Below, piece after piece: positions 1-42,135 of a stretch of 42,135 bases of DNA (position 1 is its first letter; every line of letters begins with the position of its first letter). This DNA comes from a virus. The stretch lies in IMG/VR virus record IMGVR_UViG_3300027759_000160, positions 1 through 42,135 of that record, one strand, 5' to 3'. Made by a program: the position numbers and the translations under genes. Under the pieces are notes generated by a model. That model was not told where the DNA came from, made no database searches, and saw only the letters and a program-made list of their open reading frames with translations.

Positions 1-45
1 CGTAGGGACAGTCAACATTTTAGGGAATACATCACCACTAGCCAT
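1..45 (-). CDS. Start of a 111-residue-type head/tail protein, cut by the window edge
   Basis: Only the first 15 codons are present ([15 protein letters not shown]). They match residue for residue the start of the complete protein at 38669-39004. The ATG overlaps the stop codon of the collagen-like gene by one base (TAATG), as at 39004. The DNA is identical to 38960-39004 except at base 22. The function of this family is not recognised; its full copy is a small, probably beta-rich virion protein. Confidence 0.75.
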   Translation of the reverse strand, partial: MASGDVFPKMLTVPT

Positions 46-101
46 TAGAACTCCATGTTCATCATTGTGTAAGTCATTAGATTACTTGTTGTTTGTGTTG
101 G
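23..101. repeat. 79-base exact repeat, left copy
   Basis: Bases 23-101 are identical to 38982-39060. Bases 1-21 also equal 38960-38980; base 22 and base 102 differ. The block spans the junction of the collagen-like gene's end and the 111-residue gene's start. It puts the two copies 38,959 bases apart. Confidence 0.95.
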
Positions 102-1238
102 TGCAGACGGTCCAGTCGCACCCGTAGGTCCTGTCGCACCAGTAACACCAGTAGGTCCGGTCACAGTCGACGCTGCACCTGTCGCACCTGTAGGTCCAGT
201 AGGTCCTGTAGCCCCGTTAGCACCTGCTGCACCTGTGCCACCCGTAGGACCTGTCGGACCCGTCGGTCCTTGCCCGCCTATCGGACCAGTTGGACCTGTA
301 GCACCATCAGCTCCGATATATCCAGCAGAACCTGTAGGACCCGTCGGACCTGTAGGTCCAGTCACAGTCGAAGCAGAACCTGTTGCACCTATAGGACCAG
401 TTGGACCAGTCGGTCCAGTAACAGTTGAAGCTGCACCTACAGAACCCGTTGCACCTGTAGGACCTGTTGGTCCTGTGACTGTGCTTGCTGCTCCTACTGC
501 ACCCGTAGGACCTGTTGGTCCGGTAACGGTAGATGCTGCGCCGACTGCGCCAGTGGGTCCTGTTGGTCCCGTGACTGTAGATGGTGCGCCAGTAGCCCCT
601 GTGGGTCCTGTGACTCCTTGTATTCCTTGCGCACCTGTAGGTCCAGTAACCGTGGATGCAGCACCAGTTGGTCCCGTAGGTCCAGTTACGGTTGAGGCTG
701 CACCAGTTGGTCCTGTAACGGTACTAGCGGCACCTGTCGGGCCAGTCGGTCCTGTAGGTCCAGTAACACCCTGGATGCCTTGTGCGCCTGTAGGACCCGT
801 GACAGTCGAAGCTGCACCCGTAGGTCCGGTAACAACAGAAGCTGCACCCGTAGGACCCGTAGGACCTGTAGGACCCGTTACACCTTGGATACCTTGAGGA
901 CCAGTCGGTCCCGTGTTGCCGATGATTCCTTGAATGCCTTGCGCACCAGTCGGTCCTTGCGCACCAGTCGGTCCAGTAGGACCCGTTGGTCCCGTAACAC
1001 CTTGCGGTCCAGTAGGACCCGTCGGTCCAGTAACACCCTGAGGACCAGTCGGTCCAGTAACACCCTGGGGGCCAGTAGGACCCGTAGGACCTGTAACACC
1101 TTGAATACCCTGCGGACCCGTAGGACCAGTAGGACCTTGAGGTCCAGCAGATGCAGAACCAACAACAACTACAACGCCAGAAGTAATTAAACCAACGGTT
1201 TCATTTGTCCGCGTAATAGTAATTTCTGTAGTAGCCAT
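45..1238 (-). CDS. Collagen-like tail fibre/appendage protein, copy 1
   Basis: The 397-residue protein has a short N-terminal domain of about 40 residues ([15 protein letters not shown]...), then a very long collagen-like array of Gly-X-Thr/Pro triplets ([19 protein letters not shown] units), and a non-repetitive C-terminus ending in [15 protein letters not shown]. Collagen-like arrays in phages form trimeric triple-helical stalks of fibres, so a fibre role is likely. It follows the BppU-like gene by two bases. The copy at 39004-39858 has the same ends but a shorter array, so array length has changed by repeat recombination. The array also opens long antisense frames that are artefacts. The receptor and exact place on the virion are unknown. 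Confidence 0.85.
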
Positions 1239-1240
1239 AA

Positions 1241-1579
1241 CTACCTTGTCACGTCAGCAAGAACCGAAACAGTCCCGGACAAAATTGTTGTGATCACACC
1301 AGAAGCATTCTCCTGCAAATCCCAATACAAATAACCAGGATCAAGAAGAGCCGTATTGGCCGCCGAAAAAGTAACAGACACCTGCCCAGCAGCTCCGTTA
1401 ACAACAGCACAAGTAGCCGTGATACTAATAGTAGAAATATCAGGAGTTGTCCGCATCTGAGAAGAATATGTACGACCCGTAACGTTAACTGGAGTTGTAC
1501 CGTCGCTAGTGATGGTCACAAGAAGAGTTTCCGTGTCGCCACGGGTAATAGTTAAATCTTGTTTTCCGGGAATAGCCAT
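1241..1579 (-). CDS. BppU-like N-terminal-domain protein, copy 1
   Basis: This 112-residue protein begins [19 protein letters not shown] and ends in [13 protein letters not shown]. The pattern of RGDT near the start, an NVTGRTY strand, an R-T-P turn, a YLYWDLQ strand and a final GTV strand resembles the small beta-sandwich domain of phage baseplate upper/BppU-like proteins. Such domains attach fibres to the tail or head. It sits directly before the collagen-like fibre, which suits an adaptor for it. The homologue at 39861-40199 is clearly related over its whole length. Family assignment is by recall of the motif pattern. Confidence 0.7.
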
Positions 1580-1597
1580 GTCGGAAATACTACCATT

Positions 1598-1864
1598 TTA
1601 TAAACGGCCCAATTCTACCTGTTGTGGAGTTGTGGCTCGAGATTCCAAAGTGGCAGCACCATCAATAGATCGTGGTTGCAAGCCGTTCTTGCGAAGGCGT
1701 TTGTATGCAGCCATGTCTTTGGTTTTGTTCTTATCAACAGTGTTTAATTGTGCAACCTGAGAACCTCTAGTGGTGGAAGGGTTAGCACCGAAAGCTACGC
1801 CAGATACCCGACACCCAAAGCAACCTTCAACGTCTAGTCCCGGATGTGTCTCTTGGTGCTTCAT
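1598..1864 (-). CDS. Conserved small virion-module protein (HP-LDVEGCFGC family), copy 1
   Basis: The 88-residue protein starts MKHQETHPGLDVEGCFGCRV. A CxxC pair at residues 15-18 together with His-7 looks like part of a metal site. A second conserved block has DMAAYKRLR followed by GLQPRSIDG. Its start overlaps the stop of the upstream gene (ATGA), indicating translational coupling. The second copy at 40218-40490 keeps both blocks. Small proteins of this kind are common near capsid genes of environmental phages, but I cannot name a function. Confidence 0.75.
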   Translation of the reverse strand: MKHQETHPGLDVEGCFGCRVSGVAFGANPSTTRGSQVAQLNTVDKNKTKDMAAYKRLRKNGLQPRSIDGAATLESRATTPQQVELGRL

Positions 1865-2118
1865 GCAGTGATGTACGCCCCGTAGCCAGCTTGTGTAAGT
1901 TCTGCTACTTCTGCGGATGTCAACTGGTGGATGTGTCCACCGTGGTAGGTTTTTACAGCTTCACCAACATTTGCTGGTTGGTTTTCTGTGTAGCCACCAT
2001 TAGACAACTTAAAGACATTACGTCCTCGTGGCCCATTTCTTAGATGTGCAAGAATACCTGTTGTTCGTGCATCTGCCCAAAAAACGAAATTGTCAGTTGG
2101 TGGAGAAAACGTAGCCAT
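1861..2118 (-). CDS. Small head-module protein (YHGGHIH motif), copy 1
   Basis: This 85-residue protein starts MATFSPPTDNFVFWADA and contains RGRNVFKL, then TYHGGHIHQLT and a C-terminal AGYGAYI. The His cluster could bind metal but may be structural. Both ends overlap neighbours by a few bases (TAATG upstream, ATGA downstream). The copy at 40487-40741 has the same motifs. Position between MCP and fibre adaptor suggests a head completion or decoration role; this is inference from context. Confidence 0.7.
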   Translation of the reverse strand: MATFSPPTDNFVFWADARTTGILAHLRNGPRGRNVFKLSNGGYTENQPANVGEAVKTYHGGHIHQLTSAEVAELTQAGYGAYITA

Positions 2119-2426
2119 TACTTTTTCTTAGAAACCGGCATAGCCTTTGCTGGTGCAGTTTTCTTAGCAACAGCTTTCTTTGGGCCAAATGTGTTGTTCC
2201 ATTCGCTAGTAGCAACTTTGGCGGCAGCAGTCATTACGCGCTTGCCCATACCCAAAGAACTTTCAGCAACAACATCCTGGAATGAAGACACATATTCTTT
2301 GCGACTTACAGGGCCAGTCTTTCCGGGTTCGCTAGAACTACGGCTAGATACAGAACCTTTCGATTTGTACATTTTGCGAATTTGATCTTCTAGTGAAGAC
2401 CCTGATGCTGCTTTTTTTGCGGCCAT
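2118..2426 (-). CDS. Basic Lys/Ala-rich protein, present only in copy 1 of the module
   Basis: The 102-residue protein starts MAAKKAASGSSLEDQIRKM and ends in a Lys/Ala/Pro-rich tail (AVAKKTAPAKAMPVSKKK). The overall charge is strongly positive, suggesting contact with DNA or acidic protein surfaces. It lies between the MCP terminator and the YHGGH-type gene. The second module at the right end lacks it: there the YHGGH-type gene directly follows the terminator. A MYKSKG-like stretch recalls the 50-residue basic protein at 35365. Function unknown. Confidence 0.7.
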   Translation of the reverse strand: MAAKKAASGSSLEDQIRKMYKSKGSVSSRSSSEPGKTGPVSRKEYVSSFQDVVAESSLGMGKRVMTAAAKVATSEWNNTFGPKKAVAKKTAPAKAMPVSKKK

Positions 2427-2461
2427 TATAAATATCCTTTGTTAAGACTGTTCCGAGTATA

Positions 2462-2494
2462 ACAAAAACCCCCAGCCGAAGCCGGGGGTTTCGT
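2462..2494 (-). terminator. Rho-independent terminator after MCP copy 1
   Basis: Read on the minus strand, a CCCCCGGC arm pairs with GCTGGGGG around a TTCG tetraloop and is followed by TTTTTGTT. It lies 21 bases downstream of the MCP stop. It should limit read-through from the highly expressed capsid gene into the following small genes. Confidence 0.85.
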
Positions 2495-2514
2495 TATGTA
2501 TTCCTTGTCGGGAA

Positions 2515-3483
2515 TTAGGCGTTGTTTGTGCCAATGCTTGAAGCGGTTTCGATACGACGAAGAGCTTCCTGACGGAAGATTCCGTAACCAACGAAGTGCT
2601 TCCAACCAACTGGCTGATGGCGCTTAAGAACGTCAGTGACGACTCCGTAAACCATCGTTGGCTGTGAACCGTATTCACCGTTGTTTGAAACAGCCTTTGC
2701 AAGAGCCTGACGGCCCATGATCAAAGTACCGTAAGCATCACCGGTTCCGGCAGCTCCTGAACCGTTGAATGCGTTTGCAAACAGAGGCGCACGTGGCGAC
2801 TCCATAAAGCGAACACCTTCAAACATACCGATTTCACCGTTGTAAATGCCCTCAGGATTTACGTAGTTAGCAGGGGTACGCCATGCGGATGCGTCAGTTG
2901 CACTACGGAAGTCGTAGGAAACGTCAGGATGGATGAAACCAACATACGAACCACCAATGGTAGGTACGTTTGCGCCACGCAACTGAGCAACTGTACGACG
3001 AACGTCGTTAGCTGTGAGTGTGTCATCAACGCTCAATGTCAAACGGGATGTAGCAACTGTTGCTCCACCTGATCCGTAAGAAACGTTTGTACCAGCCTGG
3101 AGGACTGAACGACAAACGCTGTCAATTGATATACCAGCGTTGTAACCAACAGCGTTAGCTGCTACTGGGTCAACGTTGATGAATGAAGTTGCACGGAGCT
3201 TGGCGGTTGTGACCATTGCGTTTCCATATTCCTGCATGGTGACAGAAACTTGGCTGTTGCTCAAAGCAACAGGGGTTACGTCAACAGTTTCGCTGATTGC
3301 CGAATCGGCTACAGCGAGGTCCTGGAAGATAGTGAACGTGTGGGTTGCACCTGGGGTAGTTGCATTTGATGCTTCGACTTCAGCGAACTGGTCAAAGTAC
3401 ATCTCTGGACGAAGAGCGTAGTACGCCAACTTCTCGAATGCTGTTTGGTTGAGGGATAGGGATGAGACTTGGGTATAAGCCAT
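2515..3483 (-). CDS. Major capsid protein, N4-gp56-like family, copy 1
   Basis: The 322-residue protein has features I associate with the N4-gp56-like HK97-fold capsid family: an N-terminal ALRPEMYFDQFA block, a central VGYNAGISID segment, RGANVPTIGG then YVGFIHPDVSYDFR, and the block GEIGMFEGVRFMESPRAPLF. The C-terminus ends FRQEALRRIETASSIGTNNA. It follows the scaffold gene by about 30 bases and is followed by a terminator, the usual layout for a strongly expressed capsid gene. The second MCP at 40805-41788 keeps all these blocks but differs at many positions. Confidence in capsid identity is high; the family name is from motif recall. Confidence 0.92.
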   Translation of the reverse strand: MAYTQVSSLSLNQTAFEKLAYYALRPEMYFDQFAEVEASNATTPGATHTFTIFQDLAVADSAISETVDVTPVALSNSQVSVTMQEYGNAMVTTAKLRATSFINVDPVAANAVGYNAGISIDSVCRSVLQAGTNVSYGSGGATVATSRLTLSVDDTLTANDVRRTVAQLRGANVPTIGGSYVGFIHPDVSYDFRSATDASAWRTPANYVNPEGIYNGEIGMFEGVRFMESPRAPLFANAFNGSGAAGTGDAYGTLIMGRQALAKAVSNNGEYGSQPTMVYGVVTDVLKRHQPVGWKHFVGYGIFRQEALRRIETASSIGTNNA

Positions 3484-3514
3484 GATTTGTTTTCTCTTTC
3501 AGAGATAGAAGGTT

Positions 3515-3952
3515 TTAGTTTTGTACCTCAGACAAAATCGCCAAAATCTCAGCCTCGGACGAAGCGGCATCTAGTCGAGCTTGGAGATCAGGGATCTCGT
3601 TAGCAGAACTTGCCCCGGCGGCAACCTGATTAGTTCTATTCCAAGCTTGCTGCTCAGAGAGAGTTTCTACAGGTACAATTGGGGACAACAACCGTGCTTC
3701 AGCCGCTGCTTGTTTAATCGCGTCAACTGTCAGTTCTCCGTCGTAACCTTTCACAAAGTATTTGGCCGCTATGTCACCGGTATCAATACCAGCTTTCATA
3801 AAGGCCATTTCACGCTTTGCTTGTTCGGCTTCGACAGCATTCTGTCGCAGAGACTTGATTTCTTCTTCAAGAGTTTTGATCCGGGTCCGCAACGGATTGC
3901 GGGTTTCTTGGATCTCTTCTTCTGAATCAGAGAAGTCAGTGAATTCGGACAT
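3515..3952 (-). CDS. Capsid scaffolding protein, copy 1
   Basis: The 145-residue protein starting MSEFTDFSDSEEEIQETR has a very acidic N-terminus, a predicted coiled coil at about residues 18-55, a KYFVKGYDGEL block, and an acidic helical C-terminus (DAASSEAEILAILSEVQ). Length, acidity, coiled coil and position immediately before the MCP fit a phage scaffold. I chose the ATG at 3952 because an AAAGGAGAG ribosome binding site lies just upstream; an in-frame extension to 3982 lacks one. A partial homologue at 41817 precedes the second MCP. Confidence 0.82.
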   Translation of the reverse strand: MSEFTDFSDSEEEIQETRNPLRTRIKTLEEEIKSLRQNAVEAEQAKREMAFMKAGIDTGDIAAKYFVKGYDGELTVDAIKQAAAEARLLSPIVPVETLSEQQAWNRTNQVAAGASSANEIPDLQARLDAASSEAEILAILSEVQN

Positions 3953-4109
3953 ATTGGTACTCTCCTTTAGCCCACACCACACTGGAGGGTTGTGGTGGCT
4001 GCTTAGTTGTTTGTCTCCCCATATGTACGCAACTAGTTCGGGGGGCGACTAGTTGGTTCCTCCCATCGGGATCGGACTAACTATATACATGAAGTTGTTG
4101 CAAATGCAA
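3953..4109 (-). promoter_or_regulatory. Candidate promoter and structured leader of scaffold/capsid genes
   Basis: On the minus strand a TTGCAT box (4104-4109) is separated by 18 bases from TATAGT (4080-4085). The -35 box lies inside a perfect dyad GTTGCA-tt-TGCAAC. The following leader of about 120 bases holds a second inverted repeat (AACTAGT / ACTAGTT with a C-rich loop) and ends in the AAAGGAGAG ribosome binding site. This fits a dedicated capsid promoter, but no transcript evidence exists. Confidence 0.5.
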
Positions 4110-4946
4110 CTAACCTGCTGTGCCTAGTCCCATCACACCAGTTTGTGCAACATTGAATCCACCGCCACCTTCAAACTGTGATTGACGTTGACGTTTGCGC
4201 GACTCAATGCGTTGCTTTGCTGCTTCGTTGGTTCCGAGTGTCCCGGAGATTTGTTCAGCCTGGCTGATTGCAGTTTCACCTTGAAGGTTTGTTCCGAGAA
4301 GTTCTTGCTGGCTAGCAATTTTTCCGAATCCTGCTTGAGCGGATTGGGCATCAACACCCTCATTAACGAGAGCTTCTGATTCGGCAGATGTCAACTGGAT
4401 ACCAGACTGTCGCTTGGCTTCGGCCGAGACAGTTGCAGAAGAAGCCTGCTTCTTTAAGATGTCGGCACCTTTAGTTGGGTCAAGGAAATAAGCCGCAAGG
4501 CCAGCATCGTCAACATTATAAAGCTCTTTCATCTGGCGAACCACTTCAGGGTTAGCGTTCTTGACCATTTGAAAGCCTCTAGTTACACGATCTTTTACTT
4601 CAGCAGCTGATGTGTTGAAAGATAAGAATTTAGTGAAGTCTTCTGGTTTGTCATAAAATTCTGGGGGAAGACCGGATCCAGCCATGACATCTTGATACCC
4701 GCGCTCCATGTCAATATAATCAGTGACGTTTAACTCTGGGAATCCATTTTTTACACGTTCAGCATTCGCTGGAAAACGAGTTTTGTATTCAGTAGTGTCC
4801 TTTAGGGCATCACCAATTTCATCCGGGGTCGGTCTGTCAGACAAGACACCAGATCCTTTTAATGCCCAAACTTGAGCAGCCAAAGATCCGAGGCCATACC
4901 TAGTTAAACCATTCTCAATGATTTTGATTGCGTCTTCATCAGCCAT
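4110..4946 (-). CDS. Putative internal virion protein, 278 residues
   Basis: The protein starts MADEDAIKIIENGLTRYGLG and is mostly helical, with acidic and Gln/Ala-rich stretches in the second half. The C-terminus has a basic RKRQRQ segment followed by a Gly-rich tail (GGGGFNVAQTG). No signal peptide or obvious membrane segment is seen. It is coupled to the 322-residue gene upstream (ATGA overlap) and sits in the block between portal and scaffold with the 1619-residue protein. In podoviruses such helical proteins are packaged inside the capsid for DNA ejection; that role is inferred from context only. Confidence 0.7.
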   Translation of the reverse strand: MADEDAIKIIENGLTRYGLGSLAAQVWALKGSGVLSDRPTPDEIGDALKDTTEYKTRFPANAERVKNGFPELNVTDYIDMERGYQDVMAGSGLPPEFYDKPEDFTKFLSFNTSAAEVKDRVTRGFQMVKNANPEVVRQMKELYNVDDAGLAAYFLDPTKGADILKKQASSATVSAEAKRQSGIQLTSAESEALVNEGVDAQSAQAGFGKIASQQELLGTNLQGETAISQAEQISGTLGTNEAAKQRIESRKRQRQSQFEGGGGFNVAQTGVMGLGTAG

Positions 4947-5914
4947 CAGCGAACCTTACCAAACGCTTTGCCAATGCTGGCAACCATCGCACGAGCTTCC
5001 TGTTTAGCCTGGGTTGTTTTGGCATAGCCATACCGGGTGTCCGTCTTCAATGCTTGAGTCCATTCGCCAAGTGTCATCTGGCGAGTGTTTCCTTTATCGT
5101 CGCGTTTGGCAATTGAATCCATAAATTCTGGTTTCATAAAGTCAATTGATTCAGATGTTGTTTCAAGAACATTGGCAGCTATGGACTTGTAGTCCTTAGT
5201 GATGTCATCAAACGTTAAACCAGCATCTAACTGGGAAACTAAATGAGGGTATTGACCCTTGAGTTTTTCTTTATAAATTCCCTGAATATCGGCAGGTTTT
5301 TTACCGCCGGTTAGATAAGACTCAATTTCTTTATCGGTCGCTGAACCGCCATAAGCTTTAATGATTGCTTTCATATCGCCAGCATCTTTAGTAGCCAAAG
5401 CTGCGGCATCTGCTTTCAAAGATTTTCCTTCAGTGAAAGCAAATGAGTAAACAAGCTTTTTAAGCGCATCGCCCTGGACATTATTTCTGGCCATACCTTT
5501 AACGAAGGAATTTATTTTGTCTACAGGAATACCAGATAAATCTGTAACCCCATCTATTGCAAGCCGAGCCGCATCTTCAGATTTCTTACGATCTGCATCT
5601 GGAGCCGCATCATATTGTTTAGCCGAAGCAACAGTGTTCTGCCAATATGGAGTGTCCATGACGGCACCCCGGAAACGGTCAACTGTCCAGCCTTTATCAG
5701 CCGCTTCTCGAAGAGCATCAGTTACTTCTTGCCCAAACAATGTCGGATCATCAAGAAGATAAACAAACTCGGGGTAGTTTTGCCGGACGTTTTCGTCAAG
5801 GGACAGTTTCTTTTTCTTTGCAGCTTCTTCAGCTTTTTTCTTTGCGGCGGCAGCGGCCTTGAGTTTAGCTGCGGCGGCCTTAGCTTTAGCAATTTGTTCT
5901 GGTGTTTGTGCCAT
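4946..5914 (-). CDS. Putative internal virion protein with Lys/Ala coiled-coil N-terminus
   Basis: The 322-residue protein begins MAQTPEQIAKAKAAAAKLK and continues as a Lys/Ala/Glu-rich helix to about residue 38, a likely coiled coil or DNA-contacting arm. The rest is helical, with a LDDPTLFGQEV segment and repeated KG/GD-containing helices. Start overlaps the upstream stop (TAATG) and stop overlaps the downstream start (ATGA). No catalytic motif is visible. As a partner of the 1619-, 214- and 278-residue proteins it may form an internal core or ejection complex; this is inference. Confidence 0.7.
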   Translation of the reverse strand: MAQTPEQIAKAKAAAAKLKAAAAAKKKAEEAAKKKKLSLDENVRQNYPEFVYLLDDPTLFGQEVTDALREAADKGWTVDRFRGAVMDTPYWQNTVASAKQYDAAPDADRKKSEDAARLAIDGVTDLSGIPVDKINSFVKGMARNNVQGDALKKLVYSFAFTEGKSLKADAAALATKDAGDMKAIIKAYGGSATDKEIESYLTGGKKPADIQGIYKEKLKGQYPHLVSQLDAGLTFDDITKDYKSIAANVLETTSESIDFMKPEFMDSIAKRDDKGNTRQMTLGEWTQALKTDTRYGYAKTTQAKQEARAMVASIGKAFGKVR

Positions 5915-6558
5915 TATGCTCCTCGCAACATATCTTGAAACGCCCGGGCATAATCAGCAAAACCAGTTGCTTTAACTTCGCCAGTATTTTTCATTTGTAA
6001 TTGAGCTTCTGCCGCTGCTCCGACACTAGGAGCCTGGTCTTTTGTTGTGGCTCCAGCTTCAATACTGTGGTAAGCATCAAAGAATTTAGCGATTTCAAGA
6101 GCCGTAGGTTTACGCCCAAGATCACGTTCAGCTACTTGACTAAATACAGAACTAACATCTTGTTTTGCTGTGAACGTTATTGATGTTTTAGGACCCTTAG
6201 CTTCATCTGGCATTGAAAACAAATTGTTATATGCCTGCTGAGGAGTCGTGACCGCTCCTTCTTTAGTTCTTTGACTTTGAGAAAAAGCAAGAAATTCCGC
6301 AAAGCGGTTCGTGTCAACCGGCGTTAATCCACTAAGACTTGGTTTAGTTTCTGAACCAATACCTTTTCTCCACAGTGTATTTTGGATTTCAAGCCTGTCA
6401 TGGGCAGACATAGCATTGAGCATTTTCCAAGCTGCTTTTACATATCGTTCTTGGTCGGTTGCATAGTTATTACCTTCTGCTTTAAGATCTGCACCCTTAT
6501 ATTGCGACCATTGAATATCCCCAATATCGTCTTCTAGGACTTTTGGTTTTGGAGCCAT
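5914..6558 (-). CDS. Putative internal virion protein, 214 residues
   Basis: The protein starts MAPKPKVLEDDIGDIQWSQY. I chose the ATG at 6558 because it overlaps the stop of the giant gene in the TAATG arrangement used throughout this genome; an upstream extension of 12 codons is not needed. It is helical and polar, with a QERYVKAAWKMLNAM helix early and FADYARAFQDMLRGA at the end. No known domain is recognised. Its place in the coupled block from portal to scaffold argues for a virion component. Confidence 0.65.
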   Translation of the reverse strand: MAPKPKVLEDDIGDIQWSQYKGADLKAEGNNYATDQERYVKAAWKMLNAMSAHDRLEIQNTLWRKGIGSETKPSLSGLTPVDTNRFAEFLAFSQSQRTKEGAVTTPQQAYNNLFSMPDEAKGPKTSITFTAKQDVSSVFSQVAERDLGRKPTALEIAKFFDAYHSIEAGATTKDQAPSVGAAAEAQLQMKNTGEVKATGFADYARAFQDMLRGA

Positions 6559-9500
6559 TATTCTTCTACTTCCTGACTTAATTGACGTTGCCAAATTCTA
6601 GCGAAACCTGGATTTTTTTCTGCGAGTGAATTACCAAACCTCCATAAAGAATCTTTAACCATCATTATTTCATCGTTGCTTCCATCGAGATTTCCTAGTT
6701 CTTGACTTTGCATAGCTTTGTCACGTTCATTGAGATATTCAGTGATGGCTGGCATTATCGGATTGTTTTTAGTCCGCTTATCTTTTTCTAGGCTTCGCAA
6801 GTCAGTAATAAAGTTGTCAAATTTTCCAACTTCAAATTCTGCTTTGATAGGAAAGCCGTCATATTTTTTGTGGAGTTCAGCGCGCTTATCTCTTATCTCT
6901 TGACGTTGGTCATCATCTGGATTAGGGGGATATTGCTTTTTGAATTCACGATAATAATATGAACCAATTTTCTTTTGAGCATCTTTCAATGCATCTTTAG
7001 GAGATTGTCTAAATCGTTGAAGACCTGCAATTTGTCTATTCCAAACTTCAAAAGAAAAATCGTCGCCCATAGGAGCCAAGTATGGTGCAGTTGTTTTGAA
7101 CGATTCTATTAAGCCACCATTTTTCTTTTGCCATTCGCCAAATTTACTTGTTGCTTCAAGGCCGTCATAATCAGGGTTTGCTTTAGTTTTAGAACCAATG
7201 TAAATGAAAGCATCTTCGCCAAATATTTTAATGAATTCACCTACAGCAGTGTCGTAGTTTTCAGCTTGTAAGTCATGCCATGCGCCAACCAAACTGTTTA
7301 CATATACGTCACCTTTGAGAAGATCAGCTTTGAATTCAATCTTTCCAGAAGTTGGGCCAATGAATTGTGATGCGGCTCTTAAGAATGTAAGAGGTCTTGC
7401 TGATTCAGCTGCGTCCTTAAATAGTCTTTCAACATCGTTTGAATCATTTAAGTCATATTGACCAGTAGTTGCTAAATAGTTAAATGTGTCATGGACAACA
7501 CCTTGATAGATAGTTCCCATCATTTTAGGATCATCAAGCAAAGCTGATTTAAGTTTGACCATATATCCAGGGAAAGAAACACTAGCTATGGTCGGTTGAC
7601 CAAATGGTTGAATTACTTTGCGTAAGAAATTTTGGTCAAGAGCTTCAATGTGGTCAGCAAAAAAGCCGTATGCAAAAGATGCAACTGGTCCTACTCCGGG
7701 TAGAACTTGAAGACCTGCTGATAACTGTTTACCTGGTGCCGTCATTGTTGCACCTTTAATTGGTACACCATAACCAGCAGTAGAAGTAAGAGTTGTTACT
7801 GCTTGAATGATTAAAGATGACGCAGGAAATCCTACCATAGGCATATGGGAAATTGGGTCTTGCCAAACTAAACCACGGCCGTCTTGATCTGGGTCAAAGT
7901 TTGATAAACCTCTGAATACTTGTTGCGCTCGACGAATCTTTTTAGGATCCTCAACCATCATTTCACCGTAATGACCAATCACTTCACGCCAAGCAGCACC
8001 AAAAGGCGCGACAATGCGCAATGCGTCTTCGAGGTTGGATTGGTTTGAAGCATCAAATAAAACTTCTTGCACTTTTTGGGAGGCCATAGTTGCGGCATAA
8101 GTTTGAAGTTGTTGTCTAGTACCAACACCATCACCAGCTACAGCTTCAGCTACTTTTTCTCTAATTTTGTCAAGGGTATTTTTACCGCCAACATAGCGAG
8201 CCATAGCTCCTTCAGCATCCCGGACATAATGATTTGAAATTGCAGCTTGAGCATGACGCTCAATATCTACAAGAAGCTCTTGTGCTTCTGATGCACTAAG
8301 AAGGCTAGCGTTATCAGCAAATTGCCCATAGTAAGTCATGCGCCAAAGTGGTGAACGTTCAGCCATTTCAACACCCTTAGGGACAAGAGTATTGAAGAAC
8401 CATTTTGATGGTGCTTGATACACTTTCATTGCATTAAGCCAACCTTGTTGTCTTAAATTAAGATCAGATTTGGTCACGCGTTGACCCATAATTATTTGGT
8501 TAGGCAATGTTGCACCACGACCTTCCATCAAACTTGTGCCATGATCTTCAAGTTGTTGTTTCAAATAACGTTGGGCAAGTTTAGTTCCATCCTGTCCAGC
8601 AAAAGCATTCCCAACATCATCAACGGGCATTGCCTTGAATTGACGACCAGCGCCGGGTACATCTGTTGTTTCGTAAACAACCCATTTGTCAACTTTGGGA
8701 ACGCCTTTAGCTGTATAACCATTTTCTGTGATTATCTCGCCAACCTTTGGGCGCTTACCAGTCAGTGTTCGACTACGTGCTGTGGCCTCGTCAAGCCATT
8801 CGTAAGGACCAACAGGTACATGTCCGTGTCCAGCCATAACTTTAAGTCCATCATTGCCTTGGAAAATTAAGTTATCTATTTGTGATTTGCCTAAATGCTC
8901 ATACCACAAACTAACAATTTCGTCAGTTGATAAATCTTTCCAGTTTTCATATTTAAGAATTTGTGGCCGGCGACCAGTTCTTGGAACTCCAACTTTGTAG
9001 CCATCTTCCGCGTAACGTTGGAGAGAGCGCAGAATACTGTTAGCTTCCTCTGTTCCGGATTCAAGGAACTTAGTAATCACTTTTACTCGACTAGCGTCAG
9101 GTAAGTGACTAGTTTGAGCAAGCAGTCGTAATTCTGGCGAAGCATAGACTCGGCGCAAACGCTCATTGAGCGCTAATGGATATGCAGCCTGATCAGTAGA
9201 GACAATGTCAACACCTTTGTTTTTAACTAAACGACGAAGGTTATCTTCTGGTCTTCCAACCCATTTGTAAACGTTGTTTTTGACGCTATTTACATATTCA
9301 AACAATTCGTTAGCTGCATTGAATTCATCATCAACATCTTTGAATCTTGCACCCTGTGGACCCAAAGTACCAAGACCTGCTCGCCTCATGGCTACCATCA
9401 TGTAATCAATTGGGTGTCTTAATGTTCCGTCTAAGGCTATGCGAAGTTGTGCGTCCATAGTGTTACGAAACATGAAACCAAAAGTGGAAAGTGCATATGG

Positions 9501-11417
9501 TTTCCAAATATCGTTTTGGAATACTTCGGCAATAATTGATGCGCCTTGTTTCCCACCATTCATTTTCATAAATGGGTTTTCGGTGATTAAAGAACGGATG
9601 CGACGGGCATCTGGTAATACCATGACGTTATTAACTAGGTCGGCCATAGCAGCCGGACCAAACAAGCTGAGTGCGTCATTATCCATACTATTGACTAATG
9701 TATCTACTGCGGCTTGTGTTGGGTTTGGACCGAGTTTTACAAGTTGTGGTTCAAGAAAGAATTTCTTTAGTTCGTACACTTTGTCGGGTGTCATTTTGCT
9801 TAACAACTCTCGAACAAAACCACCATCGTTAACAACGCCTGTTTCGTCCATTGCATATGCACGGAGTTTTTCCATTGTTTCTATATATTCGGCAAGAACA
9901 TCATCAATAACTTTTTGTTTAACGCCAGAATTTTTAAGTGCAATAGAAATAATGCCTTCTTCACCACGATCAACATCTCCAACCATCAAACGATGAAGTT
10001 TCTTAGCATCAACTTTGGTTCCATCATTAACGAATGCTTCAAATGTTGCATCCATAACTCTTTTACCGTCACCCTCGTACGGATCAAGTTTCATTGTCTT
10101 AACCCAGTTGACCATGTTCTTGACAGCTTTGCTGCGATCTTGGGAAGTTCCATTAACAAGAACCATTTCTTCTGGTTTTTGCGTCAACCAACGACTGTCA
10201 TTAAGTATTCTTTTAGCTGGTGTACGTTCAACAATTGAATAAGGTAATTGTTCTGCTTTGGTAGCAAACGGTACAAAGCCCTGAGTTGTTTCTTCGCTTA
10301 ATCTTGTTGCATAACCGGCAAGTGTTCCTCGCATAATGTCACGATCAGTGATTCCTGCTAGTTGGCGAGCTTGTTCAGGCGAGATTTTATATCCCATACC
10401 TTCAAGGATTCTAAGTTGATCAGTTTCATCAACCAATGATTTAAGAACACGACCGCCTTCTTGCGAACCATCCATAAACTGAAAAAATTCAGACGTGTTA
10501 ATTGTGTGTTGTTCAGCAGTTGATAATAACCCAGCATGTCCAGCAGCTAGTTTTGCTGCAACAGCAATTTCATCAGCTGTTTTAAGAGCGGGAATTTCTT
10601 TTGCAAGAGTTTTTTCTACTCCACCGCCTCCCATATAGGTAGTTGGATCAGTTGCAATAGCAACAGTTGCATCCATAAGACCAGATAAAAACATATAAGG
10701 CTTAGTGCCAGGCGTAGAAAAGACACTTGCAGCTCCACGACCAATGGTCCAAGTATGACCATTGATTTCGCCTCTCAGACGACGAGCTGCTTCTGCTCTA
10801 TTTTCTTCTGCTGCCCCACTAAGAAAAAATCCACTACCAGAATCTAAGCCAGAATTTAATGCTCCAATAGATGTTGATTCAAAAAAATCTTGAACACCTT
10901 TGGGATTCATAAAGTTAGAGCTACGAGGATCAAGGAGTTGTGAAGCTTCTCCATCTCCCCATTCACCGCTCGCAACGTTCTGAGCAATCTGCCCAGCTGT
11001 ATCCATACTTGCAGACGTTGCTTTTACAACATCTTTTACAAGACCGAGTTTTCCAACTGTATTTCCCAGAATCCATTTACCGGCGTTAAAAACACCTTTA
11101 GTAGCATTCAAAACAAGTTCATCAGGAGAAAACGTAGGGTCATAATAAGCATCAGGACGACGCGTCTGCGTTTCTTTTACTTGTTTAGCCGCTGCCGCTT
11201 TAGCTGATTGTTGAGCAACAACATCAACCATTGACATTTCAGCATTACCTTCAGCGAGGCCAAGCACAACACCAGCAGGCATTCCTGGGTGTCGAGTGTA
11301 AATGTCGCTTATCTTTTGAGCAACATTGGCATCATTTGGATTAATGCGTTTTGGACGTGTTGATTGATACACATTGTTAATAACGTCTGGCGCATCTTTA
11401 CCACTAAGCCAAGACAT
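6558..11417 (-). CDS. Giant internal virion / DNA-ejection-type protein, 1619 residues
   Basis: This is by far the longest gene of the window. It starts MSWLSGKDAPDVINNVYQST and lies between the 130-residue post-portal gene and three smaller putative internal proteins, all coupled by stop/start overlaps. Much is alpha-helical and charged. Weakly hydrophobic stretches occur near residues 105-260 (with FSTPGTKPYMFLSGLMDATV) and in the last third (LIIQAVTTLTSTAGYG and VGPVASFAYGFF). A segment with VAPFGAAWREVIGHY resembles blocks I recall from very large environmental phage virion proteins. I see no lytic transglycosylase or polymerase motif. An internal ejection protein is the best guess; a tail-tip protein is less likely. 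Confidence 0.75.
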   Translation of the reverse strand: MSWLSGKDAPDVINNVYQSTRPKRINPNDANVAQKISDIYTRHPGMPAGVVLGLAEGNAEMSMVDVVAQQSAKAAAAKQVKETQTRRPDAYYDPTFSPDELVLNATKGVFNAGKWILGNTVGKLGLVKDVVKATSASMDTAGQIAQNVASGEWGDGEASQLLDPRSSNFMNPKGVQDFFESTSIGALNSGLDSGSGFFLSGAAEENRAEAARRLRGEINGHTWTIGRGAASVFSTPGTKPYMFLSGLMDATVAIATDPTTYMGGGGVEKTLAKEIPALKTADEIAVAAKLAAGHAGLLSTAEQHTINTSEFFQFMDGSQEGGRVLKSLVDETDQLRILEGMGYKISPEQARQLAGITDRDIMRGTLAGYATRLSEETTQGFVPFATKAEQLPYSIVERTPAKRILNDSRWLTQKPEEMVLVNGTSQDRSKAVKNMVNWVKTMKLDPYEGDGKRVMDATFEAFVNDGTKVDAKKLHRLMVGDVDRGEEGIISIALKNSGVKQKVIDDVLAEYIETMEKLRAYAMDETGVVNDGGFVRELLSKMTPDKVYELKKFFLEPQLVKLGPNPTQAAVDTLVNSMDNDALSLFGPAAMADLVNNVMVLPDARRIRSLITENPFMKMNGGKQGASIIAEVFQNDIWKPYALSTFGFMFRNTMDAQLRIALDGTLRHPIDYMMVAMRRAGLGTLGPQGARFKDVDDEFNAANELFEYVNSVKNNVYKWVGRPEDNLRRLVKNKGVDIVSTDQAAYPLALNERLRRVYASPELRLLAQTSHLPDASRVKVITKFLESGTEEANSILRSLQRYAEDGYKVGVPRTGRRPQILKYENWKDLSTDEIVSLWYEHLGKSQIDNLIFQGNDGLKVMAGHGHVPVGPYEWLDEATARSRTLTGKRPKVGEIITENGYTAKGVPKVDKWVVYETTDVPGAGRQFKAMPVDDVGNAFAGQDGTKLAQRYLKQQLEDHGTSLMEGRGATLPNQIIMGQRVTKSDLNLRQQGWLNAMKVYQAPSKWFFNTLVPKGVEMAERSPLWRMTYYGQFADNASLLSASEAQELLVDIERHAQAAISNHYVRDAEGAMARYVGGKNTLDKIREKVAEAVAGDGVGTRQQLQTYAATMASQKVQEVLFDASNQSNLEDALRIVAPFGAAWREVIGHYGEMMVEDPKKIRRAQQVFRGLSNFDPDQDGRGLVWQDPISHMPMVGFPASSLIIQAVTTLTSTAGYGVPIKGATMTAPGKQLSAGLQVLPGVGPVASFAYGFFADHIEALDQNFLRKVIQPFGQPTIASVSFPGYMVKLKSALLDDPKMMGTIYQGVVHDTFNYLATTGQYDLNDSNDVERLFKDAAESARPLTFLRAASQFIGPTSGKIEFKADLLKGDVYVNSLVGAWHDLQAENYDTAVGEFIKIFGEDAFIYIGSKTKANPDYDGLEATSKFGEWQKKNGGLIESFKTTAPYLAPMGDDFSFEVWNRQIAGLQRFRQSPKDALKDAQKKIGSYYYREFKKQYPPNPDDDQRQEIRDKRAELHKKYDGFPIKAEFEVGKFDNFITDLRSLEKDKRTKNNPIMPAITEYLNERDKAMQSQELGNLDGSNDEIMMVKDSLWRFGNSLAEKNPGFARIWQRQLSQEVEE

Positions 11418-11809
11418 TACTGACCGTCATTAACGTAGGAATCGAGCAAATCAGCCAAATCTTCATTAGGGAACTGTGCATACAAAGCACGAAGACGTTC
11501 AACAATAGGATCATCTACACGCGCCGGAGGCATAATGCCGGCTTGCATCTGGTTAGGACCCTCACCGAAATTCACACCAGCAGTTATTGGTTCGTTCGGC
11601 CGTTCCGTAGGACGATCAAAAGCACCATTTGCACCGGGTGTTGAGTACGATTGCTGGGTGGCTTGCATCTCTGTCGGTGCCTGTCCCATTGGAACGGCAC
11701 GTTGGGACTCCATTTGTGCGGTAGCTGCTCCATAAGTTTGTCCTTTCGCTGCTGCCATAGCAACTTTCTTTCCAGGGTTATTTAAATCGGTTCGATTGGC
11801 GTACGCCAT
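11417..11809 (-). CDS. Small Pro/Gln-rich head protein following the portal
   Basis: The 130-residue protein starts MAYANRTDLNNPGKK. Its middle is low-complexity (Gln, Pro, Thr, Gly), and a C-terminal helix reads RLRALYAQFPNEDLADLLDSYV. It starts directly after the portal stop (TAAATG) and overlaps the next start. The disordered middle with a short terminal helix suggests a linker or chaperone for portal or ejection proteins. No family is recognised. Confidence 0.65.
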   Translation of the reverse strand: MAYANRTDLNNPGKKVAMAAAKGQTYGAATAQMESQRAVPMGQAPTEMQATQQSYSTPGANGAFDRPTERPNEPITAGVNFGEGPNQMQAGIMPPARVDDPIVERLRALYAQFPNEDLADLLDSYVNDGQ

Positions 11810-13567
11810 TTACTGTCCTCCGAGTTGTGCAAGTAATGCTTCAATACCACCACCGCCAGGTGCTGGTGCAGGTTGTTCCCCACCCATCCCTGGTGTAGCC
11901 AACCCAGGCATAGCCTCTGGAGACATGCCACCTGGCACTGCTGGAGGTGCAGCAGGAGTTGCTTGGCGTTCTTGTGCGCGTTTCTGTGTACGTTCAACAG
12001 CATCATAAATAGGAATATTCTCAACCAATACAAGTTTAGTGAGATACGCAAGATCAGCTGGCTGGTAAGGACCATTCGGATCAGAAGCTTGCTGTTGGAT
12101 AGATGTCAACAATGCAGACTCCATAGCTTCAGCCGTAATGCGGTCACGCTCTAGTTCAGCATCAGCCACGAGAGGATCGGCTTCACGAGCTGACTCTTTA
12201 GACATAAGTCCAGCACCAAGGCGCTGACCTAAACCAACAATGAGACTGTTTACATCAGAACCAGATGCGGAGTACGAAACATTGTGGTAGTCGTTTTCCC
12301 ACAGTTTTGATGGGGTGTAATCAACACGGCCACCTTTGCGTCCAGACAAGTAAAACGCTTTAGGAGTATTACCCCAGTATGTTTTTTCGATTGAAATAGC
12401 AATCTTGTCTTCTTCCATGATGGACTGTTCAAAGATGGCTTGTGCTTCTTGAACACGGAAGTCAATCGTTGCTGACAGAACGTTCTCTCCACGGCGGCCA
12501 GTACGGATATTGCTACCGGACTCTCCACCAAACTCAGCAGGAATAGCACCCTCAAGCCGTTCTTGTCGTTCAAGACGGTCAAGTGCAACATCTGTTTTAT
12601 AGCCAGGGTTGGTCTGAAGTTGCGTGATGTCTCCACCCTTAACAATTCCGAGCATTCCCAACTTTCCGTCAGCTACCTGAATGACCTGTGGGTTTTCACC
12701 AGGACGAGCAACAAGGTATTCATCCGGAAAGATACCGCGTTCAATAGCAATCTCGGTAAGAGCTTGCAAACGTGAACGTGTGTAGTACATGCCAAGTGAA
12801 CCATCAAACTGGCCACGTGGCTTGTCAAGAGAGATGCGTTGTGGGATCACAACAAGAGGACGACCGGTGCGGTTCGGAATGCGCTCCAACTCAATAGTTG
12901 GCATGCCTTTGATCTTTGAACCTATGGCATCGCTGGCTGTGAGGACAACAACAAGTTCGTTTTCACACACATACTCAAGCATGGTGATCTTCTCGTCGTA
13001 CACGTTAGGGCCGAAAGGAAGTCCAGGTATGCGGAAACCGTAGTTATCTAGAACCCATTTGTAGGTCTTTGAGTATGAGAAGATCACATTATCTGGGACA
13101 GGATCATCTGGGTCTTCCATCGGAGATGGGTATGTATCAAGAGGGTTACGAACATGCCATTTAGGGAGGTTGTTCTTGAAGTCAGGCTTGATAATTACCG
13201 GAGCTGAAGAGTAAGCAAGCATGTGGCGTGAACGGCGGCGCATCTTTGCTGACATACGGTTCGCATCCCAAATAGACAACATTGCTTTCTTACGGTTACG
13301 AGCTAGTTCTTTGGCTCGTTCCTGACCTTCTTTTAACGGAGGGAAATACGGCACCGGCATGGTGGAAGCGATACGCATAGACATCTGTTCCAAACCAATA
13401 GATACAAGGTTTGCAACGTTCGACTTAGCATTCGAATCGAGTTCGTTAAGAGGAACAATCACATCGCCGTTGACAAGGTCTTGAATCTGCTTCATTTGAC
13501 GCATCAAAGGACCCTGAGCGTCGCGACGAATTTTATAGAGATTCACAATCTCATCAGCTGTGATCAT
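11810..13567 (-). CDS. Portal protein
   Basis: The 585-residue protein starts MITADEIVNLYKIRRDAQG. It follows the large terminase and precedes the virion genes. The basic RMSAKMRRRSRHMLAYSSAP segment, the PLDTYPSPMEDP turn, a long C-terminal helical region (RLERQERLEGAIPAEFGG) and a Pro/Gly/Ala-rich disordered tail match portal proteins of environmental podoviruses. The portal forms the dodecameric ring through which DNA is packaged and ejected. A GGAG ribosome binding site stands seven bases before the ATG. Length is typical for the family. Confidence 0.88.
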   Translation of the reverse strand: MITADEIVNLYKIRRDAQGPLMRQMKQIQDLVNGDVIVPLNELDSNAKSNVANLVSIGLEQMSMRIASTMPVPYFPPLKEGQERAKELARNRKKAMLSIWDANRMSAKMRRRSRHMLAYSSAPVIIKPDFKNNLPKWHVRNPLDTYPSPMEDPDDPVPDNVIFSYSKTYKWVLDNYGFRIPGLPFGPNVYDEKITMLEYVCENELVVVLTASDAIGSKIKGMPTIELERIPNRTGRPLVVIPQRISLDKPRGQFDGSLGMYYTRSRLQALTEIAIERGIFPDEYLVARPGENPQVIQVADGKLGMLGIVKGGDITQLQTNPGYKTDVALDRLERQERLEGAIPAEFGGESGSNIRTGRRGENVLSATIDFRVQEAQAIFEQSIMEEDKIAISIEKTYWGNTPKAFYLSGRKGGRVDYTPSKLWENDYHNVSYSASGSDVNSLIVGLGQRLGAGLMSKESAREADPLVADAELERDRITAEAMESALLTSIQQQASDPNGPYQPADLAYLTKLVLVENIPIYDAVERTQKRAQERQATPAAPPAVPGGMSPEAMPGLATPGMGGEQPAPAPGGGGIEALLAQLGGQ

Positions 13568-13615
13568 TTATTTCTCCGGCTCGAACATGGATGTACTAGA
13601 TATTACACACAATCG

Positions 13616-15583
13616 CTACATCCATGATGGCCTCCACTGAAGCGGGGGCAATGCCGGCGCTGTCAACTGTGGAATGTGTAGTTCTGCAAACCAGTGAGCC
13701 ATCACCGTGTCTGTCCCATGTTTCTTGTCTCTAGTCCATGTACACATCTCATCTACTAGTGCAAGTGTCTTCCAGTTTCCACGCATTGAAGGCAACCGGA
13801 CAGAACCAGAACGCCACAACGGAGGAAGCAAAGCTTCAACACCAAGAGCTTGGTCAAGTTTGTTTTTAGTAGTTGTATGAGGAACCACGTTTACGATGTT
13901 GGCGGCCTGCCATCTACGGACAAAGTCGTGAGCTAGAAGGAACCGCTGTGCAGCGTTGATTTCTACCACCCAGTGCGTAATTGGGTATCCCATTCTTTCT
14001 GATCGTTCCTGCCATTCCTCCATGACACCCGAATAAGACCGGGTTGACACGTCGTAGCCGAGCAGTTCTTCAGCGTTTAGCTTACGACGCTCTATATCCA
14101 CAAGATATCTGAGGTTTGTTTCGGGTTGGAAGAGCCACCATTCAATAGCCCAGAATTGTGTGGGGGACGGGTCAACTGATGCGATAGAGATTACTGGCTG
14201 AGACAAGCCTTCCGGGATATGACCGGGAGGTCGTTCGTCATCTATGCAGCCAGGGTAGAGAACACCGTCGTTTCCTAATCCCCCGGTAGCCCACACCCGC
14301 TCGATGAGGGCGTTGTTCATTTCGATGTCTTCTTGTTGGTATACAACCTGGAATTTGGTTGGTGAAGAATGCTTGATGAAGGAGAGGTCTTTCCATGAGA
14401 GCCTGTAAGGATCTAGCAAGGGACCGTCGGGCCAAGGTAAAGAAAATTTTTTTCTAGATGCTGGTCCTGTATATAGTTCTTCGTAGTACGCCTTGTATTT
14501 GAGGTGGTGGTACTTCTTGACTTTGACTGGGTCTACTGAGGTGGAAAGATCGGTTACATCTGTGCCGTCATATTGTTCGTCTGTGTCTTCGTATGTCTCT
14601 TTGGATAGGCAGTGGGCGTAGAGGTCGCCTGAACCTAGTCTTTGTCCGATCACTGCGATGAGGCCACCTGGGTCTACACGTGCTTCAGCCATTGAGTCCC
14701 AGCGTTCGATGAGTCGGTCGCGGGCTGATGATTCTCGAGAGTTCTCCGGGGAAGCTACGTCGTCGAAGAGGACTAGGTCGGCGCGGTGTCCGATGAATTC
14801 TGAGTCGAATCCGTATGCGCGGACGGTGGGTTCTTTGTTGTCTAGTCCTGATTGGGTGTGTTGTTCTACAATAAATTCTTCTGCTCGCCATAGTGCGCCT
14901 TTGTCGGAGGGTTTGAAGCGTCCGTAGTCAACTGCAAGGCATCCTTCGGCGTTGAGTGCGAGTCCTTTGCGTACCAGTTCAGGATCAGGTTGGATCGGGA
15001 CGGGTCGTTCGAGGGTTTCTCGGATGCGTCGGCTGTACATCTTGGCTAGGTTGAGGCTGATTGAGCCATACAGGATACGGATTCCACGGTTTCGGACGAT
15101 GCACCATACAGCTACGTCATGGAAGAGGGTGGATTTTCCTGCTCCGGGGGCGACGTTTACTACGAGGTGTTCTTTTTCGTCTGTTTCTAGCCATTCCACG
15201 ATCTTGTATGCAGCGTCTACTTGCCAGGGGGATGGGAATCGGCCAAGGTAGTACCTGCGGAAGTAATCAAAGTCTTCAAGTCCGCGTTGGGCTTCGGGGC
15301 AGAGGCGGTCGGCGGGGATTACTGGTGGAAGGTTTGATGCTTCAAGGAGGTCAGCGGTTAGTTGGGCGCGTAACCCGCCAGAGGAATGAGCGTGGGTTAC
15401 CTTTTCTTGGAGGATAGCCAGATCGTTAGAAGCCAAAGCGGCTTTCTGTTTAGCTTCCCACTTAGAAGCAGTGTTCTTATGTATGCCAGCAACCCTGGCT
15501 GAGTCGGCCAACGTCATGCCGGATGCTCTTGATTGCCAGAACAGTGCTACATCCCGTGCGGGGATGACCCTTTTAGTACCCAT
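13616..15583 (-). CDS. terL: Terminase large subunit with N-terminal HTH segment
   Basis: The 655-residue protein carries the packaging motor and headful nuclease. The ATPase has Walker A APGAGKST at 145-152 and Walker B LVLFDD at 270-275; SVDPS at 469-473 fits the first acidic residue of the RNase H-like nuclease. Residues 8-45 (with MTLADSARVAGIHKNTASKW) form a helix-turn-helix like those of small terminase subunits. No separate small subunit gene was recognised, so DNA recognition may be fused to the motor. The Lys-rich protein genes lie upstream and the portal downstream. No clear ribosome binding site precedes the ATG. Confidence 0.93.
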   Translation of the reverse strand: MGTKRVIPARDVALFWQSRASGMTLADSARVAGIHKNTASKWEAKQKAALASNDLAILQEKVTHAHSSGGLRAQLTADLLEASNLPPVIPADRLCPEAQRGLEDFDYFRRYYLGRFPSPWQVDAAYKIVEWLETDEKEHLVVNVAPGAGKSTLFHDVAVWCIVRNRGIRILYGSISLNLAKMYSRRIRETLERPVPIQPDPELVRKGLALNAEGCLAVDYGRFKPSDKGALWRAEEFIVEQHTQSGLDNKEPTVRAYGFDSEFIGHRADLVLFDDVASPENSRESSARDRLIERWDSMAEARVDPGGLIAVIGQRLGSGDLYAHCLSKETYEDTDEQYDGTDVTDLSTSVDPVKVKKYHHLKYKAYYEELYTGPASRKKFSLPWPDGPLLDPYRLSWKDLSFIKHSSPTKFQVVYQQEDIEMNNALIERVWATGGLGNDGVLYPGCIDDERPPGHIPEGLSQPVISIASVDPSPTQFWAIEWWLFQPETNLRYLVDIERRKLNAEELLGYDVSTRSYSGVMEEWQERSERMGYPITHWVVEINAAQRFLLAHDFVRRWQAANIVNVVPHTTTKNKLDQALGVEALLPPLWRSGSVRLPSMRGNWKTLALVDEMCTWTRDKKHGTDTVMAHWFAELHIPQLTAPALPPLQWRPSWM

Positions 15584-15594
15584 GTGGTTTTAGT

Positions 15595-15855
15595 TTACCA
15601 CTTAACTTTGTTTGCCCAGTAAGCAGCAGACATTTTACCTTTAGCAATATTAGAAGCGTGGCGAGCTTTGAAAGCTTCATTACGTTTAGATCCGTCAGGG
15701 GAACCTGACACACCCTGCTGACCAAAACGGATTGTCTTGATCTGGTCACCAACCTTGGCAACAACAATATGAGACTTAGTCGGATGCTTAGGTGTGGCCT
15801 TAGGCTTATTAAACCCAGACACACCAGCACGTTTAAGACGAGGATCGTCAGGCAT
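15595..15855 (-). CDS. Conserved phage protein with KSHIVVAK and AAYWANKVKW motifs
   Basis: The 86-residue basic protein has a conserved core: KSHIVVAKVGDQIKTIRFGQ, then AFKARHASNIAKGKMSAAYW at the C-terminus. I recall this pattern from T7-like cyanophages and other environmental podoviruses, always as a protein of unknown function near structural genes. It overlaps the upstream small gene (TAATG) and ends 11 bases before terL. Its charge fits DNA binding, but no activity is known to me. Confidence 0.75.
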   Translation of the reverse strand: MPDDPRLKRAGVSGFNKPKATPKHPTKSHIVVAKVGDQIKTIRFGQQGVSGSPDGSKRNEAFKARHASNIAKGKMSAAYWANKVKW

Positions 15856-16016
15856 TATTTCTTCTTTCGTCCAGCAGCCATATTGTCAACAAGATTTGGG
15901 TAAGGACGGCCAGCCTTTGCTGCACGAGCCTTCGCAGAAGCTTTCTGTTTAGGAGTCAACGGTGTTGAATTCTTCTTAGGATTCGATTTATCCCAAACGT
16001 CCTTTTTCTTCTTCAT
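15855..16016 (-). CDS. Small basic DUF5872-like protein (GRPYPNLVDN motif)
   Basis: A 53-residue gene found by reading the gap between its neighbours. It starts MKKKKDVWDKSNPKKNS, has a Lys/Ala-rich helix, the conserved GRPYPNLVDNMAAGRKKK end, and stops in a TAATG overlap with the next gene. The motif matches a small family I remember as DUF5872, found in phages and environmental bacteria, with unknown function. The next protein downstream is often found with it. Strong positive charge. Confidence 0.75.
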   Translation of the reverse strand: MKKKKDVWDKSNPKKNSTPLTPKQKASAKARAAKAGRPYPNLVDNMAAGRKKK

Positions 16017-16019
16017 CAC

Positions 16020-16406
16020 TTAGTTATACTTTTTGGGCTGAACATTAAATGGTTTAGTCCCACTTGGGTTAAGTGGTTTTTTAGGCACCGGAAGCTTTTT
16101 AGCTTGAGGTTTAGAAGTTGACTTAGGAACTGGCTTAGATCCCGAAGGAATGGTCTTATTCAAACGATCAAGAGTTTCCTTATAAACCTTGTCAGCTATT
16201 TGAGTACCAGCACGGAAACGGCCAGCAGTCTTCATGTAGTAACCATCGCTGCCCTCAGGATAATTACGAGGATTGATCACCTGCGCCCGGTTAGTAGGAG
16301 AATCAACATACTTAGCAATTGCCTCACCAGCCGCAGCACGAGCCATTCTCTTATTTGGGGTATCTGATCCGGCCTTTGCAGCGGTCGGTTTCTTCTTAGC
16401 GGCCAT
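16020..16406 (-). CDS. Basic Lys/Pro-rich protein, 128 residues
   Basis: The protein starts MAAKKKPTAAKAGSD and ends in a Lys/Pro-rich tail (PVPKKPLNPSGTKPFNVQ). The middle has NPRNYPEGSDGYYMKTAGRF and looks folded. I chose the ATG at 16406 for its ATGA overlap with the upstream stop. It is one of five consecutive small, very basic genes before terL. Roles in DNA condensation or packaging are conceivable, but no family is recognised. Confidence 0.65.
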   Translation of the reverse strand: MAAKKKPTAAKAGSDTPNKRMARAAAGEAIAKYVDSPTNRAQVINPRNYPEGSDGYYMKTAGRFRAGTQIADKVYKETLDRLNKTIPSGSKPVPKSTSKPQAKKLPVPKKPLNPSGTKPFNVQPKKYN

Positions 16407-16768
16407 CACTTCTTCTTAGGTGTTGTTGATTTCCTACCCATTGGCGCTCTCGCCTTTACCGGGGCCTTCTCGTAAGCATCTACAGCTTTCATCAGTATGT
16501 TGTAGTCACGAGAAAGAGCATTAGCCTGACGTTGAGTAGGTTTTTGTCCGCGATCACCGAGGTAATAAGTGTCAATCACGTTGGCAGCTTTTTTATACAA
16601 TTTATGTCCCTCTCCGTAATCAAGAACATCCCCTGTGCTGTCAAGCATTGCGTCATAATACTTAACGTTTTCTTTGTTCATAGTTCGAATACCAGCACCC
16701 GATACTGCTTTACCAGTAGCTTTAGGAGTCGGAACAGGTTTTTTACTTACAGCTTTCTTAGCGACCAT
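16406..16768 (-). CDS. Basic protein with Lys-rich ends, 120 residues
   Basis: The protein starts MVAKKAVSKKPVPTPKATG and ends RAPMGRKSTTPKKK. Between these tails is a helical core with MNKENVKYYDAMLDSTGDVL and KLYKKAANVIDTYYLG. Basic tails around a small core recall histone-like or packaged DNA-binding proteins. It overlaps its upstream neighbour by TAATG and the next by ATGA. Function unknown. Confidence 0.65.
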   Translation of the reverse strand: MVAKKAVSKKPVPTPKATGKAVSGAGIRTMNKENVKYYDAMLDSTGDVLDYGEGHKLYKKAANVIDTYYLGDRGQKPTQRQANALSRDYNILMKAVDAYEKAPVKARAPMGRKSTTPKKK

Positions 16769-17076
16769 TACTTATTCTTTCCTTTAGTAGATTTCTTCAT
16801 ATCAGGAAGAGGAGTTAGCTTACGAACCACAAAAGAAGTTCCCTTAATCACATCACCGGGGATCTTAGTAAACGAACGTTCCTCAGTAGGGCGACCCAAC
16901 ATCTTGTCAAGGTTAGAAAACCCACCTTTGTTTGACGGGTTTTTGCGCACACCACGATCAATTGCACCAGCAACCTTCTTCACACCACGACCGATATCAT
17001 CCAAAGGGCCAGGCTTATTCTTAGAAGACTTCGGCTTCGATTGAGAATTACCGCGAGATTTGTTTGTATCTTTCAT
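16768..17076 (-). CDS. Basic protein heading the packaging/virion operon
   Basis: A 102-residue protein starting MKDTNKSRGNSQSKPKSS, rich in Lys, Ser and Asn, with a short helical part (DDIGRGVKKVAGAIDRGV) and a KKSTKGKNK tail. It is the first gene after the long gene-poor stretch. No ribosome binding site precedes the ATG at 17076, but a promoter-like sequence ends only nine bases upstream, so translation may be leaderless. A longer frame to 17187 also lacks a ribosome binding site. Function unknown. Confidence 0.6.
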   Translation of the reverse strand: MKDTNKSRGNSQSKPKSSKNKPGPLDDIGRGVKKVAGAIDRGVRKNPSNKGGFSNLDKMLGRPTEERSFTKIPGDVIKGTSFVVRKLTPLPDMKKSTKGKNK

Positions 17077-17085
17077 GTCGCAAAC

Positions 17086-17114
17086 ACTACAACATCTGCT
17101 AACATCAAAGTCAA
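17086..17114 (-). promoter_or_regulatory. Candidate promoter for the small basic/terminase operon
   Basis: On the minus strand TTGACT (17109-17114) and TGTAGT (17086-17091) are separated by 17 bases. The start codon at 17076 lies nine bases after the -10 box, so RNA would begin at or within about three bases of the ATG. Leaderless mRNAs are common in actinobacteria, and the absence of a ribosome binding site agrees. Confidence 0.5.
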
Positions 17115-18036
17115 CAGAGCAAGACCTATACCGCTGGGAAGCGACAAGGCAAGCATGGTTGTACCACTGTTGCAAGTGGCGGGACATTTCACACTAGGAA
17201 GCTAGGGTAGATGAACCCTGCAACCAAGAAGTAACCACGACCGACCTTTCCCTGTTGCGTAAGAGATTCAAGCAGCGTATGAACGTCATCTCATAAAACA
17301 ATCCGGTGTCGGCTAAAAAAAACTAGCTAACGGCGACCGTGGTATCACACTGATACCTAAACCGTGGGGGAAAGCTAAACCCAAACCCACACAACTCCCG
17401 CGCTCCGCTTGGGCTACCGCACCACCACTACGTGGATGGCTTGCTCACACAAACCAACACACCCCCGGCACACATAATCCACCACCACGGATCCACTGCA
17501 AAAACAAAAAGAGTGACTCCGTACAGAACTACTAATGTATATACCCCCCGAGGGGGACCTGAGGCAGACCCCCGGTTGATGTTGCGTTGGGTTAGCGCGT
17601 TAGCGGCGTAGTCAGCGTGTGGGCTGTGAATATACACAGCTCGAGCTTGGGGTTGTCCCAAATTGCCGTGCGTAGCTCGGCACCTGGGGGTGTGGTGTGG
17701 GCATGCATCATGCTTGCGTGGTGTTGTGTAAAAAAATTTGCGGCGCATATGTTGTGCCGCCTATACAGTTTGTTACTGCCGGCTTGTCGTAGTGTTGCGA
17801 GCTTGCGAGCTGTTATGCACCCGAGCTTGCGAGGTGTGGTTGTGGTTGCTGTCACACGTAGTGTGTCGTTGGCGTTGTCGAGCGCAGCGAGTGATGTCTT
17901 GGTGGTGATCGCGAAGCGGAGCGCCTTCCGTTTTGGGTTCTCGCAGAGCGAAGCGATGTGAGGTTGATCAATGGGTGCATCGAAGATGCATCCAATGAGA
18001 GCCGTCCGCAGGACAAATTTTTTTTTGGATAAGCGA
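17115..18036. other. Long gene-poor stretch rich in short dyads; origin or control region candidate
   Basis: No convincing gene is seen on either strand; open frames here are short and low in quality. The right part holds repeated short dyad words: gagcttgcgag twice (17799-17809 and 17823-17833), gagcgcagcgag (17880-17891), gcgaagcggagcgc (17911-17924) and gcagagcgaagcgatg (17943-17958). A perfect 7-base inverted repeat GGTATCA-cac-TGATACC lies near 17343-17359, and a CCCCC-ga-GGGGG hairpin near 17545-17557. An A-tract runs at 17317-17324. The region separates the early-type genes from the packaging/virion genes. A replication origin, a packaging site or a control region are all possible. Confidence 0.45.
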
Positions 18037-18066
18037 AACCCCCCACCCAGGTAGGGCAGGGGGCTT
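18037..18066 (-). terminator. Terminator hairpin at the end of the GP88 gene cassette
   Basis: On the minus strand CCCCCTGCCC pairs with GGGTGGGGGG (two G-U pairs) around TACCT, followed by TTTCGC. It lies 43 bases after the last gene of the cassette (stop at 18109). The U-tract is weak, so efficiency is uncertain. The stem resembles the terminator at 40756. Confidence 0.65.
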
Positions 18067-18108
18067 CTGTGCGGGCGTTTAAGCTGTCAAAGTATCCGGC
18101 GGCCAGGT

Positions 18109-18450
18109 CTAATACCCCATTTCCTTGGTTACTTGTAGCATTAGTGATAGCTGGAACGATAGGAATGCATCGGTTATATCATCCATATCTTCTAGGCGTT
18201 TTGTAGCTTGCTCGGGGTTCTGCATTTCGAACGGCCAGAGGTTCTCGTCACTAATCAACATGCTCGTGGTGTAATCGTCCGATTGCATTACTCGTAGTGC
18301 ATCGTGGTAGCAGTCGGCGCATTGGGCGTACCATCTTGCAAACGCTAATTCTTTGCAGACTTCGCATCGGTGCCATCCCGTAGTTGTGTTCGGGTAGATT
18401 AGTTGTCCTGCTAGGTGCTTGAGTTGTGGCGTTAATTTTATTTCGGTCAC
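18109..18450 (-). CDS. Zinc-ribbon-like small protein, 113 residues
   Basis: The protein contains CEVC (about residues 29-32) and, 13 residues later, CADC, spaced like a zinc ribbon. Its C-terminal half is acidic and helical (RLEDMDDITDAFLSFQ). I chose the GTG at 18450 because it starts one base after the upstream stop; a GTG at 18483 would overlap more. Last gene of the cassette and followed by a terminator. Function unknown; zinc ribbons in phages often bind nucleic acid or host transcription factors. Confidence 0.6.
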   Translation of the reverse strand: MTEIKLTPQLKHLAGQLIYPNTTTGWHRCEVCKELAFARWYAQCADCYHDALRVMQSDDYTTSMLISDENLWPFEMQNPEQATKRLEDMDDITDAFLSFQLSLMLQVTKEMGY

Positions 18451-18451
18451 G

Positions 18452-18706
18452 TCAGCATTCCCATTCGCAAACGATGTACCCACGCTGGTGGTCAGGCGAG
18501 CTGGCCATTTTTTTACTGACTAGGTCAAATAACTTTTCGCGCAGTTGTTCTTTGTCTGGTTCTGGGAATTCGTTAGTTTCTAGCAGGTAGTAATCTTCAC
18601 CGAAATATCCCGCATCACTTCCGCTGGGGCTGAAAGTGAATCGGATATCTCCATTCTCTATGTGGGCATAAAATACCCCTGGTATTTGAACGGTTGTTCT
18701 TTTCAT
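18452..18706 (-). CDS. Small protein of unknown function, 84 residues
   Basis: The protein begins MKRTTVQIPGVFYAHIENGD and appears to be a small beta-rich fold with a DYYLLETNEFPEPDKEQLRE helix and an end of GYIVCEWEC. An AAGGA ribosome binding site lies nine bases before the ATG at 18706. The ATGA overlap with the stop of the small membrane gene upstream supports this start over an in-frame one at 18748. No family is recognised. Confidence 0.6.
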   Translation of the reverse strand: MKRTTVQIPGVFYAHIENGDIRFTFSPSGSDAGYFGEDYYLLETNEFPEPDKEQLREKLFDLVSKKMASSPDHQRGYIVCEWEC

Positions 18707-18846
18707 TTTGTTTTGTCCTTTTTTTTGTAGTTTTTTCTGGTCGCCCATATAAGTAGGGCAGTTATAGTGAAGACTCCGAAGAATACCCCATCTAGAAAAT
18801 TTGCAGCATGTGCATTACATTGGGTAACTGTGATTCCGTTAATCAT
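18703..18846 (-). CDS. Tiny single-span membrane protein
   Basis: A 47-residue gene found in the gap between neighbours. It starts MINGITVTQCNAHAAN, has one membrane span (about residues 18-35, VFFGVFTITALLIW) and a Lys-rich C-terminus (KNYKKKDKTK). It overlaps the upstream zinc-ribbon gene (ATGATTAA) and the downstream start (ATGA). Tiny phage membrane proteins may act in superinfection exclusion or lysis; this one is unassigned. Confidence 0.6.
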   Translation of the reverse strand: MINGITVTQCNAHAANFLDGVFFGVFTITALLIWATRKNYKKKDKTK

Positions 18847-18970
18847 TGAGGCCATCCAAAATATCAAATTCGACTAGCTCATCGCAGTATTCGCAATGTC
18901 CTATTGGGTCGTTTGGGTCGTCCGTCATTAATATGGTTTCGCAGTTTTGGCATTCGGTGTAGTAGCTCAT
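18839..18970 (-). CDS. Tiny zinc-ribbon protein
   Basis: A 43-residue gene read from the gap. It starts MSYYTECQNCETI and has a second CEYC pair after a short Asp/Pro loop (DDPNDPIGH), a compact two-CxxC zinc ribbon, then an acidic tail. The start overlaps the GP88-like stop (ATGA). It is one of four small Cys-pair proteins in the window. Likely an adaptor to nucleic acid or a host protein; partner unknown. Confidence 0.65.
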   Translation of the reverse strand: MSYYTECQNCETILMTDDPNDPIGHCEYCDELVEFDILDGLND

Positions 18971-19815
18971 CGGTTTAACCTTTGGGCGTTTTGAATCATT
19001 GGGTGCCACGGTGTCATCGTGTGTTTTCTGCGCAGGATCACTACCGTTTCTTTTTTGTCATTGTGTCGGTCGTCTCTGATGTCGCCATCTGTTGTAGTCA
19101 TTCCTCCCCAGGTTTTAGGAATCGCCCGGTATCCCTGGGGCGTTTTACCTGAACGGATTGCAACTACTACAGCTAGATTCCTTTGCGCTTGTTGAGCGTT
19201 TGCAATTTCTCCCGCTGTTGTTTTTTCGCTGACTGAATAGGTCAAAGAATAATTGCGGGGCATTGTTTCAGCTGGACGACTGCGCACGGTGTGTTTGGTG
19301 TAGTCGTAAAATTTTACGCGGGGAAACTGCGTAAACAATTGCGGAGCTACTCGTTCCCATCTGATATCTGAATATGTGTTCAGGCGTATAGCTATTTTAT
19401 GGCCTGCGTATTTTTTCTGCATTTGAGTTATCTCATGAGTAAGCAACACGGCGAACGCTTCAGGAAACTTTAAGGCAAATTCGAGCTTTGCAATTCTGCT
19501 CTGTTGGGTTTGTGTAAACCCTCCATTACCTGAAAAGGCCACGCAAGTTTCGGCGCATGAATCACTAAAGGCGCAAAGATTAGCAAGGCCACTAGACAAG
19601 GCAGGTGGAAAAGATAATCCCGCTGTAGCTTGTTTGTTTTTTTGTAGCTTGCTGATGCTTGTACTGAGTAGGGTTCCTGTGCTTTTGAATTTGTATGTTT
19701 TGCGTACTTCTTCAAAAATAAATTTTGCAGTACGTACGGTTTGCTCGTTATGGGTTGCCGATTTGAATCCATGAGTTAAAAGTATTTCCACCTGGTGCGG
19801 TGCTAGTGGTTTCAT
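18967..19815 (-). CDS. GP88-like phage protein
   Basis: The 282-residue protein has the pattern of the GP88 family (actinophage gp88-like): FPPALSSGLANLCAFSDSC, continuing ETCVAFSGNGGFTQ, a helix of LTHEITQMQKKY, then RLNTYSDIRWE and the region KFYDYTKHTV. The cysteine cluster C-x6-C-x3-C may hold metal. The family occurs in mycobacteriophages, other actinophages and related plasmids; its biochemical role is not settled to my knowledge. It is coupled to the 95-residue gene upstream and the zinc ribbon downstream. Family identity fairly sure, function unknown. Confidence 0.8.
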   Translation of the reverse strand: MKPLAPHQVEILLTHGFKSATHNEQTVRTAKFIFEEVRKTYKFKSTGTLLSTSISKLQKNKQATAGLSFPPALSSGLANLCAFSDSCAETCVAFSGNGGFTQTQQSRIAKLEFALKFPEAFAVLLTHEITQMQKKYAGHKIAIRLNTYSDIRWERVAPQLFTQFPRVKFYDYTKHTVRSRPAETMPRNYSLTYSVSEKTTAGEIANAQQAQRNLAVVVAIRSGKTPQGYRAIPKTWGGMTTTDGDIRDDRHNDKKETVVILRRKHTMTPWHPMIQNAQRLNR

Positions 19816-20099
19816 TTTGTTTTAACCTCCGACACTGCCAGGAATCCTGCATCGTTTCCTTCTTCATCTGAAAGAATCTCGCAATGATAGGCACGGCCAT
19901 TTTTAATAATGACTAGCACTATCACTGGGTTTGTTTCGTAGCTGTAGTCTTCGTCATCTGTAACAATAACTGCGTGGCCAATTGTTCCACCTACGACATT
20001 TTGCAGCATGTCTTCATAAAATTTTACTTGCTGTGCTGGCATTGTTTCGCTGGTTTTGCTGGGCTTTTGGCCGTTGTGTTGGTAGTAAATATTACTCAT
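19812..20099 (-). CDS. Small protein of unknown function next to GP88-like gene
   Basis: The 95-residue protein starts MSNIYYQHNGQKPSKTSE. It shows alternating hydrophobic strands (HAVIVTDDEDYSY, NPVIVLVIIKNGRAYHCEIL) and may be a small beta-barrel. I chose the ATG at 20099 because it overlaps the upstream stop in TAATG form; an upstream extension would run inside the neighbour. It overlaps the GP88-like start by ATGA. No family recognised. Confidence 0.6.
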   Translation of the reverse strand: MSNIYYQHNGQKPSKTSETMPAQQVKFYEDMLQNVVGGTIGHAVIVTDDEDYSYETNPVIVLVIIKNGRAYHCEILSDEEGNDAGFLAVSEVKTK

Positions 20100-20560
20100 T
20101 AGTAAACCTCGTTTGCTTCGTCTTCGGTTTCGCAAGCTACCCACGCCCATGCCCAGGTTCCGATTCCGTAATGGTTGGTTCCGTTTATGGTTTCGGGTGT
20201 GATTTCTGATTCAGGATATTTTCCGTAGTTAGGGTCATCTTCCCATGTTGAGAAAATTTTATTTTCGCGTATCACGAAAGTTTCGGGCATGTCTTGTTTC
20301 CATGTTTTGAAGTTTTCGGGTGCGTTTGTCCAGTCAATGAAAATTCGAGCTTGCTCAAAAGTCATTTTTGGATTGTGCCAACCATTCCATAGGTCGGTTG
20401 GGTCGTGTTGCATTTTCATGGCTGGACTGCCACCGATAGAGAACCAAGCTTCTTGGTAATTTCCGGTGCAGTCTGCGCATATATATAGTCCGCATGTCAT
20501 GCGTTCTATTGCTGGTTTTGTGTTCGCTCTGCAATTGTTGCAGACTCTGTGAATGGTCAA
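20099..20560 (-). CDS. Zinc-ribbon-containing protein, 153 residues, first gene of the cassette
   Basis: The N-terminus holds CNNC and, about 20 residues on, CADC, a zinc-ribbon-like pair with a Tyr/Ile-rich link. The rest is Trp-rich (DLWNGWHNPKMTFEQARIFI, TWAWAWVACE). The start is uncertain: I prefer the TTG at 20560 because AAAGGGG stands just upstream; a TTG at 20614 gives a longer form. It is the first gene after a gene-free stretch with operator-like dyads. Function unknown. Confidence 0.6.
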   Translation of the reverse strand: MTIHRVCNNCRANTKPAIERMTCGLYICADCTGNYQEAWFSIGGSPAMKMQHDPTDLWNGWHNPKMTFEQARIFIDWTNAPENFKTWKQDMPETFVIRENKIFSTWEDDPNYGKYPESEITPETINGTNHYGIGTWAWAWVACETEDEANEVY

Positions 20561-20615
20561 GGTGTCCCCTTTGTCATGTAGCGGATTTGCTACGTCTATA
20601 TTCTCGCAGGTCAAG

Positions 20616-20639
20616 GCACCTGGTGCAAGTCAATTTGAC
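20616..20639. promoter_or_regulatory. Pair of operator-like dyads before the GP88 cassette
   Basis: Two adjacent palindromes, GCACCtGGTGC (20616-20626) and GTCAAtTTGAC (20629-20639), are separated by two bases. On the minus strand TTGACT and TTGACC copies flank the first, giving -35-like words. No good -10 box is at normal distance; a TATAGA lies downstream. The arrangement suggests a repressor or activator site controlling the cassette. Confidence 0.4.
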
Positions 20640-20870
20640 AGCTGGCCTAGGATCATTTCGGCTGGGCTGGGGGTTGGCCTGGCGTGATAACTAATGCACA
20701 GCGGTAGCGCTGGCGCTTACGCTCCGACTATGCACGATGGTAGGTCATGAACACACGCCGAACAATTAACGCAGAACCTCACGTTCCGTTCAAGAGCAAT
20801 ACGAACGAAGTGAGTGCGCTAGAAAAACATTTAGTTGTAGAACAAATTTGTCATAGAGACAAAAGCGTTA
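20640..20870. other. Gene-free spacer with dyad words
   Basis: No gene is seen on either strand. It contains the dyad-rich stretch gcggtagcgctggcgcttac from 20701 and the word gaacgaagtgagtgcgc near 20803, similar in style to the words in the 17.8-18.0 kb stretch. The region follows the stop of the 174-residue gene at 20871 and may hold its transcription end, but no U-tract terminator is clear. Confidence 0.4.
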
Positions 20871-21395
20871 CTAAAAACTATGACCTTGTCCGAAGAAGAA
20901 ACGAAGTGCAAAGTTAGTGAAACGTGAACGTGGTGGACGTTGTGAATAACTTAACGATTGAGAAATTAAGTCTGAAGAATTAGATGTTGTTGTGGGCGGC
21001 AAGAGGGCTTCGGAAGCGGCGTTGTGGGCTTCGGAAGCGACTCGCGCGCGTTTGATCCGGACATGGGCTTCGGAAGCGACGATAGTAGCGCTAAAACGAA
21101 AATCAAAGTTGTAGAGCGCCGACAAACCTAAAAGTAGGTCGGGAGCTATTCTGCGATCACCGAGCATTTCTGTGTTGGTGTACATCTCAGCTTTGATGCC
21201 GGCGTAGTTGATTGCGCTACCTTTGATCACATTTTTGTCCGGAGATATTTCAAAAATGTATTGAACATTTGGTTTTTCAGTTGTGGCCACGGCAACTCGG
21301 TCGTTTGTGGTGGCTCGATATGTGATGTGTTGTAGCGGCTCGTACCAACGTGTGTTGTCCAGCAAAATAAGGAGTTCAGAATCGTCAATGTTCAT
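20871..21395 (-). CDS. Unknown protein with in-frame ASEA repeats, 174 residues
   Basis: The protein begins MNIDDSELLILLDNTRWYEP; the first 115 residues look like an ordinary folded domain with ATTNDRVAVATTEKP and KNVIKGSAINYAGIKAEM strands. The C-terminal part then carries three in-frame ASEA units (VASEAHV, VASEAHN, AASEAL), caused by the DNA repeat GGGCTTCGGAAGCG, and ends in a low-complexity Ser/Arg/Phe tail. I chose the ATG at 21395 for its ATGA overlap with the upstream stop. The odd tail suggests palindrome insertion into, or read-through past, an older gene end. Function unknown. Confidence 0.55.
   Translation of the reverse strand: MNIDDSELLILLDNTRWYEPLQHITYRATTNDRVAVATTEKPNVQYIFEISPDKNVIKGSAINYAGIKAEMYTNTEMLGDRRIAPDLLLGLSALYNFDFRFSATIVASEAHVRIKRARVASEAHNAASEALLPPTTTSNSSDLISQSLSYSQRPPRSRFTNFALRFFFGQGHSF
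21005..21078. repeat. Three copies of palindromic GGGCTTCGGAAGCG
   Basis: Identical 14-base copies at 21005-21018, 21026-21039 and 21065-21078. Each contains the near-palindrome GCTTCGGAAGC. Starts are 21 and 39 bases apart, both multiples of three, so the host gene stays open. They resemble small palindromic elements inserted in frame. Confidence 0.8.
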
Positions 21396-21589
21396 TGGCG
21401 TTTTTTCAGAAACATGGCTGCCAGGGCAAGTGCGATCGCACCACCAAACAAAAGATCCGGGGTGGTCGAATGATTTTTTGCCGGTGGTGTGTCGGGTTTC
21501 AAGATTGATACAGCTTTGAAGTTGTAGCAGTTTTGTTGTACCGGATCGTACTCGGAGAACCGAGGGTCTGGGCAAAGTGGGTTGTTCAT
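21392..21589 (-). CDS. Small membrane protein with C-terminal span
   Basis: The 65-residue protein starts MNNPLCPDPRFSEYDPVQQN, followed by a Thr/Pro linker (LKPDTPPAKNHSTTPD) and one C-terminal membrane span (LLFGGAIALALAAMFL) with a KKRQ end. An AAGGGAA ribosome binding site supports the ATG at 21589. The topology (outside domain, linker, membrane anchor, basic end) resembles a tail-anchored or cell-wall-like anchor. It overlaps the next gene by ATGA. Unknown function. Confidence 0.6.
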   Translation of the reverse strand: MNNPLCPDPRFSEYDPVQQNCYNFKAVSILKPDTPPAKNHSTTPDLLFGGAIALALAAMFLKKRQ

Positions 21590-21652
21590 GGGTTTCCCTT
21601 CCATATGGTCACGAATGTGATGTGTCAATTGTTATTGATTTAAGCGGATTTG

Positions 21653-21982
21653 TCAAGGATTTCGGGCAACATATTCGCTTACCCAATCTCGATATGGGAA
21701 TTCGGATTCCAGGATTACGCGTTGCCTGGGAGTTTTGCCTCCGAAAAGACCGAACCTTCTCCAGGTTGTTCGTTCATGATGCATGGCAAAGGCAAGGCAT
21801 TGTGTAGCTACTGTGCAGCCGTTGCAGATTTTGATTCCTTCGTCGTAGCACCGGGGGCTAGATAGTTGTTCTGTCTCTGGGAAGAAAACACTCATCGCTG
21901 CTTTTGTGCAGTTCGCCCTTTCTTGCCAGTTGACCGTGGTGAACTCGTTGTTTTTCGATGTTGGTGACATATGCATTCGCAT
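21653..21982 (-). CDS. whiB: WhiB-like iron-sulfur transcription regulator
   Basis: The protein has the WhiB signature: ANCTKAAMSVFFPE with the first Cys, then CNGC and CLAFA giving C-x27-C-x2-C-x5-C for a 4Fe-4S cluster, and the GLFGGKTPRQR turn matching the family's G-[V/I]-WGG block. WhiB proteins are confined to actinobacteria and their phages and act by binding the primary sigma factor. This marks the host phylum. Three ATGs (21982, 21976, 21970) could start it; none has a strong ribosome binding site. It lies downstream of a Cys-rich gene whose end overlaps its start region. Confidence 0.9.
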   Translation of the reverse strand: MRMHMSPTSKNNEFTTVNWQERANCTKAAMSVFFPETEQLSSPRCYDEGIKICNGCTVATQCLAFAMHHERTTWRRFGLFGGKTPRQRVILESEFPYRDWVSEYVARNP

Positions 21983-22086
21983 TCTTTGTGTACTTCAATG
22001 GGCCAGTTAGTTAATGCACGTGCGATAGTTCCGCAGTGTGTGCAATCAGGGTGCGCTCGGCTAAATTGCCACAGTTCAGAGGTCAT
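21892..22086 (-). CDS. Cys/His-rich small protein overlapping the WhiB start
   Basis: A 64-residue frame starting MTSELWQFSRAHPDCTHCG, with CTHC and ECECICHQH clusters fit for zinc, and a basic tail (SSPRSTGKKGRTAQKQR). Its start overlaps the methyltransferase stop by 11 bases, while its basic tail overlaps the WhiB coding region by about 80-90 bases in another frame. The metal-binding pattern argues that it is real; the long overlap argues for caution. No family is recognised. Confidence 0.5.
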   Translation of the reverse strand: MTSELWQFSRAHPDCTHCGTIARALTNWPIEVHKECECICHQHRKTTSSPRSTGKKGRTAQKQR

Positions 22087-23716
22087 TGTGAGCGTCATAG
22101 AGATGTCGTCCTATGAACTCGGCCACTGGTGAGGCAACACCGTTTCCGCACATCTTGTAGCGGGTTGTGTCGCTGTTTAATGTGCCATCAGCACGGTGCA
22201 GTGTGTGGTTGTCAGGCCATCCCATCAGGCGTTCGCATTCAATTGGGGTTAGCCGGCGCACAACCATGTCAGCTAGGACACCTGTTGATTGTTTTGTTCC
22301 TGCGCGCAACGCTTGATGGATGTTTCCACCGAGAGAATCGTTGTATTCATCGTAAGCTTCAACCGCTAGATGTTCTCCTGTCGCTACTCCAGGTATGAAT
22401 GACCCAGTGATGGTGTGAGATGGTTCTCCATCTTTTCCTATTCCTAACCCTTGCCGATTGACTGCATCATATTTGTCGGGATCTCGTAGCGCATTTCTTG
22501 TGTCAATAGGAATAGCTTCAACGACTAGGTGTTCTCCTCGAGATGACGGCACTCCACCATCTCCACCTGAACGAAGCGTAGGTGCGATATCTGTTTCTAC
22601 GATTAACGATTCTGATCCTCCACCTAGGTCACCACCATTGGCTCGTAAAGTACCTACTCCTTCTTGGTAAGACGCAAAAGATGAGGGTGTGTAGGCAACT
22701 GCATGTCCAGCTCCACCGACACGCAATGTTGGGAAAGCTATCTCGGACGGTTGAGCATCAAGACCTTGGGTATGCGAAAATCCAATTGGGTTATCTAATG
22801 GCTGAAATAAAACCTGGTCATTGCCTCCAGCAAGTGTTAATGATGTTTCAGATAACAGAGGACCTTTGCCACCTCCAGGTTTTCCTTCTCGCTGTCTCAT
22901 CAGGATTGGAGAATCATCGGTGGCAATGATAGGAACATTGTTCCCTCCTGTACCCATACGAGCTTTCAATGTTTGCACTGGTGATTCATAGATACGCACA
23001 TCATCTACACGTGTACCATCAATTAGCAGTGGCTCTATGTCGGTGGGTTCGCTACATGTTCCAAAGCTTGTTGCAAGCGGGGTGGAAGAGTTTTTCCCCG
23101 TCTTGATGCGCGACGTAGAATTCCTTCTGCGGCCTTCGCTGATAGGTAGAATTTCTTTCCCACCTCTGTTGAGGATTGCAGAATCGAAGCAAGCGATGAC
23201 GAACACTCGTCTACGCCGTTGGGGGACTCCGAAGAACTGCGCATCCACGCAGTGCCATTCGACGTGATGACCCCCGATGTCAACCATTTCTTGGATGACT
23301 GCCTCAAGGTCGTCACCGTTGTTACTGCTGAAGGCTCCTGGGACATTTTCCCAGATAGCCCATTTTGGGAAAACATTTCCAGTTGCATTTCTCATCTCCT
23401 TGATGATTCGTGTTGCCTCAAAAAAGAGGTTTGAACGAGAGCCGTTCATAAGGCCAGCTCTTTTGCCGGCGAGTGATAGGTCTTGGCATGGTGAGCCAAA
23501 AGTGATTAGGTCTACTGGTGGCATTTCATCACCTTTAACGTCTGAGACATCTCCCCAGCGTGGGACGTAAGGCCAGTGGTAGGCAAGTGTCTGCTGGCAG
23601 TGTTTATCCCATTCAACTTGGAATTTGCAGTCCCAGTTTGCTTTGTCGAATCCGATATCGATTCCTCCTACGCCAGCGAAGAGGCTGCCGTAGGTTGGGT
23701 TCCCTTTGTTACTCAT
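22076..23716 (-). CDS. DNA cytosine-5 methyltransferase with a repeat-rich variable region
   Basis: The 546-residue protein has the C5-methyltransferase motifs: GSLFAGVGGIDIGF (motif I, residues 10-23), FGSPCQDLS (motif IV, catalytic Cys-77), WENVPG (motif VI, 122-127), QRRRRVFVIA (motif VIII, 166-175) and the final CGNGVASPVAEFIG (motif X, 523-536). Between VIII and IX lies an unusually long stretch (about 180-488) with seven degenerate TL/TI/AL-plus-Gly-rich units, for example VQTLKARMGTGGNNVPII and APTLRSGGDGG. Target recognition domains contain such TL motifs. It probably methylates phage DNA against host restriction. It overlaps the SSB stop (TAATG). Confidence 0.92.
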   Translation of the reverse strand: MSNKGNPTYGSLFAGVGGIDIGFDKANWDCKFQVEWDKHCQQTLAYHWPYVPRWGDVSDVKGDEMPPVDLITFGSPCQDLSLAGKRAGLMNGSRSNLFFEATRIIKEMRNATGNVFPKWAIWENVPGAFSSNNGDDLEAVIQEMVDIGGHHVEWHCVDAQFFGVPQRRRRVFVIACFDSAILNRGGKEILPISEGRRRNSTSRIKTGKNSSTPLATSFGTCSEPTDIEPLLIDGTRVDDVRIYESPVQTLKARMGTGGNNVPIIATDDSPILMRQREGKPGGGKGPLLSETSLTLAGGNDQVLFQPLDNPIGFSHTQGLDAQPSEIAFPTLRVGGAGHAVAYTPSSFASYQEGVGTLRANGGDLGGGSESLIVETDIAPTLRSGGDGGVPSSRGEHLVVEAIPIDTRNALRDPDKYDAVNRQGLGIGKDGEPSHTITGSFIPGVATGEHLAVEAYDEYNDSLGGNIHQALRAGTKQSTGVLADMVVRRLTPIECERLMGWPDNHTLHRADGTLNSDTTRYKMCGNGVASPVAEFIGRHLYDAHNDL

Positions 23717-24111
23717 TAGAAAGGCTCTTCAAACGAATCTGGGAATGCTTCCTGGATGCGAGCGCCCGTGTTGTTTGTCTCTGGGTTTGATGATGTTAGA
23801 CGCTTCCAGCGGGCTGATAAACCGGCTTCGTCAACGATGATTTGTGTCTTCTTTGCTTCGGTGCCGTCTTTCTTGGTGTATTCCTTGATTTCAATACGCC
23901 CTACAACAATCACGCGTGATCCTTTGACGAATGATGACACGTAGTTTTCTGCTTGTTCACCGAAGGACACACAGTCAAACCATGTTGTTTCTTCTTCATC
24001 ACCTTTCTTGCGTGTTGTTGCAACACTGAAGTTAGCTACAGCCATTTGTGATGTGGTGAATCGCAGTTCTGGGTCACGCCCGATTCTGCCGATAATAGTG
24101 ATGTTATTCAT
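23716..24111 (-). CDS. ssb: Single-stranded DNA-binding protein
   Basis: The 131-residue protein starts MNNITIIGRIGRDPELRFT and follows the bacterial SSB OB-fold pattern: VANFSVATTR, the TWFDCVSFGEQAENY core, VKGSRVIVVGRIEIKEY, and a basic/aromatic end (SARWKRL). The C-terminal tail is short and ends DSFEEPF, like the acidic protein-docking tip of SSBs. It coats single strands during phage replication and recombination. It lies between a zinc-ribbon gene and the methyltransferase, both overlapping by a few bases. Confidence 0.93.
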   Translation of the reverse strand: MNNITIIGRIGRDPELRFTTSQMAVANFSVATTRKKGDEEETTWFDCVSFGEQAENYVSSFVKGSRVIVVGRIEIKEYTKKDGTEAKKTQIIVDEAGLSARWKRLTSSNPETNNTGARIQEAFPDSFEEPF

Positions 24112-24265
24112 TTGGTTCCTTTTCTTGGAGTGGTTTGGGTTGGTTTGCTGCTTTTTGACAGCGGTGTGATGGCGGTTGTGAAACCGTCACGTATGTGGTT
24201 ACTGAGACTTTGCATCGTGGACAATGCCAGTCTTTGCGTAGAGAGATTCCCTTCATGCCATTCAT
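24104..24265 (-). CDS. Small zinc-ribbon-like protein before ssb
   Basis: A 53-residue gene read from the gap upstream of ssb. It starts MNGMKGISLRKDWHCPRCK and has CPRC and, about 18 residues later, HRC, a likely metal site typical of tiny actinophage proteins, then a Gln/Pro/Glu tail. Its stop overlaps the ssb start (ATGAATAA). A second ATG at 24256 is also possible. Function unknown; coupling to ssb suggests replication. Confidence 0.6.
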   Translation of the reverse strand: MNGMKGISLRKDWHCPRCKVSVTTYVTVSQPPSHRCQKAANQPKPLQEKEPNE

Positions 24266-24299
24266 AGTAGTGCAGGGGTGTGTCGTAGTTGGGGATGCT

Positions 24300-24749
24300 T
24301 TAGCATCGCTTTTGCCATTGCTTTACTAGGGGGTGTTGTGACCGGCAGATCATGTCTTTGAGGCCGTTGCAGTTGCGCCGGATAGCGCCCCAGCCCCAAG
24401 GACCAACATTGTTTTTATAGACACCATCTTTGGTGTGTCCGTAGTACGCAATGTTGTCAGCAACTTTGACGATGTACTCCCGGGATTTTCCTTGGGCATC
24501 GTCAGAGTTTGACCAACGTTTCCAGGTTCCTTTTGCAATACCGAGAGCTGTGTAGCTTCGCGTATCATGCTGCCAGTTGTTGGCCGTTTCACACACACTG
24601 AGCGTGTCGTAGAAATAATCGCTTAGTACCCCGTGGTACATGCGGTGTGTGTGCTTGTTTGGTGGCGCACTTTTGGCCAGTGTAGGTGCAGCTGTAAAAG
24701 CTACAGAGATGGATAGGGACAGAATTATTGATGTGGTGATATGTTTCAT
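24300..24749 (-). CDS. Secreted Rpf/transglycosylase-like muralytic protein
   Basis: The 149-residue protein has a signal peptide (MKHITTSIILSLSISVAFTA, cleavage near LAKSA) and a domain with VCETANNWQHDTRSYTALGI and GTWKRWSN, which matches the Rpf/lysozyme-like pattern with catalytic Glu in CET. Cysteines at its C-terminus (GLKDMICRSQHP, KRC) may form disulfides. Such proteins cleave the glycan strand of peptidoglycan and are typical of actinobacteria and their phages. An AAGGAGGGG ribosome binding site supports the ATG at 24749. It sits away from the other endolysin, among replication genes, with its own possible promoter. Confidence 0.8.
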   Translation of the reverse strand: MKHITTSIILSLSISVAFTAAPTLAKSAPPNKHTHRMYHGVLSDYFYDTLSVCETANNWQHDTRSYTALGIAKGTWKRWSNSDDAQGKSREYIVKVADNIAYYGHTKDGVYKNNVGPWGWGAIRRNCNGLKDMICRSQHPLVKQWQKRC

Positions 24750-24787
24750 CACCCCTCCTTTTGATAGGCGGTTAGGACGTTAGGTGT

Positions 24788-24817
24788 TTATAGGCTCTCC
24801 TTTGATTAAAGAGTCAA
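24788..24817 (-). promoter_or_regulatory. Weak candidate promoter for the Rpf-like gene
   Basis: On the minus strand TTGACT (24812-24817) is followed by CTATAA/TATAAA at about 18-19 bases, longer than ideal. The leader of about 30 bases ends in the AAGGAGGGG ribosome binding site of the secreted protein. It lies in the only longer gap of this block, after the stop of the 68-residue gene. Confidence 0.35.
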
Positions 24818-24833
24818 GTTTATCAAGACGTGT

Positions 24834-25040
24834 TTATTTGTTGATGTGTAAGGGTTTCCACTCGCCGCACCAGTAATGTTCTGGTACGCGCACAAATGTG
24901 TAGTAGGTGCCTGTTTGTTTGATGTCGGGTGGGTACCGCCGGCATGATCCATCAATTGAATCACCGACGTAGTAGAAGCATGTTCCGCATACTGGATGCT
25001 CAACCATTCCTTCAAGAATAAGTGTTGGGTAATCAGACAT
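24834..25040 (-). CDS. Small Cys-rich protein, 68 residues
   Basis: The protein starts MSDYPTLILEGMVEHPVCGT and has CGTC, SCRRYPP and a final WCGEW, so four cysteines that could form a zinc knuckle, in a Tyr-rich small fold. The start at 25040 overlaps the upstream stop (TAATG). It is a small, Cys-rich actinophage type of protein of unknown function; no family name is given. Confidence 0.65.
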   Translation of the reverse strand: MSDYPTLILEGMVEHPVCGTCFYYVGDSIDGSCRRYPPDIKQTGTYYTFVRVPEHYWCGEWKPLHINK

Positions 25041-25375
25041 TAGTAACCGGCTTCCTTCAATAATTTTACGAGTGAAGATACTGGCATCACTGCATACCAT
25101 TCGCCTACATCCATAGTGCCTCGGCGCTTGGCAATCACAGCACCCGTGTTGGCCTTGGCGTTAGCAACTTCTTCGTGAAGTTCCTTGAGCCATGCAGCCA
25201 GGGTGATTGTCTTGTGATCCTTCACTTCAAACACCACCGGCCCACAGCCGGTGATGTCTCCCTTGTCAAGGGTTCCGTGCAACGCTCGACGCTCTGCATA
25301 TATGAACCCATTCTCTTGTAGGTAACGTACAACAGCTGTCTCGGCCGCTGTTCCCTTTTGCTTTGCTTTACTCAC
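25040..25375 (-). CDS. Holliday-junction-resolvase-like PD-(D/E)XK nuclease
   Basis: The 111-residue protein starts VSKAKQKGTAAETAVVRYLQ and carries a resolvase-like nuclease core: an early Glu (AAETAV), LDKGDITGCG with the metal-binding Asp, and VVFEVKDHK, the ExK pair. The length and pattern match small archaeal Hjc-like and phage resolvase-like enzymes that cut branched DNA. I chose the GTG at 25375: a GGAGG ribosome binding site stands about 10 bases upstream and it overlaps the upstream stop (GTGA). It belongs to the recombination block with the annealing protein and exonuclease. Confidence 0.8.
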   Translation of the reverse strand: MSKAKQKGTAAETAVVRYLQENGFIYAERRALHGTLDKGDITGCGPVVFEVKDHKTITLAAWLKELHEEVANAKANTGAVIAKRRGTMDVGEWYAVMPVSSLVKLLKEAGY

Positions 25376-25695
25376 GACACCATTTCCTCCGGGAAACATC
25401 CTTCGTAGAATGCGTTACCAAATATTTGTGCTGGGTGGTACCCATATTTGATGCACCAGTAGTCAGCTCGGTAGATGCTGATTCCGTTCTTTGCCCAGGC
25501 ACGTCTAGTCCCTCGAGAAACACGGTCAATCATTCCATCACGCGTCAATCTGTCAATGAACGGCTGAGGGTCTAGGTACATGTAGGTACCTGGATCATTG
25601 GCTCGTCTGTATTCATTGCGGTAAAGCTTTGCATCTGCGCAACAGATGTCGCATCGGCAATGATGCTTCATGTATGTGGAGCGTCCGTGAATCAT
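25372..25695 (-). CDS. Cys/His-rich small protein of actinophage type
   Basis: The 107-residue protein starts MIHGRSTYMKHHCRCDICCA, with the H-x-C-x-C-x2-C cluster followed by KLYRNEYRRAN. This N-terminal pattern is one I recall from many small actinophage proteins, sometimes annotated as zinc-finger or HNH-like. The remainder (DRLTRDGMIDRVSRGTRRAW) resembles a helix-turn-helix. It is coupled to the annealing-protein gene by ATGA. A DNA-binding regulator is the likely class, without certainty. Confidence 0.7.
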   Translation of the reverse strand: MIHGRSTYMKHHCRCDICCADAKLYRNEYRRANDPGTYMYLDPQPFIDRLTRDGMIDRVSRGTRRAWAKNGISIYRADYWCIKYGYHPAQIFGNAFYEGCFPEEMVS

Positions 25696-26345
25696 TCCTT
25701 CTCCTCCTTGGCCTTAGCTGCGAGTGCCTTGTATGACTTACGAAGCTTGTCAAGGTCAGCAACGGTTGCTTTATGAATGTCAACTCCTGCGTGAACACCA
25801 ACTTCTTCTGCGTTGAGTCCGGCCTTAGCGCATGCTTGAGCGAACTGTGTGATTTGCGTTTTGCTAATCAGCTCATGTGGCTGTGCTGGTGCTACTGGCA
25901 TTGTTTTTGGGTTTGGACCAGTGGTGCGTTTCGCTGGTGCAGGTGTGTGATCAAGTTCGGACCATTCCGATTTTGTCCACAAATTCAAGGCCATTCCCAG
26001 TCTCATTGAAGAGTTACGTAAGAAGTCTCCAACAACTTGCTTGCTAGCTTCAATAGCTGAAGCCTTGACAGTACCGACACCGATAACTGACTTACCGTGG
26101 ACAGTTAAACGTCCCCACATTGTAAGCATGTCATTCTCAATGTACATAGCCGGCTTGCCGCCATCCCATTCAATTGGTTCCCATGACCACAAAGGATCAA
26201 CTTCGATGAGGATGCGCGTGATGTCCGCGTGGCCGACGAAGTCCAAACTAGCGCCTCCCTTGGGAAGCTTGCCAACAATCTTCGGATCAGGTACTGCATA
26301 TTTATTTAGTACATCTAGTAGTTGCTGTGATTGACTTGTTGTCAT
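25692..26345 (-). CDS. Rad52/Sak-like single-strand annealing protein
   Basis: The 217-residue protein has an N-terminal core with LDFVGHADITRILIEVDPLW and SWEPIEW, a strand of MLTMWGRLTVHGKSVIGVG, and VVGDFLRNSSMRLGMALNLW, a layout like Rad52/Sak-type phage annealing proteins. A Lys/Ala/Glu-rich C-terminal helix follows a Pro-rich linker. It would pair single strands made by the neighbouring exonuclease. It starts in a TAATG overlap with that gene. The family is fairly sure by motif layout. Confidence 0.8.
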   Translation of the reverse strand: MTTSQSQQLLDVLNKYAVPDPKIVGKLPKGGASLDFVGHADITRILIEVDPLWSWEPIEWDGGKPAMYIENDMLTMWGRLTVHGKSVIGVGTVKASAIEASKQVVGDFLRNSSMRLGMALNLWTKSEWSELDHTPAPAKRTTGPNPKTMPVAPAQPHELISKTQITQFAQACAKAGLNAEEVGVHAGVDIHKATVADLDKLRKSYKALAAKAKEEKE

Positions 26346-27283
26346 TAGTTTGACCCTTTCAAACGTAGTGTGCGCACTGGCGCTTCTTTTGTGTATGACG
26401 CAACCAGGTCTGGGTGCGCCTCTTTCAATGCCTTGGTATCAAGGCTTGAACGACTTGTTGTTTTCCACGTGGCAATAACTTCGCCACCGATAAGAGCTGT
26501 TGCTGCATCACCTATGAGTTCACATAGTTCTGCTTTGCATGCGTCTTCCATTGCTTCGTACGATTTCAATTCAGACTTGAGGTGCTTTAATTGTGCGACA
26601 AGGTCGGAAGCTTTTGGTCCGAGTTCTACAGCACCACCATCGTCTGACGGATGGCGCTTTGAAATTGTTTCGTATGTCCAGGCAACACCGTCTGGTGTCA
26701 TGCCCATGTCAATGTAGGAAAGCCAAGTTCCTACAGCGTTGATGTGCATTTCCTTTTCATCTGATGACACGAACTGTGTGTACAGGTTGAGTGTCTGCGA
26801 GCGGTCAAAGACAGCCCAGATGACTTCATCAACATTGGCGCAGATGGCCTGTTGAATTCCTTGGAACATCCATGACTTAGGTAATTCACCTGTCCAGTCA
26901 CGTGTTGTGGTTTTCACTTCGAGTACGCGCTCACCATCGAAACCATCAAGGGTTGCGATCATGCGGGCGTTGCCGTCTGAGAAGACAAAGAGTTTGTCCG
27001 GGCATACAAAGTTTGCACCGAGCTTGTCGTTAGCCCAGTTGAGGAGCATGTCTTCCATGCGGTTACCGCGCTCCATAGCCTCGTTAGTAGGCGATGGTGT
27101 TGGCGGTGTGTCCTTCAATAGTTCAGCTGCCAGAGCGGCTGGTGAGGTGAAGTAATGCTCACCGTATATTGCGGCGGCTACCGAAGCAGATATTTGCTTC
27201 TCACCATTTGCGTTAATGAAACGTTGATCAAGCCAAAGCTGTGATCCGTGTTCCTCTTTTTGTATTTGCGTCCAGGTTTTCAT
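26345..27283 (-). CDS. YqaJ-like phage recombination exonuclease
   Basis: The 312-residue protein has the YqaJ/lambda exonuclease pattern: GSQLWLDQRFINANG near the start, an ISASVAAAIYG segment, AMERGNRMEDMLL with a core Glu, ARMIATLDGFDGERVLEVKT with the D and ExK catalytic triad, and QGIQQAICANV. It digests one strand of DNA ends to feed the annealing protein downstream. I chose the ATG at 27283 because AAAGGAAGGG lies just upstream; a TTG at 27307 would extend it. It is the first gene after a good promoter. Confidence 0.85.
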   Translation of the reverse strand: MKTWTQIQKEEHGSQLWLDQRFINANGEKQISASVAAAIYGEHYFTSPAALAAELLKDTPPTPSPTNEAMERGNRMEDMLLNWANDKLGANFVCPDKLFVFSDGNARMIATLDGFDGERVLEVKTTTRDWTGELPKSWMFQGIQQAICANVDEVIWAVFDRSQTLNLYTQFVSSDEKEMHINAVGTWLSYIDMGMTPDGVAWTYETISKRHPSDDGGAVELGPKASDLVAQLKHLKSELKSYEAMEDACKAELCELIGDAATALIGGEVIATWKTTSRSSLDTKALKEAHPDLVASYTKEAPVRTLRLKGSN

Positions 27284-27306
27284 TAGTCCCTTCCTTTCGA
27301 ATGACA

Positions 27307-27335
27307 ACCGTAACCGTAGTTAGGGGGTGTGTCAA
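27307..27335 (-). promoter_or_regulatory. Promoter for the recombination operon
   Basis: On the minus strand a perfect TTGACA (27330-27335), a 17-base spacer and TACGGT (27307-27312). A tandem TACGGT also lies six bases nearer. The transcript would start near 27300, giving a short leader with the AAAGGAAGGG ribosome binding site and ATG at 27283. The -35 box overlaps the 3' end of the upstream gene (27332). Confidence 0.6.
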
Positions 27336-27607
27336 GTCAATATTTTGGTTTCCCGGACCATCCCTGCTGGGATGTGGAAAGGGTGGATGCCTTCACCTTC
27401 GGTGTAGGTCTGGTAGATAGTCACGTGGCCGTTCTTGCCGCCCTCCCCTGCCGGGACGAGATAGCCGACAGTAGTGATGAGGCATTCACCATCATCTTCC
27501 ACTTCGGCTAAATCAATCCAGCCAGGATCACCACAATGAGCATCAGCCCATGTGACCAGTACCACTGGGTATTTATTCAGAGGGCTTACGTCGTGAAACT
27601 GGTTCAT
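27332..27607 (-). CDS. Unknown small beta-rich protein
   Basis: The 91-residue protein starts MNQFHDVSPLNKYPVVLVTW and shows a strand-rich pattern with LVTWADAHCGDPGWIDL, CLITTVGYLVPAGE and HVTIYQTYTEG. The DAHxxDPGW block appears in small phage proteins I have seen but cannot name. I chose the ATG at 27607, which follows a GGAATGGAAAAAG stretch; a GTG at 27715 would make it 127 residues. It overlaps the zinc-ribbon gene at 27573-27707 in another frame. Confidence 0.6.
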   Translation of the reverse strand: MNQFHDVSPLNKYPVVLVTWADAHCGDPGWIDLAEVEDDGECLITTVGYLVPAGEGGKNGHVTIYQTYTEGEGIHPFHIPAGMVRETKILT

Positions 27608-27707
27608 CTTTTTCCATTCCCCGACGGTTACATTCTGGACAATACTTACCGGCAAGGGAGGACCATTCGAGGTCACATTGGTCACATGTAAGGGGCTGTT
27701 CTCGCAT
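27573..27707 (-). CDS. Tiny zinc-ribbon protein, overlapping frame
   Basis: A 44-residue gene read in the gap. It starts MREQPLTCDQCDLEWSSLAG and has KYCPECNRRG, giving two CxxC pairs 12 residues apart, a textbook zinc ribbon. It then ends in a charged tail (EKDEPVSRRKPSE). Its 3' end overlaps the following gene by 35 bases. The clean metal-binding pattern is the main evidence. No ribosome binding site stands out. Confidence 0.6.
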   Translation of the reverse strand: MREQPLTCDQCDLEWSSLAGKYCPECNRRGMEKDEPVSRRKPSE

Positions 27708-27719
27708 GGTTCCACGATA

Positions 27720-28793
27720 TCACCAGCGTTCTTTCTTCTTATCTGTGAAGAAGACCGGGCATTGCCAGGTGATGTTGTGTTCTGGGGTCACGATCGCTAA
27801 AGCCTGGGATGGGACCTGGAATTGGAACGAGTTCATGATGGCGTACTCGTCATAGCCCTTCATTGAGCCGTTAACGACTAGTTCTGGGGTGGATATGTAT
27901 TGGTGCCAGTGACCCATCCAGATGGTCTTAAAAGCCGTCCCAGTGTCCGCATAGCGCTGTAGCTTCCTAGCCCTGAGGCGCATCACGGTAGGCCAGATAC
28001 CTCCAATACCGCCTCCACCCTTGGCTTGGTCACCGTGGGTCAGGAGATGGTTGTAGCCATAGATCTGAACCATACAGTCAGCTGAGTCAGGGACGTTAAA
28101 TGTCACATTCTTGTGGCCTGAGAAATGGCGTTCAACCATTTTGGACAGAAGCCAGTCAAAGTTGGTTTTGGCGCGGAGCTTCATCCGGGGTTTGCGTGAC
28201 ATACGGCCGTGGTTTCCTGGCACGGAAATAACGTGAACCTTCTTGAACTCTTTGCTGAACATCTCAATCGAGGCAGCAATCTGCTCTGACCAGTACAGCA
28301 ATGATCCGAGCATGGAATCTTCGTTGGTTTCTGCTAGCTCTTCGTGGATGTCTCCGGAGAAGATGTCACCACCAAGCATTAGCACCATGCCGTCGTAGGT
28401 AACACCGGACAAATAGTTCTGCGTTAAATGAACAACGTTTTGTGTCCACAGCTCTAAGCGTTGTGTTGCAATGACGCGGTTGTATGCGTTGATGCCGTCC
28501 ATCTCTGATGCCAGGACAACTTCGTCGAAGTGTGTGTCTGAAAGTATTGCTACAACAGTGGCCCGGTTCTTTGCTGTGGATTTTTTGGTCAACCAAACCG
28601 GTGGGTCAATGCTTGCGCCTTCAACCATATCTACAACGTTTAATGCCTTTTCAAGCTTTTCGTTTTGTGATTCGAGCTGCACAATTTGGTGTGTAGCGGA
28701 GTCGCGTTGCCGGCGAACCTTGTTGATTTCTACGAGTAGACGATCATGGTTTTTTCTTAGGTCAATTACTTCTGGGGTTTCATCGAGTGACAC
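27720..28793 (-). CDS. Calcineurin-like metallophosphoesterase
   Basis: The protein (357 residues from the GTG at 28793) has an N-terminal coiled coil (LVEINKVRRQRDSATHQIVQ) of about 60 residues followed by the metallophosphoesterase core with SDTHFDE, LGGDIFSGD, VPGNHGR, THGDQAKG and a GHWH pair near its end. The two-metal site is complete. Such enzymes act on DNA ends, RNA or small nucleotides; the coiled coil and recombination neighbours recall Mre11/SbcD. The GTG start has a GAAAGGA ribosome binding site; an ATG at 28814 is an alternative. Confidence 0.85.
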   Translation of the reverse strand: MSLDETPEVIDLRKNHDRLLVEINKVRRQRDSATHQIVQLESQNEKLEKALNVVDMVEGASIDPPVWLTKKSTAKNRATVVAILSDTHFDEVVLASEMDGINAYNRVIATQRLELWTQNVVHLTQNYLSGVTYDGMVLMLGGDIFSGDIHEELAETNEDSMLGSLLYWSEQIAASIEMFSKEFKKVHVISVPGNHGRMSRKPRMKLRAKTNFDWLLSKMVERHFSGHKNVTFNVPDSADCMVQIYGYNHLLTHGDQAKGGGGIGGIWPTVMRLRARKLQRYADTGTAFKTIWMGHWHQYISTPELVVNGSMKGYDEYAIMNSFQFQVPSQALAIVTPEHNITWQCPVFFTDKKKERW

Positions 28794-29031
28794 AGCAGCA
28801 TTCCTTTCTTGCATGGCGTAGCAGGGAAGAATGATTAACGTTCACTCCCTTTTCGCGTAATGAGTTAGCTAGCCAAGTAGCGGAGTATTCCCCGGTTCCA
28901 TTGACTATTTTTTCGAGTATTTCGTTTACGCGTTTAAGGACATCATCAGAGAGAGTTGCAAGAACGACTGCGGTCTTACATTTTTTCTCTCTAGGCTGCG
29001 GCCCCTCGTTGAGTATTTCCAGTAATGACAT
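28780..29031 (-). CDS. Small helix-turn-helix-like protein
   Basis: The 83-residue protein starts MSLLEILNEGPQPREKKCKT. The second half (IVNGTGEYSATWLANSLREK, then VNVNHSSLLRHARKE) reads like a DNA-binding helix-turn-helix, with a CCC cluster near the end. An AGAAGGGAA ribosome binding site supports the ATG at 29031. It overlaps the metallophosphoesterase start. It could regulate the early operon. Confidence 0.65.
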   Translation of the reverse strand: MSLLEILNEGPQPREKKCKTAVVLATLSDDVLKRVNEILEKIVNGTGEYSATWLANSLREKGVNVNHSSLLRHARKECCCVTR

Positions 29032-29170
29032 GGGTGTTCCCTTCAAGATGTAAGTCAATCTTCCTAACTAGGTTGATTAACTGATCCTCTTCTTGTGGAC
29101 CCCTCGTAACTGTCCGTGTAAGGAAAGCCTTCATTGTCCACAGGTCCATTCTGTCAAATATTGTGGTCAT
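28991..29170 (-). CDS. Small protein of unknown function, 59 residues
   Basis: The protein starts MTTIFDRMDLWTMKAFLTRT, has an acidic GPQEEDQLINLVRKIDLHLE helix and ends NTQRGAAA. An AGAAGGA ribosome binding site lies upstream of the ATG at 29170. It overlaps the 83-residue gene by 41 bases. The sequence looks protein-like but no family is recognised. Confidence 0.5.
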   Translation of the reverse strand: MTTIFDRMDLWTMKAFLTRTVTRGPQEEDQLINLVRKIDLHLEGNTHVITGNTQRGAAA

Positions 29171-29208
29171 AAGCAAGCATCCTTCTGTAGCGGGATGATT
29201 ACTTTACC

Positions 29209-29385
29209 TTAAAGATCACCTTTGAGGTGGCCGTCGATGTGATTATCAAGCTTGTTTTCTACTCGACCTAGTGCGTCCCGGACGTATCCGTGATCAACGC
29301 TGTTTTCTTTACGCATTGACTGCATGAGAGCTGCGAGTACGCCACCAACTGCTGTGATGCAAGCAACTATGATTGCGCTCCACAT
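29209..29385 (-). CDS. Small membrane protein of the lysis region (DHGYVRDAL motif)
   Basis: A 58-residue gene read in the gap after the endolysin. It starts MWSAIIVACITAVGGVLAAL, one membrane span, followed by a soluble DHGYVRDALGRVENKLDNHI segment. Small membrane proteins with a HG-x-VRDAL-x-R-x-E-x-KLD tail recur next to actinophage lysis genes and are often annotated as holin or DUF2746-like. It overlaps the endolysin stop by TAATG. It may be the holin or its antagonist. Confidence 0.7.
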   Translation of the reverse strand: MWSAIIVACITAVGGVLAALMQSMRKENSVDHGYVRDALGRVENKLDNHIDGHLKGDL

Positions 29386-29849
29386 TATGGTTTAGGCAAC
29401 GCTCGCCAGGCAGCTTCCATAGATTCTGCTGTGGTGTGTGTGTAATCAATTTCTCCGTGGATCCAGGCCGCTCCTGCGGATCCACCGTTATCAGATTCGG
29501 TCCACTGTTTCCAGCCGGGTTTGCCGCCTAGTTCCTTACGAGAAATTCTCCAACCCCTACCGTATTTTCCAGAACTGTACTCATGAATTTCCTGGATGCC
29601 GAGCGAAGCTACAACGTCTGGCCGGGTGAACCATTCGATGGCTTCTTTCTTTTTTTCCTTGTCAGTTATGAGAATGTCCCATGCGCGAGCCGTACTATGG
29701 ACGCTCATGCCTTGACCCGATCGCATCTGCCTTACCACAAACGTCCCCAGATTCTGCGCGGACCATCTACGTTTACACAGATCAACGAGCTTTTCAGTCG
29801 CAGGATTTTTTTCGGTAGCGGTCTTGTCATACCCGATGTACTTGGTCAT
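29385..29849 (-). CDS. Endolysin, M15-like zinc peptidase
   Basis: The 154-residue protein has the actinophage lysin pattern: VRQMRSGQGMSVHSTARAWD with likely zinc ligands His-51 and Asp-58, then LGIQEIHEY, KYGRGWRISRKE and a final WIHGEI (His-131). This matches M15/extensin-like peptidases that cut peptidoglycan cross-links. No signal peptide is seen, so it needs a holin to reach the wall; membrane proteins lie on both sides. It follows a strong hairpin. The C-terminus holds no clear wall-binding domain. Confidence 0.82.
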   Translation of the reverse strand: MTKYIGYDKTATEKNPATEKLVDLCKRRWSAQNLGTFVVRQMRSGQGMSVHSTARAWDILITDKEKKKEAIEWFTRPDVVASLGIQEIHEYSSGKYGRGWRISRKELGGKPGWKQWTESDNGGSAGAAWIHGEIDYTHTTAESMEAAWRALPKP

Positions 29850-29892
29850 AAACTCTTCTTTCGTTCAGCACAGCATAGTGTATGATGAAACT

Positions 29893-29933
29893 GCTAATGC
29901 CCGCAGGTTTGTCCCTTCCCTGCGGGCATTAGC
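29893..29933. terminator. Perfect 15-base inverted repeat between lysis genes
   Basis: GCTAATGCCCGCAGG and its exact complement CCTGCGGGCATTAGC surround an 11-base loop. On the minus strand it follows the 56-residue membrane gene by five bases and precedes the endolysin by about 44 bases. The U-tract is short, so it may attenuate transcription or protect RNA rather than fully terminate. Confidence 0.65.
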
Positions 29934-29937
29934 ATTT

Positions 29938-30108
29938 CTAATCTTCTACGCCAATGCCAGCAATAATTGCTAAAACGTTAATGGCCAGTGTGATTGCGCT
30001 AATAAACAAAGCCTTGCTGAGGGCAGCTCCAGACAGGGTGATTAACACCAAACCTGTACCGGAAGCCCACATAGCGAGGGACATTATTGCTCCAAAATAT
30101 TTACGCAT
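29938..30108 (-). CDS. Small two-span membrane protein, holin candidate
   Basis: A 56-residue gene read in the gap. It starts MRKYFGAIMSLAMWASGTGL and consists of two membrane spans (about residues 6-26 and 33-52) with a Lys between and a charged VED end. Size and hairpin topology fit a class II holin. It follows the Thr-rich secreted protein by eight bases and lies just before the hairpin and endolysin. Confidence 0.6.
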   Translation of the reverse strand: MRKYFGAIMSLAMWASGTGLVLITLSGAALSKALFISAITLAINVLAIIAGIGVED

Positions 30109-30116
30109 AGAGTTAC

Positions 30117-31319
30117 CTACTTTTTCTTTCTAGTTGCTACTGGGGTGAGAGACATGATTGATCCGATTACAGCCAACAGGGTTCTGCGCTGTGATACCGG
30201 GATGGTTGATCCGACAGGTACGTATGTGTCGACCGCGCCGGATCCGAAGATGTCAATTTCTGCTTCGAACGCTGCTCGAACTTCGGTTGGTGCGTCTTGA
30301 ACGGCGGCAACAATTTCTAATCCCAACTCTGGTGTCAGGGTTTCCTCATCAATGGCCTGGAATATTTCAACAGCTTGTTCTTTAGTAACAGTCTTCAAAA
30401 CCTCTGGTGATGTTGCTAGTTTTTCTGCTTCAGCTGGAGACAAATTGGCTGTTGGGATCACCGGTATTGGTAGTGTTGTTGTCGAAGTGGAGGTAGTTGA
30501 TGTTGTTGGGGCTTGCGTGGTTGTTGTTGGTAGGGTCGCTGTTGGTGGCAATTCTGGTGTAGAAGTAGTAGTCGCAGGAGGCTGAGATGTTGTTGTTGTT
30601 GTGGATTCTGGCACTGTTGTGGATGTCGTTGTTGTCGGTGCTGCAGTTGTCGATGTCGTTGTGGACGTTGTGGTTGGGGCATTCGTTGTTGAAGTCGTCG
30701 TTGTTGACGTTGACGTGGTACTCGTTGTCGTTGATGTTGTACTTGTACTTGTTGTTGTTGGCGCTACGGTAGTTGATGTCGTCGAGGTTGTACTTGTTGT
30801 CGTTGTTGGCGCGAGGGTAGTTGATGTCGTTGTTGATGTGGTACTGGTGGTTGACGTTGTCGATGTCGTTGTGGTTGTTCCTTCTGTGGTGGTCGTCATA
30901 GCCGGATTGCCATTGAAGGCAAGCTCATACTGTAGGTTCCACCCTCCGTTGGTATGCCAAGCGTCAGGGTTCCCACAGCAAATACCAGCTCGTAGCCGGT
31001 AACGACCCGCGGGTATGTCCATTGAGATATACGATTGCAGCCCAATCGAATCGTCAATGCTGTAAAGCAGAGTGCCTGCTTCGTTGTATAGCCACAGCAT
31101 CGGATCAGAGTTGTAGCCAGTGACCATATAGGTTTGGGCGATAAACGTTGTTGGTTCGTTGTATTCAAACCAGTAATCAGTTGGTTGAGTAACTATTTGG
31201 TTTGATGCTTGAGCGAGATTCACCCAGAAAAATAAAGAAATGAACACCCCGGCAAGGGTGTATGCGCTAGCCCTTCTTGCCGAAGGCCGCTGCAACTTCT
31301 TCTTTCGACAATGTCCCAT
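30117..31319 (-). CDS. Secreted Thr/Ser-rich surface protein
   Basis: The 400-residue protein has a basic N-terminus and signal-type hydrophobic segment (AYTLAGVFISLFFWVNLAQA). Residues of about 45-130 form a beta-sandwich-like domain with two adjacent cysteines (RAGICCGNPDAW). A long linker of TTTST/STTTT units follows, then a helical C-terminal domain (LSPAEAEKLATSPEVLKTVT, EVRAAFEAEIDIFGSG), a short hydrophobic segment and RKKK. The design is that of actinobacterial surface proteins: exported domain, Thr-rich spacer, membrane anchor. It may modify the host surface or be in the virion. Its start overlaps the upstream gene by 53 bases and is uncertain. Confidence 0.7.
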   Translation of the reverse strand: MGHCRKKKLQRPSARRASAYTLAGVFISLFFWVNLAQASNQIVTQPTDYWFEYNEPTTFIAQTYMVTGYNSDPMLWLYNEAGTLLYSIDDSIGLQSYISMDIPAGRYRLRAGICCGNPDAWHTNGGWNLQYELAFNGNPAMTTTTEGTTTTTSTTSTTSTTSTTTSTTLAPTTTTSTTSTTSTTVAPTTTSTSTTSTTTSTTSTSTTTTSTTNAPTTTSTTTSTTAAPTTTTSTTVPESTTTTTSQPPATTTSTPELPPTATLPTTTTQAPTTSTTSTSTTTLPIPVIPTANLSPAEAEKLATSPEVLKTVTKEQAVEIFQAIDEETLTPELGLEIVAAVQDAPTEVRAAFEAEIDIFGSGAVDTYVPVGSTIPVSQRRTLLAVIGSIMSLTPVATRKKK

Positions 31320-31494
31320 CTTCAGACCATGAACGAAGCAAAGCTTCAGTGACTTTTCCAGCTGCTACAACACCTGCGATAGCGGCTGATTTCCAGAGTT
31401 CAACTCCGAAGATTGCGCCACCTGCTACGGCTGCGAGTGCAGATGATCCGAATACCCCAAAGATTCGGAGGATGAGTGTTTGTACTTTAATCAT
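31267..31494 (-). CDS. Membrane protein, holin candidate
   Basis: The 75-residue protein starts [20 protein letters not shown], with two hydrophobic segments (about residues 8-28 and 30-48) and a charged amphipathic C-terminal helix (LRSWSEDGTLSKEEVAAAFG). This resembles actinophage and lactococcal holin-like proteins. The ATG at 31494 overlaps the S74 fibre stop (TAATG). It follows the tail fibre and precedes lysis genes. Confidence 0.7.
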   Translation of the reverse strand: MIKVQTLILRIFGVFGSSALAAVAGGAIFGVELWKSAAIAGVVAAGKVTEALLRSWSEDGTLSKEEVAAAFGKKG

Positions 31495-32618
31495 TATGGG
31501 TTTTCCAGTTGGGTTAGGCGGGTTTCTAGGTCTTGGCATTTTGCTACCAGTGCAGCAATAATAACATTTGTATCTAAAGCAAGGCGTGTATCGTCAAACT
31601 GTTTGACAGCATCAGGTAAAACTTCTTGCACATCTTGGGCTATAAAACCAATATGTTTTTCTGCCCCACCAATATAGTTAAATGTTGCTGGTTTGAGGGA
31701 GCCAACTGCTGCTGCCAAAATTGATTTGTCAACATAAACAATGTTTTCTTTGGAGTTTCTGTCCGAAAGGCTTACATAGGCACCCATGCCCCTGACATTG
31801 CCTGTGTCAGTTACATACATAATCAAAGTGTTGCCTTCATCACGGTAACTAATAATATTTTGTCCTGAGTATTTGTACGCTTTTAATGAAATTGCTTCTG
31901 TGTTTCCTGAGTATCCTTGCGATGCCCACAGGTCAATGGTGTTATTGGATGAACCGTTGAACCCACCCGTTGCACCAGTTGCACCAGTTGCACCAGTTGC
32001 ACCAGTTGCACCAGTTGCACCAGTAGCCCCATTGGTTCCGTTAGTCCCGTTGGTTCCTGCTGGACCAGTTGCCCCTACTGCACCTTGTGGACCAGTCGGA
32101 CCCGTAGCACCAGTTGCCCCTGTCGGACCAGCAGGTCCAGTCGGGCCAACCAAACCAATATCAACTGCGTTACGCCACTGAGGCGCAGTAGCACCAGCAT
32201 TAACAGCCAACACCTGAGCAGCAGTACCAAGAGTCAGCTCAGTAAAAGTTGATGCTCCCTGATGAACAATTGATCCCTGGGTGCTGTACTTGGAGGTGAG
32301 TTCGTTGGCTTCATCAGCATCGGTTGCTGTGAACACCGGATAGATAGACGCACCACTGACATGGCTACCTGCGCTAGTCCCGTCAAGTGACCGTGAAACA
32401 ATCGTCAAGGTGGGTCCAGAGATGGTAACTAGCATCTTTTCCTCAGTAGATGTTTGAGGCGACAGAACCACAAAAAATGGCACACCATTTGAACTAGGCC
32501 AGCCTGCTGGGGACGCGCCGCCAACAACGTTAAAAGTGACGACCCCAGAAGCACCTACAGGTCCGGCAATAGTAGTAGCAACTGCTCCACCTGAATATTG
32601 TCTACGTACTTTTGGCAT
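31494..32618 (-). CDS. Tail fibre with collagen-like stalk and S74 chaperone domain
   Basis: The 374-residue protein starts [20 protein letters not shown]. After an N-terminal beta-rich part (1-155) comes a collagen-like array (158-216) including GTNGTNGTNG and repeated GAT units, a receptor-type segment (217-280) and a C-terminal peptidase S74 intramolecular chaperone. There, [10 protein letters not shown] carries the Ser-282/Lys-287 pair that cuts the chaperone off after trimer folding, followed by [13 protein letters not shown]. An AGGAG ribosome binding site supports the ATG at 32618. It follows the beta-propeller tail protein. Confidence 0.88.
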
Positions 32619-32620
32619 TT

Positions 32621-34474
32621 CTACTCCTGCATGGATCTCATAGTTACAATAGCAGTCCCATCCCACTCCCATTTACGGTCATGGGCATCTAAAGGCTTCC
32701 ACTCTACGTCTTCAACGATGACGGAAAATATTTCACTGCCTTCTTGATACAAGACAATGTGCGGGTCAAGTACCAATTGGCGTAGCTCCGACAGTTCGCC
32801 TTCGACATTGATCGTGTATGTCCGGCCCCACATGTTTAGTTGTCTATGGAGAAGAACAGGGACTTTGAAGAATTGACTGCGCGTAGGGGTTACATATGCT
32901 CGAGCCGTGAAGCGTGTAAGGACTGGGATGTCTGAAGCAAGTGATCCTTTTGTCAATGTTATTTTGAACCCACCTTCAATCATTTTGTTTTCGCTACCGT
33001 TGAAAGTGTGTTGTGTTTCTGTTGTGGCGGTTGATGTCCCGTTAGATACATAATCGCTGTTGTCAATTGCGGTAGCTACAGCCACTGATCCTTTTAGATT
33101 GAGTGTTCGTAGGTCTAGTTTGACTACGAACTTTCTGTCCATGATTCCCCATCGGAACTTGCCTGTTTCTAGTTCACCAGTATCAACAGATAAAGCGCTG
33201 TTTTCAACCACTATGCCTACACCGGTGACAACGAAGACACGTTTAGAGCCAATTGTGTCGCACGATTTGACTGCCCCTGCTGATGTGTACATAAGGTCGG
33301 TTGCCCAGGCTGGTGTGTTGGGGGAGGAGAACACGGAAAGGTCAAGGCGGCCAAGGCCGGTAGACGTAGCGTCGTAACTGCTGTATGTGAACCAAGCGAA
33401 TCGTCCTTCGGTGGTGAAGTCATAAACAGCGTTCGGTGTTGCAATCAGCGGCCCAGAGATCAGGTTTGATTGGTTGTCTGTGGAGCAGAAGCGGACACCT
33501 TTGTTGGTTCCGATAAGAACGAATCCGAGGTAGCCCTTGATGGCTGTGATTATTTCCCCGGTAGGAAGTTCTAACGCTACGCCACCATTTCGTAGTGATG
33601 CGCTGTCGTCGGTGATTGTGATCTTAAAAACTTGTGAGTTGTTGCCTGACCAGCCAGCTGCGTAAATAGCGTTTTGTCCGGTGGCTATGTCTACCCAGCG
33701 GAAGTTGGTATCACGGTGCGTAATCAACGGAGCTTCTGAAGCGCCAGAGATGTTGTTCAGGACATTAGCTACACCACCGAACACGTAGTTCTTTGCGAAC
33801 CCGAGCATGGTGTAGTTGCCTGTTGTGCTGCCAGCAACTTTTGTGCTTGAGATAACAGAACCGCTTGTGTCGGTGCTTCGTACACCATCATTTAAGTATG
33901 AAACATAGACACGGAAACCGTCAGTGGTTGTGGCTTGGATGTTTCCTGATGGGGTTCCAGATGCGTGTGTGGTTGTAACCCAAGTAGGTGTAGCAACAAA
34001 AGGATCAAGGGTGTAGCTAAGAACTCCTGCGTTGATGGCGTACAAGCGCTCGCCAGCCACAATCACTTGTGCATTAGCGTTAGTCGCTGCAAGGGTAAGA
34101 AGTGTTGTTGAATTGTGGAGAGTTAATTGTCCCTTGTTCCACGGGTTGATTCCTTTGGATTTGAAGAAACGAAACGGTGTTGAATCAACGTCACCGTATA
34201 CTTGTCCGGATCCAACATGCCAAGAGTTTTGGCTGCGTCGCCATAGCCCTTGTGGGTTGATTGTTGATTCGCCTGGCTCTGTGGCCTGGTCAAAAGTGTC
34301 ACGGATACGAGCTTCAAATCCGCGTGTGAAGTCACCAGACTTTTGATCAATCATGTATGGCCGACCGTCAATTGCTACCGGAAATACAGAAGGTACAAGA
34401 TTAGATGATCCGGTTCCTGTGTAGAACGCCGGGACATCTGCAAGGTTGTCATGCCAGTCAATAATGTTTGACAT
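32621..34474 (-). CDS. Tail nozzle-like beta-propeller protein
   Basis: The 617-residue protein starts [20 protein letters not shown] and is beta-rich throughout, with repeated strand-turn units typical of a propeller ([49 protein letters not shown]). Its end ([18 protein letters not shown]) and neighbours fit a tail-tube-B/nozzle-like protein of podoviruses. It follows the adaptor-like gene by two bases and precedes the S74 fibre. The fold is my reading of strand patterns and not confirmed. Confidence 0.65.
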
Positions 34475-34476
34475 GC

Positions 34477-35364
34477 TTATTCCTTATTCAAATAAACTGG
34501 GTACTGCGAGTCAAGTTTCATTGCTTCAGCGATAATGCGGTCACGTCTGATTCGGATCAAACCATTGATGCTGTTGGTAATTGCTCCTGCTGGGACTTCG
34601 TCTGAACGGCGTGTGTCGCCTTGTGATTCAGTGAAGTTGCGTTTGATTTCTCGAGGAGCCATGAGTCGTATTTGAGCGCCCAGGACAAGGATGTCTTCAC
34701 TCGATAACGGCAAACCACATACTTGTTGGATGTCATCAGTTATGCGCACCATTGGGCTGAATGGTGCTTTGTATGTGATACGCAAAACCCCGGAGCGGGG
34801 TGTTTCGTTGAATTTTATTGCGGTGCCAGAACCAAAATCTGATGTTGGGAGATTGCGAATCAGTGTTGCTTTGCGGATTAACGGATAATCAGTGGATAAA
34901 TAGCGGATACGAACATCAAGTAATTCAATAACGTCGCCCACGGACGGAAGATTAATCATTGTATATATGCCGTTGTAGTTAATATCAAGAGTCTTGATGC
35001 GGTATAAACCATTTAGTGGGGAGACTAGGTCGTATAGGTCGTCGTTGAATGCTTCAAAGATTTGTGACCTGGGGAATCGTGGGCTGATGATGCACACGGT
35101 GTTAGCGGCGTGTGCTGATGCTGTTGAGCCGTTGAAGCCTCGTTCAACTGTGGCTGTTTTGGTGCCGACAACAATTTCCCAGACGTATACCAGCTCTGAT
35201 TCAATTTCGATGATTGATCCTGGGCGAATAGATCCCGCGTCAAAGGTGAACACCATTGTTGTTGCGGTGGCGGTCACCGATGTAGCCAATTTGTTGCGTT
35301 CTTCTACAACTCCAGAAAGAAGTTGACGTTGAGTTCGGTCAATCAGCTGGGCAACGGTAGACAT
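34477..35364 (-). CDS. Tail adaptor / head-tail connector-like protein
   Basis: The 295-residue protein starts MSTVAQLIDRTQRQLLSGVV. After a short helix, a beta-rich domain has GSIIEIESELVYVWE and ATVERGFNGSTASAHA, followed by strands and a C-terminal helical part with RIRRDRIIAEAMKL. The ERGFNGSTAS and SELVYV patterns are common in phage connector/adaptor proteins. It comes before the nozzle-like gene, as in podoviral tail modules. Family assignment is moderate. Confidence 0.65.
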   Translation of the reverse strand: MSTVAQLIDRTQRQLLSGVVEERNKLATSVTATATTMVFTFDAGSIRPGSIIEIESELVYVWEIVVGTKTATVERGFNGSTASAHAANTVCIISPRFPRSQIFEAFNDDLYDLVSPLNGLYRIKTLDINYNGIYTMINLPSVGDVIELLDVRIRYLSTDYPLIRKATLIRNLPTSDFGSGTAIKFNETPRSGVLRITYKAPFSPMVRITDDIQQVCGLPLSSEDILVLGAQIRLMAPREIKRNFTESQGDTRRSDEVPAGAITNSINGLIRIRRDRIIAEAMKLDSQYPVYLNKE

Positions 35365-35517
35365 TTATTTCTTTTTGGCCTTGGCCTTGCGCACTGGAGC
35401 TTTCTTTGCACCGGCTGTTTTGGAACCGTATTCTTTCATGCGCTCCATTGGGCCTTCACCCATTTCATGCTTTTTCATTGCACTCTTTGATTTGTACATT
35501 TCGCCTTTAGCAGACAT
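35365..35517 (-). CDS. Small basic protein (MYKSKSAM)
   Basis: A 50-residue gene read in the gap. It starts MSAKGEMYKSKSAMKKHEMG and ends in a Lys/Ala-rich tail (KAPVRKAKAKKK). An AAGGAG ribosome binding site precedes the ATG at 35517 and the stop joins the next start (TAAATG). Related in style to the basic 102-residue protein at 2118. Basic phage proteins may bind packaged DNA; role unknown. Confidence 0.65.
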   Translation of the reverse strand: MSAKGEMYKSKSAMKKHEMGEGPMERMKEYGSKTAGAKKAPVRKAKAKKK

Positions 35518-35545
35518 GGCTACTCCTTGTGTTGAGACAAGGCAA

Positions 35546-36583
35546 TCATAGCCGATAATGTGTCAGGTTTGTTTTAAGTCTTTCATCTGTTGGGTTTAAG
35601 GCTAGAGCTTGTGATCCGTGGAAGAACGCTTCGTCGCTGTCTCCGAGGTGGTGCGAGGCAACAGCCATTAGGTCGTGTGGTAGCCATCCCCATGCTTCTG
35701 CTTCACAGAGATAGTCCAGTGGTTTTTCGGTGATTGCTAAAGCCGAAGATGCTGCGTTGCGACAGGCCAGCCAGTTGTGTTGGTTGTGGTAGTACATGGC
35801 TAGGTCTACCCATGATTCACGGCGTGATGGTGATTCAGCTATGGCACGGTACAAGTGAAAGTCGGCTACGTTGGGTACCATTTTGGCTAGGTACCTGTGG
35901 GATGCCGCCCGTTCGGGGTTCCACGTCGATAGGTCTAGATGCCGTGCGAAGTGGTATTGGGCGAGGCTGTAGTCACCGTGAAAGTACAGTTCACGGGCTA
36001 GGTAAAACTGGTTGCGGTCATCCCTAGGGTCTTCTTCTACAGCAAGTTTGAGCAGGGGAAGGTATTGGGATCGGGACTTTGATGGGTCGGGGTGGTGGTG
36101 GATTTGTAGCCCGTCTACCCAGTGTTGGGTTTCACCGTCAATGGGTTTAAGTGTTTCGTGGACTGGGTGTTTCCATGTGTAGCCGTGCCTGGCGTGGATT
36201 TTGTCGCCACCATAAACCAAGCCTTCTGTTCCGTCGGGGTTCCATGACCAGATATATTTGTATCGGGGGCGGGTGGTTCCAGCAGGGATTGTTTCTAGGG
36301 CTTCACGCCAGCCTGGTTGGAGTTGTTCATCCATGTCTAACGCAATACACAGGTCTATGTCTTTAGGGAGCATGGAGAGTGCCATGTTGCGGGCTGTGTC
36401 AAACCGCCACGGACTGATAACACGGGTAACAGTGTGGATGCCTAGTTGGTGGGCGAGGGTGGTGGTTTGGTCTGTTGAGCCTGTGTCTAGGATGAGGCGA
36501 TAGTCAGCATCGGTGCAGGATTCTGCCCATCGTTGGACATGTTGTTCCTCGTTGAGAGCAATGGTATAAACGGCGATACGCAT
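35546..36583 (-). CDS. Family 2 glycosyltransferase with C-terminal helical repeats
   Basis: The 345-residue protein starts MRIAVYTIALNEEQHVQRWA, a GT-A-type nucleotide-sugar fold. DTGSTDQT (33-40) and DMDE (83-86) are the donor and metal sites. The last half has helical repeats resembling TPR units (YLARELYFHGDYSLAQYHFA, NQHNWLACRNAASSALAI, SHHLGDSDEAFFHGSQALAL). Similar enzymes glycosylate proteins or surface polymers. Within a tail gene block it may decorate virion fibres, or change the host surface. An AAGGGAA ribosome binding site supports the start. Confidence 0.82.
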   Translation of the reverse strand: MRIAVYTIALNEEQHVQRWAESCTDADYRLILDTGSTDQTTTLAHQLGIHTVTRVISPWRFDTARNMALSMLPKDIDLCIALDMDEQLQPGWREALETIPAGTTRPRYKYIWSWNPDGTEGLVYGGDKIHARHGYTWKHPVHETLKPIDGETQHWVDGLQIHHHPDPSKSRSQYLPLLKLAVEEDPRDDRNQFYLARELYFHGDYSLAQYHFARHLDLSTWNPERAASHRYLAKMVPNVADFHLYRAIAESPSRRESWVDLAMYYHNQHNWLACRNAASSALAITEKPLDYLCEAEAWGWLPHDLMAVASHHLGDSDEAFFHGSQALALNPTDERLKTNLTHYRL

Positions 36584-36603
36584 GTGGTTCCCTTCTATTG
36601 GGG

Positions 36604-36726
36604 TTATTCCCCTAGTGGCGGTGTTTGTTCAAATTCTTCTAATTCAGCAAGTTCTTCGGCTGTCATGTCTCTAAGAGTTTGTTCGCCAGTTTCTATGTTG
36701 TGACTAAAAATTTTTAATGTATCCAT
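36604..36726 (-). CDS. Tiny acidic protein after the fibre genes
   Basis: A 40-residue gene read in the gap. It starts MDTLKIFSHNIETGEQTLRD and continues MTAEELAELEEFEQTPP, the R-x-MT-x-EE-x-AELE pattern often seen in small proteins encoded right behind tail fibres, some acting as fibre chaperones. It follows the 222-residue fibre by one base. Assignment is by pattern and position. Confidence 0.6.
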   Translation of the reverse strand: MDTLKIFSHNIETGEQTLRDMTAEELAELEEFEQTPPLGE

Positions 36727-36727
36727 G

Positions 36728-37396
36728 TTATGCCTTTCGGTATCCGTACAAAGTCATACTTCCAGCAATGTTTGTGCCACCGGCAGCCGTTATTTCAAAG
36801 CCATCAATTTGTGTTGTAACCGTGCTGCGACCAACAGTACTGACACTATATGTACTTGAAGTCGAATCCATCGGTGTTATAAAACCTTGGTAACTTGTGT
36901 ATCCGCTTACTTGTGGTGAAAAAAAATCAATGCTTGCAACTGTTGGATAAGTTGGATAAACCGCAGCAAAAAGAGCGTATTGGTCACCTCTTGAAGAACC
37001 AACAAAAGTTGCTGGTGCTGCATATGTTGAACCAGAAACAAAACTTAAAATGTTGTCTGTTTGCACTGTGGAACCAACAATAAACCGTAGATATATAGCA
37101 TTTCCACTTGTTGCCGTATAAGAAAATACGGCTCGGTAGTTGGTATAAGCACTTGAAAAACAGGAAAGAAATTGTCCTGCTGTTGCCCCACTAAAGTTTG
37201 TTGTGCTGATGTACACCAGTCCTGAGTTTCCGACTGCGGTACCACCGGACACCTGTTGCCAAGCTGACCCACCCCAAATGTATGTCAAATCCGTGTCAGT
37301 TTCGTAAATCATCTGACCCTCGTACGGGGCTGTAGGGCGGGTCGATGACGTGCATACACCAGGGCGTAAACCAGTTGAATTATTGCTAATAGCCAT
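36728..37396 (-). CDS. Fibre / receptor-binding paralogue 3
   Basis: The 222-residue protein starts MAISNNSTGLRPGVCTSSTR and shares an N-terminal module with the next two proteins: RP-x-x-PYEGQMIYETDTD followed by W-x-G-x-AW. The rest is a strand-rich domain (YRAVFSYTATSGNAIYLRFI, GFEITAAGGTNIAGSMTLYG) and differs from the paralogues. Shared head module and variable body suggest virion fibres with interchangeable binding ends. The three genes touch one another. Confidence 0.7.
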   Translation of the reverse strand: MAISNNSTGLRPGVCTSSTRPTAPYEGQMIYETDTDLTYIWGGSAWQQVSGGTAVGNSGLVYISTTNFSGATAGQFLSCFSSAYTNYRAVFSYTATSGNAIYLRFIVGSTVQTDNILSFVSGSTYAAPATFVGSSRGDQYALFAAVYPTYPTVASIDFFSPQVSGYTSYQGFITPMDSTSSTYSVSTVGRSTVTTQIDGFEITAAGGTNIAGSMTLYGYRKA

Positions 37397-37398
37397 CG

Positions 37399-38055
37399 TT
37401 ATTTCCTGTATCCATAAACATAAATAGTTCCACCCGTTAATGTTCCTGTATACGGTGCCAAAGTAAAAGCAGTAAACGAACTTGCCGTTTCATGTTCGCC
37501 TATCGCACTTCCTCGGTTGGTTGAGTAATTAACGGTTAAAGCCTGAATGTTTGTGTATTTAGCCAAAAATGGGTTTTGTAATTCAATGTTGCAGTTAATA
37601 ATTCCTATATCTGCACCTGCGGCATAAATAAAACTACTTGCGTTATTGATGGTTGCGCCTGCTGTTCCACCCGTTGAATAATTTCCGTAAAGAAAAATTC
37701 CGTAGTAGGTTCCTGTGCTAGAGCCAAGAACTAGAGATATTGAAGTTTGAGCGCTAGTTGCGCCACCACTAATAACTATTTTGTAGTTGTCATAAGTTGC
37801 GCTAAACGCATCAGATACAGTGACGCTGGAAACGCCCGAACCTATGGTTTGAGATTTAATTAACTCTAAACCTGTTGGGTTTTGTGCGGGGCTGTTCGGA
37901 ATAACCCACGCCGTACCATTCCACACAAGCAACTGGTCCGTATCCTTCTGAAAAATAACTTGACCTTCATACGGTGATGCAGGTCGTGCAGCCGTGTTGT
38001 CGATAACGCCTGGTTTGATTAGTGAACTAGCACCAATTTGCTGTGTGATACCCAT
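37399..38055 (-). CDS. Fibre / receptor-binding paralogue 2
   Basis: The 218-residue protein starts MGITQQIGASSLIKPGVIDN and has the shared module RPASPYEGQVIFQKDTDQLL and VWNGTAWVIP. The body is strand-rich, Ser/Thr-rich, with YKIVISGGATSAQTSISLVL and an end of LAPYTGTLTGGTIYVYGYRK, matching the style of the third paralogue's end (YGYRKA). It starts in a TAATG overlap with the first paralogue's stop. A role in receptor binding is inferred. Confidence 0.7.
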   Translation of the reverse strand: MGITQQIGASSLIKPGVIDNTAARPASPYEGQVIFQKDTDQLLVWNGTAWVIPNSPAQNPTGLELIKSQTIGSGVSSVTVSDAFSATYDNYKIVISGGATSAQTSISLVLGSSTGTYYGIFLYGNYSTGGTAGATINNASSFIYAAGADIGIINCNIELQNPFLAKYTNIQALTVNYSTNRGSAIGEHETASSFTAFTLAPYTGTLTGGTIYVYGYRK

Positions 38056-38669
38056 TAGCCTGCAATCTCCATAGCCGTAATAGTAGAAATACCACTTAAA
38101 ACAAACCCTGATGTTTCATAAGCACGGTTGTTTATAAACAAAGTTCCCACTCGTGTTTTCCATTGCATTTTGTATGTGGTTGCAGAAGTCGTGCTAGGAG
38201 AATCAAGAAATTCTATAGAAGCAGACTCAGGTAACAGAGAATCGGTTAAACGCAAATACAAACTTTGGTTATTAGATGCACCCGTTCCTTGACCAATGGC
38301 GGTTGAATTACGAATAATGTTGTAATAAGTATCATCCGTAGCATTTCCAGAAACCATCAAAGAAACAGAAACATATATATTGCTTGATGTTGCTTTTGGC
38401 GTGATACTCACGGACAATCCTGATATGTCAACATAACTTGAAGAAGTGGTAGATGTGGCAGCCGTAACAGTTGTGCTTTGAACTTGCAACACCGAACCGC
38501 TGGTTGCTGTGGTTGCAGCAATGTATCTCCATGCCGTGCCATTCCAGACAGCAATCATGTCAGTATCAGTCTCGTAAATCATCTGACCCTCGTAAGGACC
38601 ACTAGGGCGAGTCGTGCTAGTGCAAACCCCCGTCTTCAACCCAGCAACACCATTAGAAGAAATAGCCAT
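38055..38669 (-). CDS. Fibre / receptor-binding paralogue 1
   Basis: The 204-residue protein starts MAISSNGVAGLKTGVCTSTT with the shared RPSGPYEGQMIYETDTDMIA and VWNGTAWRYI module. The body has ISGLSVSITPKATSSNIYVS, a TDSLLPESASIEFLD strand and ends GISTITAMEIAG. I chose the ATG at 38669 for its ATGA overlap with the 111-residue gene. Its head module DNA is very similar to that at 36728-37396, which would allow recombination between the two. Confidence 0.7.
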   Translation of the reverse strand: MAISSNGVAGLKTGVCTSTTRPSGPYEGQMIYETDTDMIAVWNGTAWRYIAATTATSGSVLQVQSTTVTAATSTTSSSYVDISGLSVSITPKATSSNIYVSVSLMVSGNATDDTYYNIIRNSTAIGQGTGASNNQSLYLRLTDSLLPESASIEFLDSPSTTSATTYKMQWKTRVGTLFINNRAYETSGFVLSGISTITAMEIAG

Positions 38670-39004
38670 CAGATAGTACGGTCCCAACCCGTGATAGTCA
38701 CAGTCACCTTAGAAGCCGTATCCGACAACCCCTGCACAGTCTCCGTAGCCTCCAACACCAAACCCGTATCCAACACAACCGTGTCGTAACCAGCAACCGG
38801 CAAGTTATATGTGAAGCAGTTAGCCGCAGTAGCAGCTGAACCACGAGCCAACGTAATCAACCTGTCAACCCCGTCAGTGTTGCAAATCACAATCTGCTTA
38901 ATTGTGTACTGATGCGACGCAGGCACCGTAAACAAAGTCGTCGTTGTAGTACCCACCTGCGTAGGGACAGTCAACATTTTTGGGAATACATCACCACTAG
39001 CCAT
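38669..39004 (-). CDS. 111-residue virion-module protein, complete copy
   Basis: The protein starts [20 protein letters not shown] and is beta-rich (TTLFTVPASHQYTIKQIVIC, KVTVTITGWDRTI). Small proteins with this VPASHQYTIKQIV-like pattern occur among phage fibre or attachment genes. It overlaps the collagen-like gene by TAATG and the first fibre paralogue by ATGA. The window's left edge holds the first 15 codons of a second copy. Function unknown. Confidence 0.65.
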   Translation of the reverse strand: MASGDVFPKMLTVPTQVGTTTTTLFTVPASHQYTIKQIVICNTDGVDRLITLARGSAATAANCFTYNLPVAGYDTVVLDTGLVLEATETVQGLSDTASKVTVTITGWDRTI

Positions 39005-39060
39005 TAGAACTCCATGTTCATCATTGTGTAAGTCATTAGATTACTTGTTGTTTGTGTTGG
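38982..39060. repeat. 79-base exact repeat, right copy
   Basis: Partner of 23-101. On its left the window continues into the 111-residue gene and fibre genes, on its right into the second collagen-like array. The surroundings diverge quickly into repeat-rich sequence on the right. Confidence 0.95.
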
Positions 39061-39858
39061 GGCAGACGGTCCAGTCGCACCAGTAGGTCCAGTCGCACCA
39101 GTAGGTCCTGTTACTGTCGAAGCTGCACCTGTTGATCCTGTTGGACCAGTAGGTCCAGTTGCACCGTTTGCACCTGCTGCACCTGTTGAACCAGTCGGTC
39201 CTGTGGCTCCGTCAACACCAATGATTCCGTTCGTACCAGCAGGACCAGTCGGACCTGTCGGTCCTGTGACTGTGCTGGCTGCACCTGTTGCCCCTGTGGG
39301 TCCAGTCGGACCAGTGGGTCCCGTAACCGTAGATGCTGCACCTACAGAACCCGTAGCACCTGTTGGACCAGTAGGTCCCGTTACTGTGCTTGCTGCTCCC
39401 ACTGCACCTGTTGGTCCAGTCGGACCCGTAACGGTAGACGCTGCGCCTGTAGCACCCGTAGGACCAGTAGGTCCTGTGACTGTGGAAGCGGCTCCAGTAG
39501 GTCCAGTAGGTCCTGTGACTCCTTGCGCCCCTGTAGGACCAGTCACCGTACTTGCAGCACCCGTAGGACCAGTAGGTCCCGTAGGACCAGTCACCGTAGA
39601 ATTAGCACCAGTCGCTCCTGTAGGACCCGTAACAGTCGATGCGGCACCTGTCGGACCAGTAGGACCTGTAATACCCTGTGATCCCGTAGGACCAGTAGGA
39701 CCAGTAACACCTTGTGCGCCTGTAGCACCAGTCGGACCAGTCGGACCAGTAGCCCCCTGTGGACCAGCAGCAGAAGAACCAACAACCGTAATAGATGCAG
39801 AAGTAGTTAACCCAACAGTCGTAGAACCACGAACAACCTCAACGTCTGTAGTAGCCAT
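39004..39858 (-). CDS. Collagen-like tail fibre/appendage protein, copy 2
   Basis: The 284-residue protein starts [20 protein letters not shown], then a collagen-like array ([23 protein letters not shown] units) and the same C-terminus as copy 1 ([20 protein letters not shown]). The ATG at 39858 follows the BppU-like stop after two bases. The array is shorter than in copy 1 and ordered differently. The 3' 79 bases are identical in both copies. Fibre role as for copy 1. Confidence 0.85.
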
Positions 39859-39860
39859 CG

Positions 39861-40199
39861 TTACCGAGTCACATCGGCAAGAACCGTGACAGTCCCAGAC
39901 AGAATAGTAGAAATAACACCCGAAGCGTTCTCTTGCAAATCCCAATAAAGAAAGCCAGGATCAAGAGCCGCAGTGCCGGTAGCACTGAACGTGGCGGTCA
40001 GCTTGCCGTTTGGACCATCAGTTACAGCACATGTACCTGTGATGCTGATAGCAGAAATATCTGGGGTGGTGCGCATCTGGGATGTGTAGGTACGACCCGT
40101 GATGTTGACAGCTGTGCCATCTTCATCAACCATTGTCACCACAACGGTTTCCGTATCACCACGAGTGATAATTAAATCTTGTTTTGCAGGTGCAGCCAT
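39861..40199 (-). CDS. BppU-like N-terminal-domain protein, copy 2
   Basis: The 112-residue protein starts [20 protein letters not shown] and ends [13 protein letters not shown]. It matches copy 1 (1241-1579) over its whole length with many substitutions, including the shared [25 protein letters not shown] blocks. It probably adapts the collagen-like fibre to the virion. Confidence 0.7.
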
Positions 40200-40217
40200 A
40201 TCAAGGGTATATTACCA

Positions 40218-40490
40218 CTAAAGAGGTGCTGGTGTTCCTTCAATTTGGTGTCTCGAAGTAGCCAATTGCTCAACAGCATGACACCCATCAATCGTCTTTG
40301 GCTGTAGCCCTTCAGCCCGTAAACGCTTATAGGCAGGCATATCTTTAGACCAGTTCTTTTCCCGCTGGTTAATATGCGCCACCGATTCACCTTTAGTGGT
40401 GGTGGAGTTAGATCCCATCTGAACACCGGCAACCCTGCAACCAAAACAACCTTCAACATCCAAAAACGGATGAGTCTCTCTATGCTTCAC
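40218..40490 (-). CDS. Conserved small virion-module protein (HP-LDVEGCFGC family), copy 2
   Basis: The 90-residue protein starts MKHRETHPFLDVEGCFGCRV and keeps KDMPAYKRLR and GLQPKTIDG of copy 1 (1598-1864). The CxxC pair and nearby His residues are conserved between the copies, which supports a real metal or structural site. It overlaps the upstream gene by ATGA. Function unknown. Confidence 0.75.
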   Translation of the reverse strand: MKHRETHPFLDVEGCFGCRVAGVQMGSNSTTTKGESVAHINQREKNWSKDMPAYKRLRAEGLQPKTIDGCHAVEQLATSRHQIEGTPAPL

Positions 40491-40741
40491 GAAATGAACG
40501 CCCCATAACCAGCAGCTATAAGATCAGTTTCCTCAGTAGCAGTCAACGTATGCACATGACCACCATGATACGTATAAGAAATCAACGTATGGTCAGACGG
40601 TTCAGTTTCTTGAAAAGACCCATCAGTCATTTTGAACACGTTCCGTCCACGGCGACCAGGGCGAAGATAAGCAAAGATCCCTCTTTCCTCCGGTTCAGCC
40701 CAATACACAAGATTGTCTGTTGGGGTAATAAATGTTGCCAT
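40487..40741 (-). CDS. Small head-module protein (YHGGHVH motif), copy 2
   Basis: The 84-residue protein starts MATFITPTDNLVYWAEPEER and keeps GRRGRNVFKM, TYHGGHVHTLT and the AGYGAFI end of copy 1. It directly follows the terminator after MCP copy 2; the Lys-rich 102-residue gene found in copy 1 is absent here. Role in head completion or decoration is inferred from position. Confidence 0.7.
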   Translation of the reverse strand: MATFITPTDNLVYWAEPEERGIFAYLRPGRRGRNVFKMTDGSFQETEPSDHTLISYTYHGGHVHTLTATEETDLIAAGYGAFIS

Positions 40742-40755
40742 ATCTAGATAATAAC

Positions 40756-40784
40756 AAAAGCCCCCACCTTTCGGCAGGGGCTTC
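40756..40784 (-). terminator. Rho-independent terminator after MCP copy 2
   Basis: On the minus strand AGCCCCTGCC pairs with GGTGGGGGCT (two G-U pairs) around a GAAA tetraloop, followed by TTTTGTTATT. It takes the same position as the terminator after MCP copy 1 but has a different stem and loop. Confidence 0.85.
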
Positions 40785-40804
40785 GGTTAATTCCTTGTCG
40801 GAAA

Positions 40805-41788
40805 TTAGGAGTTGTTTGTACCAATGCTTGAAGCAGATTCGATGCGACGCAAAGCTTCCTGACGGAATACTGCGTAACCAACGAAATGCTTCCAACCAAC
40901 TGGGCGGAAACGCTTCAGAAGGTCTGTAACTGTTCCGTACACGATTGTTGGCTGGTCGCCATACTCGCCACCCATTGAGACAGCCTTGGCAAGAGCCTGT
41001 TGTCCCATGATGAGGGTTCCGTATGAGTCACCAGTACCAGCGGCACCTGCACCGTTGTAAGCGTTTGTGAACAGAGGCGCACGAGGCGACTCCATGAAAC
41101 GAACGCCTTCAAACATACCAATTTCACCGTTGTAAAGAGGCATTGCGTTGGTGTACTTGTATGAGTCACGCCAACCAGATGCGTCTGTAATACCACGAAG
41201 GTCGTACGATACGTCTGGGTGGATGAAACCGACATAGTTGCCACCGATTGTTGGAACGTTAGCTCCACGCAATTCAGCCACTGCACGACGAACATCTTTA
41301 GCGGTAAGCGTCTGGTCGGTCTTCATCGTGATACGGCTAGAAGCGGTTTGCGCTCCACCCGTTGCGTAAATCACGTTTGTACCAGCCTGGATGGCACTAC
41401 GAGCGATGGTGTCAATTGACAAACCAGCGTTGTAACCAACAGCCTGAGCAGCTACTGGATCCACAGGGAGGAACGATGATGCACGGAGCTTAGCGGTAGT
41501 AACAGTTGCGTTACCATATTCTTCAAGGGTTACAGTAACTTGGCTGTCGCTCATTGAGACAGGGGTTACATCCTCAGCTTCACCGAGTGGCGTTGTAGCC
41601 GCTGCGAGATCTGCGAATACGGTGAACTTCACTGAAGCACCTGGGTTGGTAGCGTTTGTAGCTTGAACAGATGCGAACTGGTCAAAGTACATTTCTGGGC
41701 GAAGGGCAAAATATGCCAACTTCTCAAAAGCTACTTGGTCTGTAGACAAGCTTGCGGTGCTTATCTCATTGGCGTAATAATCAGCCAT
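40805..41788 (-). CDS. Major capsid protein, N4-gp56-like family, copy 2
   Basis: The 327-residue protein starts MADYYANEISTASLSTDQVA and keeps the blocks ALRPEMYFDQFA, VGYNAGLSID, RGANVPTIGG, YVGFIHPDVSYDLR, GEIGMFEGVRFMESPRAPLF and the end ASSIGTNNS. Against copy 1 it is roughly 70 percent identical by eye, with differences spread over the N-terminal arm and variable loops. It is complete and shows no stop or frameshift, so it should work as a capsid protein. It is preceded by a scaffold gene and followed by its own terminator. Confidence 0.92.
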   Translation of the reverse strand: MADYYANEISTASLSTDQVAFEKLAYFALRPEMYFDQFASVQATNATNPGASVKFTVFADLAAATTPLGEAEDVTPVSMSDSQVTVTLEEYGNATVTTAKLRASSFLPVDPVAAQAVGYNAGLSIDTIARSAIQAGTNVIYATGGAQTASSRITMKTDQTLTAKDVRRAVAELRGANVPTIGGNYVGFIHPDVSYDLRGITDASGWRDSYKYTNAMPLYNGEIGMFEGVRFMESPRAPLFTNAYNGAGAAGTGDSYGTLIMGQQALAKAVSMGGEYGDQPTIVYGTVTDLLKRFRPVGWKHFVGYAVFRQEALRRIESASSIGTNNS

Positions 41789-41816
41789 TTTGGGTTTTCC
41801 TTAATTGTTGGGTGGT

Positions 41817-42135
41817 TTACCCAAGGTCGATACCTTGGGCTTGCGCCTCAGCAAAAATATCGTAAACCTCTTGTTCAGATGATGCTTCACTAATTCGTTT
41901 GTTCCACGACGGTGGAGGAGGGGCTGACTCGCTACCGGCTGCAATCTTATTGGACTGCTTCCATGCTTGCTTGTCTGCATCTTCCGACGCTAGGGGTGTA
42001 ATTAGTTGTGCTTCCACGGCGGCTTCACGGATTGCCTCTGGAGTTAGTTCACCGTCGTAACCTTTAACGAAATACTTGGCTTGCGGTGAAGCGGGATCAA
42101 TTCCTGCTTTAACGAAAGCTAGTTCTCGTTGGGTT
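41817..42135 (-). CDS. Capsid scaffolding protein, copy 2, start beyond the window
   Basis: About 105 C-terminal codons are present (41817-42134 in frame). They include QRELAFVKAGIDP, KYFVKGYDGEL as in copy 1, a Pro-rich PPPPSWNKR segment and the acidic end EVYDIFAEAQAQGIDLG. Position before the MCP and homology to 3515-3952 identify it. The N-terminal coiled-coil half lies to the right of the window. Confidence 0.8.
   Translation of the reverse strand, partial: TQRELAFVKAGIDPASPQAKYFVKGYDGELTPEAIREAAVEAQLITPLASEDADKQAWKQSNKIAAGSESAPPPPSWNKRISEASSEQEVYDIFAEAQAQGIDLG

What the first reader, a model, noticed from the sequence alone, without database searches (positions are those of the whole stretch)
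22076..23716. Methyltransferase with seven TL/Gly-rich units in its target region
Between motifs VIII and IX about 300 residues contain degenerate units at residues 249, 293, 330, 356, 380, 435 and 470 (e.g. PTLRSGGDGG, GTLRANGGD). C5 enzymes use TL motifs in target recognition domains, and some phage enzymes carry several. This may be a multi-specific methyltransferase guarding against several restriction systems.
Basis: partly seen in the sequence, partly recalled or inferred. Interest (0 to 1): 0.6.

Follow-up and report, generated by a model that had tools for sequence, protein, structure and literature searches.

The report
Phage methyltransferase with shuffled recognition modules
This virus of (probably) actinobacteria carries a DNA-cytosine methyltransferase whose target-recognition region is a string of seven interchangeable modules drawn from a pool of at least 24 that related phages re-deal in different orders, which probably lets one enzyme mask viral DNA from several host restriction enzymes.

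Summary
The gene is on the minus strand (546 aa, intact C5-methyltransferase motifs), with seven units at the stated residues. Single-sequence repeat statistics are weak because the units are degenerate; comparative evidence is decisive. In 57 non-redundant viral relatives the same units recur as discrete cassettes of about 26-45 aa. Of 49 distinct arrays (2-10 modules, 24 types), 32 of 80 co-occurring type pairs are seen in both orders. No type repeats within an array (0 versus 43.7 expected). Backbones 97-99% identical carry different arrays. Profiles built without the window and its five nearest relatives hit the seven units at 58-77 bits (shuffles at most 8.6). One pool member (type J, not in the window) matches the second recognition domain of the multispecific SPbeta methyltransferase. 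Best reading: a multispecific C5-methyltransferase, a larger, combinatorial variant of the Bacillus-phage kind. That each module methylates its own sequence is inferred; AlphaFold2 was uninformative for the array. In passing: the catalytic half contains a +1-frame ORF with Shine-Dalgarno and ATG, open in 57 of 57 relatives and conserved inside methyltransferase genes from phage P1 to mycobacteriophages; it looks like an undescribed overlapping gene and may be the more novel item.

The parts
22076..23716 (-). C5-cytosine DNA methyltransferase, 546 aa (P0001), start ATG at 23716
   Evidence: PF00145 E 1.7e-56; phrog_116 E 6.5e-84; PADLOC orphan MTase PDLC03715
23201..23695 (-). N-terminal catalytic half, residues 8-172, motifs I-VIII (FAGVGG, SPCQ, ENV, QRRRR)
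   Evidence: aligns to M.HhaI 16-173; pLDDT mostly 80-95
22925..23026 (-). module B, residues 231-264 (LIDGTRVDDVRIYESPVQTLKARMGTGGNNVPII); the most widespread type
   Evidence: 77.3 bits with leave-out HMM; coordinates
22802..22909 (-). module C, residues 270-305
   Evidence: 71.2 bits
22691..22789 (-). module D, residues 310-342
   Evidence: 76.5 bits
22595..22693 (-). module E, residues 342-374
   Evidence: 71.1 bits
22517..22594 (-). module F, residues 375-400; 26/26 aa identical to L001 although only 8/20 four-fold sites agree
   Evidence: 58.1 bits
22379..22513 (-). module G, residues 402-446; distantly like types I and J (J = SPbeta TRD2-like)
   Evidence: 75.8 bits with G; 12.6 (I) and 8.6 (J) bits on the same stretch
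22268..22357 (-). module H, residues 454-483
   Evidence: 69.7 bits
22079..22261 (-). C-terminal motifs IX and X, residues 486-546
   Evidence: aligns to M.HhaI 262-318
23035..23388 (-). nested +1-frame ORF, 117 aa, inside the methyltransferase gene; separate product, function unknown
   Evidence: open in 57/57 relatives, Shine-Dalgarno AAGGAG + ATG; +1-frame identity 0.56 vs 0.32 in the main frame

Best explanation
This is an orphan, multispecific C5-cytosine DNA methyltransferase. One catalytic core (motifs I-VIII plus IX-X) carries a tandem array of seven alternative target-recognition modules of about 26-45 aa. One module at a time would occupy the DNA-reading position used by the single TRD of M.HhaI, so the enzyme would methylate several short sequences and hide phage DNA from several restriction enzymes. 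The array evolves by gain, loss and re-ordering of whole modules from a pool shared by many phages. Shown: modular array, permutation, non-redundancy, purifying selection, homology of a pool member to an SPbeta TRD. Inferred: that every module is active with its own target, and that the purpose is anti-restriction.
For: Permuted order among relatives: WIN BCDEFGH, L004 NEBDHFGJ, L035 OECBDIRTF, L043 EFBIH; 32 of 80 frequent type pairs occur in both orders. No type twice in any of 49 distinct arrays vs 43.7 expected, minimum 27 in 10,000 shuffles; threshold-free check: 0/316 modules have a copy at normalised score >=0.5 in their own array vs 90/316 in one random other array. Backbones 97-99% identical with different arrays, e.g. 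L054 QMKBLGHZF vs L066 NSBLJTX. Modules 88% identical in protein to L001-L003 while four-fold sites agree at only 37%, i.e. they are under purifying selection. A one-module natural enzyme exists (L036) with HhaI fold, TL 23 residues before motif IX. SPbeta MtbP residues 349-372 match type J (25 bits, 9e-9); tandem TRDs giving multiple specificities are reported for Bacillus phages (PMC8936443, PMC12707154).
Against: No methylation data. AlphaFold2 gives pLDDT below 50 for the array and for the single unit of L036, so the TRD fold is not demonstrated. Modules C and H lack detectable sequence kinship to the other types. Non-redundancy could also result from deletion between duplicated DNA copies. 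The SPbeta match is to type J, which the window does not carry.
Confidence: 0.78

Rival explanations
1. Only one or two modules (for example the near-universal B) act as TRD; the rest are relics or a reservoir of spare cassettes kept for future recombination.
For: B occurs in 45 of 49 distinct arrays and alone suffices in L036.
Against: The window modules are conserved in protein while their synonymous sites are near saturated; relics would decay. L158, L161 and L103 have no B.
Confidence: 0.15
2. The array is a non-specific DNA-binding or structural insert that tethers the enzyme; the units are not specificity determinants.
For: Low-complexity Gly/Ser-rich stretches; array not confidently folded by prediction.
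Against: Type-specific conservation and exclusion of duplicates are not expected of a tether; homology of type J to an SPbeta TRD.
Confidence: 0.05
3. Non-redundancy of arrays is a by-product of recombinational loss of duplicated DNA, not of selection for different specificities; the enzyme may still be multispecific. (Overlaps with the best explanation; it attacks only one of its supports.)
For: Duplicates of identical DNA are unstable in general (general knowledge).
Against: Diverged copies of one type (for example the B subtypes) share little DNA and would not readily recombine, yet are never combined in the tiled arrays.
Confidence: 0.2

Closest known systems
Multispecific C5-methyltransferases of Bacillus phages (SPbeta/phi3T, SPR, rho11s, H2, M.(phi)BssHII)
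   Same: One catalytic core, several short TRDs in tandem between motifs VIII and IX, orphan phage enzyme; SPbeta TRD2 is homologous to module type J of this pool.
   Different: Known examples have about 2-5 TRDs (number from memory); here 7, up to 10 in relatives, from a pool of at least 24 types that is permuted between phages. The SPbeta gene lacks the nested ORF.
M.HhaI / M.HaeIII (single-TRD C5 enzymes)
   Same: Catalytic core and motif IX-X; fold of the one-module relative L036.
   Different: A single TRD.
P1 Dmt (bifunctional methyltransferase)
   Same: C5 core with a type N module (60 bits) and the same nested +1-frame ORF.
   Different: Fused adenine-methyltransferase part; C5 activity only presumed in the record.
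Domain movement (DOMO) in Type I HsdS subunits (PMC3077401)
   Same: Recognition domains move between positions of one gene.
   Different: There two positions flanked by DNA repeats; here many positions, and no repeated 11-mers in the window gene.

Membership tests
C5-cytosine DNA methyltransferase (PF00145) | Motifs I, IV (PC), VI (ENV), VIII (QxRxR), IX, X in order | tested here: met
Multispecific phage C5-methyltransferase | Several discrete TRD-like modules in tandem between motifs VIII and IX | tested here: met
   modules permute and are gained or lost as units
Multispecific phage C5-methyltransferase | Modules homologous to TRDs of a characterised multispecific enzyme | tested here: inconclusive
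   type J of the pool matches SPbeta second TRD; the window's G unit is only weakly J/I-like
Multispecific phage C5-methyltransferase | Each TRD directs methylation of its own sequence | not testable with these tools
   needs methylome of expressed enzyme
Multispecific phage C5-methyltransferase | Each TRD folds as a separate unit | tested here: inconclusive
   array pLDDT below 50
Orphan methyltransferase (no cognate restriction enzyme) | No restriction endonuclease beside the gene | tested here: inconclusive
   neighbours checked are SSB, WhiB, YqaJ exonuclease, GP88 and others without a Pfam match; not every ORF was tested

The most novel reading that the evidence does not exclude
Two unrecognised layers in one gene: (1) a widely shared deck of at least 24 target-recognition cassettes, re-dealt without duplicates among phages, giving single enzymes 7-10 specificities; (2) a conserved overlapping gene hidden in the +1 frame of the catalytic half, shared by methyltransferase genes of phages from P1 to actinophages, whose product may act with or regulate the methyltransferase or DNA modification.
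Probability: 0.55. Interest if true: 0.82.

Novelty: new variant of a known kind. Interest (0 to 1): 0.62.

Why it matters
If each module reads its own site, one can learn a module-to-sequence code for cytosine methylation and predict from sequence which restriction systems a phage evades; such modules would also inform the study of multispecific methyltransferases. The strict absence of duplicates, and different arrays on nearly identical backbones, would make restriction pressure in natural phage communities readable. The nested +1-frame gene, if translated, is a gene family overlooked even in phage P1.

Tried and rejected
Structure prediction of the whole protein (20-sequence alignment) and of the one-module relative: catalytic core good, array uninformative. 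tblastn of the array alone against phages: no match at 1e-5, probably because the units are short and low in complexity. Direct profile alignment of a module to the HhaI TRD: HMMER aligned only the flanking motifs. Single-sequence TL statistic: not decisive. A first impression that modules diverged faster than the catalytic half at synonymous sites was rejected as a general claim: much of the catalytic half is constrained by the nested ORF, and over all pairs the non-overlapped catalytic part has the same four-fold identity (0.34) as the modules (0.34). Site avoidance: GGCC, GCGC, CCGG and GCNGC are not clearly depleted, which fits protection but proves nothing. The classic TRD-mapping papers (PMC450048, PMC457134, PMC1171429) are not held, so which SPbeta TRD reads GGCC or GCNGC was left open.

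Full report
1. The observation. The window is a whole record of the virus collection (G000, 42,135 bases). The gene lies on the minus strand, 22076-23716, directly after an SSB gene and near WhiB, YqaJ and GP88 genes; WhiB points to an actinobacterial host (inference). The 546-aa product has all C5-methyltransferase motifs, with 314 residues between motifs VIII and IX. The seven units are at the residues given.

2. Are the units more than chance? Within this one protein the TL similarity is weak (score 91 against shuffles with mean -49 and maximum 173). Relatives settle it. From two viral scans I extracted 57 non-redundant proteins with both flanking motifs. About 24 hand-seeded module types tile most of their arrays. 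Profiles built without the window and its five closest relatives hit the seven window units at 58-77 bits, while 200 shuffled arrays reach at most 8.6. A generic profile that lacks the tested type recovers B, D, E, F and G above the 95th percentile of shuffles, but not C and H.

3. The modules are a shuffled deck. WIN is BCDEFGH; relatives read, for example, QBCDGIEFH, NEBDHFGJ, OEMBDIJHF, OECBDIRTF, EFBIH, and L036 has B alone. Of 80 type pairs that co-occur in four or more distinct arrays, 32 are seen in both orders. In 49 distinct arrays with 283 modules, no type occurs twice; shuffling modules among arrays gives 43.7 duplicates on average and never fewer than 27 in 10,000 trials. Without using type labels: at a normalised score of 0.5 or more, 0 of 316 modules have a second copy in their own array and 90 of 316 have one in a single randomly chosen other array. 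Catalytic halves 97-99% identical carry different arrays; module-set similarity correlates only weakly with backbone identity (Spearman 0.19).

4. The modules are kept by selection. Against L001-L003 the shared modules are 88% identical in amino acids but only 37% at four-fold sites; module F is 26/26 identical in protein with 8/20 four-fold sites shared with L001.

5. Mechanism. M.HhaI has a single TRD between motifs VIII and IX. The one-module relative L036 is 341 aa, folds like M.HhaI (Foldseek E 2e-18, TM about 0.6), and its TL (251-252) lies 23 residues before motif IX (274); in M.HhaI, Thr250 lies about 22 before it (role and numbering of Thr250 from general knowledge; motif alignment). 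The SPbeta enzyme has two such units before motif IX; its second matches type J of this pool at 25 bits. [quoted passage not shown] see also PMC8936443). I therefore infer that one module at a time engages DNA and that the set defines several methylated motifs. The non-redundancy is what selection for distinct specificities would produce; recombinational loss of duplicates is the main alternative. Structure prediction did not resolve the array.

6. Position among known systems. It is a C5-methyltransferase and works like the multispecific Bacillus-phage enzymes; two defining tests of that class (methylation by each module, separate folding) could be neither met nor refuted here. It differs by array size, pool size and the permuted order. 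Pool members also occur in phage P1 Dmt (N), Pasteurella phage Pm86 (E, B, J), Akkermansia phage Chantilly (B, J), Pectobacterium phage MA12 (N, V, I) and Streptococcus phage Javan105 (B).

7. Outside the finding: a nested gene. In the +1 frame of the methyltransferase, window 23035-23388 is open for 117 codons. The +1 frame is open for at least 100 codons in 57 of 57 relatives and the +2 frame in 2 of 57; synonymous codon shuffling predicts 3.5 stops on average (median probability of staying open 0.013). In most relatives an ATG follows a purine-rich Shine-Dalgarno-like stretch, in the window AAGGAG (part of this also encodes the conserved IIKEM of the main frame). All 57 share the C-terminal signature that begins xxLSxKAxxGIL. 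Over the same nucleotides +1-frame identity averages 0.56 against 0.32 in the main frame and is higher in 99.8% of pairs; between window and P1 dmt 0.48 against 0.25, and against Rctr41k 0.57 against 0.12. Main-frame four-fold sites agree at 0.80 in the stretch after motif VIII against 0.34 in the catalytic part outside the ORF. A match is found in 124 phage records, in 527 plasmid records, largely E. coli and consistent with P1-type phage-plasmids, and the signature in 40 of 80 bacterial loci; in most rows shown the feature annotated there is the methyltransferase itself, a hypothetical protein or nothing. Three text searches found no description. This is strong evidence for a translated overlapping gene of unknown function; SPbeta lacks it.

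Noticed in passing
window 23035-23388 (minus strand, +1 frame inside the methyltransferase gene): Conserved nested ORF with Shine-Dalgarno and ATG, open in 57/57 relatives and conserved in methyltransferase genes of phages from P1 to mycobacteriophages; probably an undescribed overlapping gene.
   Followed up: partly
window 2515-3483 and 40805-41788 (minus strand): Two paralogous capsid-like proteins, 73% identical, each with a collagen-like GPTG-repeat protein and a 112-aa protein nearby (45-1579 and 39004-40199); a duplicated structural block near both ends of the record.
   Followed up: no
window, whole: CTGCAG (PstI site) occurs once where about 13 are expected, while C5-type sites such as GGCC, GCGC and GCNGC are not clearly depleted; suggests avoidance of a restriction system that the methyltransferase does not block.
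   Followed up: no
L020, L023, L024, L026, L028, L037, L042, L045 and others: In a number of relatives the methyltransferase is split into two ORFs within or near the array, sometimes overlapping in different frames; mycobacteriophage Bombitas and Lucky2013 are annotated as adjacent genes.
   Followed up: no
window 21653-21982 (minus strand): WhiB transcription factor gene just downstream, E 3.8e-12; points to an actinobacterial host.
   Followed up: no
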